A stretch of DNA of 64,000 nt, taken from an uncultured Alphaproteobacteria bacterium. GTDB taxonomy: Bacteria > Pseudomonadota > Alphaproteobacteria > Rhizobiales > Aestuariivirgaceae. Below, piece by piece: positions 1 through 64,000 of this stretch. The notes beneath the pieces are model-generated. The model was not told the DNA's origin, searched no databases, and saw only the letters and a list, made by a program, of their open reading frames with translations. Numbering within the stretch: the first letter of the stretch is position 1; each line of letters starts with the position of its first letter. The DNA lies in contig CALMWF010000046.1 of the NCBI GenBank assembly GCA_937873445.1, positions 62,001-126,000 on the forward strand, read 5' to 3'. The position numbers were made by a program, and so were the translations under genes.

Positions 1-1
1 G

Positions 2-733
2 CCGCCGTTCCCGGCCAATGTCGGCCTTTATGGCGCGCCCACCACCGTCAACAATGTTGAATCCATCGCCGTCACCGGCACCATCCTGCGCCGTGGCGCC
101 ACCTGGTTCAATTCCATCGGCAACCCCAACAATGTCGGCACCAAGCTGTTCTGCATTTCCGGCCATGTGAACACGCCGTGCAATGTGGAAGAGGCCATGG
201 GCATTCCCTTCCGCGAACTCATTGAAAAGCACGCCGGTGGCGTGCGCGGCGGCTGGGACAATCTGCTCGCCGTCATTCCCGGCGGCTCGTCGGTGCGCAT
301 GGTGCCCGCCGCCCAGATCATCGACACGCCCATGGACTTCGACTCCCTCGGCAAGCTGCGCTCCGGCCTCGGCACGGCGGCGGTCATCGTCATGGACAAG
401 TCCACCGACCTGATCCGGGCCATCGCCCGGCTCGCCTATTTCTACAAGCATGAAAGCTGCGGCCAGTGCACGCCCTGCCGTGAGGGCACCGGCTGGATGT
501 GGCGCATTCTCACCCGCATGGCCGAAGGCCGCGCCGAAAAGCGCGAGATCGACATGCTGCTGGACGTGACCAGGCAGGTGGAGGGCCACACCATCTGCGC
601 CCTGGGCGACGCCGCCGCCTGGCCGGTGCAGGGCCTCATCACCCATTTCCGCCACGTCATCGAACAGCGCATCGACCAGTATTCAGCCAACCCCGATCAT
701 GACGGCGCCGTGCGCCGGGTCGCGGCGGAGTAA
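2..733 (+). CDS. nuoF: NADH-quinone oxidoreductase subunit F (partial, 5' end outside window)
   Basis: This is the C-terminal 243 residues of the complex I subunit that binds FMN and NADH and passes electrons to the N3 4Fe-4S cluster on the cytoplasmic arm. The frame is open from base 2 and begins with the conserved [18 protein letters not shown] stretch of NuoF, so the start codon lies upstream of the window. The cluster ligands are visible as [12 protein letters not shown] and a later HTICALGD. The TAA stop lies five bases before nuoG, consistent with one operon. NuoE would be expected just upstream. Confidence 0.97.
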
Positions 734-737
734 GCCC

Positions 738-2816
738 ATGCCCAAGATCAAGATCGACGGAACGGAAATCGAAGTCGAGAACGGCACGACGCTGCTCCAG
801 GCCTGCGAGCAGGCGGGGGCCGAGGTGCCGCGCTTCTGTTATCATGAGCGCCTGTCGGTGGCGGGCAACTGCCGCATGTGTCTGGTGGAAGTGAAGGGCG
901 GTCCGCCCAAGCCCCAGGCCTCCTGCGCCATGTCGGTGAATGACCTGCGCCCCGGCCCCAATGGCGAACCGCCGGAGGTGTTCACCAACACCCCCATGGT
1001 GAAGAAGGCGCGCGAGGGTGTGCTGGAATTCCTGCTCATCAACCACCCGCTGGACTGCCCCATCTGCGATCAGGGCGGCGAGTGCGACCTGCAGGATCAG
1101 GCCGTGGCCTATGGCGTCTCCGGCAGCCGCTTCAAGGAAAACAAGCGCGCGGTGGAAGACAAGTATTTCGGCCCGCTGGTCAAGGGTGAGATGACCCGCT
1201 GCATCCTGTGCAGCCGCTGCGTGCGCTTCACCACAGAAGTGGCGGGCATTCAGCAGATGGGCATCACCGGGCGCGGCGAAGACGCCGAGGTCACCACCTA
1301 TATGAACGCCATCATCGGCTCGGAATTGCAGGGCAATGTCATTGACCTGTGCCCGGTGGGGGCGCTCACCAGCCTGCCGTATGAATTCAAGGCCCGCCCC
1401 TGGGAACTGCGCAAGACCGAAACCATCGATGTCATGGACGCGGTAGGCTCTAACATCCGGGTTGATGCCCGCGGCCGCGAGGTCATGCGCATTCTGCCGC
1501 GCACCCATGAGCTGGTGAACGAGGAATGGATTTCCGACAAGACCCGCTTCGTCTGGGACGGGTTGAAGGCCCAGCGTCTGGACCAGCCCTATATCCGCGA
1601 ATTCGGCAAGCTCCGCCCCGCCAGCTGGACCGAGGCGCTGGACCGTGTGGCCCAGAAGGCCAAGACCACCGCCCCCGCCCGGATGGGCTTCATTCTCGGC
1701 GATCTCGTCTCCGCCGAGGAGGCCTTCTCGCTCAAGACCCTGGCCGACCAGCTGGGCACCGCCAACATTGACTGCCGTCAGGATGGCGCCGTGCTGGGTG
1801 AGCGTGGCGGCCGTGCGGCCTATCTGTTCAATTCCACCATTGCCGGGATTGAGGACGCCGACCTGATCATTCTCGTCGGCACCAATCCGCGCCTTGAGGC
1901 GCCGGTGCTGAATGCCCGCATCCGCAAGCGCTACAACCGCGGCGGCCTTGCCGTGGCCGTGGTCGGTGAACAGGCCGACCTCACCTACAAATATGACTAT
2001 CTGGGCACCGGGCCGGAAACCCTCGCCAAGCTTGATCCCGCCCGCTTCGCCAAGGCGCAGAAGCCCATGGTGATCGTCGGGCAGGGGGCGCTGGCCCGGC
2101 CCGATGGCCGCGCCGTTCTGGCGCTTGCCGCCAGGTTTGCCGCCGCCATTGGCGTGGTGCGCGGCGACTGGAACGGCTTCAACATTCTCCACACTGCGGC
2201 AGGCCGCGTTGGCGCGCTGGACGTGGGTGCGCTGCCAGGCAAGGGCGGCATGGATGTGGCCGGCATGGTGAAGGCAGCAGGCGAAGGCGCGCTTGATCTT
2301 CTGTTCCTTGCCGGGGCCGATGAAATTGACATGCAGGCCCTGGGCACTGCCTTTGTGGTCTATATGGGAAGCCATGGCGATGCCGGTGCCCACCGCGCCG
2401 ATGTCATTCTGCCGGGCGCTGCCTATACCGAAAAGTCGGCCACCTATGTGAACACCGAAGGCCGGCCCCAGCTTGCCCTCTCCGCCGCCTTCCCGCCGGG
2501 CGAGGCGCGCGAGGACTGGGCCATTCTGCGCGCCCTGTCGGCCGAACTGGGCGCCACCCTGCCGTGGAACAGCCTCGCCGAACTGCGCAGCGACATGTAT
2601 GCCAAAGCGCCGTGGCTGGCCGCCCTCGATCAGGTGATGCCGGCCGATCCGGCGCGGCTTGCCGAACTGGGCAAGGGCGAAGGCCGCACCACGGTCAATC
2701 CCTTCCATTCGCCCGTGCGCGACTTCTACCTCACCAACCCCATTGCCCGGGCCAGCCGCATCATGGCCCAGTGTTCCGAACTCAAGACCGGCGGCAGCAG
2801 GGAGGCGGCGGAATAG
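738..2816 (+). CDS. nuoG: NADH-quinone oxidoreductase subunit G
   Basis: This 692-residue subunit carries several iron-sulfur clusters in the peripheral arm of complex I. Ligands are visible in order: a 2Fe-2S ferredoxin domain (C34, C45, C48, C63), the His-ligated N5 cluster (H103, C107, C110, C116), and an N4 cluster (C155, C158, C161, C205). A molybdopterin-oxidoreductase-like domain fills the rest. I see no extra N7 cluster motif after C205, as usual for alphaproteobacterial and mitochondrial forms. ATG 738 was chosen over upstream in-frame codons because it follows the nuoF stop directly and begins MPKIKIDG. Confidence 0.97.
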
Positions 2817-2817
2817 C

Positions 2818-3534
2818 ATGAAGCGCCTCGGCATCATCGGCGGCATCAGCGCGGCATCCACTGCCCACTACTATGCCCTCATCAATGAGGGGGTGCAGGC
2901 GCGGCTGGGCGGTCTGGCGCAGGCCGAACTGCTGATCTGGTCGGTGAACTTCGCCGATGTGGCGGCCCTTCAGGAAAAGGGCGACTGGCAGACGCTGGGC
3001 GTCATGTTCGCCGACATTGCCCGCCGTCTGGAGGGGGCAGGGGCCGAAGCCATCATCATCGCCGCCAACACCATGCACAAGGTGGCCGATGAGGTGACGG
3101 CGGCGGTGACCATTCCGCTCTTGCACATCGCTGACATCACGGCGGCCGCCATCCGCCGCACCGGGCTGAAGCGCCCCGGCCTCATGGCCACCGCCTACAC
3201 CATGGAGCAGGATTTCTATGTCGGCCGCTTCCGCGACCGCCACGGCCTGTCGCTGCTGATCCCCGGCGAGGCCGACCGCCGCGACACCCACCGCATCATC
3301 TATGACGAATTGTGCCGCGGCGTGACCACCGATGTCTCACGCGCCCGCTATGAGGACATTGCCCGCGCCCTGGTGACGCAGGGCGCCGACTGCCTCATTC
3401 TCGGCTGCACCGAAGTCGGCATGCTGCTTAACCAGGGCAATGTGCCGGTGCCGGTTTTCGACACCACCCAGTTACACACCAAGGCCGCAGTGGACTTTGC
3501 CACAGGCCACAGCCTGCAACAGGCGGCGGAGTAG
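2818..3534 (+). CDS. Asp/Glu racemase-family protein with altered active site, inside the nuo operon
   Basis: A 238-residue protein aligning end to end with E. coli YgeA-type amino-acid racemases: GGISAAST near the N-terminus, NTMHKVADE at 84-92 and ILGCTE around C197. The family normally uses two catalytic residues, Cys/Cys, or Thr83/Cys197 in the E. coli enzyme as I recall it. Here C197 is kept but positions 82-83 are Ala-Ala, so the first acid/base is missing. The ATG is one base after the nuoG stop and the TAG is four bases before nuoH, so the gene is cotranscribed with complex I. A conventional racemase is doubtful; a one-sided isomerase, a binding protein or another amino-acid activity is possible. 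Confidence 0.85.
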
Positions 3535-3538
3535 AGAG

Positions 3539-4558
3539 ATGAGCGTCTGGTTTGAAACCTATCCCTGGCTGTTCCGCACCTTCGTCATCGCGGGCGTTCT
3601 GGTGGGCGTGCTGCTTTCCACCGCCGTGCTGATTTACGGCGAGCGCAAGATCTGGGCGGCGGTTCACATGCGCCGCGGCCCCAATGTGGTGGGCCCCTGG
3701 GGCGTGCTGCAGCCCATTGCCGACTTCCTGAAATTCATCCTCAAGGAAAGCATGGTGCCGGACGGCGCCAACAAGGGCGTGTTCATCATCGCGCCGCTGC
3801 TGTCGGTCATTCTCGCCATTTCCGCCTGGGCGGTCATTCCCGTCAGCAAGGGCTGGGTGGTGGCCGATATCAATGTCGGCATCCTCTACATCTTCGCCGT
3901 GTCGTCGCTGGGCGTCTATGGCATCATCATGGCCGGCTGGGCCTCCAACTCGAAATATCCCTTTCTGTCGGCGCTGCGCGCCGCCGCCCAGATGGTGTCC
4001 TATGAAGTCTCCATCGGCTTCGTCATCGTCACCGTTCTGTTGTGCGCGGGCTCACTGAACCTCAGCCAGATCGTCGAGGCGCAGAACAGCAAATGGGGCA
4101 TGTTCGGCTGGTACTGGTTGCCGCTGTTGCCCATGTTCGTCATCTTCTTCATTTCCGCCCTGGCCGAAACCAACCGCCCGCCCTTTGACCTTGCCGAAGC
4201 GGAGTCGGAACTGGTGGCGGGCTACATGGTGGAATATTCATCCTCGCTGTTCCTGCTCCAGTTCCTCACCGAGCTGGTGGCCATTCTCGGCATGTCGTCG
4301 CTGGCGGCGGTCCTGTTCCTCGGCGGCTGGCTGCCGCCCTTCAACGTTGCCCCCTTCACCTGGGTGCCGGGTCTGGTCTGGTTCCTCATCAAGGCCTGGG
4401 CCGTGGTGCTGATGTTCTCCATCGCCAAGGTCATCGTGCCGCGCTACCGCTATGACCAGCTGATGCGCCTGGGCTGGAAGGTGTTTCTGCCGATATCGAT
4501 CTTCTATGTCGTGCTGGTGGCGGGTGTTCTGGTCACCATGGGATGGCTGCCGAAATGA
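3539..4558 (+). CDS. nuoH: NADH-quinone oxidoreductase subunit H
   Basis: A 339-residue integral membrane subunit that forms part of the quinone chamber where the peripheral arm meets the membrane arm. The sequence has about eight hydrophobic helices and the conserved cytoplasmic loop motif [20 protein letters not shown], which lines the quinone tunnel. The N-terminal [16 protein letters not shown] segment is also typical. ATG 3539 was preferred to in-frame codons upstream because those lie within the preceding racemase-like gene. The stop overlaps the start of the next small gene (ATGA). Confidence 0.97.
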
Positions 4559-4803
4559 CTGCCTCCGCCGCACATAGCCTTTTGGGCGCGCTCGTCTTCA
4601 CGGTGCTGGGCATCGTGGAAGTGTGGATCGTGGCGCGGTTTGTCTATCCGGGTCTGCGCCAGCGCCATGAACTGGCCAAGGTGACGCAGACGCATAAGGT
4701 TGATCCGCAGCGCATCATGGACGTGGTGCGCCTGCAAGGTCTGGTGCTGCTGCCGGTGCTGGGCTTCATCGTGGGACCGCGCCTCTTTGCCGGGGTGGAG
4801 TGA
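4555..4803 (+). CDS. Small membrane protein between nuoH and nuoI, unknown function
   Basis: An 82-residue protein starting at the ATG that overlaps the nuoH stop by four bases; its TGA is four bases before nuoI. It has one clear hydrophobic helix at about residues 8-28 ([19 protein letters not shown]) and a second at about 60-78 ([13 protein letters not shown]), joined by a charged loop rich in His, Arg and Lys. It is not one of the 14 core complex I subunits. Its tight coupling to nuoH and nuoI suggests an accessory or assembly role, which is inference. I do not recognise a family. Confidence 0.75.
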
Positions 4804-4807
4804 GACA

Positions 4808-5296
4808 ATGAGACTTGCACAAGCTGCCCGTTCGCTGTTCCTGACGGAGTTCCTCTCCGCCACCTGGCTGGCGACGAAATATTTCTTCCGCCCCAAGGCG
4901 ACGCTGAACTATCCCCATGAGAAGGGCATTCTGAGTCCGCGCTTCCGGGGTGAACATGCGCTGCGCCGCTACCCCTCCGGCCAGGAGCGCTGCATTGCCT
5001 GCAAGCTGTGCGAGGCCATTTGCCCGGCCCAGGCCATCACCATTGAAGCGGGCCCCCGCCAGAATGACGGCACGCGCCGCACCACCCGCTATGACATCGA
5101 CATGACCAAATGCATCTACTGCGGCATGTGTCAGGAAGCCTGCCCGGTGGACGCCATTGTGGAGGGGCCGAACTTCGAATTCGCCACCTACACGCGCGAG
5201 GAGCTGTTCTACAACAAGGACAAGCTGCTGGCGAACGGCGACCGCTGGGAGCGTGAGATCGCCCGTAACATCGCGCTCGATGCGCCATACCGCTGA
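4808..5296 (+). CDS. nuoI: NADH-quinone oxidoreductase subunit I
   Basis: A 162-residue ferredoxin-like subunit that carries clusters N6a and N6b, linking NuoG to the terminal N2 cluster. Two complete 4Fe-4S motifs are present: [12 protein letters not shown] (C62, C65, C68, C72) and [12 protein letters not shown] (C102, C105, C108, C112). The length matches alphaproteobacterial NuoI and mitochondrial TYKY. ATG 4808 follows the small upstream gene by four bases. nuoJ starts 11 bases after the stop. Confidence 0.98.
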
Positions 5297-5307
5297 GGGC
5301 AGGGACC

Positions 5308-5913
5308 ATGATTGCCACCATCTTCTTCTACCTCTTCGCCACCGTCGCCCTCGCTGCGGCGGTCATGGTCATCACCGCGCGCAATCCGGTGCATTCGGTG
5401 CTGTTCCTCATCCTCACCTTCTTCAATGCGGCGGGCCTGTTCCTGCTGCTGGGGGCTGAATTCCTCGCCATGATGCTGGTGGTGGTCTATGTCGGCGCGG
5501 TGGCCGTGCTGTTCCTGTTCGTGGTCATGATGCTCGATGTGGACTTTGTCGAACTGCGCCAGGGCATGTTGAAATACTGGCCGGTGGGGGCGGTCATCGG
5601 CCTTATCATCCTGGCCGAACTGGCGCTGGCCCTCATCACCTGGCAGATCAGCCCGCAGGCCATGATGACCGCACCTGCCGCCGCCGTGGGCGCCGTCACC
5701 AATACCGAGGCCCTCGGCCTTCTGCTCTACACCAAATATTTCTACTTCTTCCAGGCGGCGGGCCTCGTGCTGCTCACCGCCATGATCGGGGCCATCGTGC
5801 TGACACTGCGCCACAAGGCCCATGTCAAGCGCCAGGTGGTGGCCGATCAGGTGGCGCGCAAGGCCGCCACCTCCGTTGAAATCCGCAATGTTGAACCGGG
5901 GCAGGGCCTATGA
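5308..5913 (+). CDS. nuoJ: NADH-quinone oxidoreductase subunit J
   Basis: A 201-residue membrane subunit of the complex I proton-translocating arm (ND6 homologue). Five hydrophobic segments are visible. The segment containing [20 protein letters not shown] includes the conserved TM3 pi-bulge region that takes part in coupling. The C-terminus is basic and cytoplasmic. The stop overlaps nuoK by four bases (ATGA), implying translational coupling. Confidence 0.96.
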
Positions 5914-6218
5914 TCATCGGGTTGCCGCACTTCCTCACCGTCGCCGCCATCCTGTTCATGATCGGCGTGTTCGGCATTTTCCTGAACCGCAAGAACGTCA
6001 TCATCATCATGATGTCGATCGAACTCATCCTGCTGTCGGTCAACATCAACCTCGTGGCCTTCTCGCACTTCCTCGGCGATCTCGTCGGCCAGGTTTTTGC
6101 CCTGCTGGTGCTCACCGTGGCGGCCGGCGAAGCGGCCATCGGCCTTGCCATCCTTGTCACCTATTTCCGCAACCGCAACACTATCGCGGTTGACGATATC
6201 AACATCATGAAAGGCTGA
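5910..6218 (+). CDS. nuoK: NADH-quinone oxidoreductase subunit K
   Basis: A 102-residue, three-helix subunit (ND4L homologue) of the complex I membrane arm. It carries the conserved membrane glutamates of the family in [17 protein letters not shown] and [14 protein letters not shown], which lie on the proton path. The length is standard. The start codon overlaps the nuoJ stop, and nuoL begins eight bases after the nuoK stop. Confidence 0.97.
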
Positions 6219-6226
6219 ACCGGATC

Positions 6227-8284
6227 ATGTATCAGGCCATTGTCTTTCTGCCGCTGCTGGGCGCCCTCATCGCCGGACTGGGGGGCACCAGGATCTTCTC
6301 CATGCTGGGCAAGGACGCCGACGTCTATGGCGACCACGCGGCCCACGGCCATGACCCCCATGACAGCCATGACGCGGCGGCCCACGGCCATGATGACCAT
6401 GGCCACCACGGCCACTATGACGGGCCCAACTGGCCCATGTATCTCACCACCGGCCTGCTGCTCGTATCAGCGCTGCTGTCATGGATTGTCTTCCTGGGCT
6501 TCCTGCACGAAGGCCATGACAGCCGCATGGAAATTGCCCGCTGGGTTACCTCCGGCGCGCTCACCACCAGCTGGGGCATCCGCATGGACACCCTCACCGC
6601 CGTCATGCTGGTGGTGGTCACCACGGTGTCGGCGCTGGTCCATGTCTATTCCCTCGGCTATATGAGCCACGACGAACACCAGCCGCGCTTCTTTGCCTAT
6701 CTCTCCTTCTTCACCTTCGCCATGCTCATGCTGGTGACGGCCGACAATCTCCTTCAGATGTTCTTCGGCTGGGAGGGTGTGGGCCTCGCCTCCTATTTGC
6801 TCATCGGCTTCTGGTATCAGCGGCCCTCGGCCAATGCCGCCGCCATCAAGGCCTTTGTGGTGAACCGGGTGGGTGACTTCGGCTTCATCCTCGGCATCGC
6901 CGCCTGCTACAAGATCTTCGGCACCATCGAGTTTGAGCCGCTGTTTGCCGCGGCCTCCGGCGCGGCAGGCAAGACCATTCATTTCCTCAGCTGGGATTTT
7001 GACGCGCTCACCACCATTTGCCTGCTGCTGTTCATGGGCGCCATGGGCAAGTCGGCCCAGTTCCTGCTTCACACCTGGCTGCCGGACGCCATGGAAGGCC
7101 CCACCCCCGTGTCGGCCCTCATCCACGCCGCCACCATGGTTACGGCGGGTGTATTCCTGGTGGCGCGCATGTCGCCGCTCTATGAGCTTGCCCCCGTGGC
7201 GCGCGAGGTGGTGGTCATCATCGGCGCGGTCACGGCCTTCTTCGCCGCCACCGTCGGCCTGGTACAGAACGACATCAAGCGCGTCATCGCCTATTCCACC
7301 TGTTCGCAGCTTGGCTACATGTTCGTGGCGCTCGGTGTGGGCGCCTATGGCGTCGCCATTTTCCACCTCTTCACCCACGCCTTCTTCAAGGCGCTGCTGT
7401 TTTTGGGCTCCGGCTCGGTCATTCATGCCATGTCGGGCGAGCAGGACATGCGCAAGATGGGCGGTCTCGCCCCCCACATCCGCATCACCTGGGCGCTGAT
7501 GATCATCGGCAACCTGGCGCTGACCGGCTTCCCCTTCACGGCGGGCTATTTCTCCAAGGACGCCATCATCGAAAGCGCCTTTGCCGCCCACAGCGGTGTC
7601 GGCACCATGGCCTTCTGGCTTCTGGTGGTGTCGGCGCTGTTCACCTCCTTCTATTCCTGGCGTCTTGCCTTCCTCACCTTCCATGGCAAGCCGCGGGCCT
7701 CGGGCGAGGTCATGGCCCACGTCCACGAAAGCCCCAATGTCATGCTGGTGCCGCTCTATGTACTGGCGGCGGGCGCGCTTCTGGCGGGCCTGGTCTTCCA
7801 GAACTATTTCATCGGCCACGAGGAGGCGACCTTCTGGGGCAAGGCCATCACCCGCCTGGCCGATAATGAAATCATCCACCACATGCACAGCGTGCCGGGC
7901 TGGGTGAAGCTTGCCCCCATGGTTGCCATGGTGCTGGGCTTCCTCACGGCGCTGTTGTTCTACATCATCAACACGGCGCTGCCGAAATACTTCGCCGAGG
8001 GGCTGGAGCCGCTTTACCGCTTCCTGCTCAACAAGTGGTATTTCGACGAGCTTTACGACTTCCTGTTCGTCGAACCGGCGAAGCGCCTGGGCCGCTTCCT
8101 GTGGAAGAAGGGCGACGGCGCGGTCATTGACGGCTTCGGCCCGGACGGTGTGTCGGCCCGCGTGCTGGACGTGGCGCGCGGCGCCGTCAGGCTGCAGAGC
8201 GGGTATGTCTATCATTATGCCTTTGCCATGCTGCTGGGGGTTGCCGCCCTCATCACCTGGTTCAGCTTTGCGGGAGCGCACTGA
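6227..8284 (+). CDS. nuoL: NADH-quinone oxidoreductase subunit L with His-rich loop
   Basis: A 685-residue antiporter-like subunit (ND5 homologue) at the distal end of the membrane arm. Family signatures include [49 protein letters not shown] and [16 protein letters not shown]. The C-terminus has the extra helix region that runs along the arm. It is somewhat longer than many NuoL proteins because of a His/Asp-rich insertion at residues 37-63 (11 histidines) between the first two hydrophobic segments. The stop overlaps nuoM (ATG at 8284). Confidence 0.97.
6335..6415 (+). other. Histidine-rich coding insertion in nuoL
   Basis: These bases encode NuoL residues 37-63, which contain 11 His and many Asp, Ala and Gly in an HGHD-like pattern. 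The loop lies between the first and second hydrophobic segments. Such stretches often bind Zn, Cu or Ni in other proteins; a metal role here is inference. Confidence 0.85.
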
Positions 8285-9798
8285 TGTCCTGGCCCATTCT
8301 CTCGCTGGTCACCTTCCTGCCGCTGGTCGGCGTGGCGGCCATCCTGTTTGCCCGCGGCGACGACGCGGCGGCCGACAACTACGCCCGCTGGACCGCGCTG
8401 TGGACCACGCTCGCCACCTTCATCCTGTCGCTCTTTGTGCTGTTCGGCTTCCAGTCCGGCCTGTCCGGCTTCCAGTTCACCGAAACCCATGACTGGGTGC
8501 CCGGCCTGTTCGGCTACCGCATGGGCGTGGACGGCATTTCCATGCCCTTCGTCATCCTCACCACCTTCCTCATGCCGCTGTGCATCCTGGCCTCGTGGTA
8601 TGTGACCAAGCGCGTCAAGGAATACATGATCGCCTTCCTGGTGCTGGAAACGCTGATGATCGGCGTGTTCTGCGCCCTTGATCTGGTGCTGTTCTACCTG
8701 TTCTTTGAAGCCGGCCTCATCCCCATGTTCCTCATCATCGGCGTGTGGGGCGGGCCGCGCCGGGTCTATGCCAGCTTCAAGTTCTTCCTCTACACGCTGC
8801 TCGGCTCGGTGCTCATGCTGCTGGCGGTCATTGCCATGTACTGGCACACCGGCACCACCGACATTGAAAAACTGCTGGCGCTGAACCCCGGCTTCCCGGC
8901 GGGCATGCAGATCTGGCTGTGGCTGGCCTTCTTTGCCTCCTTCGCGGTGAAAATGCCCATGTGGCCGGTCCACACCTGGCTGCCCGATGCCCATGTGGAA
9001 GCCCCCACGGCAGGCTCGGTCATCCTCGCCGCCATTCTGCTGAAGATGGGCGGTTACGGCTTCCTGCGCTTCTCGCTGCCCATGTTCCCGGATGCCTCGC
9101 TTTATTTCCAGCCGCTGGTTTATGTCCTCTCCCTCATCGCCATCGTCTACACCTCGCTGGTGGCCCTGATGCAGGAGGACATGAAGAAACTCATCGCCTA
9201 TTCCTCGGTGGCGCACATGGGCTTTGTCACCATGGGCATCTTCTCCATGACCCGTCAGGGCGTGGATGGCGCGGTGTTCCAGATGGTCAGCCACGGGCTG
9301 GTGTCGGGTGCGCTGTTCCTGTGCGTCGGCGTCATCTATGACCGCATGCACACCCGTGAGATTGCCGCCTATGGCGGTCTGGTCAACCGCATGCCGCTCT
9401 ATGCGGCGGTGTTCATGCTGTTCACCATGGCCAATGTCGGCCTGCCCGGCACCTCGGGCTTCGTCGGCGAGTTTCTCACCATCCTCGGTGCCTATCAGTC
9501 CAGCAGCTGGGTTGCCTTCTTCGCCGCCACCGGTGTCATCCTGTCGGCGGGCTATGCCCTCTGGCTTTACCGCCGCGTTGTCTACGGCGTGCTCGACAAG
9601 CCCGCCCTGGCCCACATTCCGGACATGACGCCGCGTGAACTGATGACGCTGGGGCCGCTGCTGCTGCTCACCCTTTACTATGGCGTCCACCCCACACCCA
9701 TTCTGGACGTGGTGGGCCCATCCGTTGAAAACCTCCTGAAGTCGGTTCAGGCCGCTGCTGCCGCCTCGCAGCAGGCTGCGGCCGTGCTCATCAAGTAA
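8284..9798 (+). CDS. nuoM: NADH-quinone oxidoreductase subunit M
   Basis: A 504-residue antiporter-like subunit (ND4 homologue) of complex I with about 14 hydrophobic helices. Family hallmarks include [43 protein letters not shown] and the Lys-bearing [20 protein letters not shown]. It starts within the nuoL stop codon (TGATG). The C-terminal tail is Ala/Gln-rich. Length and order match the standard nuoL-nuoM-nuoN arrangement. Confidence 0.97.
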
Positions 9799-9808
9799 GG
9801 CCAAGCCC

Positions 9809-11254
9809 ATGTCGCTTCTTCAATCCGCCGACGCCCTCGCCGCCCTGCCGGAAATCGTGCTGGCGCTTTCTGCCATGGCGCTGCTCATGCTCGGCGTGTT
9901 CCGCAAGAAGGGGGCTGCCGACACGGTCACCTCGCTGTCGGTTCTGGCGCTGCTGGTCGCGGGCCTTCTGGTCATGGTCATGAACAGCGGCACCACTCTT
10001 CAGGCCGCCTTCGCCGGCGCCTTTCTGGTGGATTCCTTCGCCCGCGTCATGAAGATGCTGGCCATCTTCGGCTCGGCCGTGGCCATTGTCCTGTCGTGGC
10101 AGTTCATGCGCCGCGAAAATCTGGCCAGCTTTGAATATCCCGTGCTCATCCTGCTCGCCACGCTGGGCATGATGATGATGATCTCGGCCAATGACCTGAT
10201 TTCGCTCTATATGGGTCTGGAGCTGCAGTCGCTGGCGCTTTACGTCGTCGCCGCCATCAACCGCGACAATGCCAAATCCTCCGAGGCGGGGTTGAAATAT
10301 TTCGTCCTCGGCTCGCTGTCGTCGGGCATGCTGCTCTATGGCGCCTCGCTGGTCTATGGCTTCACCGGCACCACCGCGTTCCCGCTCATCAAGAACGTCA
10401 TCCTGTCGGGCGGCTCCAGCCTCGGCCTCATCTTCGGTCTGGTGTTCGTCATTGCCGGTCTGGCCTTCAAGGTTTCCGCCGTGCCCTTCCACATGTGGAC
10501 TCCCGATGTCTATGAAGGCGCGCCCACCCCGGTCACCGCCTTCTTCGCCGCCGCCCCCAAGCTTGCCGCCATGGCGCTGTTCACCCGCGTCATGGTCAGC
10601 GCCTTCCCCGGCATCACCCCGCAGTGGCAGCAGATCCTGGTTTTCGTTGCCATCGCCTCCATGGCGCTGGGCGCCTTCGCCGCCATCGGCCAGACCAACA
10701 TCAAGCGCCTGCTTGCCTATTCCTCCATCGGCCACATGGGCTATGCGCTGGTCGGCCTTGCCGCCGGTTCGGTGGAAGGCGTGCGCGGCGTCGTCATTTA
10801 CATGCTCATTTACGTGCTCACCACGCTGGGCGTTTTCGCATGCGTGCTGGCCATGCGGCGCAACGGCAAATATGTCGAGAACATCGCCGACCTCGCCGGC
10901 CTTGCCCGCACCAACCGGGGCCTTGCCTTCGTCTTCTCCATGCTCATGTTCTCGCTTGCCGGCATTCCCGTTCTGGCGGGCTTCTTTGCCAAGCTCTTCG
11001 TCTTCCTCGCCGCCATCAAGGCGGGCCTTCTCACCCTCGCCATCATCGGCGTCATCGCCTCAGTGGTTTCCGCCTTCTATTATCTGCGCATCGTCAAGAT
11101 CATTTACTTCGATGAGCCGGTGGCGGCCTTTGACGCCATGGATGCCGAGGTGAAAATGGTGGCCTATGCCTCGGGTGCCTTCGCCCTGCTGTTTGCCGTA
11201 TTTGCCCGGCCGCTGACCGATCTTGCCACGGTGGCCGCACTGTCCCTGTTCTGA
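9809..11254 (+). CDS. nuoN: NADH-quinone oxidoreductase subunit N
   Basis: A 481-residue antiporter-like subunit (ND2 homologue) next to NuoK in complex I. Visible motifs are [34 protein letters not shown] and [20 protein letters not shown], which carry the conserved channel Glu, Lys and His residues. It ends the nuo block; birA begins seven bases after its stop, so the operon probably continues. Confidence 0.97.
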
Positions 11255-11261
11255 GGGTGTG

Positions 11262-12017
11262 GTGAGCGCGTTTCATCCCCTGCCGGTGCGCCGGTTTGAG
11301 CGCATTGACTCCACCAATGCCGAAGCCCTGCGCCTGGCCGCTGCGGGTGAGCAGGGGCCGCTGTGGATCAGGGCCGACCGGCAGGATCAGGGCAGGGGGC
11401 GGCAGGGCCGCCACTGGGTGTCGGACCAGGGCAACCTCTTTGCCACCCTGCTTCTGCCCACCGCAGCACCGCTGGATATTGTGCCGCAACTGGGCTTCGT
11501 TGCCGCCGTGGCGGTCCATGATGCCCTGAGCCATCTCGACATCCATGCCGTCAGCCTGAAATGGCCCAATGACGTGCTGCTGGAGGGTGCCAAGGTCTGT
11601 GGCATCCTGTCGGAGGTTGCCGCCACCACCCCGGTCACCGTGGCCCTGGGGCTCGGCCTCAATGTCGCCCATGCACCGGAAGGCATGCCCTATCCGGTCA
11701 CGTCGCTTGCCGCCCACGGCCTTGCCGTCACGGCTGATTCAGTTTTTGAGAAACTGGCCGCAAGCCTCGGAATGTGGCTGAAAATCTGGGGCGAGGGGCG
11801 GGGTTTCCCCAGTGTCCGCCTGGCCTGGCTGGAGCGCTGCTTCGGGCTGAACAGCCCCGTCACCGCCCAGGGGCCGGAGGGGCCGCTCGCCGGTTATTTC
11901 CGTGACCTCGGCAAGGATGGCGCGCTGATGCTGGAAACGCCGGACCGCAAGCGTCACGCCATCCATTCCGGCGAGGTGCACTTTGCCAGCATGAGTGCCG
12001 CAGGCCATCTCACATGA
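11262..12017 (+). CDS. birA: Biotin--[acetyl-CoA-carboxylase] ligase
   Basis: A 251-residue biotin protein ligase that activates biotin as biotinyl-AMP and attaches it to BCCP of acetyl-CoA carboxylase. Motifs: GRGRQGR (about 44-50, the adenylate-binding loop), KWPND (100-104) and KVCGIL (111-116). There is no N-terminal helix-turn-helix, so it is the monofunctional ligase and not a BirA repressor. I chose GTG 11262 because GAGGG precedes it by four bases; GTG 11259 is the alternative. The stop overlaps the rnj start (ATGA). The nuoN-birA-rnj order is common in alphaproteobacteria. Confidence 0.94.
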   Translation: MSAFHPLPVRRFERIDSTNAEALRLAAAGEQGPLWIRADRQDQGRGRQGRHWVSDQGNLFATLLLPTAAPLDIVPQLGFVAAVAVHDALSHLDIHAVSLKWPNDVLLEGAKVCGILSEVAATTPVTVALGLGLNVAHAPEGMPYPVTSLAAHGLAVTADSVFEKLAASLGMWLKIWGEGRGFPSVRLAWLERCFGLNSPVTAQGPEGPLAGYFRDLGKDGALMLETPDRKRHAIHSGEVHFASMSAAGHLT

Positions 12018-13681
12018 ACGCCAAAAAGAAATTCGATCACAGCCACGATCTGGTGCTGCTGCCCTTCGGCGGCACCGGCGAAATCGGCATGAACTGCTAC
12101 GCCTATGGCGCCGACGGCGGCGCGGCGCGGCGCTGGCTGCTGGTTGATCTCGGGGTCAAATTCGGCAGCGAGCGCGAGCCGGGGGTTGATGTCATCCTGC
12201 CCGATATCGGCTTTCTCATCGCAAACCGCGACCGGCTGGAAGGTCTGGTCATCACCCATGCCCATGAGGACCACATCGGTGCCGTGCCCTGGCTGTGGCC
12301 GCAATTGCAATGCCCCGTCTGGTGCACCCCCTTCGCCGCCGAACTGCTGAAACTGAAGCTGAAGGAACATGGACTGGACGGCGAAGTGCCAGTTCACGTC
12401 ATGGACCAGAAGGCCCATTTCAAGGCCGGTCCCTTCAAGCTCGAATTCGTCCCCGTCACCCATTCCATTCCGGAATCCTGCGCCCTCGTCATCGAAACCA
12501 CGGGCGGCCGTATTGTTCATTCCGGCGACTGGAAATGGGACAAGACCCCGCTCATGGGCCGGGGCATGGATGAAAAGCGCTTCCGCGAACTGGGCGAGGC
12601 GGGCGTTGATGTGCTCGTCTGCGATTCCACCAATGTGCTGCGCGAAGGTTTTTCGCCATCGGAGCGCGAGGTGGCCGCCACCCTTGCCGACATTGTGAGA
12701 GAGGCCCCGGCCCGCGTCGTCGTCACCACCTTTGCCTCGCAGGTGGAGCGCATCTACAGCGCCGTCAAGGCCGCCCGCGCCGCCGGCCGCGAGGTGGTGA
12801 TTGCCGGCCGCGCCATGCGCAACACCATTGAGGCCGCCCGCGCCACCGGCTTCCTCAAGGACGCCGGTGCCTTTCTGGATGAGGAGGAGGCAGGCTATCT
12901 GCCGCCCGACCGCGTGCTCATCCTGTGCACCGGCTCGCAGGGGGAGCCGCGCGCCGCCATTGCCCGCATTGCCGAGGGCAGCCACCCCCACATTGAACTG
13001 AACCGCGGCGACCTCGTCGTCTTCTCCTCCAAGACCATTCCCGGCAATGAGGTGGAGGTGGCGGCGGTCCATAACAATCTCGCCCTCATCGATATTGACG
13101 TGCTCACCTCTGACGATGCGCTGGTTCACTCCTCCGGCCATCCGCGGCAGGGCGAATTGCAGGCCCTCTATGACTGGCTGAAGCCGCGCGCCCTGGTGCC
13201 CATGCATGGTGAGCCGCGCCACCTGCGCGCCCATGCCCGCTTTGCCGAGGCCCAGGGCATCGGCGAAACCCTGATCCCCAAGGACGGCACCATCATGCGC
13301 CTGTGCCCGGCCCCCCTGCAGGTGGTGGATGAAGCGCCCGTGGGCCGCCTGCATGTTGATGGCCAGCTCATTGTGGCGGGGTCTGAGGGCTCGGCCAAAC
13401 AGCGGCGCAAACTGTCCTTCGTCGGCATCATTGTGGCTGTGCTGGTGCTCACCGAAAAGGGCGAACTGGCCGACGACATCCAGATTGTCACCGATGGCGT
13501 GCCGCCGGGCCTGGAGGATGAGTTGCTGGAGGCGGCGGAAACCGCCTTTGACTCGCTGCCGCGCCCGCGCCGCAAGGATGTGAATCAGGTGGCCGAGACG
13601 CTGCGCATGTCCATCCGCCGCGCCGCCGAACAGGTCTGGGGCAAAAAGCCGGTGGTGAAGGTCATCGTCTCAACTGTTTGA
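12014..13681 (+). CDS. rnj: Ribonuclease J
   Basis: A 555-residue metallo-beta-lactamase/beta-CASP nuclease with endo- and 5'-3' exoribonuclease activity in mRNA decay and rRNA maturation. The catalytic zinc motif HAHEDH is at residues 82-87, and further metal ligands appear in [10 protein letters not shown]. The beta-CASP part has SQGEPRAAI and [10 protein letters not shown], and a C-terminal RNase J domain follows. It overlaps birA by four bases. Alphaproteobacteria typically carry RNase J alongside RNase E. Confidence 0.95.
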
Positions 13682-13707
13682 GGCGCTGCTATAATCCCTC
13701 CCGAATC

Positions 13708-15951
13708 ATGAGCAAAGCACCGAAATCGCCGCCGCCCGCAGCGCCCATCGAGCGGGTGGAGCTGAAGGACGCCTTGGAAGAGCGCTATCTCGCCTATGCG
13801 CTGTCCACCATCATGCACCGGGCGCTGCCCGACGTGCGCGACGGCTTGAAGCCGGTGCACCGCCGCCTGCTGCACGTCATGCGGCTGTTGCGCCTCGACC
13901 CCGAGGGCGCGTTCAAGAAATCGGCCAAAATCGTGGGCGATGTCATGGGCGGCTATCACCCCCATGGCGACCAGTCCATCTATGACGCGCTGGTGCGCCT
14001 GGCCCAGGATTTTGCCGCCCGCTATCCGCTGGTGGACGGCCAGGGCAACTTCGGCAACATCGACGGCGACAGTGCCGCCGCCTACCGCTACACCGAAGCG
14101 CGCATGACCGAGGTGGCGCGCCTGCTGCTCGACGGGCTCGACGAAGACACGGTGGATTTCCGCCCCAACTATGACGGCTCGGTGGAAGAACCGGTGGTGC
14201 TGCCCGGCGCCTTCCCCAACCTGCTGGCCAATGGCGCCACCGGCATCGCCGTGGGCATGGCCACCTCCATTCCGCCCCATAATGTCGCCGAACTCTGCGA
14301 CGCCGCCCTGCACCTCATCAAGTTTCCCCGCGCCGGGGTGGACAAGCTCACCCAGTTCGTGCTCGGGCCCGACTTCCCCACCGGCGGCATCATCATCGAC
14401 AGCCGCGCCGACATCACCGAGGCCTATCGCAGCGGCCGGGGCTCCTTCCGGGTGCGTGCCCGCTGGCTGACCGAGGATCTGGGCCGCGGCACCTGGCAGA
14501 TCGTCATCACCGAAATTCCCTATCTGGTGCAGAAGAGCCGTCTGGTTGAAAAAATCGCCGAACTGCTCATCGCCAAGAAACTGCCGCTGCTGGCCGATGT
14601 GCGCGATGAGTCAGCCGAGGATGTGCGCCTGGTGCTGGAACCCAAGAGCCGCACCGTTGACCCCACCCTGCTGATGGAACAGATGTTCCGGGCCACTGAA
14701 CTGGAAAGCCGCATCTCGCTCAACATGAATGTGCTGTCCGGCGGCAAGGTGCCCATGGTCATGCCGCTGCCGGACGTTCTGCTGGAATGGCTTCTGCACC
14801 GCAAGGAAGTGTTGCAGCGGCGCAGCTATTTCCGCCTTGGCCAGATTGCCAAGCGCCTGGAAATTCTCGGCGGCTATCTCATTGCCTATCTCAACCTTGA
14901 TGAGGTGATCCGCATCATCCGCGAGGAGGATGAACCCAAGCCCGCGCTGATGAAGCGCTTCCAGCTCACCGACAATCAGGCCGAAGCCATTCTCAACATG
15001 CGCCTGCGCGCCCTGCGCAAGCTTGAGGAAGTGGAAATCCGCCGCGAGCATGAGGCGCTGACCAGGGAACAGAAGGGGCTGGAGGGGCTGCTTGCCTCCG
15101 ATGATGAGCAATGGGCGCGCATAGCGGGAGAGATCAGGGAGGTGAAGGAGCGCTTCTCCAAGAAGACCGACCTGGGCCGCCGCCGCACCGACTTTGCCGA
15201 AGCGCCGGAAATTGACGCCGATCTGGAACAGGCCCTGATCGACAAGGAACCCATCACCGTGGTCTGTTCCGAAAAGGGCTGGATCCGGGCGCTGAAGGGC
15301 CACCTCGAGGATGCCTCCACCCTCACCTACAAGGAAGGGGACAAGGGCAAGTTCGTGGTCACCGCCCAGACCACCGACCTCATCATGCTGTTCTCATCGT
15401 CGGGCAAGTTCTTCACCCTGGAAGGATCGAAACTGCCGGGGGGCAGGGGCCATGGCGAGCCGGTGCGCCTGATGGCCGACATTGACGCCGCTGATACCAT
15501 CGTGGCGCTGTTTGTGCACCAGCCGGGGGCAAGGCGTCTGGTCGCCTCCAGCGAGGGTGACGGCTTCATCGTGCCGGAGGATGATTGCGTGGCCAACACC
15601 CGCAAGGGCAAGCAGGTGCTGAACGTGAAGGCCCCGGCCGAGGCTCAGATCTGCGCCGCCGTGGCGGCAGGTGCCGACCACATTGCCGCCGTGGGTGACA
15701 ACCGCAAGCTCCTCATCTTCCCGCTGGCGGAACTGCCGGAAATGGCCCGCGGCAAGGGCGTGCGCCTGCAGAAGTTCAAGGATGGCGGCCTGTCGGATGC
15801 CGTGGCCTTCACCCTCAAGCAGGGCTTGGCCTGGGTGGATTCATCGGGCCGCACCTGGACCGTCACCGACCTTGCGGAGTGGCTGGGCGAACGCGCCCAG
15901 GCGGGCCGCCTGCCACCCAAGGGCTTCCCCCGCAGCAACCGATTTTCCTGA
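13708..15951 (+). CDS. parC: DNA topoisomerase IV subunit A
   Basis: A 747-residue type IIA topoisomerase subunit that cuts and rejoins DNA to decatenate replicated chromosomes with ParE. The catalytic tyrosine is Y128 in [11 protein letters not shown], and the breakage domain contains DGLKPVHRR and GGYHPHGD. The quinolone-determining position equivalent to E. coli ParC Ser80 appears to be Gln here (HGDQS). The C-terminal domain is shorter and more degenerate than the GyrA pinwheel, with no clear GyrA box, which supports ParC. ATG 13708 is preferred to TTG 13678, which lies in the rnj stop region. Confidence 0.93.
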
Positions 15952-15965
15952 TCTGGAATAGCGGC

Positions 15966-15998
15966 GACGGAAATGCTGGTTTCCAGCCGTCTTGTTTT
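15966..15998 (+). terminator. Possible weak terminator after parC
   Basis: An imperfect hairpin pairs GACGG with CCGTC and CTGG with CCAG, with an asymmetric bulge of five bases, followed by TTGTTTT. It lies 15 bases after the parC stop and before the EF-hand gene. Confidence 0.35.
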
Positions 15999-16045
15999 CA
16001 GAACGGCTTGAGCAGTCAGCCGCTCCCCACAACAAGGAGACCATC

Positions 16046-16525
16046 ATGCTCAGGAAACTGGCAGTAACCACGCTTGCGCTTGCGACCCTCTCCGGCCTCG
16101 CCTTCGCCCAGGGTATGGGTGGTGGCATGGGTGGCGGCATGGGTGGCGGCATGGGTGGCGGCATGGGCAATCCCAACGCCCCCTTCATGCAGCGCTTCAA
16201 GGCTGTTGACGAAAACGGCGACGGCTTCGTCTCCCAGGCGGAAATGACGACCAACGCCGAGAATGTCTTTCTCGCCATGGACGCCGATGGTTCCGGCGAA
16301 ATCACCATGGAAGAATACATGACGGTGCGCATGAACCCCGATGGTGGCAAAAACCCTGCCATGCAGCAGCGCAAGGCCGACCGCTTTCCCGCCATGGACA
16401 CCGACAGCAACGGTCAGGTCAGCAAGGCTGAATTTGTGAACCGCGCCGCCGCCGGCTTCGCCGCCGCCGATGTCAGCGGTGACGGCAGGCTCGATCCCAT
16501 GGAATTCCGCGGTCACGCCGAATAG
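16046..16525 (+). CDS. Secreted EF-hand protein with Gly/Met repeat
   Basis: A 159-residue protein with a cleavable signal peptide (MLRKLAVTT...LAFAQ, cut near residue 21). A GMGG repeat occupies residues 23-41, and four EF-hand-like loops follow: DENGDGFVSQAE, DADGSGEITMEE, DTDSNGQVSKAE and DVSGDGRLDPME. The first, second and fourth have the spacing of calcium-binding loops, so Ca2+ binding in the periplasm is likely. ATG 16046 follows AAGGAGA; the longer frame from 15992 would bury the signal peptide. The gene appears monocistronic, with a terminator after it. Confidence 0.85.
   Translation: MLRKLAVTTLALATLSGLAFAQGMGGGMGGGMGGGMGGGMGNPNAPFMQRFKAVDENGDGFVSQAEMTTNAENVFLAMDADGSGEITMEEYMTVRMNPDGGKNPAMQQRKADRFPAMDTDSNGQVSKAEFVNRAAAGFAAADVSGDGRLDPMEFRGHAE
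16112..16168 (+). repeat. 12-bp tandem repeat encoding GMGG
   Basis: About four and a half copies of a 12-base unit (ggtggcggcatg, slightly varied in the first copy) encode the Gly/Met stretch after the signal peptide of the EF-hand protein. Repeats of this kind can change copy number by slippage. Confidence 0.85.
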
Positions 16526-16556
16526 GCGAAGTGCCGCAAAATACAATCAAAGATAG

Positions 16557-16597
16557 AAAGACGCTGCACCGGAGTTTGGCCTTGCAGCGTTTTTCTT
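16557..16597 (+). terminator. Rho-independent terminator after the EF-hand gene
   Basis: A perfect 8-bp stem, ACGCTGCA/TGCAGCGT, with a 14-base loop is preceded by AAAG and followed by TTTTTCTT. It lies about 30 bases after the stop codon. Confidence 0.8.
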
Positions 16598-16666
16598 GAC
16601 CATCCGTTAACTGACGATCGGCCAAATTAGGGAATATTGACCTATTGGCAGAGTGGTCGACCGACG

Positions 16667-17437
16667 ATGGAGAACAAGCCGCGTGAGTTCTGGATTGGCA
16701 GTGGACAGCTCATGCCGCACCCGCGCGCATCAACCGGTACTCTGATCCCGTCAGACTATGTCATCCGCAAAATGGGCGGTGTCCATATCACCGTGGATGA
16801 TAACGGCACCACCATGCGCTGGGACATGAGCAGTGCCAACTGGTCGAGCCTCTATTTCGCCCGCGAATGGCTGCCCAACATGCCGGCACCCTATGCGCTG
16901 AAATTCTTCAATGCCGGCTGGTTCACCGAAACCCTGCCCGCGCCCGATGGCCTGCGCGACCGCATTCATGCCCTCATCACCAGGGCCGATATGCACCTCA
17001 GCGACCGCGTCTTCACCCGCACCTTCGTGCCCCAGCCCAAGCTGCTGCCGCCGCTTTTGCGCGCCTCCTGGGAGGCGGGCACGGCCGATGAGGACGATTC
17101 AGTGGAATGCGCCGTTGATGTCGGCACAGGCACGCACCGGGTCGAGCGGGTGGGCGAAAATTCCGCCATGGCCAATGTCTGGGGCGTATCGCGCGAAAGC
17201 CAGCCCTGCCGCACCGGCAATCACTATGACCGCGTGGTCTCACGCGCCTATTTCGATGTGCTGCGCAATGGCCGCCCGCATTACGACCATGTCTTTGCCG
17301 CCATGCCCGATCCCGGCGGCGAGGTGCAGTGGCGCAGCTACCAGCGCCTGATCTATCCGGCCGGAAATGGGCAGGGCCGCTACCGCCTGATCAGGGTGGT
17401 GAGCGAGGAGTGTCAGGTCGCGATCCCGTTATTGTAG
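16667..17437 (+). CDS. Unrecognised protein, possibly PAS-like C-terminal half
   Basis: A 256-residue soluble protein without signal peptide or membrane segments. The N-terminal half has the striking pattern NWSSLYFAREWL, then FFNAGWF. The C-terminal half (about 165-256: NSAMANVWG, YDRVVSRAYFDVL, GRPHYDHVFAAM, WRSYQRLIYP) resembles the strand order of PAS sensor domains, but no cofactor motif is visible. I cannot name a function. ATG 16667 is chosen; an upstream TTG at 16637 is possible. Its 3' end overlaps the convergent gene at 17391-18125 by 47 bases, which suggests the two may be functionally linked. Confidence 0.7.
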   Translation: MENKPREFWIGSGQLMPHPRASTGTLIPSDYVIRKMGGVHITVDDNGTTMRWDMSSANWSSLYFAREWLPNMPAPYALKFFNAGWFTETLPAPDGLRDRIHALITRADMHLSDRVFTRTFVPQPKLLPPLLRASWEAGTADEDDSVECAVDVGTGTHRVERVGENSAMANVWGVSRESQPCRTGNHYDRVVSRAYFDVLRNGRPHYDHVFAAMPDPGGEVQWRSYQRLIYPAGNGQGRYRLIRVVSEECQVAIPLL

Positions 17438-18125
17438 CGATTTCCTCTGCCACCATCTGCTCCAGGTTTTCGCGTTCCGCCACAGCCAGATATTCCACCG
17501 GATCAATGCCGTCGCTTTTCCACAGCCAGCGCTGGAAGCCGCGCTCGAGGTGGCAATAGCCAATGCGGCCGACATGGCCATGACTGGCCATCTGATGGCT
17601 GGCCAGCCCCCAGATGGCGTCCGGGTTCCACTTCACCAGACACAGCATCAGCCCCAGCCGTGAAAACCGTTCAAAGGCGCGCCGGTTCTTGACCGCCGGG
17701 TTCAGCCACAGCTCGCCGTGATAGACCAGCCTGCCGTGCAGCCGTTCGGCAATGGAGCCTTCGGGCGGGGCTGGATGGCTTGGCACCATCAGTTCCTGGC
17801 GGCGCATATAGACACCGATGAAATAGGAAATGCCCCAATCCGCCAGACTGGTGGTCACCTCATCAAGGCGAAAGGCCTGCAGGCCCATGATCGCGCCAGA
17901 GCCATCAGTGGCCTTCAGCCACAGGCAGCGGTCAGCGGTAAGCTGGGTCACGGCGCCGTCGAAATAGGGCGAAACCGGCGATCCCCTGGCGCTGGTCCGG
18001 GCCGTGTTCAGAGCCTCGAGATTGCTGCAGGTTGAAACTGAAAGCCCGAATCCGGCCAGTTCCTCGATCATAGCCCCACAGACCCTGACCGTCGCCAGCG
18101 GATCAACAAGCCCCAATTTCGTCAT
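17391..18125 (-). CDS. Unrecognised 244-residue protein, partner of the convergent gene
   Basis: A soluble protein without signal peptide. Segments such as LWLKATDGSGAIMGLQAFRL, RLVYHGELWLNP and GLASHQMASHGHVGRIGY loosely recall GNAT-type acyltransferase strands and the following helix, but there is no clear acetyl-CoA loop, so this is only a suggestion. ATG 18125 follows GGGGA by six bases and is preferred to the TTG at 18143. The 3' end overlaps the convergent gene on the plus strand by 47 bases. Confidence 0.7.
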   Translation of the reverse strand: MTKLGLVDPLATVRVCGAMIEELAGFGLSVSTCSNLEALNTARTSARGSPVSPYFDGAVTQLTADRCLWLKATDGSGAIMGLQAFRLDEVTTSLADWGISYFIGVYMRRQELMVPSHPAPPEGSIAERLHGRLVYHGELWLNPAVKNRRAFERFSRLGLMLCLVKWNPDAIWGLASHQMASHGHVGRIGYCHLERGFQRWLWKSDGIDPVEYLAVAERENLEQMVAEEIATITGSRPDTPRSPP

Positions 18126-18197
18126 AACCGTCCCCACTGCCAATCATTGCTGAATAGCTCCGATATGCTGGCAGTCAATCAATGTGAGCGTGTATCG

Positions 18198-18944
18198 TTA
18201 CCAGCCGGGCACGGCCGCATCGGTTTCCACCCAGCCTTCGGCACCTAGCCGCTGCTGCGGCAGGTATCGGGCCTTGTAATTCATGGTCCGCGAGCCCTTG
18301 ACCCAATATCCGAGATAGACAAATTCCAAGCCCAGGCGGGCCGCCCGCCGGATTGTATCAAGCACCAGAAAAGTGCCCACGCTGCGCCGCGCCAGCGCGG
18401 GGTCAAAATAGCTGTAGACCATGGACAGCCCGTCATCGAGCAGGTCCAGCAGCACCGCCCCCGCCAGCGCGCCGGCCCGTGGCCGGTCCGGGGCAAAGCG
18501 GTATTCGGCGATGCGGCTATTAACCACACCACAATCAATCATGGCGGCGAAATCAGCCTCACTCATTTCGGCCATGCCGCCACCGCCGTGGCGGGTGGCG
18601 ATGTAGTTGCGAAACAGCGGATAATGATCGCACACCGCATCACCGCTCAGAAGTTCCGTGCTGAGATCGGCATTCTGCGCCATGACCCGGCGGAAACTGC
18701 GGCTCCAGCGGAACTTTTCAACCGGCACACGCACCGACACGCAGGCCTGACACGACTCGCAGAACGGCCGGTAGGCAATGTTCTGGCTGCGCCGGAAGCC
18801 GCTGTGCGACAATTGGTTGTTGAGCGCCAGCGCCAGGGGTCCGCCCAGATGGGTGAAAACCTTGCGCTCCACCTGTCCCGGCAGATAGGGGCAGGGTGTG
18901 GCGGCCGTGATGAAAAACTGCGGAAACTCGCGTTGCGCGGTCAT
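18198..18944 (-). CDS. bpt: Aspartate/glutamate leucyltransferase
   Basis: A 248-residue N-end-rule aminoacyl transferase that adds leucine from Leu-tRNA to proteins beginning with Asp or Glu, marking them for ClpS/ClpAP. It has the CPYL motif near residue 18 and the Cys cluster CESCQAC (C62, C65, C68), plus the C-terminal YLGYWVKGSRTMNYKARY signature of the ATE/Bpt family. The length matches Bpt. The gene is transcribed divergently from the dehydrogenase gene at 19066. Confidence 0.93.
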   Translation of the reverse strand: MTAQREFPQFFITAATPCPYLPGQVERKVFTHLGGPLALALNNQLSHSGFRRSQNIAYRPFCESCQACVSVRVPVEKFRWSRSFRRVMAQNADLSTELLSGDAVCDHYPLFRNYIATRHGGGGMAEMSEADFAAMIDCGVVNSRIAEYRFAPDRPRAGALAGAVLLDLLDDGLSMVYSYFDPALARRSVGTFLVLDTIRRAARLGLEFVYLGYWVKGSRTMNYKARYLPQQRLGAEGWVETDAAVPGW

Positions 18945-19065
18945 GACCGGATCTCTTGCACCACATTATGGCGGGGCGCGGGCGGTGGCTTCAAGCCCCC
19001 CGGCGTTACGGAGCGTTGAATGTCGCCCCGTTCCAGCCTAGAGGGTGCCCACCAGGAGGCGGAAC

Positions 19066-19935
19066 ATGGTCAAGGCAGCATGGTTGGGACTGGGTGTCAT
19101 GGGCTATCCCATGGCCGGTCACCTGAAGACGCGCGGTGGTGTGGCGGTGACCGTCTACAACCGCACCCCCGCCCGCGCCGCCCAGTGGGCGGCCCAGCAT
19201 GGCGGTGCCACGGCTGCCAGCCCGGCGGCCGCGGCGGCCGGCATGGATTTTGTTTTCGCCTGCGTCGGCAATGATGATGACCTGCGCGCCGTCACCCTGG
19301 GGCCGGAGGGTTGTTTTGCGGCCATGAAACCTGGCGCGGTGTTCGTCGATCACACCACGGCCTCGGCCACGGTGGCGCGCGCCCTGAAGGCCGAGGCTGC
19401 GGCTCGCGGCCTGGGCTTTGTCGATGCGCCGGTGTCCGGCGGTCAGGCCGGGGCCGAAAATGGCGTGCTCTCGGTCATGTGCGGTGGTGACGCCGCCGAC
19501 TATGAGCGCGCCGCCCCGCTGATCGCCCATTATGCGCGCATCTGCCGCCTGCTGGGTCCGGCAGGGGCGGGCCAGCTTGCCAAGATGACCAACCAGATCG
19601 CCATAGCCGGCGTGGTGCAGGGCCTGTCAGAGGCCATTGCCTTTGGTGAGCGTGCCGGCCTCGACATGGCGGCGGTGATCGAGGTGATCTCCAAGGGCGC
19701 GGCCGGTTCGTGGCAGATGGACAACCGCCACCGCACCATGATCGACGGCAAGTTCAATCATGGCTTTGCCGCGGACTGGATGCGCAAGGATCTGGCCATC
19801 TGTCTGGATGAAGCGCGCCGCAACGGTGCCCGCCTGCCGGTGGCTGCCCTGGTCGATCAGTTCTATGCCGAGGTTCAGGCCAGGGGCGGCAGACGCTGGG
19901 ACACGTCCAGCCTCATCACCCTGCTGCGCGACTGA
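19066..19935 (+). CDS. NAD(P)-dependent oxidoreductase, 3-hydroxyisobutyrate dehydrogenase family
   Basis: A 289-residue beta-hydroxyacid dehydrogenase. The Rossmann loop is GLGVMGYPMA (about 9-18), the substrate-binding motif is DAPVSGGQAGAENG and the catalytic lysine lies in GAGQLAKMTNQ. Candidate substrates are 3-hydroxyisobutyrate, 2-hydroxy-3-oxopropionate (tartronate semialdehyde) or a related hydroxyacid; the sequence alone does not decide. ATG 19066 follows AGGAGG by six bases, ruling out the upstream frame start. Confidence 0.9.
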   Translation: MVKAAWLGLGVMGYPMAGHLKTRGGVAVTVYNRTPARAAQWAAQHGGATAASPAAAAAGMDFVFACVGNDDDLRAVTLGPEGCFAAMKPGAVFVDHTTASATVARALKAEAAARGLGFVDAPVSGGQAGAENGVLSVMCGGDAADYERAAPLIAHYARICRLLGPAGAGQLAKMTNQIAIAGVVQGLSEAIAFGERAGLDMAAVIEVISKGAAGSWQMDNRHRTMIDGKFNHGFAADWMRKDLAICLDEARRNGARLPVAALVDQFYAEVQARGGRRWDTSSLITLLRD

Positions 19936-19985
19936 GGCGGCAACGCTTCGCCCCGCCATGGCAGTCATGTCGGCGCCGTCCTCTC

Positions 19986-20011
19986 CCCGAAAACGGCTCA
20001 GCGGTTTCGGG
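19986..20011. repeat. Inverted repeat between convergent genes
   Basis: CCCGAAA and TTTCGGG form a perfect 7-bp stem around a 12-base centre, between the end of the dehydrogenase gene and the end of the DUF1344 gene. There is no T-run on either strand, so it is not called as a terminator. Confidence 0.45.
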
Positions 20012-20037
20012 CATTGTGAGGTACGAATAAACCGCGC

Positions 20038-20328
20038 CTATTCGGCTTCGTCCACAGAAGCGATGGTGTTGTCTTCGCGGTTGATGGTCAGCATCACCTT
20101 GTCGCCGACGATGAAGCCGTCGGTGGAAAGCCCGGCCCCCAGCACATAGCGGCTGCCATCGGCCAGTGTCACGCTGCGGGCCTGGGCGTCAAAGGCTGCA
20201 ATCACCGCCGTGACCTGCACGGCCTTGTCAGACGGTGTGCTGGTGCTGTCGGCAAAAGCACCGCCGGCACCCAGCGCGGCACTGACAAGAGTGGCACTGA
20301 CAAGGGTGGCAATGGCAAGTCGCTTCAT
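20038..20328 (-). CDS. DUF1344-family secreted protein
   Basis: A 96-residue small protein with an N-terminal signal peptide (MKRLAIATLVSATLVSAALGAGGAFA). The mature part has SVTLADGSRYVLGAGL and FIVGDKVMLTINREDN, the short beta-strand pattern of DUF1344 proteins found mainly in Hyphomicrobiales. Its role is unknown and it is probably periplasmic. The upstream ATGs at 20340 and 20331 are possible, but GGAG lies six bases before ATG 20328. Confidence 0.8.
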   Translation of the reverse strand: MKRLAIATLVSATLVSAALGAGGAFADSTSTPSDKAVQVTAVIAAFDAQARSVTLADGSRYVLGAGLSTDGFIVGDKVMLTINREDNTIASVDEAE

Positions 20329-20394
20329 CATCAACTCCATAAATCAGGGGGCAGTCTAGGCACCGATGCAGGCTGCCGTCCAATGACAGATCGT

Positions 20395-21459
<1,065 letters not shown>

Positions 21460-22311
21460 CTATTGGCAAATGCGGTAGCCGCCGCGCCGCACCGTCATGT
21501 CGAGGTGGAAATGATCCTCGTGATAGCCGTCCGAACCGGGGCCGAGCACGGTGGTGAAGATCGGGCACAGACCGCTGTGGGCGGCACGCAGGAAGGCGCT
21601 GCGGCCCATCAGCCCCACCCCCCAGTCGTCCTTCACCGTCACGGCCGTGCCATCGGCCAGCAGAAAGGCCGACACATCCAGCGCATTGGCATAGGCATGC
21701 TGGCTCAGTTTTCCGGCCCGCGCCCCGTTGCGCCCCCGGCAGGCATAGGCGGTGGCATTGCGCAGGCCGGTGATCTTCTGTTTCAGCCTGTCCCCGGCGG
21801 CGGGCTTCACTGACTGGGTAATCCACTGATGCAGCCCCGCCGCCATCGCGCAGGAGGTCAGCGCCGGCGGCTCGATGGCCAGACCCGCCACCCTGCTGAC
21901 CAGAATGGGCGCTGGTGCCCCGCAGCCATGGGCATGCCCCATGGCGGGGGCTTCGGCCCATTCGATATCGAGGCCCTTGAGCTGCTTGCGGCAGGCTTCG
22001 CGCCCGGCGGCAATGGTGGCGGCGGACCACTCGTCCCGGCCCGGCAGGGGCACCGGCTGGGCGCGGGGCAGGCTGGCCTGTTCTGGGCCGGGCTGCGGCG
22101 CACCCTCCTGGGCGGGCGGCACGGCCATGGGCGGCATCGGGGCCGGGTCGGCACCCCGCCTGGCCAGTGGCGGCTTGGGCCGCGGCTTTGGCACCGGCAC
22201 GGTCTGGGCGGCATCGGGCAATTTCGGCTTGGGCCTGGGCAGCGGCGGCGGGGCGGCCAGAACCGGCACCGCCAGAGCCGCCACAAGCAATGCCACGCCC
22301 AACACCCTCAT
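21460..22311 (-). CDS. Extensin-like, Pro-rich secreted protein (LAS peptidase-like fold)
   Basis: A 283-residue exported protein with a signal peptide (about 1-19), a Pro-rich linker to about residue 90, and an extensin-like C-terminal domain. The domain has conserved Cys residues (CRKQL, GCGAP, TSCAMA, YACRGR) and the metal-ligand pattern HAYANALDVSAF plus HEDHFHLD found in D,D-carboxypeptidase-like LAS proteins. A periplasmic cell-wall role is likely but unproven. The stop lies 36 bases before hemB, so the two may be cotranscribed. Confidence 0.85.
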   Translation of the reverse strand: MRVLGVALLVAALAVPVLAAPPPLPRPKPKLPDAAQTVPVPKPRPKPPLARRGADPAPMPPMAVPPAQEGAPQPGPEQASLPRAQPVPLPGRDEWSAATIAAGREACRKQLKGLDIEWAEAPAMGHAHGCGAPAPILVSRVAGLAIEPPALTSCAMAAGLHQWITQSVKPAAGDRLKQKITGLRNATAYACRGRNGARAGKLSQHAYANALDVSAFLLADGTAVTVKDDWGVGLMGRSAFLRAAHSGLCPIFTTVLGPGSDGYHEDHFHLDMTVRRGGYRICQ

Positions 22312-22374
22312 AATGGCCCCCGCCTTACAACACCCACAACCAGCCAGCCGCAGCGGCAGCCCGCAAACCGAACA

Positions 22375-22389
22375 TTAACCATCTGTTGA
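22375..22389 (+). promoter_or_regulatory. Near-match CtrA box (TTAA-N7-TTGA)
   Basis: One mismatch from the TTAA-N7-TTAA consensus, also containing TTAACCAT. It lies 64 bases before the start of the secreted protein at 22454. CtrA binding is inference. Confidence 0.3.
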
Positions 22390-22453
22390 CCATAAGGGAA
22401 CCGGCAAAGCGGCACCGCGTCCACCTACGCAGCGCCCCCCAACCGAGGTATTT

Positions 22454-23257
22454 ATGCGCAAGCGTTTCCTTCTCACCGGCGCCGGCCGCGCGGCCCTGGT
22501 CCTGACGGCCCTTATGATGTCTCCTGCCAACGCGGCCGAGGATGTCCCGGCCCAGGCCTTCTATTATCTGGCCCAGGCCCACGCCATCAATGCGGCCTGC
22601 CACTTCCTGAGTGATTCGGCCCGGGATGAGCTTGCCACCTATGTTGCCCGTGCCGAGGTGGCAGCGGTGGAACGGCTGGGACTGGAGCAGGTGCGGGCTG
22701 CCCGTCAGCGTGGTGTGACCGACGGCAACGCCGCCGGCTGCCGCGACACCGCCCGCGCCACCCTGAATGAAACCCTGCTGGCCGCCCGCCAGGCGGTGGC
22801 CCAGATTGACCAGCCCGCGGCCGATGCGCAGGCCAGCCTGTCTGCGCCGCAAGCCGCCCCGGTGCAGACGGCTCTGGCCACACCGGTGCAGCAGCCGGTG
22901 GCCGCACCGGGCCAGCCCGCCGCCCGCCCTGCCACCGCCGCAGCGGCCGCGCGCCCCGCCGCAAAGCCCAGGGCCGCCCAGCGCAAGCCCGCCGCCAGGG
23001 ACCGCGCCCTTGCCGCCGCGCCCCAGAACACCGCCCCCGCCGCCCCGCGCAATTCCGGCCTCGACCAGTATGGCGCCATGGCCGAACGATATTACTATGT
23101 GCGCCGCTGTGGCGGCATGTCCTCCGGCCAGGTCATGAGTTTCTATGGCCGGGTGGTGTCTAGCCACCGGGCGGCCGTGTCCGCCTTCGGCGTGCCGGCC
23201 GTGGCTGGCACCATGCGCCGGGCCGAGGCCCGCGCCCGCTCCCGCAGCTGTGGTTAA
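22454..23257 (+). CDS. Ala/Pro-rich exported protein, unknown function
   Basis: A 267-residue protein with a signal peptide (MRKRFLLTG...PANAA). A helical N-terminal domain of about 80 residues (FYYLAQAHAINAACHFL, with a second Cys in AAGCRDTAR) is joined by an Ala/Pro/Gln-rich linker (about 118-200) to a basic C-terminal domain with YYYVRRCGGMS and a final CG. Four Cys in the mature protein suggest disulfides. I do not recognise a family. ATG 22454 follows GAGG by five bases. Confidence 0.75.
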   Translation: MRKRFLLTGAGRAALVLTALMMSPANAAEDVPAQAFYYLAQAHAINAACHFLSDSARDELATYVARAEVAAVERLGLEQVRAARQRGVTDGNAAGCRDTARATLNETLLAARQAVAQIDQPAADAQASLSAPQAAPVQTALATPVQQPVAAPGQPAARPATAAAAARPAAKPRAAQRKPAARDRALAAAPQNTAPAAPRNSGLDQYGAMAERYYYVRRCGGMSSGQVMSFYGRVVSSHRAAVSAFGVPAVAGTMRRAEARARSRSCG

Positions 23258-23285
23258 GGCCGCCATAAGCGTAACCACTGCTTAA
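23254..23285 (+). promoter_or_regulatory. Two adjacent near-match CtrA boxes upstream of ldtR
   Basis: TTAA-N7-ATAA (23254-23268) and GTAA-N7-TTAA (23271-23285) each differ by one base from the CtrA consensus and sit side by side about 190-220 bases before ldtR. The first overlaps the preceding stop codon. Function is inferred. Confidence 0.3.
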
Positions 23286-23472
23286 GCCCACCGCCCAAGA
23301 CTCCATAAACCACGGGCCAAACTCCGGCGAAATTGCGCAAAATTAGCGCGAATATAAGACCAAATTTACCGAGACTCTTCAGGTCGCCTTAAACCGCCGC
23401 GCCTAGTCTGAAGCCATCACGAGGACAGCCGTCAGAGCCGTCCCGGTAACAGGCAGACAAAGGTGGTCAAAC

Positions 23473-23988
23473 ATGAATACGCTCGCCAAGGGGGGACTCC
23501 GCCCCGTTACAGCGCAGCCCGCGCGGACGGAAATCAAGCATCGCTATCTCGAGGCGCTGACGCTGATTGAGCGCCTGCACCGCCGCCTGCTCGATGTCAT
23601 CAAGGATGACTTTGAGCGGACCGGCGAAAAGGACGTGAACCCGGTTCAGGCCCTGCTGCTGTTCAACATCGCCGACTCTGAACTCACCGCCGGTGAACTG
23701 AAGTCGCGCGGCCACTATCAGGGTTCCAATGTCTCCTACAACCTGAAGAAGCTGGTTGAGGCAGGCTATGTGAACCACGAGCGCTCCAGCGCCGACAAGC
23801 GTTCGGTGCGGGTGCGCCTGACCGACAAGGGCCATGAAATCCGCAGCCGTGTGGATGCCCTCTACAACCGCCAGCTTCAGGCGGTGGAGGAAGTGGTGGG
23901 CCTGTCGGTGGATGAATTCGACCGCCTCAACAAGGCGCTCACCCGCCTCGAGCGCTTCTGGACCGACCAGATTCTCTATCGTCTCTGA
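23473..23988 (+). CDS. ldtR: MarR-family transcriptional regulator, LdtR type
   Basis: A 171-residue winged-helix repressor or activator. The DNA-binding domain runs from about 60 to 120, with LTAGELKSRGHYQGSNVSYNLKKLVEAGYV as recognition region and SSADKRSVRVRLTDKG as wing. The whole protein resembles LdtR, known in Liberibacter and Sinorhizobium as the regulator of an L,D-transpeptidase gene (ldtP) and a sensor of small ligands. An L,D-transpeptidase gene follows directly, which supports the call. AGGTGG precedes the start by six bases. A strong terminator separates it from ldtP. Confidence 0.9.
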   Translation: MNTLAKGGLRPVTAQPARTEIKHRYLEALTLIERLHRRLLDVIKDDFERTGEKDVNPVQALLLFNIADSELTAGELKSRGHYQGSNVSYNLKKLVEAGYVNHERSSADKRSVRVRLTDKGHEIRSRVDALYNRQLQAVEEVVGLSVDEFDRLNKALTRLERFWTDQILYRL

Positions 23989-24019
23989 CCTCTGCCGAAG
24001 TGATCACCTGCAAAGCGCG

Positions 24020-24053
24020 CCCTGTGGCTGAAAAGCCGCAGGGTTCGTTTTTT
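24020..24053 (+). terminator. Rho-independent terminator after ldtR
   Basis: A 10-bp stem, CCCTGTGGCT/AGCCGCAGGG, with one G-T pair and a GAAA loop, followed by TTCGTTTTTT. It separates ldtR from the L,D-transpeptidase gene, so the latter needs its own promoter. Confidence 0.9.
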
Positions 24054-24225
24054 GGCGGCAAGGGCTTCCCGCCGGACTCAAAAACGGATTCCTGAACCCT
24101 CCCAGCCTCCCTCCGGGGCGGGGACTGTCCTGCTTTGACGGGCGGGCAGGGGACTGGTATCTGTGAACGGTTGTTGTGAGGGGCAGGGCGCGGCGGCCCG
24201 GCTGCTTGGCACAAGTGAGGCTGTG

Positions 24226-26268
24226 ATGTTTCTTTCGAAATCTGCGGGGCGCGCTCTGCGCCTTCCGGTCCGGCGCGTTTCGGCGCTGGCCCTGTGCCTG
24301 ATGATGGCGGCGGCCCATGGCCTTCCCGCCCGCGCCGAGTCTGGCAACGACATTCAGCAGATGATCAAGTCAAAGCGCCCGCCAGCGTCCCCGGCAGCCA
24401 TGCCGGAGCCTGCACCCATGGTGATGGAGCCGCCGGCTGAGCCCGCACCGGCTCCGGTGGTGGTGGCTCCGCCCGCTACGCCCGGCGTGTCACCGGCCGA
24501 ACCGGCGGAGGTGAAACCCTTTGTGCCCTCTGCCGAGGTGGCCACCCTCAAGGCCTCCGGCGAGCCGATGATCAACCCCGGCAGCGCCTCGCAATTGCGC
24601 GCCGCCGAAGCCCGCTATGCCGCCGTGGCCGCCCAGGGCGGCTGGCCCAAACTGGGCAGCGGCAGCTACCGCAAGGGTTCCAAGGGCAATCATGTTCTGG
24701 CTCTCAACCGCCGTCTGGCGCTGGAGGGATATCTTTCCTCCGCCGCCATGGACAGCAACGTCTACACCCCCGCCACGGTTCAGGCGGTGAGCCGTTTCCA
24801 GGCCAACACCGGCCTTGATGCCACCGGCAAGGTCGATGGCCCGACGCTGAAGGCGCTGAACATTCCGGCCGCCGCCCGTGTTGCCACCATCCGCGCCAAC
24901 ATCGACCGTCTCGCCGCCTATGAGCAGAACCTCGGCACGCGCTATGTCGTGGTCAATGTTCCGGCCCAGCAGATCCAGACCGTCACCAATGGCCGCATCA
25001 ATTCGGTGCACCGCGCCATTGTCGGCAAGCCCGAGCGCCCCACCCCGGTGGTCATGACGGCGCTTTCCGACATCAATTTCAATCCCTACTGGAACGCGCC
25101 CGCTTCCATCGTCGAGAAGGACATCATCCCCAAGATCCTCAACGGCGGCACCGACATTCTCCGCACCATGAACATCCGCGTGTTCAAGGGCTATGGCGGC
25201 GAGGAGGTGGACCCCGATACGGTGGACTGGAAGACCGCCGTGGCCGATGACTATCTGTTCCGCCAGGAACCGGGCGGCGGCAACGCCATGGCCACTGCCA
25301 AGATCAATTTCTCCAGCCCCTTCGGCATCTATCTGCACGACACGCCGGAACGCTATGCCTTCAACAACAATGGCCGCTTCTATTCCTCGGGCTGCGTGCG
25401 CGTGGACAAGGTGGCGGTGCTGCTGAACTGGATCCTGAACGGCCAGGATGGCATCAATGCCGGCCGCATTGACGAACTGGCCAAGTCGCAGGAAAGGCTG
25501 GATGTGAAGCTGGCCAATCCGCCGCAGTTGCGCGTGGCCTATCTCACCGCCTGGCCGGCGGGCGGTGGCACGGTTGCCTTCCGCAATGACATTTACGAAC
25601 TCGACGGCTCCGGCTTCACCGTCGGCCAGCCCATGCCGCTGGGTGAAACCAGCCCGGATGGTCAGCGCTATGTGCTGAAGCCCATTCCCCGCCAGCCCGC
25701 ATCCGTGGAAGCCGCCGAGGCCGAGGGCTTTGGCCTGTTTGGCGGCATGAGCAGCAAGAACAGGACGGCGGCCAGCAGCAAGAAGCCCGACGCCAAGACC
25801 ACGACCGCGCCCATTACCGCCACGTCAAAGCCTGCGCTCAAGCCAGCGGTCACCGACGCCCCGGCCAAGGCTGACCTGCCAGAAAAACCGGCCAAGACCG
25901 TGATTTCCACCAAGACCAGGGCTGACGCACCTAAGCCGCAGGGCGAAGCCAAGGCCTATCCGGGCCTGTTCGACTGGGCCGCCTACCGCAAGGAACAGGC
26001 GGCAGCCGCCAAGGTCAAGCCGCCGGTGAAAGCCGCTGGCAAGGCCACGGCGAAGAAGGCAGCCGACAAGACCGCGACCGACAAGAAGGTGGCCGACAAG
26101 AAGGCGGCCGACAAAAAGGTTGCCGACAAGAAGGTGACCGACAAGAAGGTCGTGGACAAGAAGGCGGCCGACAAGACGGTGACTGACAAGAAGCCTGCCG
26201 CCAAACCGGTGGACAAGACGGCCAAGAAGAAACCGCTGAAACCGCCGCTGACCACCGCCACCAATTAG
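24226..26268 (+). CDS. ldtP: L,D-transpeptidase with Lys/Asp repeat tail
   Basis: A 680-residue exported cell-wall enzyme. In order: signal peptide (1-37), Pro-rich linker (51-100), peptidoglycan-binding domain (about 145-212), YkuD catalytic domain (about 238-405) with H371 in [11 protein letters not shown] and nucleophile C390 in SSGCVRVDK, a region to about 590, then a low-complexity DKKxA repeat tail (about 614-658). It makes 3-3 crosslinks in peptidoglycan or attaches proteins to it. The tail is highly basic and not needed for catalysis. ATG 24226 is chosen because GTGAGG precedes it by five bases and the signal peptide starts there. LdtR is the likely regulator. Confidence 0.92.
26065..26199 (+). 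repeat. 15-bp tandem repeats encoding DKKxA units
   Basis: Nine consecutive 15-base units encode the 5-residue motifs [40 protein letters not shown] and DKKPA at the C-terminal end of the L,D-transpeptidase. The DNA units differ at several positions, so the array is not recent. Confidence 0.85.
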
Positions 26269-26386
26269 CGCCGCAGCCTGCGGCCTTCTGTCCCAATCAT
26301 TACGCCCTGTTCACTTGACCCGAAGGCCCCGCCGCGGTTCTTCTGCGCCTGAGAACGTGACAACCGCAGGGCCCCGTGAGGCAGCG

Positions 26387-27610
26387 ATGACCACCACCGA
26401 CTACCGCACCATTTTCACCACCGCCCTCGACACGCTGCGGCGCGAGGGGCGCTATCGCGAATTCGCCGACATCTGCCGCTACAAGGGCCGCTTTCCGCGC
26501 GCCCTCTATCGCGGCCCCCGGGGCGAGCAGGAAGTCACCGTCTGGTGCTCCAACGATTATCTCGGCATGGGCCAGCACCCCAAGGTGATCGAGGCCATGC
26601 ACTTTGCCATCAATGAGGTGGGCGCCGGCTCCGGCGGCACCCGCAACATTTCCGGCACCACCCACTATCATGTTGAGCTTGAGGCTGAACTGGCCGATCT
26701 CCACGGCAAGGAAGCAGCCCTGTTGTTCAATTCCGGCTACATGTCCAATGAAGCCACCCTCTCCACCTTGGGCCGTCTCCTGCCCGGCGTCATCATTCTG
26801 TCGGATGAACTCAATCATGCTTCCATGATTGAGGGCATCAAGCATGGCCGTTCGGAAAAGCAGGTCTTTGCCCATAATGACCTCGAAGACCTTGAAGCGA
26901 AGCTCAAGGCTCTGCCGCTGGAGCGGCCCAAGGTGATTGCCTTTGAATCCGTCTATTCCATGGATGGCGACATTGCCCCCATCCGGGAGATCTGTGATCT
27001 CGCTGAAAAATATGGCGCGCTCACCTATTGCGACGAGGTTCATGCCGTCGGCATGTATGGTCCGCGCGGCGGCGGCATCATCGAGCGTGAAGGCCTGCTG
27101 GACCGGGTTGACATCATCGAGGGCACGCTGGCCAAGGCCTTCGGCCTCATGGGTGGCTACATCACCGGTTCTGCCGCCCTGGTCGATGCCATCCGCTCCT
27201 ATGCGCCGGGCTTCATCTTCACCACCTCCATCGCCCCGGTCATCGCGGCGGGGGCCACCGCCTCCATCCGCCACCTCAAGGAAAGCCAGACCGAGCGCAG
27301 CCTGCAGCAGTCCCACGCCGCCCGGCTCACCGCCGCCCTGAAGGCCAAGAACCTGCCGGTCATGGCAAGCCCCAGCCATATCGTGCCGGTCATCATCGGC
27401 GATCCGGTGAAGTGCAAGAAACTGACCGACCGGCTGATGGACGAATTCAACATTTATGCCCAGCCCATCAACTATCCCACCGTGCCCAAGGGCACCGAGC
27501 GCATCCGCCTGACCCCCGGTCCGCTGCACGGTGAACTGGAAATCGCCCGGCTGGTGGCCGCCCTCGACCATCTCTGGACCGACATGGGCCTGCGCCGCGC
27601 CGCCGCCTGA
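26387..27610 (+). CDS. hemA: 5-aminolevulinate synthase
   Basis: A 407-residue PLP enzyme that condenses glycine with succinyl-CoA to 5-aminolevulinate, the first step of tetrapyrrole synthesis in alphaproteobacteria (Shemin pathway). The PLP lysine is K250 in GTLAKAFG, the PLP Asp is in [11 protein letters not shown] (216), and the glycine-loop motif [15 protein letters not shown] is at 81-95. ATG 26387 is chosen from the conserved start [10 protein letters not shown]; upstream in-frame codons add an unconserved stretch. The length matches bacterial ALAS. Confidence 0.97.
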
Positions 27611-27768
27611 CCGCCGGTTCTCACGCGTCGCAAATCTGCCGCCAGCCGCCGCCCGCCAGGGCAGGGGCCGTGCTTTCGTCGGATAGTGTGAGGCCGCATC
27701 AACTTGCAACTGGACCCGCCCGCCTGAGGCTGTATTTTGCGGGCCAGCGATTCAGGAAAGGGACGGCC

Positions 27769-29148
27769 ATGGCCAGGAAAACTGCCGCGAAGAAATCCGT
27801 GAAGACCTCTGCCAGGGCGAAACCCGCCAAAAAGGCTTCCGCCCGCAAGGCACCGGCGAAGAAGGCCAAGCCCCTGTTCCCCGGTTTCTTCAAGGAGCGT
27901 CTGGCCAGGACCGATGCCAAGGTGGCCAGGGCCATTGCCGGTGAACTCGTCCGCCAGCAGAAGAAGATCGAACTCATCGCCTCGGAGAACATCGTGTCGC
28001 GCGCCGTGCTTGACGCGCAGGGCTCGGTGATGACCAACAAATATGCCGAAGGCTATCCGGGCCGCCGCTATTACGGCGGCTGCGAATGGGTGGACGTGAC
28101 CGAGAACCTGGCCATCGAGCGCGCCAAGCAGCTGTTCGGCGCCAGCTTCGCCAATGTCCAGCCCCACTCCGGCGCTCAGGCCAATCAGGCCGTGTTCTTT
28201 GCCCTGCTCCAGCCGGGCGACACCTTCATGGGCCTCGACCTCGCCTGCGGCGGCCATCTCACCCACGGCTCACCGGTCAACCAGTCGGGCAAGTGGTTCA
28301 AGGTCGCCTCCTACAAGGTGCGCGAGGACAATCACCTCATTGACTATGATGCGCTGGCCCAGCAGGCGCTGGCGGTGAAGCCCCGGCTCATCATTGCCGG
28401 TGGCTCGGCCTATCCGCGCACCCTCGACTTCAAGCGCTTCCGCGAAATTGCCGACTCGGTTGGCGCCTATCTGATGGTGGACATGGCCCACTTTGCCGGT
28501 CTGGTGGCGGGCGGCGTGCATCCCAATCCGCTTGAGCATGCACATGTCGTCACCACCACCACGCACAAGACCCTGCGCGGCCCGCGCGGCGGCATGATCC
28601 TGTCGCGCGATGAGGATCTGGGCAAGAAGATCAACTCCTCCGTCTTCCCCGGCCTGCAGGGGGGGCCGCTTGAACATGTCATCGCCGCCAAGGCGGTGGC
28701 CTTTGGCGAGGCGCTGAAGCCCGCCTTCAAGACCTATGCGAAGAATGTGGTGGCCAATGCCAAGGTGCTGGCCGAGACCATGATAGAGGGTGGCTGTGAC
28801 ATCGTTTCCGGCGGCACCGACACCCACCTCATGCTGGTTGACCTGCGCCGGAAGGGCATTTCCGGCAAGGCCGCCGAACAGGCCCTGGGCCGCGCCAACA
28901 TCACCTGCAACAAGAACGGCATTCCCTTCGATCCCGCTCCCTTCACCATCACCTCGGGCATCCGCATCGGCAGCCCGGCGGGCACCACGCGCGGCTTCGG
29001 CCCCGCCGAGTTCCGCGAGGTGGGCCGCCTCATCATCGAGGTGGTGGATGGTCTGGCCGCCAATGGCGAAGACAGGAACGGCAAGGTGGAAGCAGCGGTG
29101 AAGCGCAAGGTCGAGGCCCTGACGAAACGGTTCCCCATCTATTCGTGA
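27769..29148 (+). CDS. glyA: Serine hydroxymethyltransferase with basic N-terminal extension
   Basis: A 459-residue PLP enzyme that interconverts serine and glycine while charging tetrahydrofolate with a one-carbon unit. The PLP lysine is K267 in [14 protein letters not shown], and ASENIVS (71-77) and [13 protein letters not shown] (92-104) are typical. The catalytic domain starts near residue 39 ([11 protein letters not shown]). Residues 1-35 are an extra Lys/Ala/Arg-rich, AAKK/PAKK-type tail resembling histone H1 tails. ATG 27769 follows AGGAAAGGG and is well supported, so the tail is probably translated. Heads the glyA-nrdR-rib-nusB block. Confidence 0.95.
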
Positions 29149-29165
29149 TGGGTTAGTCTGGTCCC

Positions 29166-29651
29166 ATGCGCTGTCCCTTCTGCGGCAATGAAGACACTCA
29201 GGTGAAGGATTCGCGGTCGTCGGAGGACGGCACCGCGATCCGCCGCCGCCGCCTCTGTCCCGATTGCGGCGGCCGCTTCACCACCTTCGAGCGCGTGCAG
29301 CTGCGCGAACTCATGGTCATCAAGAAGTCGGGCCGCCGCGTGCCCTTTGACCGCGAGAAGCTGGCGCGCTCGGTCAATGTGGCGCTGCGCAAGCGCCCGG
29401 TGGACCCGGAGCGGGTGGAACGCATGATCTCCGGCATTGTCCGGCAGCTTGAAAGCCTGGGTGAAAGCGAACTCAAGTCCGACATCATCGGTGGCCACAT
29501 CATGGAGGGGCTGAAGAACCTCGATGACGTGGCCTATGTGCGCTTCGCCTCGGTCTATCAGAATTTCCGCGACCTCAAGGATTTCGTGAACATCCTCGGC
29601 GAAATGAAGGGCGAGGAGGGCGAGGCCCGCCCCGAAGGCCGGGAGGAGTGA
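29166..29651 (+). CDS. nrdR: Transcriptional repressor NrdR
   Basis: A 161-residue repressor of ribonucleotide reductase genes. The N-terminal zinc ribbon has CPFC (3-6) and CPDC (31-34), and the ATP-cone domain (about 49-139) senses ATP/dATP through [14 protein letters not shown]. It lies 17 bases after glyA, and its stop overlaps the ribD region. The glyA-nrdR-ribD order is conserved in many alphaproteobacteria. Confidence 0.97.
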
Positions 29652-29653
29652 CC

Positions 29654-30730
29654 ATGCCGGGCCTTGCGGGCCGCTGGATGGATCTCGCCAACCGCCTCGG
29701 CCGCCGCGCCCTGGGCACCACGGCGGAAAACCCGCCGGTGGGCTGCCTTCTGGAGAAGGATGGTCTGGTGGTGGGGCTGGGCTGGACCCAGCCCGGCGGC
29801 CGCCCCCACGCCGAAACCGTGGCCCTGGCCATGGCGGGGGAGGCAGCGCGCGGCGCCACCTGTTTCGTGACCCTGGAACCCTGCGCCCATCACGGCAAGA
29901 CCCCGCCCTGCGCCGAAGCGCTGGTCAGGGCCGGGGTGGCGCGGGTGGTGGCGGCAATCGGCGACCCCGATCCACGCGTGGCGGGCAGGGGCTTTGCCAT
30001 GCTGCGCGCCGCCGGCATTGCGGTGGCGGTGGGCGAAGGCGCGGCGGAAGCCCGCCGGACGCTTGCCGGCTTCCTGAATCGGATTATCAGCAACCGCCCG
30101 CAAGTCATTGCCAAACTGGCGGTTTCCTCCGATGGCAGGATCGCGGCACAGCCCGGCACGGAAACTCGCATCACCGGCCCCGAAGCCTGGGCCCGCACCC
30201 ATTTGCTGCGGGCAGAGGCTGATGCCATCCTCGTCGGCCTTGGCACGGTTCTGGCCGATGACCCGGACCTGACCTGCCGCCTGCCGGGCATGGCGGGACG
30301 CTCGCCCGTCCGCGTGGTGGCCGACAGCCAGCTGCGCCTGCCGCCCCACAGCCGCCTGGCCGCCAGTGCCACGGAAACCCCGGTCTGGCTGCTCTCCACC
30401 CGCGATGGCGCGGTGGCCCCCGGTGTCAGCGTATTGGTTTGCGCCGCCGCCCCTGATGGCCGGGTCAACCTTGCCGACGGACTGGAAAAACTGGCCGGGC
30501 GCGGCATCAACACCGTGCTGGTGGAGGGTGGGGCGCACCTGATCGATTCCCTCTGGCAGGCCGACTTCATTGACCGTCTGCACATCCACCGTTCGCCCCT
30601 CACGCTGGGGCCGCAGGGGCTGGCGGCGGGACCGCTGCTGACAGAGGCGGCAAAGCGCCTTAACCTCATCACGGAACTGCGATTGGGCGAAGACACCGCC
30701 TCCGTCTATGAACGGCGCGGACAGGATTGA
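29654..30730 (+). CDS. ribD: Bifunctional riboflavin biosynthesis deaminase/reductase
   Basis: A 358-residue fusion. The N-terminal deaminase (about 1-140) has the zinc motif HAE (52-54) and EPCAHHGKTPPC (C77, C86), and the C-terminal reductase (about 150-358) has NADPH-binding VVADSQLRLP and VEGGAHLID. Together they carry out steps two and three of riboflavin synthesis from GTP. ATG 29654 follows GGGAGGA by seven bases; GTG 29648 is an alternative. No FMN riboswitch can fit, as nrdR abuts it. Confidence 0.96.
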   Translation: MPGLAGRWMDLANRLGRRALGTTAENPPVGCLLEKDGLVVGLGWTQPGGRPHAETVALAMAGEAARGATCFVTLEPCAHHGKTPPCAEALVRAGVARVVAAIGDPDPRVAGRGFAMLRAAGIAVAVGEGAAEARRTLAGFLNRIISNRPQVIAKLAVSSDGRIAAQPGTETRITGPEAWARTHLLRAEADAILVGLGTVLADDPDLTCRLPGMAGRSPVRVVADSQLRLPPHSRLAASATETPVWLLSTRDGAVAPGVSVLVCAAAPDGRVNLADGLEKLAGRGINTVLVEGGAHLIDSLWQADFIDRLHIHRSPLTLGPQGLAAGPLLTEAAKRLNLITELRLGEDTASVYERRGQD

Positions 30731-30733
30731 ACC

Positions 30734-31336
30734 ATGTTTACCGGACTTGTCAGCGATGTGGGCGACGTGCGCGCGATTGTGCGCGAGGCCCAACTCACCC
30801 GCTTCACCATCGCCTCGGCCTATGACCCGGCCACCATTGCCCTCGGCGCCTCCATCGCCTGTGACGGCTGCTGCCTCACCGTGGTGGCCGTGACCGCAGG
30901 CGCGCGCGGCGCTGACTTCAGCGTCGAAGCCTCGCCCGAAACCCTGGCCCGCACCACCCTGGGCAGCTGGCAGACGGGCCGCCGCGTCAATCTGGAACGC
31001 GCCCTGAAGCTCGGTGACGAACTGGGCGGCCACATGGTGTCCGGCCATGTTGATGGTGTGGCCACCATCGTCTCCATCAGCGCTGACGGCGGTTCGTCGC
31101 GCTTCGTCTTCGAGGCTCCGGCGGCATTGGCCCGCTTCATTGCCGAAAAGGGATCGGTGACGCTGAACGGCACCTCGCTCACCGTCAATGCGGTGACGGT
31201 GAACCGCTTCGGCGTCACCCTCATTCCCCACACCCTGGCCGTCACCAGCTGGGGCGGGGCCAGGGCGGGGGACGCCGTCAACATTGAAATTGACCTGCTG
31301 GCGCGCTATGCCGCCCGCCTCAGTGAGTGTTCATGA
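30734..31336 (+). CDS. ribE: Riboflavin synthase, alpha subunit
   Basis: A 200-residue enzyme that dismutates two 6,7-dimethyl-8-ribityllumazine molecules to riboflavin. It begins MFTGLV, the canonical start, and has two tandem lumazine-binding barrels (about 1-97 and 98-195), each with a similar hallmark: [11 protein letters not shown] in the first and GTSLTVNAV in the second, and HMVSGHVDG between them. It starts three bases after ribD and its stop overlaps ribH. Confidence 0.97.
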
Positions 31337-31809
31337 TGAAAACCGACAAGAAGACTGCCGACTCCCGCAGGCTCAAGGGCGATGTGCTGATCGTTGAGGC
31401 CCGCTTCTATGACGATCTCGCCGATGAACTGGCCAAGGGTGCCATTGCCGCGCTGGAGGCAGCGGGCGTCAACTGGGCGCGCATTGCCGTGCCGGGGGCA
31501 TTGGAAATTCCGGGCGCCATCGCCATTGCCGAGGAGGAGCTGGAATTCGACGCCTATGTGGCGCTGGGCACCGTGATCCGTGGCGAAACCGGCCACTATG
31601 ACATTGTCGCCGGTGAAAGTGCCCGCGCCCTCATGGACCTTACCCTGCAGGGTCTGGCCATCGGCAATGGCATTCTCACCGTCGAAACCATGGAGCAGGC
31701 CTGGGCCCGCGCCCGGGTGAGCGACATGAACAAGGGGGCAGGGGCGGCCGAGGCGGCGCTGGCGCTGCTTGGCCACCGCCGCGCCTTCCGCAAGGCCAAG
31801 AAGAAATGA
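31333..31809 (+). CDS. ribH: 6,7-dimethyl-8-ribityllumazine synthase
   Basis: A 158-residue enzyme that forms lumazine from the ribitylamino-pyrimidine and dihydroxybutanone phosphate, usually as a pentamer or 60-mer shell. Motifs [20 protein letters not shown] and NGILTVET are present. Adjacent ATGs at 31333 and 31336 are both possible; the first overlaps the ribE stop. A ribB/ribA gene is not in this cluster. The stop overlaps the nusB start by four bases. Confidence 0.96.
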
Positions 31810-32288
31810 CCAGCACCGCCAAGGCCCGCAAGCCCGGCCCCACCACCCGCGCCGCGGCCCGCCTCGGCGCGGTGCAGGCGCTTTACCAGATGGATCTGGC
31901 GGGCACCGATGTGGGCGAGACGCTGGCCCAGTTTGCCACCCGCGCGCAGGGCGAGGATTTTGACGGCGGCCAGTGCGGCGAGGCTGATACCAAGCTGCTG
32001 CGCGAGGTGGTGGAGGGGGCGGTGCGCGAACAGTCCACCCTCGATCCCGCCGTGGACCATATTCTCGACAAGGACTGGCCGCTGCACCGGCTGGATGCCA
32101 CGGTGCGCGCCATTCTGCGTGCCGCGGCCTATGAGCTGATGTTCCGCGAGGCTACCCCGGCCAAGGTGGCGATCACCGAATATGTCGCCGTGGCCGATGC
32201 CTTCTTCGGCGCGGAGGAGCCGCGCTTTGTCAACGGCGTGCTGAACGCGCTGGCCCGCCAGCGCCGGCCGGCGGAATTCGGCCTGTGA
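31806..32288 (+). CDS. nusB: Transcription antitermination protein NusB
   Basis: A 160-residue all-helical RNA-binding protein that, with NusE (S10), binds boxA and supports antitermination on rRNA operons. [14 protein letters not shown] near the N-terminus and [18 protein letters not shown] followed by [10 protein letters not shown] are family hallmarks. It overlaps ribH by four bases, and the following MFS gene starts within its stop codon. Confidence 0.95.
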
Positions 32289-33520
32289 CCCAGACTGCCG
32301 CCATCCCGGCCGCCGACGCCGAAGCCCGGCGCACCATCCTGCTGCTGGCGGTGTCGCAGGCGCTCTATTCCAACGCCACCATCCTGCTCTTTGCCTCGGC
32401 CTCGCTGGTGGGGGTCATGCTGGCCCCCAGCACAGCGCTGGCCACATTGCCCATCACCACCTTTGTGGTCGGGTCGGCCCTGTGCACCATTCCGGCCGCC
32501 CTGCTGATGCAGCGCTTTGGCCGCAAGCCGGGCTTTGCCCTCGGGGCACTGGCGGGCGTGGCCGGGGCGCTTCTGGCGGCGGCGGCCATTTTCCAGGCCA
32601 GTTTCGTGCTGTTCTGCCTGGCCACGGCCATGCAGGGGGTGTTTCAGGCCTTCGCGGGCTATTACCGTTTTGCCGCCGTGGAGGTGGCCAGCCCGCGCAC
32701 CCGCCATCTTGCCATCTCCTGGGTGCTGACCGGCGGCGTGGTGGCCGCTGTCACCGGCACGCTGCTCACCACCGCCACCGCCGATCTGCTGGTGCCCTAC
32801 AGTTTCGCCGGGTCCTACCTGGCCAGTGCGGTTCTGTCGGTGCTGGCTCTGGTCATCATTCTCATGCTTGACCTGCCAAAACCCAGTGCCGAGGTGGTGT
32901 CGGGCCCGCGCCGCTCATGGGCTGCGCTGATGGCCAATCCGCGCCTGCCGGCGGCCATTGCCACGGCGGCCATTTCCTATGCCATGATGAACCTCATGAT
33001 GACCGGCGCGCCGGTGGCCATGGTGGGCTGCGGCTTTGCCCCCTCGGACGCCTCCTGGGTCATCCAGTGGCATGTGCTGGCCATGTATGTGCCCAGCTTC
33101 TTCACCGGCCATCTCATCAAGGCCTATGGCGCGGAGCGCATTGCCGCCCTGGGCATGGCGCTGCTGCTGGCGGCGGCGGCGGCCGGCCTGTCGGGTCTGG
33201 ATTTCGACCGTTTTGCCGTGGCCCTGGTGCTGCTGGGCCTGGGCTGGAATTTCGGCTTCATCGGCGCCACCACCATCCTCACCGAAACCTATGAACCGGC
33301 CGAGCGGGCCAAGGTGCAGGGCGGCAATGATTTCACCGTGGCCGTCACCACCGCCAGCGCGTCCTTCCTGTCCGGCCAGATACTCAGTCGTTTCGGCTGG
33401 CACGGCGTCAATATCACCCTCATCCCCTTTGCCGTGGCGGGTCTGTTCATACTGGTCTGGTTGTGGCGCCATCCCGCCAGCCGCGCCGCCCGGGCCGAGG
33501 CGCTTCCCCCCGCCGCTTAA
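32285..33520 (+). CDS. MFS transporter, substrate unknown
   Basis: A 411-residue protein with about 12 hydrophobic helices of the major facilitator superfamily, with the loop-2 motif [11 protein letters not shown] near residues 77-87. The GTG start at 32285 overlaps the nusB stop. The sequence does not give a substrate; neighbours are riboflavin, nusB and hppA genes, so export of a flavin-related compound is only a guess. In many relatives thiL stands at this position; it is not present here. Confidence 0.88.
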
Positions 33521-33531
33521 CCAAGCCTTAA
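33517..33531 (+). promoter_or_regulatory. Perfect CtrA-type box upstream of hppA
   Basis: TTAA-CCAAGCC-TTAA matches the full CtrA consensus TTAA-N7-TTAA exactly. It overlaps the stop codon of the MFS gene and lies 125 bases before the hppA start, in otherwise GC-rich DNA. Regulation of hppA by CtrA is inference. Confidence 0.5.
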
Positions 33532-33656
33532 GGCCCATTGCGCGGCTGGCCCGCTTTTGGCATATCGCAGCGCACAAGCCGGGCCAGGACCGGGATGGGG
33601 CGATTCCGCCCCCACAGCGTCCTGAACCGGGGCAACACAAACCAAAGGGTATCTCC

Positions 33657-35756
33657 ATGGCTACCGCACTCTGGCTGATCGTGCTCGCGGGCGCGCTCTC
33701 CATCGTGTACGGCATCGTTACCACCCGCGGCCTTCTGGCCGCCGATGCCGGCACCGCCCGCATGCAGGAAATTTCCGCCGCCGTCCGTGAGGGCGCGCAG
33801 GCCTATCTCAAGCGCCAATACACCACCATCGCCTTCGTTGGCGTGGCCATTTTCGCCATCGCCTTCTTCCTGCTCGGCTGGAAGTCGGCGGTCGGCTTCG
33901 CCATCGGCGCCTTCCTTTCCGGCCTCGCCGGTTTCATCGGCATGAACGTGTCGGTGCGCGCCAATGTGCGCGTGGCGCAGGCGGCCACCAAGTCGCTGGC
34001 CGGCGGCCTTGACCTCGCCTTCAAGTCGGGCGCGGTGACGGGTCTCCTGGTGGCCGGTCTGGGCCTTCTCGGCGTCACCCTCTATTTCTTCTTCCTCACC
34101 GGCGTTCTGGGCCTCAACCCCACCAGCCGCGATGTGGTTGATCCCCTGATCGCGCTGTCCTTCGGCGCCTCTCTCATCTCCATCTTCGCCCGTCTCGGCG
34201 GCGGCATCTTCACCAAGGGTGCGGACGTCGGCGGCGACATGGTGGGCAAGGTCGAGGCCGGCATTCCCGAGGATGATCCGCGCAACCCCGCCACCATTGC
34301 CGACAACGTCGGCGACAATGTCGGTGACTGCGCCGGCATGGCCGCTGACCTGTTTGAAACCTATGTGGTGACCGCGGTTGCCACCATGGTGCTGGCCGCC
34401 ATTGCCCTGCCGGAAGCCTACAAGATTTCCGGCATGGTGCTGCCGCTGGCCATTGGCGGCGCCTGCGTCGTCACCTCCATCATCGGCACCTTCTTCGTCA
34501 AGCTCGGTGCCTCCAACAACATCATGGGCGCTCTCTACAAGGGCGTCATTGCCACCGGCGTTCTGTCGCTGGCGGTGCTCTATCCGGTCATCTCGCTGGT
34601 GTTCAACGGCATGGGCGGCGACCTCGGCGGCTTCACGCCCATGGCGCTCTACTGGTGCGGCGTGGTCGGCCTGCTCATCACCGCCGCCATCATCTGGATC
34701 ACCGAATACTACACCGGCACCGGCAAGCGCCCGGTGAATTCCATTGCCGAAGCCTCCATCACCGGCCATGGCACCAACGTCATCCAGGGTCTTGCCGTGT
34801 CCATGGAAGCCACCGCCCTTCCGGCGCTGGTCATCGTGGCCGGCATCATCGTCACCTTTAACCTCGCCGGTCTGTTCGGCGTGGCGGTGGCGGTCACCAC
34901 CATGCTGTCTCTGGCCGGCATGATCGTGGCGCTCGACGCCTTTGGCCCGGTCACCGACAACGCCGGCGGCATTGCCGAAATGGCCGGCCTGCCGAAGGAA
35001 GTGCGCAAGAACACCGACGCGCTCGACGCCGTGGGCAACACCACCAAGGCCGTGACCAAGGGCTATGCCATCGGTTCGGCGGGCCTTGGCGCGCTGGTGC
35101 TGTTTGCTGCCTACACCCAGGACCTCAAGACCTTCTTCGGCGGCGTGCCGGTCTCCTTCGACCTGTCCAGCCCCTATGTGGTCGTGGGCCTGCTGTTTGG
35201 CGGTCTGCTGCCCTATCTGTTCGGTGGCATGTCCATGACCGCGGTGGGCCGTGCGGCCCAGTCGGTGGTCATCGAGGTGCGCCGCCAGTTCAAGGAAGAC
35301 CCCGGCATCATGAAGGGCACCTCCAAGCCCGACTATGCCCGCGCGGTCGACCTGCTGACCCGCTCGGCGATCAAGGAAATGATCCTGCCGTCGCTGCTGC
35401 CGGTGCTGTCGCCCATCGTGGTCTATTACGTCATCAAGGCCATTGCCGGTCAGGCACAGGCCTTTGCGGCGGTGGGCGCCATGCTCATGGGTGTCATCGT
35501 CACCGGCATCTTCGTCGCCATCTCCATGACGGCGGGCGGCGGTGCCTGGGACAACGCCAAGAAGTCCTTTGAGGACGGCTTCGTCGACTCCAAGGGCGTG
35601 AAGCACCTCAAGGGCTCGGACGCCCACAAGGCCTCCGTCACCGGCGACACCGTCGGCGACCCCTACAAGGACACGGCGGGCCCCGCCGTGAACCCGATGA
35701 TCAAGATCACCAACATCGTGGCCCTGCTGCTGCTCGCGGTCCTTGCCGCGCACTGA
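33657..35756 (+). CDS. hppA: Proton-translocating membrane pyrophosphatase
   Basis: A 699-residue integral membrane pump that couples pyrophosphate hydrolysis to proton export across the inner membrane. Substrate motifs are [21 protein letters not shown] and the acidic [13 protein letters not shown], with further Asp residues in the C-terminal part. [10 protein letters not shown] has Lys at the position that makes the K+-independent class, as in Rhodospirillum rubrum. ATG 33657 follows AAAGGGT. The upstream frame to 33036 is not part of the gene. Confidence 0.97.
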
Positions 35757-35775
35757 GCCAGACCATCGCAACGGA

Positions 35776-35803
35776 AAGGCCGGGGTTTATCCCCGGCCTT
35801 TTT
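35776..35803 (+). terminator. Rho-independent terminator after hppA
   Basis: A perfect 10-bp stem, AAGGCCGGGG/CCCCGGCCTT, with a TTTAT loop, followed by a T-run, 20 bases after the hppA stop. Confidence 0.92.
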
Positions 35804-35929
35804 GTTTGCCCCGAAATTGCCCCACATGCGGCGGGCATGGCCGCGAAATGGCCCGATCACGGCCAATAACGCCCGTTAACCATACCGTGAACCGGGGACA
35901 GGGACGGCGCATTTCGAGGGGAATGCGCG

Positions 35930-36652
35930 ATGAGCGGCAAACGTGTTCTGTGCGGTGTGTTGGCGTTCCTGTGTGTGTCCGGTTCCAGCGCCGGAGCCGA
36001 AGAGGTGAACCGGCTGGGCAAGACCAGCCGTGAACTGGTGGCCTTCTTTGCCCCCAAGCCCGCAGCCACCTCCTGGGTGGGGCGTTATATCGGCGCCACG
36101 CTGGGCTGGGCCTTTGGCTCCTCCACCCAGCATTATAACCGTGCCGGTGATCATGGCACCGCCACCCTGGAACCCGATGGCCCGGCAGCGGCCGTGACCC
36201 TTGGCCAGAACTGGCTGGTGGGCGATGGCCTGATGCTGGGTGTGGAGGGCGATCTTGGCCTTCTCAACGCCAGTCAGCCGGCCACCCCCGTCTATGACGG
36301 CCATGTCTGGTCAAGCCAGATGGGCCCCGTTTATGCCACCGCCAGGGGCAGGGCGGGCTATTTCGTGCAGGACGACACCATGCTGTTCCTGACCGGCGGC
36401 CTGGCCATCACCAGCATTGATGACACCTCCATTGGCAACACCGAAGGCGAGACCGCCATCAAGCGCGGCCTGCGCGCCGGTCTGGCGCTGGGCGGCGGGG
36501 TGGAATATCAGTGGGATCCGCAATGGACGGTGCGCGCCGAATACATGCACATGGACTTCGGCACGGCCTCGGGCCACAGCGCCAATGACGAGGCCTTCAG
36601 CTTCGAACCCACCCTTGGCCTGTGGCGCATTGGCGCCAGCATGAAGTTCTGA
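35930..36652 (+). CDS. Outer-membrane beta-barrel protein
   Basis: A 240-residue protein with a signal peptide (MSGKRVLCG...SAGA) and a barrel domain of alternating strands: YIGATLGWAFGSS, AAVTLGQNWLVG, GRAGYFVQDDTMLFLTGGLAI, AGLALGGGVEYQWD, WTVRAEYMHMDFG. It ends in a C-terminal Phe, the sorting signal for BamA. It resembles the Omp25/Omp31/RopB-like family of alphaproteobacteria. Its own promoter is expected after the hppA terminator; TTAACCAT lies 46 bases upstream. GAGGGGA precedes ATG 35930. Confidence 0.85.
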   Translation: MSGKRVLCGVLAFLCVSGSSAGAEEVNRLGKTSRELVAFFAPKPAATSWVGRYIGATLGWAFGSSTQHYNRAGDHGTATLEPDGPAAAVTLGQNWLVGDGLMLGVEGDLGLLNASQPATPVYDGHVWSSQMGPVYATARGRAGYFVQDDTMLFLTGGLAITSIDDTSIGNTEGETAIKRGLRAGLALGGGVEYQWDPQWTVRAEYMHMDFGTASGHSANDEAFSFEPTLGLWRIGASMKF

Positions 36653-36664
36653 GAACCGCCCGGA

Positions 36665-37153
36665 TCATTTAGGCAGGCTGATGCCGCCGCCCGGACCGGC
36701 AACCCCGGGCGACGAGCGCAGAATGCCCCTGAAGATGTCCTGCAGGATGGTGAGTTCGCCACCCGCCACCGGCGTCTTGCGGTCATTGATGTTGATGATC
36801 TTGCCGTCTTCCAGACCATATTGGGCGAAGTTGGTCACCTGGTCGTTCTTGTTGAAGCGGATGGCCGTCACCTCGCGATTGGTTTCCACCGGCTGCAGGA
36901 ATGACCGGCTCTCGGTGGTGGAGGTGATGTAGTAATAGCTGTCGCCCTGGAAGTTGACGCTGGCGGTGGTTGACGGCGAGCCGAGAATGCCCTCCACCTC
37001 GGACTTGGCCATGCCCTCGGATATCTGTGCAAAGGCACCGGGCCGGGCATAATAGCCGCGGTGATTGATCTCCGGCGAACAGGCCGCCAGAAGGGTTGCA
37101 CAAGCGCCCGCGACCAGCCACATTGACGCCGAACCGATGAATTTCACTGTCAT
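36665..37153 (-). CDS. bamE: Outer-membrane assembly lipoprotein BamE (SmpA/OmlA)
   Basis: A 162-residue lipoprotein of the BAM complex that inserts barrels into the outer membrane. The lipobox is LLAAC with lipidated C25, followed by the SmpA domain (GMAKSEVEGILGSPS, VTAIRFNKNDQV). The distal part is Gly/Pro-rich. The start may be ATG 37153 or ATG 37168; the former gives a standard lipoprotein signal. It is on the opposite strand to its neighbours, and convergent with the beta-barrel gene, whose stop lies 12 bases away. Confidence 0.93.
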   Translation of the reverse strand: MTVKFIGSASMWLVAGACATLLAACSPEINHRGYYARPGAFAQISEGMAKSEVEGILGSPSTTASVNFQGDSYYYITSTTESRSFLQPVETNREVTAIRFNKNDQVTNFAQYGLEDGKIININDRKTPVAGGELTILQDIFRGILRSSPGVAGPGGGISLPK

Positions 37154-37228
37154 GACCAACCGCTGCATTATCCGGGGCCGAAACGCCCGCACCCTGTTTA
37201 GCCCGCTCGCCACCGCCGGAGCAAGCGC

Positions 37229-37735
37229 ATGAGCCTGTGGCCCTGGCGCAAGGCCGGAACCCGACCGGAGGAAGCCCTCTATGCGGCGATTGTGGCGGCG
37301 GCACGGCGGCCTCGCTTTTATGCCACAGGGGCGGTGCCCGACACGCTGGAAGGCCGCTTTGACATGGTGGTGCTGCACCTTGCCCTGGTGGTGGAGCGCC
37401 TGCAGGGCGAGGGCATGGACGAGCTTGTCCGCGCCCTGGTGGAACGTTTCGTCACCGGCATGGACGACGCGCTCCGCGAACTGGGGGCAAGTGATGTGAC
37501 GGTGGGCAAGAAGGTGCGCCGCATGGCCGAAGCCTTCTATGGCCGCGCTGCCGCCTATGGCGCGGCGGGCAATGACGAAACCGCCCTTGCCGCCGCTCTG
37601 GCGCGCAACCTGTGGCCCGATGTCGAGCCGCCGGGCGCACTGCCGGAACTGGCCCGCTGGGTGGTGGCAGCCAGGGCAGCGCTGGCCGCCCAGCCTGCTG
37701 CCGCCATGGCCCAGGGCACGGTGACATTCCCATGA
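37229..37735 (+). CDS. Ubiquinol-cytochrome c chaperone (CBP3-like)
   Basis: A 168-residue protein of the CBP3/UQCC1 family, which helps translate and assemble cytochrome b of the bc1 complex in mitochondria and alphaproteobacteria. The signature segments are FYATGAVPDTLEGRFDMVVLHLALVVERL and VGKKVRRMAEAFYGRAAAY. Its divergent neighbour is bamE, and the downstream DUF177 gene overlaps it by four bases. Confidence 0.9.
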   Translation: MSLWPWRKAGTRPEEALYAAIVAAARRPRFYATGAVPDTLEGRFDMVVLHLALVVERLQGEGMDELVRALVERFVTGMDDALRELGASDVTVGKKVRRMAEAFYGRAAAYGAAGNDETALAAALARNLWPDVEPPGALPELARWVVAARAALAAQPAAAMAQGTVTFP

Positions 37736-38259
37736 CCCGCACCCCCCGCAGCCCCGCCGTTGAATTTTCCCGCCCCATCGAGGTGGACCGGGTGCCCCGC
37801 ACTGGCAGCCATGAGAAGCTCAGGGCTGAACCCGGAGAATGCGAAAAACTGGCGCGCCGCCTGGCTGTGCCCCGGCTGTTTGCCCTCACGGCAGCACTTC
37901 ATGCCGCCCCCTGGCGCGGCGGCGGTCTGAAGGTCACAGGCAGCCTCACCGCCGAGCTGGAGCAGCTTTCGGTGGTGTCGCTGGAACCGTTTCGCACCAC
38001 CGTCACCTTCCCGGTGGAACGCTACTTCCTGCCCGCGGCCGAGGCCGATGCCGACGGGGCGGAAGACGCCGACCCCATCCACAATGGCGTGGTTGATCTG
38101 GGCGAGATGGTGGCCGAAACCCTGAGCCTTGAGCTTGACCCCTATCCGCGCCGTCCGGGCGAGGTTTTCGCCGCCGGCACTGCAACCGGAGAGGATGATG
38201 CGGCAAAGCCTGCCTCGCCCTTTTCCCATCTGGAAAAGTTACGGAACAAAGACCGTTGA
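37732..38259 (+). CDS. YceD/DUF177-family protein
   Basis: A 175-residue protein of the family named for large-rRNA accumulation in plants and bacteria. The pattern LKVTGSLTAELEQLSVVSLEPF is the DUF177 core, and PFSHLEKLRNK at the C-terminus is typical. It starts inside the stop codon of the chaperone gene. In many bacteria yceD precedes rpmF and plsX; here plsX follows 87 bases later without rpmF. Confidence 0.9.
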   Translation: MTRTPRSPAVEFSRPIEVDRVPRTGSHEKLRAEPGECEKLARRLAVPRLFALTAALHAAPWRGGGLKVTGSLTAELEQLSVVSLEPFRTTVTFPVERYFLPAAEADADGAEDADPIHNGVVDLGEMVAETLSLELDPYPRRPGEVFAAGTATGEDDAAKPASPFSHLEKLRNKDR

Positions 38260-38346
38260 TGCCCGGATTTTGCCTTTGTGCCATGGCTTCAAGGTCTTTA
38301 TGGTCCGGGCACGATTCCGCGCCCGTGCCCTCTTACCGGATGACCG

Positions 38347-39420
38347 ATGCCTGACACGCTGACCCTTTCCCTGGACGCCATGGGCGGAGACGCCGGACCG
38401 GAAATGGTGCTGCCGGCTGCCGCCATTGCCGCGGAGCGCCATCCCCGGGCCAATTTCCTGCTGTTCGGCGATGAGAAGCGCCTGACCCCGCTGCTGGCCC
38501 TGCAGCCGAAGCTCAAGCCCAGGGCCGTCATCCATCACTGTGATGTGGCCATCGCCATGCATGACAAGCCCAGCCAGGCCCTGCGCCAGGGCAGGGGCAA
38601 GAGCAGCATGTGGCTGGCCATCGACGCGGTGAAAAGGGGTGAGGCCCATGCCGCCGTTTCGGCGGGCAATACCGGCGCCCTCATGGCCATGTCGCGTTTC
38701 ATCCTGAAGATGCTGCCGGGCATTGAGCGGCCGGCGCTGGCCGCGCAATGGCCAACCCTGAAGGGTCAGAGCGTGGTGCTCGACCTTGGCGCCTCCATCG
38801 GCGCCGACGCCCGCCAGCTGCTGGAATTCGCCGTGATGGGCGAGGCCATGGCAAGCTGCCTGTTCGGCCTGAAGCAGCCCTCGGTGGGGCTGCTCAATGT
38901 CGGTGTTGAGGAAATCAAGGGGCTGGAGGAAGTGAAGAAGGCGGGCCGCCTGCTGCGCGAGCTGAAGCTTCCCATCCATTATCACGGCTTTGTTGAAGGG
39001 GATGACATCGGCAAGGGCACGGTGGACGTGGTGGTGACCGAGGGCTTCACCGGCAATATTGCGGTGAAGACCGCCGAAGGCACGGCGCGCATGATCGCCA
39101 CCCTGATGAAGGACGCCATGACGGCATCACTGTTGTCGAAAATCGGTGCGGCGCTGGCCTTTGGCGCCTTCCGCACCATCAAGGCCCGGCTCGACCCGTC
39201 CAAGCTGAACGGCGGCCTCATGCTGGGTCTCAACGGCGTGGTGGTGAAAGCCCATGGCGGCTCCGACGCGCTTGGTTATGCCACCGCCATTGATGTGGCG
39301 GTGCAGATGGTGAAGAACGGCCTCACCGCCAAGATTGCCGCCGACGTGGAAGAGGTGAATGCCCTGCTGGCGCAGGAGCCGGGCATGGCCGCCGCCATCC
39401 CACCGGGAGACGGCGCATGA
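38347..39420 (+). CDS. plsX: Phosphate acyltransferase PlsX
   Basis: A 357-residue peripheral membrane enzyme that makes acyl-phosphate from acyl-ACP for phospholipid synthesis. [15 protein letters not shown] at the N-terminus and [17 protein letters not shown] are family hallmarks, and [17 protein letters not shown] follows in the C-terminal half. The stop overlaps fabH by four bases. Confidence 0.96.
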
Positions 39421-40394
39421 CAGTGATTCATTCGGTGATTGCGGGCACCGGCTCTGCCCTGCCGAAACACGTCATGACCAATGAGGAGATCAGCGGCATC
39501 GTTGACACCAGCGACGAGTGGATCCGCGAGCGCACCGGAATCCGTGCCCGCCACATAGCCGGTGAGGGTGAAACCACCCGCAGCCTGGCCGTGGCCGCCG
39601 CCCGCGCCGCCCTGGCCAGCGCGCACATGACGCCCGCCGACATTGACCTCATTGTGCTGGCCACCTCCACCCCGGATAACACCTTTCCCGCCACGGCCAC
39701 CCAGGTTCAGGCCGACCTTGGCATTCATCACGGTGCCGCCTTTGACATGCAGGCGGTGTGCTCCGGCTTTGTCTTTGCGCTGACCACCGCCGATGCGCTG
39801 ATCCGCGCCGGCGGCGTGCGCGCGGCCCTGGTCATCGGCGCGGAAACCTTTTCGCGCATTCTCGACTGGACCGACCGCACCACCTGTGTGCTGTTCGGCG
39901 ATGGCGCCGGGGCGGTGGTGCTGAAGGCCGAAAGCGGCCACCACGGACCGGTGAAGCGTGGTGTTCTGGCCGCCAAGATCCATTCCGATGGCCGTCATGC
40001 CGGCAAGCTTTATGTTGACGGCGGCCCGTCCACCACCCGCACCGTGGGGGTGCTGAAAATGCAGGGCCGGGAAGTGTTCAAGCACGCCGTTGGCAATATT
40101 GCCGGCGTGGTGGAGGAAACCCTGGCGGCGGCCGGTCTTGGCATTGCTGATATTGACTGGTTTGTGCCCCATCAGGCCAATCTGCGCATTCTTGAAGGCA
40201 CCGCAAAGAAGCTTGGCATCGCCGAAGACCGCTTCATCATCACGCTCGACCGCCACGGCAATACCTCGGCGGCCTCCATTCCGCTGGCCCTGGACGAGGC
40301 GGTGCGCGATGGCCGCATCAAACCCGGCCAGCTGATTTTGATGGAGGCCATGGGCGGCGGCTTCACCTGGGGCGCGGTGCTGGTCCGCATGTAA
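39417..40394 (+). CDS. fabH: 3-oxoacyl-ACP synthase III
   Basis: A 325-residue condensing enzyme that starts fatty-acid synthesis from acetyl-CoA and malonyl-ACP. The catalytic triad is C115 (AVCSGF), H252 (VPHQANLRI) and N282 ([10 protein letters not shown]). It overlaps plsX, giving the common plsX-fabH pair, and ihfA lies downstream with its own promoter. Confidence 0.97.
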
Positions 40395-40446
40395 ATGTGG
40401 GGACTTTGATAGTATCTCCTAAGCCATTGAGTTCCAATAATCTTCA

Positions 40447-40475
40447 TTGACCACTGCCGAGTCCCGGCTTAGACT
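40447..40475 (+). promoter_or_regulatory. Probable sigma-70 type promoter of ihfA with two GANTC sites
   Basis: TTGACC (-35) and TAGACT (-10) are separated by 17 bases, and the -10 is 24 bases before the ihfA start. GAGTC at 40459-40463 and GACTC at 40472-40476 are CcrM methylation sites; the second overlaps the -10. Confidence 0.45.
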
Positions 40476-40499
40476 CACGGCAAAGCACTGGGGAGAAGC

Positions 40500-40811
40500 A
40501 TGGGCAACAAAACTCTCACCCGCGCCGATCTGAGTGAGGCTGTCCACCGCGATATCGGTCTGTCGCGGTCGGAATCAGCCGACATGGTCAAGACGGTGCT
40601 GGACATGATTTCCGATGAGCTGGTGGCTGGTAAGAGCGTCAAGCTGTCGTCCTTCGGCACTTTCATGGTGCGCTCCAAGAACGGGCGCATCGGCCGCAAT
40701 CCCAAAACTGGCGAGGAAGTGCCGATCACCCCCCGCCGGGTTCTCGTCTTCCGTCCCAGTCAGATCATGAAGGCCATCATCAATGGCCAGACGCCGGGCG
40801 ACGAAGACTGA
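40500..40811 (+). CDS. ihfA: Integration host factor subunit alpha
   Basis: A 103-residue DNA-bending protein that dimerises with Ihf[15 protein letters not shown] and [26 protein letters not shown] carry the fold, and the Pro-containing arm tip that intercalates DNA is in GRNPKTG. GGGGAGA precedes ATG 40500 by two to four bases. A MerR regulator follows 17 bases later, as in many alphaproteobacteria. Confidence 0.96.
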
Positions 40812-40828
40812 GACGCGGGGAGGCCATT

Positions 40829-41365
40829 GTGGAAAAATCGCCGGACGCCTTCCGGACCATCAGCGAGGCCGCCGAAGAGATCGACGTGCCCCAGCATGTG
40901 CTGCGCTTCTGGGAAACCCGCTTTCCCCAGATCAAGCCCATGAAACGGGCGGGCGGGCGGCGCTATTACCGCCCCGCCGATGTCGATCTGCTCAAGGGCA
41001 TCCGCACCCTTCTCTATGGCGAGGGCTACACCATCAGGGGCGTGCAGCGCATCCTGAAGGAGGAGGGCGTTGCCTATGTGGTGGGCGTGGGCCGGGGTGA
41101 GGTTATTGCCCGCAAGTCTGATGCCGCCCGTGAAGGGGCGCCGGCACCGGGCACTGCCCGCGTGGCCCCGCGCCTGACCCGCGCCGCCGCCGTTCCGGGG
41201 CCTGGCCGCGCCCCCATGGCGCCCCATTTCGCCGGCAGCGACGGCGCGACCGCCGACCCCCGCGTGGTCCACAAGCTGTCCGACACCCATGCCGAGGCCC
41301 TGAAGGCCGCGCTGAAGGATCTGACCGACGCCCGCCGTCTGCTCGATCCGGCGGCCAGCCGCTGA
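40829..41365 (+). CDS. MerR-family transcriptional regulator
   Basis: A 178-residue regulator with an N-terminal winged-helix domain (about 7-80: [42 protein letters not shown]) and a poorly conserved Pro/Ala-rich middle. The C-terminus has a helical end (TDARRLLD). The start is GTG at 40829, with GGGGAGG five bases before it. It belongs to the ihfA-merR pair found across alphaproteobacteria. No metal-binding Cys is visible. Confidence 0.92.
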
Positions 41366-41445
41366 TCCCCCCGCCGACCGGGGCCATGACACGGCATTAA
41401 CCTCTTTTCACTACCCTTGCCCCTCGCTTGGCGGGATGCGGTCGA

Positions 41446-42753
41446 ATGGGCTTTTGGCATATGGTGAGGCGCTTGGGCGGGCTGGTGGGCCTGCGCGTTG
41501 TCGGCGCGGGCCTGGGCTTCCTCACCCAGATCATTCTGGCCCGGCTGTTTCTCCCGTCCGATGTGGGCCTGATCTTCACGGCCATGAGTGGCGCCGTGCT
41601 GCTCACCTTCTTCATCACCGCAGGTTTTCCGGCCCTCAATCTGGTGACGGTGCCGCGTCTCATCAGCCAGCCGGGCAGCAGCCGCAGCCTTCCGGCCTTT
41701 CACGGCGCGGCCCTGCGGGTTCTGGCCTTGCCCTGGGCACTGTCTCTGGTGGGGGCGGCTGTGGCCTATGGTCAGTTGCCGCCGGGCTCGGCGGCCCGGG
41801 TGCTGCTGGTCTATGGGGCACTGGTCAGCATCCCCGGCATTTTCATCATCCACAACAGTGCCACCGCCAATGGCCTGAGCCGCTTCACCCTGTCCTACCT
41901 GCCGGATTTTGTGCTCCGGCCCGGCCTGCTGCTCCTTCTGCTGGGGGGCGCGCTGGCCCTTGGCCTGCCCATGCCCTGGTGGGGGGTGCTCGGCCTGGCG
42001 CTGCTGGCGGCGCTTCTGGTGGCCGCCGTTCAGGCGGTGCTCATGGGCAAGGACGGCCTCAGCCTTCGGCACTGGGCATCAGCGCGCCCCGCCTATACGC
42101 GGGCCCTGCTGCCGCGCGCCCTGTCGTTGCTGCTGGTGGCTCTGGTGGCCGGAGCCTTCACCGATCTCATCACCCTGCTGGCCGGCCTGCTGCTGCCGCC
42201 GGATCAGGTGGCTCTGGTCGCTGTTGCGGTCAGGCTCGCGGCCATTTCGGCCTTCGTTGTCCAGGCCGCCCAGCAGATGGTGTTGCCCGATGCTGCTGCC
42301 GCTCTGGTGCGGCGCGATCATCAGACCCTTGACCGGCTGCTGTGGCGCATGAATCTTCTGACCATCGCCACCATGCTGGCCGGGCTGTTGGGCGCAGCCC
42401 TGCTGGGCCGCTGGGTGCTTGGCTTCTTCGGCCCCACCTATCCTGCCGCGTATGGCCTGCTGCTGGTGTTCATGGCGGGCCAGACGCTGCGCGCCCTCAG
42501 CGGTTTGAACCAGCACTTGCTGGCCCTTGCCGGCCATCAGTCGCAAACCGCCTTTGCCTGCCTTGCGGCAGTGGTTGTTGTGCTGGCGGCGGCCCTTCTT
42601 CTCACCCCGCATCTGGGGGCCATGGGCCTGGGCCTGGCGGTCATTGCTGCCGAGATTGTTTGGCTGCTGGGCCTTGCCCGCAAGGCCCGAAAACTCGTGG
42701 GCCGCCGCGCCGACATGCTCTGGCTGGTCCAGCGCCACGCCCCTGCGGAATAG
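41446..42753 (+). CDS. Polysaccharide flippase (Wzx/MATE-like), first copy
   Basis: A 435-residue protein with about 12 hydrophobic helices of the polysaccharide-flippase type (MVRRLGGLVGLRVVG at the N-terminus, LGFLTQIILARLFLPSDVGL next). It probably translocates lipid-linked sugars across the inner membrane. ATG 41446 was chosen over TTG 41428 and ATG 41461. It is separated from the EPS cluster by tRNA-Pro and is on the opposite strand to the second flippase. Confidence 0.85.
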   Translation: MGFWHMVRRLGGLVGLRVVGAGLGFLTQIILARLFLPSDVGLIFTAMSGAVLLTFFITAGFPALNLVTVPRLISQPGSSRSLPAFHGAALRVLALPWALSLVGAAVAYGQLPPGSAARVLLVYGALVSIPGIFIIHNSATANGLSRFTLSYLPDFVLRPGLLLLLLGGALALGLPMPWWGVLGLALLAALLVAAVQAVLMGKDGLSLRHWASARPAYTRALLPRALSLLLVALVAGAFTDLITLLAGLLLPPDQVALVAVAVRLAAISAFVVQAAQQMVLPDAAAALVRRDHQTLDRLLWRMNLLTIATMLAGLLGAALLGRWVLGFFGPTYPAAYGLLLVFMAGQTLRALSGLNQHLLALAGHQSQTAFACLAAVVVVLAAALLLTPHLGAMGLGLAVIAAEIVWLLGLARKARKLVGRRADMLWLVQRHAPAE

Positions 42754-42794
42754 GGTTGGAATTTTACCACGGGGATGCTACAGGCTGGCCACGT

Positions 42795-42871
42795 CGGAGC
42801 GTAGCGCAGTCCGGTAGCGCACTACTCTGGGGGGGTAGGGGTCGCTGGTTCGAATCCAGTCGCTCCGACCA
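42795..42871 (+). tRNA. tRNA-Pro (anticodon GGG)
   Basis: A full cloverleaf is formed: acceptor stem CGGAGCG/CGCTCCG, D stem GCGC/GCGC, anticodon stem CTACT/GGTAG with loop CTGGGGG (anticodon GGG at 42829-42831), T arm with TTCGAAT, and encoded CCA. It reads proline codons CCC and CCT. Confidence 0.97.
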
Positions 42872-42943
42872 TTCTTCCCTCCCGCCACTGAACAGCAGGG
42901 AATGCCTTGACACCCGGTTTGCCGCATCCGCGACCCGGCCGGT

Positions 42944-43747
42944 TCAGCTGATTTTCACGGCCTTTTTGATCCGCCGGATCATGGTGATGGGTAGCACCAT
43001 GAGAGCAAGCGTGCGCGCCATGCCCAGCCAGCTGTGAATGTCATGCCAGACCCGATACCGCCATTGCAGCCGCAGGCGGCTCTGCAGCTGGGCGGCGCGC
43101 TGGTCGCGGGACAGTGATTCCTTCAGCTCCACCGCCGTCAACAGCACTTCCGGCAGATTGAGCATGCGATAGCCCGCGGCATTGGCCATCAGTTCCAGGG
43201 CATAGCCTTCGGCGGCGGGGTATTCGGGCGGATAGTCGCCCACGGTCCGGAAAACCTCGGCCCGCACCATCATGCTGGTGTCAATGATGGGCGTGTTGTA
43301 GCGCAGAAAACGCGCACAGCCCGGCGCAGTGTCGGGATAGCGCGTGGTGAACTCATAGCCGTGACGGGGATAGGAGAAGGTGACCCACGAACCCACCATG
43401 GCAATGTCCGGGTTCTGCTCGAGATAGCGGGTCTGCTCCGCAAACCGGCGGGGGTGACAGAGATCGCCATTGTCCATTCGGGCAATCAGCGGCAAGCCTT
43501 CCTCCAGAACCACCTTGAGCCCGGCATTGAGGGCGCGCGTCACGCCGACATTGTACGGCAGTTCAATGATCCGGCAGTCCATGTCCTGCGTGAGCGCCCG
43601 ATAGTCCGGCTTGGCGCGGCTTCCGTCATCCACCAGATAAAGCCGGAAGGGCACCGTTTGCGCTCTAAGGCTTGCCAGAGTTTCATGCAGAGCCTCACCG
43701 GGATTGTACACCGGCATCAGAACGGCAAGACGAAGTTCAGGCATCAT
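42944..43747 (-). CDS. Family 2 glycosyltransferase
   Basis: A 267-residue GT-A enzyme that adds a sugar to a lipid-linked or nascent polysaccharide. The N-terminal core is VLMPVYNPGEALHETLASL, with DDGS at 40-43 and ARMDNGD at 89-95 where most members have a DxD-like motif. It is the last gene of the minus-strand EPS cluster. Its start overlaps the stop of the flippase gene (ATGA). Confidence 0.9.
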   Translation of the reverse strand: MMPELRLAVLMPVYNPGEALHETLASLRAQTVPFRLYLVDDGSRAKPDYRALTQDMDCRIIELPYNVGVTRALNAGLKVVLEEGLPLIARMDNGDLCHPRRFAEQTRYLEQNPDIAMVGSWVTFSYPRHGYEFTTRYPDTAPGCARFLRYNTPIIDTSMMVRAEVFRTVGDYPPEYPAAEGYALELMANAAGYRMLNLPEVLLTAVELKESLSRDQRAAQLQSRLRLQWRYRVWHDIHSWLGMARTLALMVLPITMIRRIKKAVKIS

Positions 43748-45078
43748 GGTCTCGACGGCAGACGGAACAGGCTGAAGACGGAAGGGTCGATGGCGATCTT
43801 CCGCCGGGTCTCGTGAATGATGAGGAGGTTATAGATAACAACCCCTAACGCATTGGGAATTGCTATGCCTAACGCTCCATAACGGGGTGCCAATATAAGC
43901 TGTGCCACCAGCGTTGCCAAATAGGTTATGGCGAGGATGCGAAGATAGCTGCGCTCATGGCCGCTCATCTGCAGCACATAGCCGGTGGGGCCGGTAATGG
44001 CGTCGAAGGTATAGCCCGCACCCAACACCAGCAGCACGGGGTAGAAGGCGATGAACGCGGGGTCGAACAGACCCAGCAGCAGCTTGCCGGCCAGGGCCAG
44101 GAAGATCAGGCCAAGCAGGGTTGGCGCGGCCACCGCAACAGCGATGATGGTGGTCATGCGTTGCAGCCGGGCAATATCGCCAGCGTGATAATAGGTGGCA
44201 ATGAGGGGCCCGGCCACCAGGTTGCCGGCAATCAGCAGCAGGGTCAGAAGCGAGGCGGTTTTCTGGGCCGCGAAATAGGCCCCGGTTTCAGCCGGGGTCA
44301 GGTAGAGCCCGGCGATCACCACATCAAACTGCTGCACCAGCACGTAGAGAATGGCCGCCCCCCACAGCGGCAGGGCGGCTTTCCGCCAGCTTGCCATGTC
44401 GGTCTGGGCCGGTGCCGGGGCGGTGGCGTTGACGCGCTTAACGGCATAGGCAAGCTGGGGCACCACCACCAGAAGCAGCGTGGCCGTGGTGATGCCCAGC
44501 GCCAGCGCGGCCGAAAGCTGGAGGCCGGCCAGGCTTGCCGCACCGGCGCCGATGATGATGAGGATGCGCCAGCCGATGTCGCGCGGCATCAGGGACAGAA
44601 ACGTATAGCCCATGGCCCGCAGCAGCGAGGCCACATATTCGCTGAGCGCGATCAGCGGCACCGCCAGGGCCGTGATGATCAGATGGGCAACACCGGGGCT
44701 TCCGGTGGCCCGCGCCAGAACCGGGGCAGCGGCCATCATGAGCAGGGCTGTGCCGGCAGTGGCGGCAAGGGTGAGCCAGCCGCCCTGAAAAGCCGCTCCG
44801 CGGGCCAGTGCCGGCATGCCCTGGACCGTGTATTGCGGCCAGAACCGCAGGATGGCCGTGGCCGCCCCCAGCCCGGCAATGGTGCTCATGGCGTTGCCAA
44901 GGTTGAAGGCGAAGGCGAAGTGGCCGTAGGTGTCGGCGCTCAGAAGCCGGGCGAACAGAACGAAGATGATATAGCTGAGGGCAGCGCCGCCGGCCTTGGC
45001 AAGGAAGGCAATGGCGCCGGAGCCAAACAGGCGCCGCACCATGGTCTTGAGTGGTTCGTTGTCATCTGCACCGGACAT
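43744..45078 (-). CDS. Polysaccharide flippase (Wzx-like), second copy
   Basis: A 444-residue oligosaccharide flippase with about 12-14 hydrophobic helices, starting MSGADDNEPLKTMVRRLFGSG. Similar to O-antigen and EPS flippases that move undecaprenyl-linked repeat units to the periplasm. It sits six bases downstream of the polymerase/ligase gene and overlaps the GT2 gene. Confidence 0.88.
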   Translation of the reverse strand: MSGADDNEPLKTMVRRLFGSGAIAFLAKAGGAALSYIIFVLFARLLSADTYGHFAFAFNLGNAMSTIAGLGAATAILRFWPQYTVQGMPALARGAAFQGGWLTLAATAGTALLMMAAAPVLARATGSPGVAHLIITALAVPLIALSEYVASLLRAMGYTFLSLMPRDIGWRILIIIGAGAASLAGLQLSAALALGITTATLLLVVVPQLAYAVKRVNATAPAPAQTDMASWRKAALPLWGAAILYVLVQQFDVVIAGLYLTPAETGAYFAAQKTASLLTLLLIAGNLVAGPLIATYYHAGDIARLQRMTTIIAVAVAAPTLLGLIFLALAGKLLLGLFDPAFIAFYPVLLVLGAGYTFDAITGPTGYVLQMSGHERSYLRILAITYLATLVAQLILAPRYGALGIAIPNALGVVIYNLLIIHETRRKIAIDPSVFSLFRLPSRP

Positions 45079-45084
45079 GATGGC

Positions 45085-46347
45085 CTAGTCCGTCCCATCC
45101 GGTCTGCTGTCTCGTGCCGGGCTGCTGCCCGCAGAATAGTAAGCGGCATAAAGCCCCCAGAGCGGGCCGGTCACCCAGTAGAAGTGGCGCCAGTGTTCGG
45201 TGTCGATCTGCACCCCCTGAAACGCCACCGCCACAAAGCAGGCGAAAATGGCAATGGCATGGCTGTGCCACGGCGTGCGCACGAGAATGCTGCGCACACC
45301 CACCACCAGTGTGCTGATGATCATGACGAGGTAGGTGATGCCGCCGAGCCAGCCGAAGGAGGCAAAGCCGTTCAGAAACACATTATGGGGGTCATGGCCG
45401 AGGTAGTAGCGGAACTGCACCGGCCCGAAGCCATTGGGCCTGAGCAGCAGCATGGGGATGCTGCGCATCTGATTGCCAAAGCGACCCGTCTCGCCCACGT
45501 CATAATAGTTCAGGGCGTTAGCGCGCTCGCTGAACAGCGCCGCAATGCGGGGGTTGGACAACAGCAGCGCCAGCAGAATGGCCGCCAGCAGAAAGCCGCC
45601 AATGGACAAAAGGGCAATGCGCGACCGCATTCGGGGGTCCGGGGACAGCACGAATGTGAGTCCCACCAGAAGCACGGCCGCGAGCATGAAATTCAGCCAC
45701 GCGCCGCGCGAAAAGGCGAGAAACTGGGCCGCCAGCAGAATGATGAGATTGACGGTGGCAAGGGCCGGCCGCCGATGCTCGCCCATCAGGAAGGAGCGGA
45801 TCGAAAGAATGGTCGGTGGAATGATAAAGGTGGAGAAGACGTTCGGGTCTTTGAACAGGCCCTGGGCGCGGCCGATGGGTGATAGATACTCATGCAGGCT
45901 TCCGCCCATCATATAGCCGGCGATGGCGATGATGCTGGCAATGACCGCCGATGCCGTCCAGCCGCGAGCAATCACCGCCATGGCGCGCAGCGGATCCTGG
46001 GCCACATAGCAGGCCATGACAACCGCCGAGACCGCCATGTAGGACGAGGTGATGACGAACATGCCGGCCCGCGAATCCTCGAGAACCTGCAGATAGCTGA
46101 GAAACCCACCGAGATTGTAAAGCAGAAGGAAAGCGGCCAGCGGTACGACAGCCACGTTGAACGCCAGGCCGGTGGCCACCATGACCACGGTTGCCGCCAC
46201 GAATATCACGTCAACCGGGGCAGGTTCGATCACCACCACAAAGGCGCTAAGAAACATCAGAAAGACCAGAGCATCCCGCATATCCGCCGCCGTGAAACGG
46301 AGCGGGCTGGCATTCGCTGGTGCAACAATCGGACCGGGTGTCCTCAA
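45085..46347 (-). CDS. O-antigen ligase/polymerase family protein
   Basis: A 420-residue membrane protein with about 10 hydrophobic helices and a large periplasmic loop with HDPHNVFLNGFASFG, typical of the O-antigen ligase/Wzy family. In this cluster it is likely the polysaccharide polymerase. The start is uncertain: TTG 46347 overlaps the stop of the preceding gene, whereas ATG 46281 lies just before the first helix. Confidence 0.82.
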   Translation of the reverse strand: MRTPGPIVAPANASPLRFTAADMRDALVFLMFLSAFVVVIEPAPVDVIFVAATVVMVATGLAFNVAVVPLAAFLLLYNLGGFLSYLQVLEDSRAGMFVITSSYMAVSAVVMACYVAQDPLRAMAVIARGWTASAVIASIIAIAGYMMGGSLHEYLSPIGRAQGLFKDPNVFSTFIIPPTILSIRSFLMGEHRRPALATVNLIILLAAQFLAFSRGAWLNFMLAAVLLVGLTFVLSPDPRMRSRIALLSIGGFLLAAILLALLLSNPRIAALFSERANALNYYDVGETGRFGNQMRSIPMLLLRPNGFGPVQFRYYLGHDPHNVFLNGFASFGWLGGITYLVMIISTLVVGVRSILVRTPWHSHAIAIFACFVAVAFQGVQIDTEHWRHFYWVTGPLWGLYAAYYSAGSSPARDSRPDGTD

Positions 46348-47870
46348 TAGGCGTTTTCCGTGGACAGGAGGGAGAACGGAGTTCTTGCCAGGATGTAAAG
46401 ATCGAAGGTTAACGACCAGTTGTCGATATAGTAGAGGTCATGCTCCACTCGGCGCTCGATCTTCTCCTCGGTATCGGTCTCGCCGCGCCAGCCGTTGATC
46501 TGCGCCCAGCCGGTAATGCCCGGTTTCACCTTGTGACGCGCGAAATAGCCGTCCACCACCTGTTCATAGAGGGCGTCTGCCGCCTTGGCCTTGGTGGCGT
46601 GCGGACGCGGTCCCACCAGCGACAGATCACCCTTCAGCACATTGAACAGCTGCGGCAGTTCATCCAGCGAGGTTTTGCGGATGAAGCGGCCGACGGGGGT
46701 GACGCGCGGATCGCCCTTGGTCACCAGCCTGGAGGCATCAGTATCAAGCTGGCTGGTGAACATGGAGCGGAACTTGAAGACCTCGATCAGCTCGTTGTTG
46801 AAGCCATACCGCTTCTGCCGGAAAATCACCGGCCCCTTGCTTCCCAGCTTCACCGCCAGAGCCACCGCCGCCATGACCGGCAGGGTGAGCAGAATGGCAA
46901 AGCTGGCGATGATCTTGTCTTCCGCCGCTTTCACCAGCGGCCCCCATTCACCCAGCGGCTTGTCGAACACGTCAAGCAGCGGCAGGTTGCCGATGTGGGA
47001 ATAGGCGCGCGGCCGGTAGCGCAGTTTCTGGTCATGCGCTGACAGGCGGATGTCCACCGGCAGAACCCAGAGCCGGTTGAGAATGGTGAGCAGGCGGTTT
47101 TCCGCGGTCAGCGGAATGGTCACGATGATCAGGTCCACGCGGGTGCTGCGCACAAAGTCCACCAGATCGGTGACCGTGCCGAGTTTGCGCAAGCCTCCCG
47201 TGGCGGTGGGGGCGCGCTGATCGTCGCGGTCATCGAAGATCCCCAGCAGGGTGACATCGGTATCGGTGGAGGAATCGAGCGTGGCGATGACCCGCTCGGC
47301 GGTTTCCCCGCCCCCCACCAGAACAGCACGGCGGTTGAACTGGCCATTGGCGTTCCAGTGCCGCACCAAAGCAGAACTGAAAAGCCGGGTGGCCAGAGCA
47401 AACATCAGGCCGGCGGCAAACCACAGCGCCAGCCAGACGCGTGAAAACAGTTCGGTGTTCTTGGTCAGCACCATGCCTGCCACCAGCACAATGAAGGCCA
47501 GCAGCCAGACCAGGGTGACCCGGGAGACATGGCGCAGCGGCCGCAGCAGGGCAGTCAGCCGGTAGAGACCCAGCATCTGCAGCATGGTGGTATAGACCAC
47601 CGCCATGGCCAGTGCGGCGGCAAGATAGTAATAGCCGTTGGGAGCGCCCTTGAAGCCGGGGTAGTACCACGCCGTCGCCAGCGCGATCAGCGGCACCGCC
47701 ACGAACTCGATGACGCGGATGACCGAGGTGACAATGCGGGGCGAGATGAAACTGCGCTTGGGCAGACTGTCACCGATGGCCGTGCGCAATTCCTCCGCAC
47801 TGGCTGTGTCCGGATTGGCGATACGGTCAGCGGGGACCGTATATTTGAGGTTGGCCTCGTGATGCTGCAT
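46344..47870 (-). CDS. Undecaprenyl-phosphate sugar phosphotransferase (WcaJ-type)
   Basis: A 508-residue polyprenyl glycosylphosphotransferase that starts the polymer by loading a hexose-1-phosphate onto undecaprenyl phosphate. It has an N-terminal helical region with about four membrane helices, a CoA-binding-like domain (about 160-300), one more membrane helix, and a sugar-transferase domain with DELPQL, SLVGPRP and KPGITGWAQI. ATG 47870 follows AAGGTGG by six bases. A glucose specificity is the WcaJ-type expectation, not proven here. Confidence 0.92.
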   Translation of the reverse strand: MQHHEANLKYTVPADRIANPDTASAEELRTAIGDSLPKRSFISPRIVTSVIRVIEFVAVPLIALATAWYYPGFKGAPNGYYYLAAALAMAVVYTTMLQMLGLYRLTALLRPLRHVSRVTLVWLLAFIVLVAGMVLTKNTELFSRVWLALWFAAGLMFALATRLFSSALVRHWNANGQFNRRAVLVGGGETAERVIATLDSSTDTDVTLLGIFDDRDDQRAPTATGGLRKLGTVTDLVDFVRSTRVDLIIVTIPLTAENRLLTILNRLWVLPVDIRLSAHDQKLRYRPRAYSHIGNLPLLDVFDKPLGEWGPLVKAAEDKIIASFAILLTLPVMAAVALAVKLGSKGPVIFRQKRYGFNNELIEVFKFRSMFTSQLDTDASRLVTKGDPRVTPVGRFIRKTSLDELPQLFNVLKGDLSLVGPRPHATKAKAADALYEQVVDGYFARHKVKPGITGWAQINGWRGETDTEEKIERRVEHDLYYIDNWSLTFDLYILARTPFSLLSTENAY

Positions 47871-47976
47871 TCTGTGCCACCTTGATACAAGCCATGAAAC
47901 CTGTGCCTCTTTCAGAGCAAGTCTCAAGCCCGCCCCCGGAACGTCTCCAGGTGGGCAGAAATCATGGTGAACGGTG

Positions 47977-49089
47977 TTAGCCGGAGCGGCCCGCTTCCGT
48001 CAACAAGCGGTTGTAGAAGGCCAGGATGTCGCCGGTCATTTTTGCAGCCGAGAAGCGCTTGCGGGCCATTTCCCGCAGGCTGACCGACTCTGCTCTGGTG
48101 TGGGACGCGCTGGCCAGACGCTCGCGGATCTTGGCGGCCAGCGTTGGCGCATCAAGCCGTGCCAGCATCATGTGCTCGGGCAGGGCTTCGGCAATGCCGC
48201 CCACCCGCGAGGTGATGATGGGAACTTCCGTGGATAAGGCTTCAAGCACCGTGTACGGAAAGGACTCGTTGCGCGACGGCATCACCAACAGGCGCCCCTT
48301 CTGCAGGGCATCGCGCGCCGGCAGCCGGCCCAGAAACCGGACCTGTTCATCAAGGCCGAGCCGGCTGGCCTGCGCCTGAAAATCGGCCATCTGCGGCCCG
48401 TCGCCCACAATGTTGGCGCTGACCGGCCCATCGGGCTTGAGGATCGCCAGGGCATCAAGAAGAATGTCCACGCCCTTGACCGGGCGCATGTCACCCATCA
48501 GCACCACGTCAGCAGCGCCCGGCTCCGGCACGAGGCGTTCAAATTCCTCCGGCCACAGACCATTATAGGCAACAATATTCCGGCTCCGGGGATGGCCAAG
48601 CAGCTCCAAGAACCGGTCACGCTCGAAGGTGCACACAAAACTCTGCGCATCGACCAGCCGCGCCAGCGCCCATTCGGTGGCCAGGAAGGCTTTGCCGGCG
48701 GTGGTGGACCAGTCATAGTAAAGGCTGCCGCCATGCGGCGTATAGAGCGAGGGAACACCCAGGCGGCGGCCGGCAAGCCGCGCATAAAGGCCGCCCTTGG
48801 CGCCATGGCCGTGAATGATGTCTGCCCTGATCGCGCGCGCCATTTTCAGGGTGTGGCGCACCCCCGCCAGATCGCCCACCCCCGGCATGCGCGAAATGGG
48901 TTTGCGGACAATGCCCAGCTGGCAATGGGCGGCACTGTCGGCCAAAAGCCGTCTGGCCACCTCTCCGCCGCCTTCTGAATCACAGAGAATGCCCACTTCG
49001 TGGCCGCGTTCATGCAGGCCGCGGGCAAGGTCGCGCACGTGCCGGAACAGGCCACCCACCGGTGCGCGGAAAACCAGAAGAATGCGCAT
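47977..49089 (-). CDS. Family 4 glycosyltransferase
   Basis: A 370-residue GT-B glycosyltransferase. The N-terminal GGLFRHVRDLARGLHERGHEV and the C-terminal nucleotide-sugar motif ESFPYTVLEALSTEVPIIT (E-x7-E) are visible, with GDGPQM in between. The start is ATG 49089 (MRILLVF); the upstream frame is unrelated. It lies between the sugar-transferase and Wza-like genes. Confidence 0.92.
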   Translation of the reverse strand: MRILLVFRAPVGGLFRHVRDLARGLHERGHEVGILCDSEGGGEVARRLLADSAAHCQLGIVRKPISRMPGVGDLAGVRHTLKMARAIRADIIHGHGAKGGLYARLAGRRLGVPSLYTPHGGSLYYDWSTTAGKAFLATEWALARLVDAQSFVCTFERDRFLELLGHPRSRNIVAYNGLWPEEFERLVPEPGAADVVLMGDMRPVKGVDILLDALAILKPDGPVSANIVGDGPQMADFQAQASRLGLDEQVRFLGRLPARDALQKGRLLVMPSRNESFPYTVLEALSTEVPIITSRVGGIAEALPEHMMLARLDAPTLAAKIRERLASASHTRAESVSLREMARKRFSAAKMTGDILAFYNRLLTEAGRSG

Positions 49090-49099
49090 GGCAATGACC

Positions 49100-49795
49100 T
49101 TAGAACCAGCGTTCGCGGACGTAGATGATGTCACCGGGATAGATTTGTGTGGTGACAGGCACCCGGTAGGTTTTGGTGCCGGCGGCATTCTTGCGGGTGA
49201 TCAGCACCAGCCCCTGATCGGCACGGGTGCCATAGCCTCCGGCCACCGCAATGGCGCTTTGCACCGTCATGCCCGGCTGATAGGAAAAGCTGCCGGCCGT
49301 GGTCACTTCCCCCATGATGAAGAACGGTCTGAGGGTCATCACCTGCGCCGACACCTGCGGGTTGCGCAAGTATCCGGCCCGCAGCTTGCTGGCAATGAGC
49401 TTCTCGATCTGCGCGGTGGTCATGCCGGCCACTGTGATGGTCGAAACATAGGGCAGTGATATCGTGCCGGACCCGTCCACCAGATATTCGCCCGTGATGT
49501 CAGCCTCTCCCGCCACCTTGACGGCAATCCTGTCACCGGCCCCGACCTTGTAGCCGGTGGCGTATTCATAGGCGGCGGCGGTGCCCTGGGCTCCATAGGG
49601 TGGCACCACGCCCACCGTGTTATAGGCCTTGAGCTGTGACACCGATGAAACAGCACCCGGCCCCTCGGCCAGCGTGTCATCGGCCATGATGCCGGTGCCG
49701 CCCGGAGCGGAGAAGGGCGCATCCGCATCCCAACCCCGGGCACAGGCCGCCAGTGGCAAGCAAAGAAGGAGGGGAATAATGGGATGCAAACGCAC
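49100..49795 (-). CDS. Polysaccharide export outer-membrane lipoprotein (Wza/OPX-like)
   Basis: A protein of about 231 residues that forms or gates the outer-membrane export channel for the polysaccharide. It has a lipobox (PLAAC, C18), a Poly_export domain (YKVGAGDRIAVKVAG...) and SLBB-type repeats (FIMGEVTTAGSFSYQPGMTV). GTG 49795 gives the best ribosome-binding site and a compact lipoprotein signal; ATG 49828 is the alternative. It lacks the long C-terminal helical region of full Wza. Divergent from the Wzc-like gene. Confidence 0.85.
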   Translation of the reverse strand: MRLHPIIPLLLCLPLAACARGWDADAPFSAPGGTGIMADDTLAEGPGAVSSVSQLKAYNTVGVVPPYGAQGTAAAYEYATGYKVGAGDRIAVKVAGEADITGEYLVDGSGTISLPYVSTITVAGMTTAQIEKLIASKLRAGYLRNPQVSAQVMTLRPFFIMGEVTTAGSFSYQPGMTVQSAIAVAGGYGTRADQGLVLITRKNAAGTKTYRVPVTTQIYPGDIIYVRERWF

Positions 49796-49872
49796 TGGAC
49801 TATCCTGTAAGCCAAACTGACAACTCATGCCGCAACGGAGGCAGCGGCAGTGCCAACAGTAAGCAAACATGG

Positions 49873-49887
49873 TTAGCAAGGGCTTAA
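49873..49887 (+). promoter_or_regulatory. Near-match CtrA box between Wza-like and Wzc-like genes
   Basis: TTAG-N7-TTAA differs at one base from TTAA-N7-TTAA and lies in the 174-base divergent region that must hold promoters for both EPS operons. Function is inferred. Confidence 0.3.
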
Positions 49888-49969
49888 GCGCCGGCGCCCC
49901 GGCGCGTTAAGGAAATGGTTACCATACTGATCGAAAAACGCATGGAGATTCCAGCCTGATTGGACAGCC

Positions 49970-52219
49970 ATGACCCGCTCACGAACCGCGCCCTCCATCA
50001 GCATTGTCGATGTGCTGCGCGGCATCGCCCGCCGCAAGCTGCTGATCCTCACCTGCCTTGGCCTGGCGCTCGGGGCAGGGGCCGCCCTGCTGAGCGTGGT
50101 TCGACCCGTCTACACCACCGAGGCCCAGGTGCTGGTGGAGAATCTGGCCACCCCCTTTGACCGCCCCCAGGGCGAAACGGCGCAAAGCCTGTCCGTTATC
50201 GACGACCGCGCCGTGCAGACGGAAATGAACGTCATGAAGTCGCAGGATCTGGCGCTGCGGGTCATCAATTCGCTGCAACTGGCCAACGACGCCACCTTCA
50301 ACCCGCTGCTGAGCAAGCCATCGAAGCTTTCGGCCCTCAAGGTCAGGATGGGATTCAAGCCCAACCCCAAGGCCATGTCGCTGGAACAGGGTGCGCTCAT
50401 GGCCATGGAGGACAGCCTCACCATCTATCAGTTGCCGCTGTCCAATGTCATTGCCATCAAATACAGCGGCGGCACCCCCGCGCAGGCAGCGGCCATTGCC
50501 AATGCCACGGCTGAAACCTATGTGGCCTCAACCCGCGAAGCCCGTTACTCGCCCACCGAGCGCGCCAGGGAATGGCTGGCGCGGGAAATTGAAAGCCTGC
50601 GCACCAAGGTGGCTGAATCCGAAGCAGCGGTGGAGGATTACCGCAGCAAGGCCGGACTCATTCAGGGCCAGACCACCACCATCGGCGCCCAGCAGCTGTC
50701 GGAGCTGAACAGCCAGATCACCCTGGCCCAGGCAGCCCGCACCGAGGCTGAAGCCAAGGCCGAAGCCATTCGCAGGGAACTGGCCAGCAAGGGCACGGTG
50801 GAATCGGCCCCGGAAGTCACCGCCTCCACCATGATCCAGCGCCTGCGCGAACAGCAGGCGGCGGCCACCCGCCGCATTGCCGAGCTTTCCGCCACCTATC
50901 TGCCCAATCATCCCAAGATGATCGGCGCCAATGAGGATTACGCCAATCTTGAACGCCAGATCCGGCGTGAATCCATCAAGATTGCCGAAGGCCTGGAAAG
51001 CCAGGCCAAGGTGGCCGCCGCGCGTGAAAAATCGCTGCGGGACAGCCTGGAACAATTGAAGGTGAAGGAATCCACCGCCAATGTTGATGAGATCAAGCTG
51101 AAGGCACTGGAGCGTGATGCCGCGGCCAACCGCTCGCTGCTGGAAAGCCTGCTGTCACGCTATGCCGATGCCAGCGTGCGCACCGACGAAGACCTGCAGC
51201 CCGCCCGGGCCCGCATCATTCAGCGGGCCAGCGTGCCGGTGACGCCCTCCTTCCCCAAGCCGGGCCCGCTCATGCTGCTGCTGTCGGTGGCAGGGCTGGC
51301 CTTGGGCCTGGGTCTGGCCTTTGTGCTGGAGGTGATGCGCGCCGCCACGGCTCTGCATAACGCCGAAGACCTGGACGTCCGCCAGGCCAGCGCTGCGTCG
51401 CTGGTCGTGCAGCCATCAGGCCCGGCTGTGGTTGAACCGGTCTTTCACCCAGCCGCACCGCCGCCGTTTTCTTCTTCCGTCGCCCCAGCCGCCGCCGTCG
51501 CCCCCGCCGCCGCCGCAGTGGCGGCCGCTGCCATGGCCGAACCTCACCACCTCAACGTCATTGCCCGGCTGCCGGATCTCGCCACTCTGGAGGCAGCCCG
51601 CGCCGCCGCCGACGCGCTCATGCACGGCGATTCCACCGGCCTTGCCGAAGGGGCAGCGCGCATCACCGGCGCATTGCTGCCGCTTCATCAGACCTATGCC
51701 ATGGGGCGTTTCGGCCTGCTCGGCATTGCCGCCTCGGACACCGCCTGTGCGGTTGCTGCCCTGGCCGTGGCGCGCGGCCTGGCCGGTGCGCGTCAGCGCG
51801 TCATCCTGCTCGATGTCGATGCCGAAGACCGCGCCTTTGACGAAATTGCCGGTCTCTCCCAGTCGCCGGGCCTGTCGGATCTGGTCAGCGGCAGCGCCGA
51901 CATCAACCGCATTGTCGTCCGCGACAGCCAGTCTTCGGCTGCGCTGGTCAGCTTCGGCACTGTGCGCCATGCGGCGGCAGCCTCCCTGGTGCGCGAGCGC
52001 CTGCCGCAAACCCTCGATACCCTGACAGCCATCTATGATGTGGTGCTTCTGCATCTCGGTCCTGCCCGGCCGGTCACCCCGGCGCTGGCAGCGCTGTGCC
52101 AGGCGGTGGTGGTGCTGGCCGCCCCCTCGCGTGCCCGTGAGGCTCATGCCGCCGCCGCCATTCTGACGGGGCAGGGAGTGGGCGAAGTGCTCCACGTCAG
52201 CCTGTCTGACCCGGCCTGA
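49970..52219 (+). CDS. Wzc-like polysaccharide co-polymerase with degenerate ATPase domain
   Basis: A 749-residue protein. It has an N-terminal Wzz domain with a first membrane helix at about 24-44, a long periplasmic coiled-coil region (about 170-410), a second membrane helix at about 433-453, an Ala/Pro-rich linker (about 485-525), and a C-terminal BY-kinase-like domain. In that domain the Walker A position reads GIAASDTACAVA, without the GKT/GKS, whereas the Walker A'-like LLDVDAED is kept. There is no Tyr-rich tail. It is therefore probably not an active kinase. It likely sets chain length and bridges to the Wza-like exporter. Confidence 0.88.
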   Translation: MTRSRTAPSISIVDVLRGIARRKLLILTCLGLALGAGAALLSVVRPVYTTEAQVLVENLATPFDRPQGETAQSLSVIDDRAVQTEMNVMKSQDLALRVINSLQLANDATFNPLLSKPSKLSALKVRMGFKPNPKAMSLEQGALMAMEDSLTIYQLPLSNVIAIKYSGGTPAQAAAIANATAETYVASTREARYSPTERAREWLAREIESLRTKVAESEAAVEDYRSKAGLIQGQTTTIGAQQLSELNSQITLAQAARTEAEAKAEAIRRELASKGTVESAPEVTASTMIQRLREQQAAATRRIAELSATYLPNHPKMIGANEDYANLERQIRRESIKIAEGLESQAKVAAAREKSLRDSLEQLKVKESTANVDEIKLKALERDAAANRSLLESLLSRYADASVRTDEDLQPARARIIQRASVPVTPSFPKPGPLMLLLSVAGLALGLGLAFVLEVMRAATALHNAEDLDVRQASAASLVVQPSGPAVVEPVFHPAAPPPFSSSVAPAAAVAPAAAAVAAAAMAEPHHLNVIARLPDLATLEAARAAADALMHGDSTGLAEGAARITGALLPLHQTYAMGRFGLLGIAASDTACAVAALAVARGLAGARQRVILLDVDAEDRAFDEIAGLSQSPGLSDLVSGSADINRIVVRDSQSSAALVSFGTVRHAAAASLVRERLPQTLDTLTAIYDVVLLHLGPARPVTPALAALCQAVVVLAAPSRAREAHAAAAILTGQGVGEVLHVSLSDPA

Positions 52220-52223
52220 AGCC

Positions 52224-53444
52224 TCAGACCGGCCGGGGCAGCACGCTGCGCAGGCGGTTATAGACAGCGCGCAGCACCGGCGAACCCTTGACCACCCGCT
52301 TGGCATGAAAATAGGCAGCCCACGGCAGCCGGAAGGCCACCCCGCGCATGGTTTGCGCCCTGACCAGCCCGTGCAGCGGCACCACGCGGTCGGCCCATTG
52401 CCGTTTGTAGGCAGTGTCGCCGCTGGCGAAATCCAGACTGTGCAGGCCCTGGGCGCAGCAGGCTTCAATCATCCGCCGGAGGGCCATGTCGCCGGGCGAG
52501 TGTTTGCGTTCCGGGCCGGCCGCCAGCGACGAGATCAGCGCCCAGTAGCAGCCGCCCTGCACGGCCCCCAGCATCACGCAGAGCAGGCGGCCATCAAGCC
52601 GCAGCGCATAGGGCTGAAGCACCAGCCCGTCCCCGGCCTGCACATCGGCAAGCCGGTGGATGAAGGCCTGGGCCGCCGCATCAAAGGGGCCTTGAATATG
52701 GGCCTCCGCCAGGCGCTTCTGCTGATCGGTGAACATCTGGTCAAGGACATCATGGGTGGCTGCCCCGGCCTCCGGCAGACCGAAGGTGAGGCTTCCCATG
52801 GCGCCGAGGCGGCTGTCGCGCTTGCGCGCCGAGCGCCGGCTGTCGCCGCTGCGCCGGGCCTCGTAAAGGGCGGCGAAATCGGGCCTGAGGTCCATGGCGT
52901 ACAGCACATTGGCGCCGCGCACGTTGAACAGCCCGGCCAGGGGGTGGCGGGCCCCATGCAGCGTTTCCGGCATGTCCTGAAGCAGCCACAGGTCAAAGGG
53001 CGGCAGAACCGCAGCAAGCTCTGCGCCATGCTGCTGAAACCAGTCAGGCGCCTGCGCCAGGAACGCCCGCTCATAAAGCCCATAGCCATAGCTGCCGTGC
53101 GGCCAGCTCTGCCATTGCAGCAGGCGCGCGCCAAACCGCTGCTCAATCTGCAAAGGCAGCACGAACAGCGGCTGCCCGGCGGCGTCCTCGCCCGTCACCA
53201 CCACCGGCACAATGCCGCGTGCCCGCCCCACCGTGTCGCGCCAGGCCGCACACCAGCCCCAGCTCTGATAAAGCGTGCTCAGGCCTGTCTGCTCCAGCGC
53301 CTGCCAGGCGGCCCGGGCTGTCTCCGGTTCGGTGGTCATGCGCAGGCGCACCCCCCCGGTCAGGCGGTCGGCAGGCACGGGATTTGGCAGGGAAGTGTCG
53401 ATCGCTGGTTCCGCCTGGCAAGGGATTATCAAGTCTTGGCCCAT
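52224..53444 (-). CDS. CelD/FemAB-type GNAT N-acyltransferase
   Basis: A 406-residue protein with a central GNAT-type acyltransferase domain (the CelD_N/FemAB-like group, with LSTLYQSWGWCAAW and HSLDFASGDTAYKRQWAD). Such proteins modify sugars in EPS loci, as HfsK does in holdfast synthesis. The start is uncertain (ATG 53444; ATG 53339 is also in frame). It is convergent with the Wzc-like gene and divergent from the deacetylase gene. Confidence 0.82.
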   Translation of the reverse strand: MGQDLIIPCQAEPAIDTSLPNPVPADRLTGGVRLRMTTEPETARAAWQALEQTGLSTLYQSWGWCAAWRDTVGRARGIVPVVVTGEDAAGQPLFVLPLQIEQRFGARLLQWQSWPHGSYGYGLYERAFLAQAPDWFQQHGAELAAVLPPFDLWLLQDMPETLHGARHPLAGLFNVRGANVLYAMDLRPDFAALYEARRSGDSRRSARKRDSRLGAMGSLTFGLPEAGAATHDVLDQMFTDQQKRLAEAHIQGPFDAAAQAFIHRLADVQAGDGLVLQPYALRLDGRLLCVMLGAVQGGCYWALISSLAAGPERKHSPGDMALRRMIEACCAQGLHSLDFASGDTAYKRQWADRVVPLHGLVRAQTMRGVAFRLPWAAYFHAKRVVKGSPVLRAVYNRLRSVLPRPV

Positions 53445-53483
53445 AACATGGGAAAATCCTTATCATTTCATCACATCAAGCCC

Positions 53484-54536
53484 ATGCCCTCAAGCAGCCA
53501 TCTGGCACATCTTCTTGATCTGCTCCATTTCAGTGGTGCTGCCCGTCTGGGTCAGCCGCTGTTTGGCGGCCTGGGGGCCGTCTTCATGCTGCACCATGTC
53601 CGCCCCGGCGGCGGCGCCGACACCGGGTTTGCGCCCAACCGGCTGCTCGAGGTCACACCGGAGTTTCTCGAAGGCGTCATTCAACTGGTGCGGCGCCAGG
53701 GCCTGGATATTCTGACCTTGACCGAGGCGCTGGCGCGCATCGGCAGGCCGCACGGGCGGCGCTTCGTCACCTTCACTCTCGATGATGCCTACCGCGACAA
53801 CCTCACCCACGCCCTGCCGGTGTTTGCCCGCAATGCCTGCCCCTTCACCATTTTTGCCGCCCCCGCCATTCAGGATGGCACCTGCGAACTCTGGTGGCGC
53901 GGACTTGAATATGTGATCCGCGACAACCCGCAGGTGAGGGCGTCATTGCCGGGGCAGGATCTGCTTCTTGCCACCACCAGCGACGCCGAGCGCCACGCCG
54001 CCTGGAACGCGCTCTACTGGCCGGTGCGCCATATGCCCGAGGCCGGGCAGCGCCGGTGGATCAGGGCGTTTTGCGCCGCCCACGGCTTCGACCTTGACGC
54101 CTATGTGAAGGCCGAAGCCATGACCTGGGATGAATTGCGCACCATCGCGCGTCATCCCCTGTGCACCATCGGCGGCCACACCATCCACCATTATGCCGTG
54201 GCCAAGCTCACCGCCGATGAAGCCATGGCGGAACTGGTGGGTTGTGCCGACCGGCTGGAACAGGAACTGGGTCAGCGTCCGCGCCTTCTGGCCTGGCCCT
54301 ATGGCGATCCCGGATCGGCGGGGCCGCGTGACTTCCGGCTGGCGCGCGAGGCGGGCTATGAGGCCGCCGTCACCACCCGCAAGGGCATGATCTTTGCGGC
54401 GCACGCCGCCCACCCCACCGCACTGCCGCGCCTGTCGCTGTCGGGAGAATTTCAGGAACTGCGCCATGTCAGGGCGCTGCTCACCGGCACGCCCTTCGCG
54501 CTGCTGAACCGCTTCCGCCCGCTCAATGTGACCTAG
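53484..54536 (+). CDS. Polysaccharide deacetylase (NodB/CE4-like)
   Basis: A 350-residue enzyme that removes acetyl groups from sugars. It has a NodB-type domain with the catalytic pair D100-D101 (TLDDAYRD), metal-binding H232 and H236 (GGHTIHHYA) and a later AWPYGDPGS. No signal peptide is obvious. ATG 53484 is chosen; ATG 53448, four bases from the divergent start, is less likely. An HfsH-like role, giving a partly deacetylated adhesive polysaccharide, is inferred. Confidence 0.85.
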   Translation: MPSSSHLAHLLDLLHFSGAARLGQPLFGGLGAVFMLHHVRPGGGADTGFAPNRLLEVTPEFLEGVIQLVRRQGLDILTLTEALARIGRPHGRRFVTFTLDDAYRDNLTHALPVFARNACPFTIFAAPAIQDGTCELWWRGLEYVIRDNPQVRASLPGQDLLLATTSDAERHAAWNALYWPVRHMPEAGQRRWIRAFCAAHGFDLDAYVKAEAMTWDELRTIARHPLCTIGGHTIHHYAVAKLTADEAMAELVGCADRLEQELGQRPRLLAWPYGDPGSAGPRDFRLAREAGYEAAVTTRKGMIFAAHAAHPTALPRLSLSGEFQELRHVRALLTGTPFALLNRFRPLNVT

Positions 54537-54573
54537 AGCAGCCTGAGCTTTGTTGGTTCCGGCAAAAGTGAGA

Positions 54574-54605
54574 GGCCTGCCCGCCACCGATCACTGAGGC
54601 AGGCC
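54574..54605. repeat. Inverted repeat between convergent genes
   Basis: A perfect 8-bp inverted repeat, GGCCTGCC/GGCAGGCC, with a 16-base spacer between the deacetylase and DUF2842 genes. There is no T-run on either side. It could be a factor-dependent or bidirectional terminator. Confidence 0.4.
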
Positions 54606-54634
54606 GTTGCGATGGACGAAAATCACCATCCGCT

Positions 54635-54841
54635 CTAGGCGTCGGGCCGCGACATCCAGCGAATGATCGCCATTTCGATCGGCAGCCATGCCGTGCCGGC
54701 AATGGCGAAATAGAGAAGCTCCCACAGCTTGCCCTGATCCACCGCCAGCCTGACCCCCAGCACCATGGCGATGAGAGCGTAGACGGGAAGATAGAGGATG
54801 GTGAGGATGATCCCCACGAATTTGCGCTGGCGCTGGGTCAT
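54635..54841 (-). CDS. DUF2842-family small membrane protein
   Basis: A 68-residue protein with two membrane helices (about 8-29 and 38-56) and an RWMSRPDA C-terminus. The pattern MTQRQRKFVGIILTILYLPVY matches the alphaproteobacterial DUF2842 family of unknown role. ATG 54841 fits the family length; the longer frame upstream is in non-coding sequence. Confidence 0.82.
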   Translation of the reverse strand: MTQRQRKFVGIILTILYLPVYALIAMVLGVRLAVDQGKLWELLYFAIAGTAWLPIEMAIIRWMSRPDA

Positions 54842-54941
54842 GGCAACAGGGTTTAGCGCCTCGTCTGGCCCAAGGCAAACCATGGGCAAAGTTAAGGCGC
54901 CGGATTCACACCCGGCGCCATGGTCTTGAAAAGATTCACCT

Positions 54942-56219
54942 TCAGGCCAGCGCCTGATCCAGATCGGCAATGATGTCGGCCACATCCTCGATGCCGATGG
55001 ACAGCCGCACCACATCCGGCCCGGCACCTGCCTTCACCTGCTGTTCGGGTGACAGCTGGCTGTGGGTGGTGGAGGCGGGGTGGATGATGAGCGAACGCGT
55101 GTCGCCGACATTGGCGACATGCGAGAACATCTTCACCTTCGCCACCAGATCAATGCCGGCCTGGTGCCCGCCCTTGAGGCCGAAGGTGAACACCGCACCC
55201 GCCCCCTTGGGCGCATATTTCTGCTGCAGGGCATGATATTTCGACGACTTCAGCCCGGCGTAATTCACCCAGGCCACCTTGGGGTGCTTCTCCAGCCAGC
55301 CCGCCACCGCCAGGGCATTGTCGCAATGGCGCTGCACCCGCAGCGACAGGGTTTCCATGCCGGTGAGGATGAGGAAGGCATTCATCGGCGCAATGGCCGG
55401 GCCGAGGTCGCGCAGGCCCAGCACGCGGGCGGCAATGGCAAAGGCCATGGGCCCCATGGCCTGATAGAGGTTGACGCCGTGATAGCTGTCGTTGGCTTCG
55501 GCGATCAGCGGATAGTTGCCGCTCCTGGCCCAGTCGAAATTGCCGCCGTCGACAATCACGCCACCCATGGAATTGCCGTGCCCGCCCATGAACTTGGTCA
55601 GTGAGTGGAGGACGATGTTGGCGCCATGTTCAAACGGCCGGCACAGATAGGGCGTGGACAGCGTGTTGTCGACGATGAGTGGCACCCCGGCCTTGCGCGC
55701 AATCGCCGCCACCGCCGCAATGTCCATCACTGCCCCACCGGGGTTGGCAATGGATTCGATGTAGATGGCGCGGGTCTTGTCCGACAGCGCCTTTTCGATG
55801 GTTTCCGGCTTGTCGCCATCGGCCCACACCACGTTCCAGCCGAAGCTTTTGAAGGAGTGGTTGAACTGGTTGATGGAGCCGCCATAGAGCTGGCGCACCG
55901 CCACGAATTCATCACCCGGCCGCATCAGCAGATGGAAGGTGAGAAGCTGCGCAGCATGGCCCGAGGCCACCGCCAGTGCAGCACTGCCCCCCTCCAGCGC
56001 GGCCACCTTGCCTTCCAGCGCCCCCTGGGTCGGGTTCATGATGCGGGTATAGATATTGCCGAAGGCCTTGAGGGCAAACAGGTCGGCGGCGTGCTGCGCA
56101 TCCTTGAAGGCATAGGCCGTGGTTTGATAGATGGGGGTGGCACGTGCGCCGGTGGTGGGGTCGGGGGCGGTGCCGGCATGAATGGCCAGCGTATCAAAGC
56201 CCGGTTTTTTCTCGGTCAT
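54942..56219 (-). CDS. metY: O-acetylhomoserine aminocarboxypropyltransferase/sulfhydrylase
   Basis: A 425-residue PLP enzyme that makes homocysteine from O-acetylhomoserine and sulfide in methionine synthesis. The PLP lysine is K209 in HSLTKFMGGHG, and YTRIMNPT (57-64) binds the cofactor phosphate of the neighbouring subunit. GAGGAGG precedes ATG 56219. It follows the cytochrome b561 gene by 18 bases, leaving no room for a SAM riboswitch. Confidence 0.95.
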   Translation of the reverse strand: MTEKKPGFDTLAIHAGTAPDPTTGARATPIYQTTAYAFKDAQHAADLFALKAFGNIYTRIMNPTQGALEGKVAALEGGSAALAVASGHAAQLLTFHLLMRPGDEFVAVRQLYGGSINQFNHSFKSFGWNVVWADGDKPETIEKALSDKTRAIYIESIANPGGAVMDIAAVAAIARKAGVPLIVDNTLSTPYLCRPFEHGANIVLHSLTKFMGGHGNSMGGVIVDGGNFDWARSGNYPLIAEANDSYHGVNLYQAMGPMAFAIAARVLGLRDLGPAIAPMNAFLILTGMETLSLRVQRHCDNALAVAGWLEKHPKVAWVNYAGLKSSKYHALQQKYAPKGAGAVFTFGLKGGHQAGIDLVAKVKMFSHVANVGDTRSLIIHPASTTHSQLSPEQQVKAGAGPDVVRLSIGIEDVADIIADLDQALA

Positions 56220-56237
56220 CTATTCCTCCTCGTCATC

Positions 56238-56780
56238 TCAGTGTGGCGACATGCGCCTGAGCACGCCGTCCTTGTCGATGAATTGATGTTTCAGCGCCGC
56301 CAGCACATGCAGCACCACAAGGCCGATCATCAGGTTTGATCCGACCTTGTGCATGGCGATGGCGGGAAGGCCGGGGTTGGCAATGAGCGGCATGGGAAAA
56401 AGCCCCAGCACCGACACCGTCTGGCCATCCATGTCGCGGCTGGAAAAACCGGCAAAGCCGAGGGCGCCGGACAGCGGCAGGCCGATCATCAGCACATAGA
56501 ACAGACCATGGGTGACCTTGGACAGGGTCGCTTCCCAGGGTTTGGTGGAGGCTTCCGGCGGCGGCGGCGGATTCATCACCCGCCACACCAGCCGGAACAG
56601 GCTGAGCACCAGAATGATGACCCCGAGCGACACATGCAGTGCCACCGGCTTGTTGTCGCCCAGTTCGGCGCTCTGCATCATGTCTTCGCCCATGACGAGC
56701 ATGAAGATGATGAGCGCCGCCAGCAGCCAGTGCAGACCGATGGCAATCGTATTGTAACGCAGTCGGGCAGGGTCAGACAT
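56238..56780 (-). CDS. Cytochrome b561-type membrane protein
   Basis: A 180-residue four-helix di-haem cytochrome. Haem-ligand histidines appear in IGLHWLLAALI, LHVSLGVIIL, KVTHGLFYVLM and VVLHVLAALKHQF. It likely passes electrons from quinol or accepts them in the inner membrane. ATG 56780 follows AGGAGG by seven bases. It lies directly upstream of metY on the same strand and may be cotranscribed with it. Confidence 0.9.
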   Translation of the reverse strand: MSDPARLRYNTIAIGLHWLLAALIIFMLVMGEDMMQSAELGDNKPVALHVSLGVIILVLSLFRLVWRVMNPPPPPEASTKPWEATLSKVTHGLFYVLMIGLPLSGALGFAGFSSRDMDGQTVSVLGLFPMPLIANPGLPAIAMHKVGSNLMIGLVVLHVLAALKHQFIDKDGVLRRMSPH

Positions 56781-56968
56781 CCTCAGGCCTCCTAGGCACA
56801 GCACAGGGTTTAACAATGACGCGCCGCACGCCAAAGGTCCAGTTCGGGGCGGCAAAGGCTTCTAAATCGACAGATGAATTTCCTTCAGGCTTCAGAACGG
56901 CTGGGGTTTATGGCTGCACCGCTGTCTGGCCTGGCCGACCGCATGGTAAAGGCGGCTGGTGGCCGACA

Positions 56969-57412
56969 TCAGGCGCCAATCCGCTCCAGCCCAAGGCGCG
57001 GGATTTCAATGGCCGGGCAGCGGTTCATCACCATGGCCACACCGGCCGCCTCGGCGCGCTGGGCGGCCGCATCGTTGCGCACCCCCAGTTGCAGCCAGAT
57101 GGCCTTGGGCAGGGGGGTAAGTCCCAGAGCCTCATCCACCGTTTCGCCGGCGGCCTCGGAATTGCGGAACACATCCACCAGGTCGATGGCTTCCGGCACA
57201 TCGGCAAGGCTGGCATAGACCATGCGGCCAAGCAGCGTCTTGCCCGCCAGACCGGGGTTGATGGGGTGAACCGCATAGCCGTGGTGGAGCAGGAATTCCA
57301 TGACATGGTGCGAGGCCCGCTCCGGATTGGCCGAAGCCCCCACCAGGGCAATGGTCCGAACCGTTTCGAGAATGCCTGTGAGATAGGCGGCGGAATAACT
57401 GTCGTGATCCAT
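56969..57412 (-). CDS. CoA-binding domain protein
   Basis: A 147-residue protein with a Rossmann-like CoA-binding domain (TIALVGASANPERASHHVMEFL near the N-terminus, LQLGVRNDAAAQRAEAAGVAMVMNRCPAIE near the C-terminus), similar to E. coli YccU. No enzyme domain is attached. Its start is at ATG 57412, eight bases after the stop of the preceding secreted-protein gene on the minus strand, so the two are probably in one operon. Confidence 0.88.
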   Translation of the reverse strand: MDHDSYSAAYLTGILETVRTIALVGASANPERASHHVMEFLLHHGYAVHPINPGLAGKTLLGRMVYASLADVPEAIDLVDVFRNSEAAGETVDEALGLTPLPKAIWLQLGVRNDAAAQRAEAAGVAMVMNRCPAIEIPRLGLERIGA

Positions 57413-57420
57413 GGCCGCCG

Positions 57421-58227
57421 CTATTCTCCTTCGGTTTCCAGTTGTTTCACCTTCTCGGCATAGGCCGGATCCTTCATCATCTCGTCGACAACCTTGCGGT
57501 TGTTGTCGGAGGGGATCATGGCGGTCAGCGAATTGATCATCCGGTCCTTCATGTCCTGGGCCATTTCCGTATCGGCCTTGATGTCCTCGATCTGCTGGCG
57601 GATTTCCTCGGTCTGGTCGTCCACCACATTGGTGTAGGTGAAGACCAGCGTGGTGATGGCCAGGTTCCAGTCATTCACATTGGCAAAGCCAAAGCCCTTG
57701 ATGTCGGCCTCGAAGGCCTTGCCCTGGTCGTTCTGGTCAACGAAGTCCTGCAGGTTCTCATAATTCTCCAGCTCGGCATCCTTGTATTTCTCTTTGACCA
57801 TGAGATAGGCGTCGAGCGCCTTTCTGGCCGTATCCGGGCTCAGCTCAATGGTCTGGATGTCGGGGATTTCACCAATGCTCACCTGGTCGTCGGGCGGCGG
57901 CTGATCACCGCTTGCCGCGTCAGGCGGCGTGTCGCCGGGGGTGGCGCCGTCACCGGGGGCGGCGGGCGCAGCCGCATCCGGCACAGCCGGTGTGGTGGGT
58001 GCGGCGGGCGTGGCGGGAGCCGCCGGTGTGGCCTGGCTGGCCGGTGCCGCGGGTGCGGCTGGGGCAGGGGTGGCGGCAGCCGGTGCCGCCGGGGTGGCGG
58101 GGGGTGTTGCCGCCGGCGGCACAACCGGGGCTGCGGGACTGCTGGTCTGGCTGAGGGCGACTGACGAAGCACCCGCCAGCACGGCAGCGGCGAAAAGGCT
58201 CAGGCTCATACGGGAAAAACGGATCAT
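57421..58227 (-). CDS. Ala/Pro-rich exported protein, unknown function
   Basis: A 268-residue protein. It has a signal peptide (MIRFSRMSLSL...ALSQ), a strongly biased Ala/Pro/Thr linker (about 28-105), and a helical acidic C-terminal domain (about 118-268) rich in Lys and Glu (KALDAYLMVKEKYKDAE, IRQQIEDIKADTEMAQD). I do not recognise the family; the domain looks like an antiparallel helical bundle. The gene lies just upstream of the CoA-binding gene on the same strand, with eight bases between them. Confidence 0.78.
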   Translation of the reverse strand: MIRFSRMSLSLFAAAVLAGASSVALSQTSSPAAPVVPPAATPPATPAAPAAATPAPAAPAAPASQATPAAPATPAAPTTPAVPDAAAPAAPGDGATPGDTPPDAASGDQPPPDDQVSIGEIPDIQTIELSPDTARKALDAYLMVKEKYKDAELENYENLQDFVDQNDQGKAFEADIKGFGFANVNDWNLAITTLVFTYTNVVDDQTEEIRQQIEDIKADTEMAQDMKDRMINSLTAMIPSDNNRKVVDEMMKDPAYAEKVKQLETEGE

Positions 58228-58354
58228 CACTCCCCCTTGGGCCAGCAGGTCAGGGTGCCGCCCTTGTCGCGCGGACCATAAATCAACTGGCGGCAAAATT
58301 GAATGCCCTGACAAAATGCCAAATTGATGGCAGGGTGCCCCAGGGTACAAATCG

Positions 58355-58368
58355 GGTATTATAATACC
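58355..58368. promoter_or_regulatory. Perfect 14-bp AT-rich palindrome
   Basis: GGTATTATAATACC is a perfect palindrome in the 276-base divergent region between the secreted-protein gene and rplM. It contains TATAAT on both strands. No -35 is well placed for either, so an operator is more likely than a promoter. Confidence 0.45.
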
Positions 58369-58402
58369 GCAAGCAAATTTTCCCGCATTTGCCCGGATTT
58401 TC

Positions 58403-58431
58403 TTGACAGGCAGAGGCCGAAACCGTATCAG
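58403..58431 (+). promoter_or_regulatory. Probable promoter of the rplM-rpsI operon
   Basis: TTGACA (-35) is followed after 17 bases by TATCAG (-10). Transcription would start about 65 bases before the rplM ATG at 58504. The perfect -35 and 17-base spacing support a sigma-70 type promoter. Confidence 0.7.
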
Positions 58432-58503
58432 CCCAGCCCGGCGGCACCACTCATTCCGGGGGGTGCCTTTTGATTGACCCGAGAAACGACCCAGGATCAT
58501 CCC

Positions 58504-58968
58504 ATGAAGACCTATTCGGCGAAAGCCAAGGACATCGTGAAGGATTGGGTGCTGATCGACGCCGAAGGTCTGGTGGTTGGCCGTCTGGCCACCATCATCG
58601 CCAACCGGCTGCGCGGCAAGCACAAGCCCACCTTCACCCCGCACATGGATTGCGGTGACAACATCATCGTCATCAACTGCGAGAAGATTGCCTTCACCGG
58701 CAACAAGCGCAAGGACAAGCCCTATTACTGGCACACCGGCTTCCCCGGCGGCATCAAGGAGCGCAAGGCCCACCAGATTCTGGATGGCAAGCACCCCGAG
58801 CGCGTCCTCGAAGCGGCGGTGAAGCGCATGCTGCCCGGCGCCTCGCTGAAGCGCCAGCAGATGACCAACCTGCGCATCTATGCCGGTCCCTCGCACCCGC
58901 ATGAGGCCCAGAACCCGGTGAAGCTCGACATCAAGTCGCTGAACCCCAAGAACGCTGTGAGAGGCTGA
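58504..58968 (+). CDS. rplM: 50S ribosomal protein L13
   Basis: A 154-residue early-assembly ribosomal protein. The [21 protein letters not shown] start and [22 protein letters not shown] match the L13 family, as do [16 protein letters not shown] and the C-terminal [16 protein letters not shown] 58504 was chosen over an upstream start at 58474. It forms an operon with rpsI, which begins four bases after its stop. Confidence 0.98.
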
Positions 58969-58972
58969 CGCC

Positions 58973-59452
58973 ATGGCTGAGACCACCACCCTTTCCAACC
59001 TCGGTGCGGCCATGGGAATGGCCCCCGCAGCCAGCGCCGCTCCGGCCAAGCCCAAGCTTGACGCTAAGGGCCGCGCCTATGCCACCGGCCGCCGCAAGGA
59101 CGCCATTTCCCGCGTCTGGGTGAAGCGCGGCTCCGGCAAGATCACCGTCAACGGCAAGGCCATCGAGACCTACTTTGCCCGGCCGGTGCTGCGCATGGTT
59201 GTGCAGCAGCCGCTGGTCACCGCCGGCCGCGCCACCCAGGTGGACATTGACTGCACCGTCACCGGCGGCGGCCTGTCCGGCCAGGCCGGTGCCGTGCGCC
59301 ACGGCATTTCCCGCGCCCTCACCTACTTCGAGCCGGAGCTGCGCTCCATCCTGAAGAAGGCGGGCTTCCTGACGCGTGACAGCCGCGCTGTGGAACGCAA
59401 GAAATACGGCAAGCCGAAGGCGCGCCGGTCCTTCCAGTTCTCGAAGCGCTGA
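58973..59452 (+). CDS. rpsI: 30S ribosomal protein S9
   Basis: A 159-residue ribosomal protein whose basic C-terminal tail reaches the P site. [21 protein letters not shown] and the terminal [17 protein letters not shown] are hallmarks. The first about 30 residues are an Ala-rich extension common in alphaproteobacterial S9. A strong terminator follows. Confidence 0.98.
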
Positions 59453-59475
59453 TCGCTTTTCAAACCAATGCACGA

Positions 59476-59503
59476 GGCCGGGATTTTTCCCGGCCTTTTT
59501 TTT
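59476..59503 (+). terminator. Rho-independent terminator after rpsI
   Basis: An 8-bp stem, GGCCGGGA/TCCCGGCC, with a TTTT loop, followed by eight T residues. It lies 23 bases after the rpsI stop. Confidence 0.93.
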
Positions 59504-59559
59504 GTGCTTCACCCCATGAAGGCGCGTGTGGGTTGGTGGAAACCAGTGGCGCGAGGGAC

Positions 59560-60258
59560 TCATACCGACCGGGTTATGCCGCCATCCACGCGGATGTTCT
59601 GGCCGGTGATATAGCCCGCCCCGTCGGAGGCGAGGAAGCCAATGGTGGCGGCCACCTCATCGGCCCGGCCATACCGCCCCATGGGCACCTGGGCGCGCCG
59701 CGCTGCCACCTCGGGCAGGCTGTCTATGAAGCCGGGCAGGACATTGTTCATGCGCACATTGTCGGCGGCATATTTGTCGGCAAAGAGCTTGGTGAAGGCC
59801 GCCAGCCCGGCGCGAAACACTCCGGAGGTCGGAAAGGCCGGATCGGGTTCAAAGGTGGCGAAGGTGGAGATGTTGATGATCGCACCACTCTTTTGCGCCA
59901 CCATGGCGGGAACAACAAGGCGCGTGGGCCGGATGACGTTGAGCAAATAGGTGTCCATGCCCCGGTGCCAGTCATCATCGGAAAGCTCGAGCACCGGGCC
60001 GCGTGGACCGTGGCCGGCGCTGTTCACCAGCACGTCGACCCGGCCCCATGCGGCAAGCGTCTGGTCAACGAGCCGCCCGAGATCATCCGTGGACTGATTG
60101 CTGCCGGTGACGCCAAGGCCGCCCAGCTCCCTGGCCAGGGCCTCGCCCTTGCCAGAGGAAGAGAGGATGGCCACCTTGAAACCATCGGCAGCAAGCCGCC
60201 GCGCCGCCGCCGCACCCATGCCGCTTCCGCCTGCCGTAACGATTGCCACCTTGGTCAT
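59560..60258 (-). CDS. SDR-family protein lacking the YxxxK catalytic pair
   Basis: A 232-residue Rossmann protein with TAGGSGMGAAAA (8-19) as cofactor loop and NSAGHG at 79-84. S131 is present in NISTF, but the position of the catalytic Tyr holds Thr (T144) and that of Lys holds Phe (F148) in FPTSGVFRAG. The C-terminal GYITGQNIRVDGGITRSV is typical of SDR enzymes. It may be a degenerate, non-catalytic or mechanistically different SDR. Convergent with rpsI. Confidence 0.85.
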   Translation of the reverse strand: MTKVAIVTAGGSGMGAAAARRLAADGFKVAILSSSGKGEALARELGGLGVTGSNQSTDDLGRLVDQTLAAWGRVDVLVNSAGHGPRGPVLELSDDDWHRGMDTYLLNVIRPTRLVVPAMVAQKSGAIINISTFATFEPDPAFPTSGVFRAGLAAFTKLFADKYAADNVRMNNVLPGFIDSLPEVAARRAQVPMGRYGRADEVAATIGFLASDGAGYITGQNIRVDGGITRSV

Positions 60259-60298
60259 GTCGCGCTCCTTGCCATTGCAAGCCGATCATGCGGCGGCT

Positions 60299-60889
60299 TC
60301 AGGGGCGCTTCAAGGTGCCAAGATAGGCAATGATGCTGGTGATATCGTCAGGACTGAATTCAAACTGCGGCATGGCCTCATGGCCGGTCGCAATGCCCTC
60401 GGCCAGCGCCTCCTGCAGGGCATCCGGCAGATAGCGCGTCACCACCTCGCGGAAGGGCGGCGCCTGGGCCAGCGCGCTGTCGCCACGGCCATAGATGGCA
60501 TGGCAGGGGGCGCATTTCGCCGCCAGCAGTTCCCGGCCGCGGGCGGCGGGTGAATTGGCCATTTCAGCCTGGCCCGGCGCCTTCAGGGTCAGGATATAGG
60601 CCGCCAGATCCTGGGCCTGTTCCATGGTCATCTGCCAGTCGGGCATGCGCGGATCATGGGTTGAAAGCCCCTCCATGAAGCCGTCGATCAGATCCATCTC
60701 GTCGTAGAAACCGGCGATGTCGCGGAAGGGGGGCGCGGGCGGCAGCGGGCTGTCGCCCGTGGCCGCAATGGCATGGCACTGGGCGCAATTGGCCTCAGCC
60801 AGTTGCTGGCCATGCCCCGCATGCCCCCCGGCATGGGCGGGAAGCGCGGCAGCGGCCATCAGCAGCAGGGCAGTGATCAGGCGAGTCAT
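60299..60889 (-). CDS. Diheme c-type cytochrome
   Basis: A 196-residue exported cytochrome. It has a signal peptide (MTRLITALLL...AHA, cut near 20) and two CxxCH haem sites: CAQCH (35-39) and CAPCH (126-130), each with a likely Met axial ligand downstream (RMPDW; AMPQF). The two halves look like a duplicated class I cytochrome c domain. It could act as a periplasmic electron carrier; its partner is unknown. It is 40 bases upstream of the SDR gene on the same strand. Confidence 0.92.
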   Translation of the reverse strand: MTRLITALLLMAAAALPAHAGGHAGHGQQLAEANCAQCHAIAATGDSPLPPAPPFRDIAGFYDEMDLIDGFMEGLSTHDPRMPDWQMTMEQAQDLAAYILTLKAPGQAEMANSPAARGRELLAAKCAPCHAIYGRGDSALAQAPPFREVVTRYLPDALQEALAEGIATGHEAMPQFEFSPDDITSIIAYLGTLKRP

Positions 60890-60935
60890 GCCCCCCAGAC
60901 TAGCACCAAGCCGGGCCGGGATGAACCGTCGAAGC

Positions 60936-62747
60936 CTATTCGCTGCGGGCCTTCACATAGTCGCCCGGCGCTTCGCCAATGGCCTTGACCCCGCCTTCGC
61001 CCGGCACCCGTGCCGCCACCTTTCCGCCAGAGCGCTGGCTGATCCAGTTGAACCAGTCGGGCCACCAGGACCCCGCCGTTTCGGTTGCCCCCTTCAGCCA
61101 CGCTTCCAGGGTTCCGGCCTCCTGATCATTGGTCCAATACTGGTATTTCTTCATGTCCGGCGGGTTGATGACGCCGGCGATATGGCCGGATCCCGACACC
61201 ACAAGCCGGGTTTCGCCCCCCAGGAAGCGCCCGACCCGGAACACCGAGGCTGCCGGTGCGATGTGGTCCTCGCGGGTGGCAAGATTATAGATCGGGATGG
61301 TCACCTTCTTCAGATCGATCTGCACCCCATCCAGCACCATCTGCCCACGGGCCAGCGAATTCTTCATATAGGTTTCGCGCAGGTAGAAGGAATGCACCCC
61401 CGCCGGCATGCGCGTTGAGTCGCTGTTCCAGTAAAGCAGGTCAAAGGCCATGGGCTCGCGCCCCAGCATGTAATTATTGACCACAAAGGACCAGATCAGG
61501 TCGTTGGAGCGCAGCAGGTTGAAGGCGTCGGCCATGCGTGCGCCGGGCAGATAGCCCTTGCCCTCCATGCGCTCCTCGATCCAGCGCACCTGCTCGTCAT
61601 CGACATAGACCTTGAGGTCGCCCGCCAGTTCAAAATCCACCTGGGTGGTGAACAGCGTGGCAGAATTGACGCGGCTGTCGCCCCTGGCCGCCATATAGCC
61701 CAGCGCCGCCGTCAGCATGGTGCCGCCGATGCAATAGCCAATGGCGTTGACCTTGTCGGAGCCGGTGGCCTCGCACACCTTGCCCACGGCGGTGAGAAAG
61801 CCTTCCTTCATGTAGTCGGTGAAGTTCTTGCCGGCCTCGGCCTCGCCCGCGTTCACCCAGCTCATGATGAACACCGACAGGCCCTGGGCAGTGGCCCAGC
61901 GCACGAAGGACTTCTTTTCGTTGAGGTCCAGAATGTAGAACTTGTTGATCCACGGCGGCATGATGAGCAGGGGAATGTCGAACTGCTCGGGGGTGGTCGG
62001 CGCATAATGTATGAGCTCGAACAGCTCGTTGCGGAAAATCACCTTGCCCGGCGTCATGGCAATGTTGCGCCCGATCTCGAAGGCCGAAGGATCGGTCTGC
62101 CGGATGCGCAGCCGCCCCTCCGGGTTCTGGAAGTCGCGCTCCAGATGTTTCATGCCTTCGATCAGGTTCTCGCCGTTGGTGGCCAGCGTCAGCCGCAGCA
62201 CCTCCGGGTTGGAGACGATGAAGTTGGAGGGTGACAGGGCGTTGACAATATTCTCCACATAGAAGCGGGCCTTGTGCCGGGTGTGATCGTCCAGCCCCTC
62301 GGCCTCGTTCACCATCTGCACCGCCCAGTTGGCCGAGATGAGATAGAACTGCTTGAGGAAATCGAAGACGGTGTTTTCCTGCCAGTCGCGGTCGGCAAAG
62401 CGCTTGTCGGCGCGCGGCGCGCTGGCCACCGTCTCGGTGGGCTGGCCCAGAAAGCGCGCCCAGGCGTTCTGCCACAACTGGCTGTAGCTGCCCCACAGCT
62501 TCATCTGCGCATCCATGAGCCGCTGCGGATCGGCCATGTAGGACTGCATCACCTGGCTGAGCGTGCCCACCACCTGTTCCACCGGGGTGACCTGGCTTTC
62601 CTGTTCCTTGCGTTGCAGGTCCGGGCGCTCGGCCAGACTGCGGGCAATCTTGGACGCCTGGTCAAAGACCTGGGCCATGTTCTGTGCCAGACGCGCCGGA
62701 TCGGCCAGCCGATAGGCGCCGGGGTCAGCAGGAGTCTTGTCGTTCAT
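60936..62747 (-). CDS. phaC: Poly(3-hydroxyalkanoate) synthase, class I
   Basis: A 603-residue enzyme that polymerises 3-hydroxyacyl-CoA into PHA storage granules. It is an alpha/beta hydrolase-like enzyme with a catalytic Cys at 339 in GYCIGGTML, a catalytic Asp in REDHIAP, and a His in GSGHIAG. The length and N-terminal region fit class I, which works alone. The phaA and phaB genes are not in the window. It is divergent from hom. Confidence 0.96.
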   Translation of the reverse strand: MNDKTPADPGAYRLADPARLAQNMAQVFDQASKIARSLAERPDLQRKEQESQVTPVEQVVGTLSQVMQSYMADPQRLMDAQMKLWGSYSQLWQNAWARFLGQPTETVASAPRADKRFADRDWQENTVFDFLKQFYLISANWAVQMVNEAEGLDDHTRHKARFYVENIVNALSPSNFIVSNPEVLRLTLATNGENLIEGMKHLERDFQNPEGRLRIRQTDPSAFEIGRNIAMTPGKVIFRNELFELIHYAPTTPEQFDIPLLIMPPWINKFYILDLNEKKSFVRWATAQGLSVFIMSWVNAGEAEAGKNFTDYMKEGFLTAVGKVCEATGSDKVNAIGYCIGGTMLTAALGYMAARGDSRVNSATLFTTQVDFELAGDLKVYVDDEQVRWIEERMEGKGYLPGARMADAFNLLRSNDLIWSFVVNNYMLGREPMAFDLLYWNSDSTRMPAGVHSFYLRETYMKNSLARGQMVLDGVQIDLKKVTIPIYNLATREDHIAPAASVFRVGRFLGGETRLVVSGSGHIAGVINPPDMKKYQYWTNDQEAGTLEAWLKGATETAGSWWPDWFNWISQRSGGKVAARVPGEGGVKAIGEAPGDYVKARSE

Positions 62748-62898
62748 GGCTCCTCCCTGGGGACTTTTTGTCGCAGTCTAAGCCGGATTCTGCGTCATGC
62801 AACAGGTCAAAAGAACAAAGCCCAGCCTGCTGCGGCCCTTCCTTGCCAAATCGGACTGCCCTCGCCATTATCTCTTCCGGGTCGGAAAAAGGGTCATC

Positions 62899-64000
62899 AT
62901 GACGAATGCGTTGCGCCTCGGGCTCGCCGGGCTGGGGAATGTCGGGGTCGGCGTTCTCGATCTATTGAAAAGCAATGGCGACCTCATCGCTGCCCGGGCC
63001 GGCCGCCCGGTGGCGCTCACCGGCCTGTCCGCCCGCTCGCGCGCCAAGAACCGCGGCCACGATCTGTCGGCCTATGCCTGGTTTGATGACCCGGTGAAAC
63101 TGGCCGCCAGCCCCGATATTGACGTATTTGTGGAACTGATCGGCGGCGACGAGGGCCCGGCCCGCACCGCGGTCGAAACCGCCATCGCCGCCGGCAAGCA
63201 TGTGGTCACCGCTAACAAGGCGCTGCTGGCCCGTCATGGCGCAGCCCTGGCCCGCGCCGCCGAGGGCAGGGGCGTGCAGCTCAATTTTGAAGCGGCTGTG
63301 GCGGGTGGCATTCCCATCATCAAGGTGCTGCGCGAAGGTCTGGCCGGCAACCGGGTGAAAAAGCTGTTCGGCATCATGAACGGCACCTGCAACTATATCC
63401 TCACCAAGATGGGCGATGAGGGCCGGGCCTTCTCCGACGTGCTGCGCGAAGCCCAGGAACTGGGCTATGCCGAGGCCGACCCCACCTTTGACATCGGCGG
63501 CTTTGACACCGCCCACAAGCTCGCCGTGCTCACCTCGCTGGCCTTCGGCACCGAGGTCAATCTCGACGCCATCACCATCGAGGGCATCGAGAGCGTCACC
63601 ATTGACGATATCCGCAATGCCGATGATCTGGGCTTCAAGATCAAGCTGCTGGGCGTGGCGGTGGATCATGGCAACGGCATAGAACAGCGCGTTCACCCCA
63701 CGCTTTTGCCCAAGGACAGTGCCGTGTCCGAAACTGATGGCGTGTTCAACGCCGTGGTGGTGAAGGGCGATTTTGTCGGCGATCTGATGATGGAGGGCCG
63801 AGGCGCCGGCGCCCACCCCACCGCCTCGGCCGTGGTTGGTGACATTGCCGATCTGGCCCGGGGCGCGCGCACCCCGGCCTTCGGTGTTCCGGCGCGCCAG
63901 CTCCGCCCCTATGTCAATGTCGGCAACCAGCCCCACACCGGCGGCTTCTATGTGGCCCTCGAACTGCTCGATCGCCCCGGTTCGGTGGCGGCCGTGGCCC
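62899..64000 (+). CDS. hom: Homoserine dehydrogenase (partial, 3' end outside window)
   Basis: The first 367 residues of a homoserine dehydrogenase, which reduces aspartate semialdehyde to homoserine for methionine and threonine. LGLAGLGNVGVGVLDLL is the NAD(P)-binding loop, and VVTANKALLARHG, FEAAVAGGIPIIK, FGIMNGTCNYILTKM and the catalytic-lysine segment GFKIKLLGVA follow. The frame runs to the window edge. The last visible part, GGFYVALELLDRPGSVAAVA, is the start of an ACT domain, as expected for bacterial Hom. Confidence 0.96.
   Translation, partial: MTNALRLGLAGLGNVGVGVLDLLKSNGDLIAARAGRPVALTGLSARSRAKNRGHDLSAYAWFDDPVKLAASPDIDVFVELIGGDEGPARTAVETAIAAGKHVVTANKALLARHGAALARAAEGRGVQLNFEAAVAGGIPIIKVLREGLAGNRVKKLFGIMNGTCNYILTKMGDEGRAFSDVLREAQELGYAEADPTFDIGGFDTAHKLAVLTSLAFGTEVNLDAITIEGIESVTIDDIRNADDLGFKIKLLGVAVDHGNGIEQRVHPTLLPKDSAVSETDGVFNAVVVKGDFVGDLMMEGRGAGAHPTASAVVGDIADLARGARTPAFGVPARQLRPYVNVGNQPHTGGFYVALELLDRPGSVAAVA

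Follow-up and report, generated by a model that had tools for sequence, protein, structure and literature searches.

The closest described system is the PLP-independent racemase YgeA/EcL-DER of E. coli (structures 5ell, 5elm, 5hqt and 5hra), in which Thr83 and Cys197 are reported to form a pair whose imbalance favours the L substrate (excerpts of PMC12661438 and PMC8142540). Ala at the position of Thr83 is found in RacX of Halocola ammonii, a bacterium of another phylum, which keeps the second Cys according to the alignment in PMC12838360. The excerpted text of that paper describes activity on 15 of 17 L-amino acids and a C193S variant that keeps about a quarter of kcat/Km (40.9 against 151.2); its assignment of the catalytic residues is not clean, its excerpts do not settle the mechanism, and they mention no nuo operon. 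PH1733 of Pyrococcus horikoshii (PDB 2zsk) likewise has Ala at this position, and is cited in the same excerpts as inactive on Asp and Glu. The open-access literature that we searched held no report of a racemase in the nuo operon or between nuoG and nuoH, and no racemase is mentioned in the excerpts of a paper on accessory reading frames in the operon (PMC4859585).

The window, a stretch of 64,000 nucleotides from an uncultured alphaproteobacterium, carries a racemase-like gene of 238 codons plus stop inside the operon for respiratory complex I (Table 1). One base separates it from the nuoG stop and four bases from the nuoH start, as the sequence-only reading had described. A consensus scan of positions 2500-3800, which is weak evidence, revealed no promoter of its own for the racemase. 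A sequencing or assembly error is ruled out: the genomes G014 and G009 share the arrangement, and G014 (contig CALMUW010000013), an independent assembly, has in the same operon place a racemase with 84% amino acid identity and Ala83. Elsewhere in the window, NuoL (6227-8284) has a His/Asp-rich insert close to its N-terminus, and a small secreted-looking protein (15992-16525) has GGGM repeats followed by EF-hand-like DxDxSG stretches.

Table 1. Features of the racemase locus in the window.
Feature	Position	Strand	Basis or remark
YgeA/EcL-DER-type Asp/Glu racemase family gene, between nuoG and nuoH	2818..3534	+	Open reading frame, profiles, AlphaFold2 model
nuoG, upstream neighbour	738..2816	+	Start inferred (ATG of MPKIKIDG); longest open reading frame 699-2816
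nuoH, downstream neighbour	3539..4558	+	Open reading frame list
Ala82-Ala83 codons (gcc gcc)	3061..3066	+	E. coli YgeA has Thr at position 83
Cys197 codon (tgc), retained catalytic cysteine	3406..3408	+	Cys in all 140 homologues with 45% identity or more
Ile10 codon (atc)	2845..2847	+	Met in 131 and Leu in 7 of 138 other homologues
Asn44 codon (aac)	2947..2949	+	Asp in 131 and Asn in 4 of 138 other homologues
nuoG 3' end (Ala-Ala-Glu-stop), first copy of the repeat AGGCGGCGGARTAG	2803..2816	+	Probable ribosome-binding stretch for the racemase (inferred)
Racemase 3' end (Ala-Ala-Glu-stop), second copy of AGGCGGCGGARTAG	3521..3534	+	Probable ribosome-binding stretch for nuoH (inferred)

The encoded protein belongs to the Asp/Glu racemase superfamily over its whole length. 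It scores 141.7 bits against PF01177 (cutoff 31) and 203.3 bits against the amino acid racemase profile TIGR00035 (cutoff 93.1), and it has the catalytic Cys197 expected in the second half of the protein. It falls below the cutoff of the equivalog NF007569 (YgeA/EcL-DER; 252 bits against 417) and has Ala83 where that assignment expects Thr83 opposite Cys197. The alignment of residues 1-228 with E. coli YgeA (5ell/5hqt) and with 3ojc is free of gaps. The AlphaFold2 model, built from a 34-row alignment, has a mean pLDDT of 92.3, with values below 50 only in the last five residues. It superimposes on the D-Asp-bound structure 5hra (TM 0.94, rmsd 1.1 Å, 45% identity over the full length), and its six top PDB matches are all Asp/Glu racemases (TM 0.90-0.94 by query length). 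Cys197, Asn84, Thr85, His87, Thr125, Thr128 and Glu199 are invariant in the 34-row alignment, window included. The earlier assignment to full-length YgeA-type Asp/Glu racemases with Cys197 kept is therefore borne out by alignment, profiles and structure match. The protein shares the fold, Cys197 and the NTMHK motif with E. coli YgeA/EcL-DER, and differs from it in having Ala for Thr83, Ile for Met10 and Asn for Asp44, and in being encoded in the nuo operon. PH1733 has Ala-Ala-Asn-Thr in the same place, a Cys in GCTE and a similar structure (TM 0.85), and is 33% identical to the window protein.

The sequence-only reading drew attention to the Ala-Ala pair at positions 82-83, in place of the CT of E. 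coli YgeA. We compared 140 distinct homologues with 45% identity or more (window included), drawn from 162 fetched loci. The two positions read CT in 77, AT in 52, CS in three, AA in two, TA in two and GT, GS and ST in one each, the last row being a fragment without these positions; AA occurs in the window and G014 only. The residues are as stated, but the pair as a novelty had to be dropped, since Ala82 is common among the homologues; in this alignment Ala82 is ordinary, and the single residue Ala83 is the rare one. We searched the order (397 genomes) for a coding pattern of three residues whose second codon base is T, any residue, then Ala-Asn-Thr-Met-His. This search, which may miss Ala83 proteins with other residues ahead of position 82, gave four matches: the window, G014, and two congeneric species with Cys82-Ala83 (G354:C20 and G378:C133). 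Two further relatives, L031 and L056, have Thr82-Ala83. None of these four other Ala83 racemases has nuoG or nuoH in the flanking stretches examined.

Compared with the other 138 homologues, the Ala83 pair (window and G014) has in common four departures at columns that are at least 90% conserved: M10I, S35Q, D44N and T83A. The median homologue has one such departure. Because 11 of the 138 depart at four or more conserved columns, the number of co-changes in the Ala83 pair is not remarkable by itself. Separately, the racemase of G326 (L107) has Gln164 where every other row with a letter there, in the 138-row set, has Glu.

The order nuoG-racemase-nuoH recurs beyond this strain, as a search of other genomes, proposed with the first reading, established. 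We found embedded racemases, that is, genes lying between nuoG and nuoH, in eight genomes from five families of one order (the window genome, G014, G009, G326, G165, G310, G337 and G075), all with intact frames. Within the genus, 3 of 37 genomes have a racemase (E ≤ 1e-40), namely the window genome, G014 and G009, each time between nuoG and nuoH; a relative is present in 8 of the 69 genomes of the family. A nuoH match occurs in 34 of the 37 genus genomes, and in 27 of the 30 nuoH loci fetched from them nuoG is followed by nuoH with no racemase in between. For 26 of the 27 the estimated gap is 0-7 bases; the gap of about 150-200 bases at L190 probably reflects a longer NuoH N-terminus. The G009 copy (contig JAAURV010000016, L027) occupies the same place as the window gene, is 65% identical to it and has the same Ala-Ala-Glu end, but keeps Thr83, Met10 and Asp44.

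Across the order, a racemase match (E ≤ 1e-40) was present in 134 of 397 genomes. We examined 119 of these, 39 by flanking sequence and 80 by racemase against nuoH coordinates (with a nuoH match in 76 of the 80), and found seven embedded copies, which are those listed above except G009, a genome from outside the order sample; the other 15 genomes, mostly weaker matches, and some second matches lie outside this count. Class-wide sampling of 385 genomes gave 25 with a match (E ≤ 1e-60), and only the window locus among the 25 was embedded. A contig scan of the best 80 of 582 relatives gave two embedded copies, on the contigs of G014 and G009; at L094, also among these 80, nuoG lies several kilobases off. 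Matches occur in 1 of 18 genomes of the G326 family (E ≤ 1e-60) and, at E ≤ 1e-65, in 7 of 10 of the G165 family and 9 of 15 of the G310 family; apart from G326, G165, G310 and G337, the best matches in these families lie outside the nuoG-nuoH gap when judged in the same way. Relatives in Rhodovulum, Rhizobium and other organisms have no nuoG or nuoH within 6 kb on each side, or less at contig ends. The nuoG-nuoH gap is permissive, because two genomes of family f18 (G192 and G238) hold unrelated small open reading frames there. These two frames (L218 and L219) have a common C-terminal GPCxSGW stretch, and the start of L219 resembles a signal peptide.

The end of the racemase gene resembles that of its upstream neighbour. 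The direct repeat AGGCGGCGGARTAG closes both nuoG and the racemase in the window, and nuoG ends in Ala-Ala-Glu-stop in all 50 loci compared; the nuoG of G075 has Ala-Ala-Gln. Six of the eight embedded racemases end in Ala-Ala-Glu-stop, those of G165 and G075 being the two without. In the row comparison this end is found in six of seven embedded rows against 0 of 151 others, with a Fisher p of 3.6e-10 that overstates the contrast, the rows being related and some of the 151 distant or fragments. The nuoG-racemase spacing in the eight loci ranges from a 4-base overlap to 34 bases. The Ala-Ala-Glu-stop stretch probably encodes the ribosome site of the following gene, and we infer that the racemase adopted the nuoG-style end by duplication or selection. 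The ending may be an insertion scar, but selection for a ribosome site accounts for it at least as well, and nuoF likewise ends in Ala-Ala-Glu. Among the 53 genes that were called in the window, a set without the racemase, only nuoF and nuoG end in this way.

Position in the operon and loss of Thr83 are separate events. Ala83 is present in two of the eight embedded copies (window and G014) and Thr83 in the other six (G009, G326, G165, G310, G337 and G075), so that the move into the operon came without concurrent loss of the residue; the link that the earlier reading drew between the lost residue and respiration is not supported by these six. In the racemase tree the window, G014 and G009 group together (99/92), and the simplest reading is that Thr83 was lost from a gene already placed in the operon. 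Between the window and G014, dN/dS is 0.157 for the racemase (at dS 0.59), against 0.132 for nuoG and 0.109 for nuoH. Both carry Ala83, so the constraint acted on the Ala83 form, which is under purifying selection and not decaying; a pseudogene is ruled out by this ratio and the intact frames. With six of 12 outgroups, relative-rate counts make the window lineage faster than G009 (p < 0.05); the remaining six show no such difference. A faster rate is compatible with a change of role no less than with a change of substrate.

The embedded racemases all fall inside one 28-row subfamily (100/100) of a tree of 46 hand-chosen rows (45 of 158 plus G075), together with free-standing genes of Rhodovulum, Rhizobium, Castellaniella and others; they form one clade in 0% of 200 bootstrap trees. 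Either an old insertion followed by many losses or repeated entry of related racemases fits this pattern, and a single insertion is not proven. In quick trees of nuoG and nuoH (40 rows), the genes of the embedded f27 and f18 genomes place with their own families, which disfavours a joint move of the whole nuo segment with the racemase; f34 and f39 have no further member in these trees. The embedded label changes six times in each nuo tree, against twice in the racemase tree. At least five and three of these changes in the nuo trees are forced by well-supported branches, and 41 and 40 of 500 shuffles were as low. As a further observation, the nuoH genes of the window, G014 and G019 (loci L174, L175) form a long-branched group within the genus, with 81% identity to the window in G019 against 65-70% in the other fetched genus loci except G014. 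By nuoG, G019 is placed elsewhere, which suggests exchange or a rate shift within the operon.

We favour, with a probability of about 0.57, a PLP-independent enzyme of the YgeA/EcL-DER kind, a racemase or isomerase of amino acids that is carried by the operon and would work through Cys197 in a modified active site; its activity is extrapolated from the sequence. The racemase would be read from the nuo transcript, with the 3' end of nuoG supplying its ribosome site and its own Ala-Ala-Glu-stop end supplying that of nuoH. Adapted to the operon in this way, the gene would be expressed steadily and would need no part in complex I. In the window-G014 lineage the protein would have acquired its four shared changes and then been kept. 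Cys197 may still shift the C-alpha proton on one face, with solvent or a neighbouring residue acting on the other, and such one-face chemistry would bias the direction or alter the substrate without abolishing catalysis. The first reading had named homologues with the Ala pair that racemise Asp or Glu normally as evidence against a new function. RacX answers this in part, being active over a broad range, with Asp/Glu activity not reported in the excerpts of PMC12838360, and PH1733 is cited there as inactive on Asp/Glu. The neighbours of free-standing relatives (19 proteins at seven loci, assigned by Pfam) are varied and indicate no pathway: they include an aldo/keto reductase, a short-chain dehydrogenase, LysR, AraC, DapB, a histidine phosphatase, an MFS protein and others, with three of the 19 without a family.

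The main rival is a catalytically dead binding or sensor protein, whose fold would bind an amino acid or dicarboxylate and not isomerise it, as is reported of PH1733 with Asp and Glu. The alteration of Thr83, Met10 and Asp44 together in the Ala83 lineage, the PH1733 precedent (excerpts of PMC12838360) and the faster evolution with half of the outgroups are all in line with such a protein. However, Cys197 and the other invariant residues are retained, RacX is reported active with Ala, and the inactivity of PH1733 is cited in those excerpts for Asp and Glu only, so that we regard a dead protein as unlikely.

More doubtful is the idea that the Ala83 pair was remodelled for a respiration-tied reaction or ligand, for example as a one-base isomerase or dicarboxylate sensor, its co-translation with NuoG and NuoH setting complex I output. 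If this were true, the recurrent placement in five families would have been selected for that coupling. A still less probable reading makes the protein a complex I accessory on which assembly, stability or activity depends. Use of the same gap in all eight genomes and the operon-style end common to most embedded copies agree with it, but an accessory should accompany the nuo operon across the lineage, and the genus nuoH loci mostly lack the gene, which is present at all in few genus genomes, is embedded in only 7 of the 119 examined order genomes with a racemase, stands apart from nuoG and nuoH in Rhodovulum, Rhizobium and other relatives within the flanks searched, and shares its gap with unrelated frames in f18. 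A role in complex I is thus unlikely. As for the earlier suggestion of a new function tied to respiration, none of the results connects the protein with complex I activity, and 27 of 30 genus loci do without the gene. The operon might also have trapped a neutral passenger or a gene in decay, to which the sparse, patchy presence and the change at a usually conserved residue might point; this is very improbable and already disfavoured by the dN/dS of the window and G014 and the intact frames of the window and the seven other embedded copies.

The locus offers a natural series for an open question in cofactor-independent racemases, the role of the second acid/base: same-locus orthologues that are 65% identical, with Thr83 in G009 and Ala83 in the window and G014, can be compared side by side. 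It also presents the operon of a core respiratory enzyme in which a metabolic gene is present in certain species but missing from others; the end of the embedded gene equals that of its upstream neighbour in six of eight cases.
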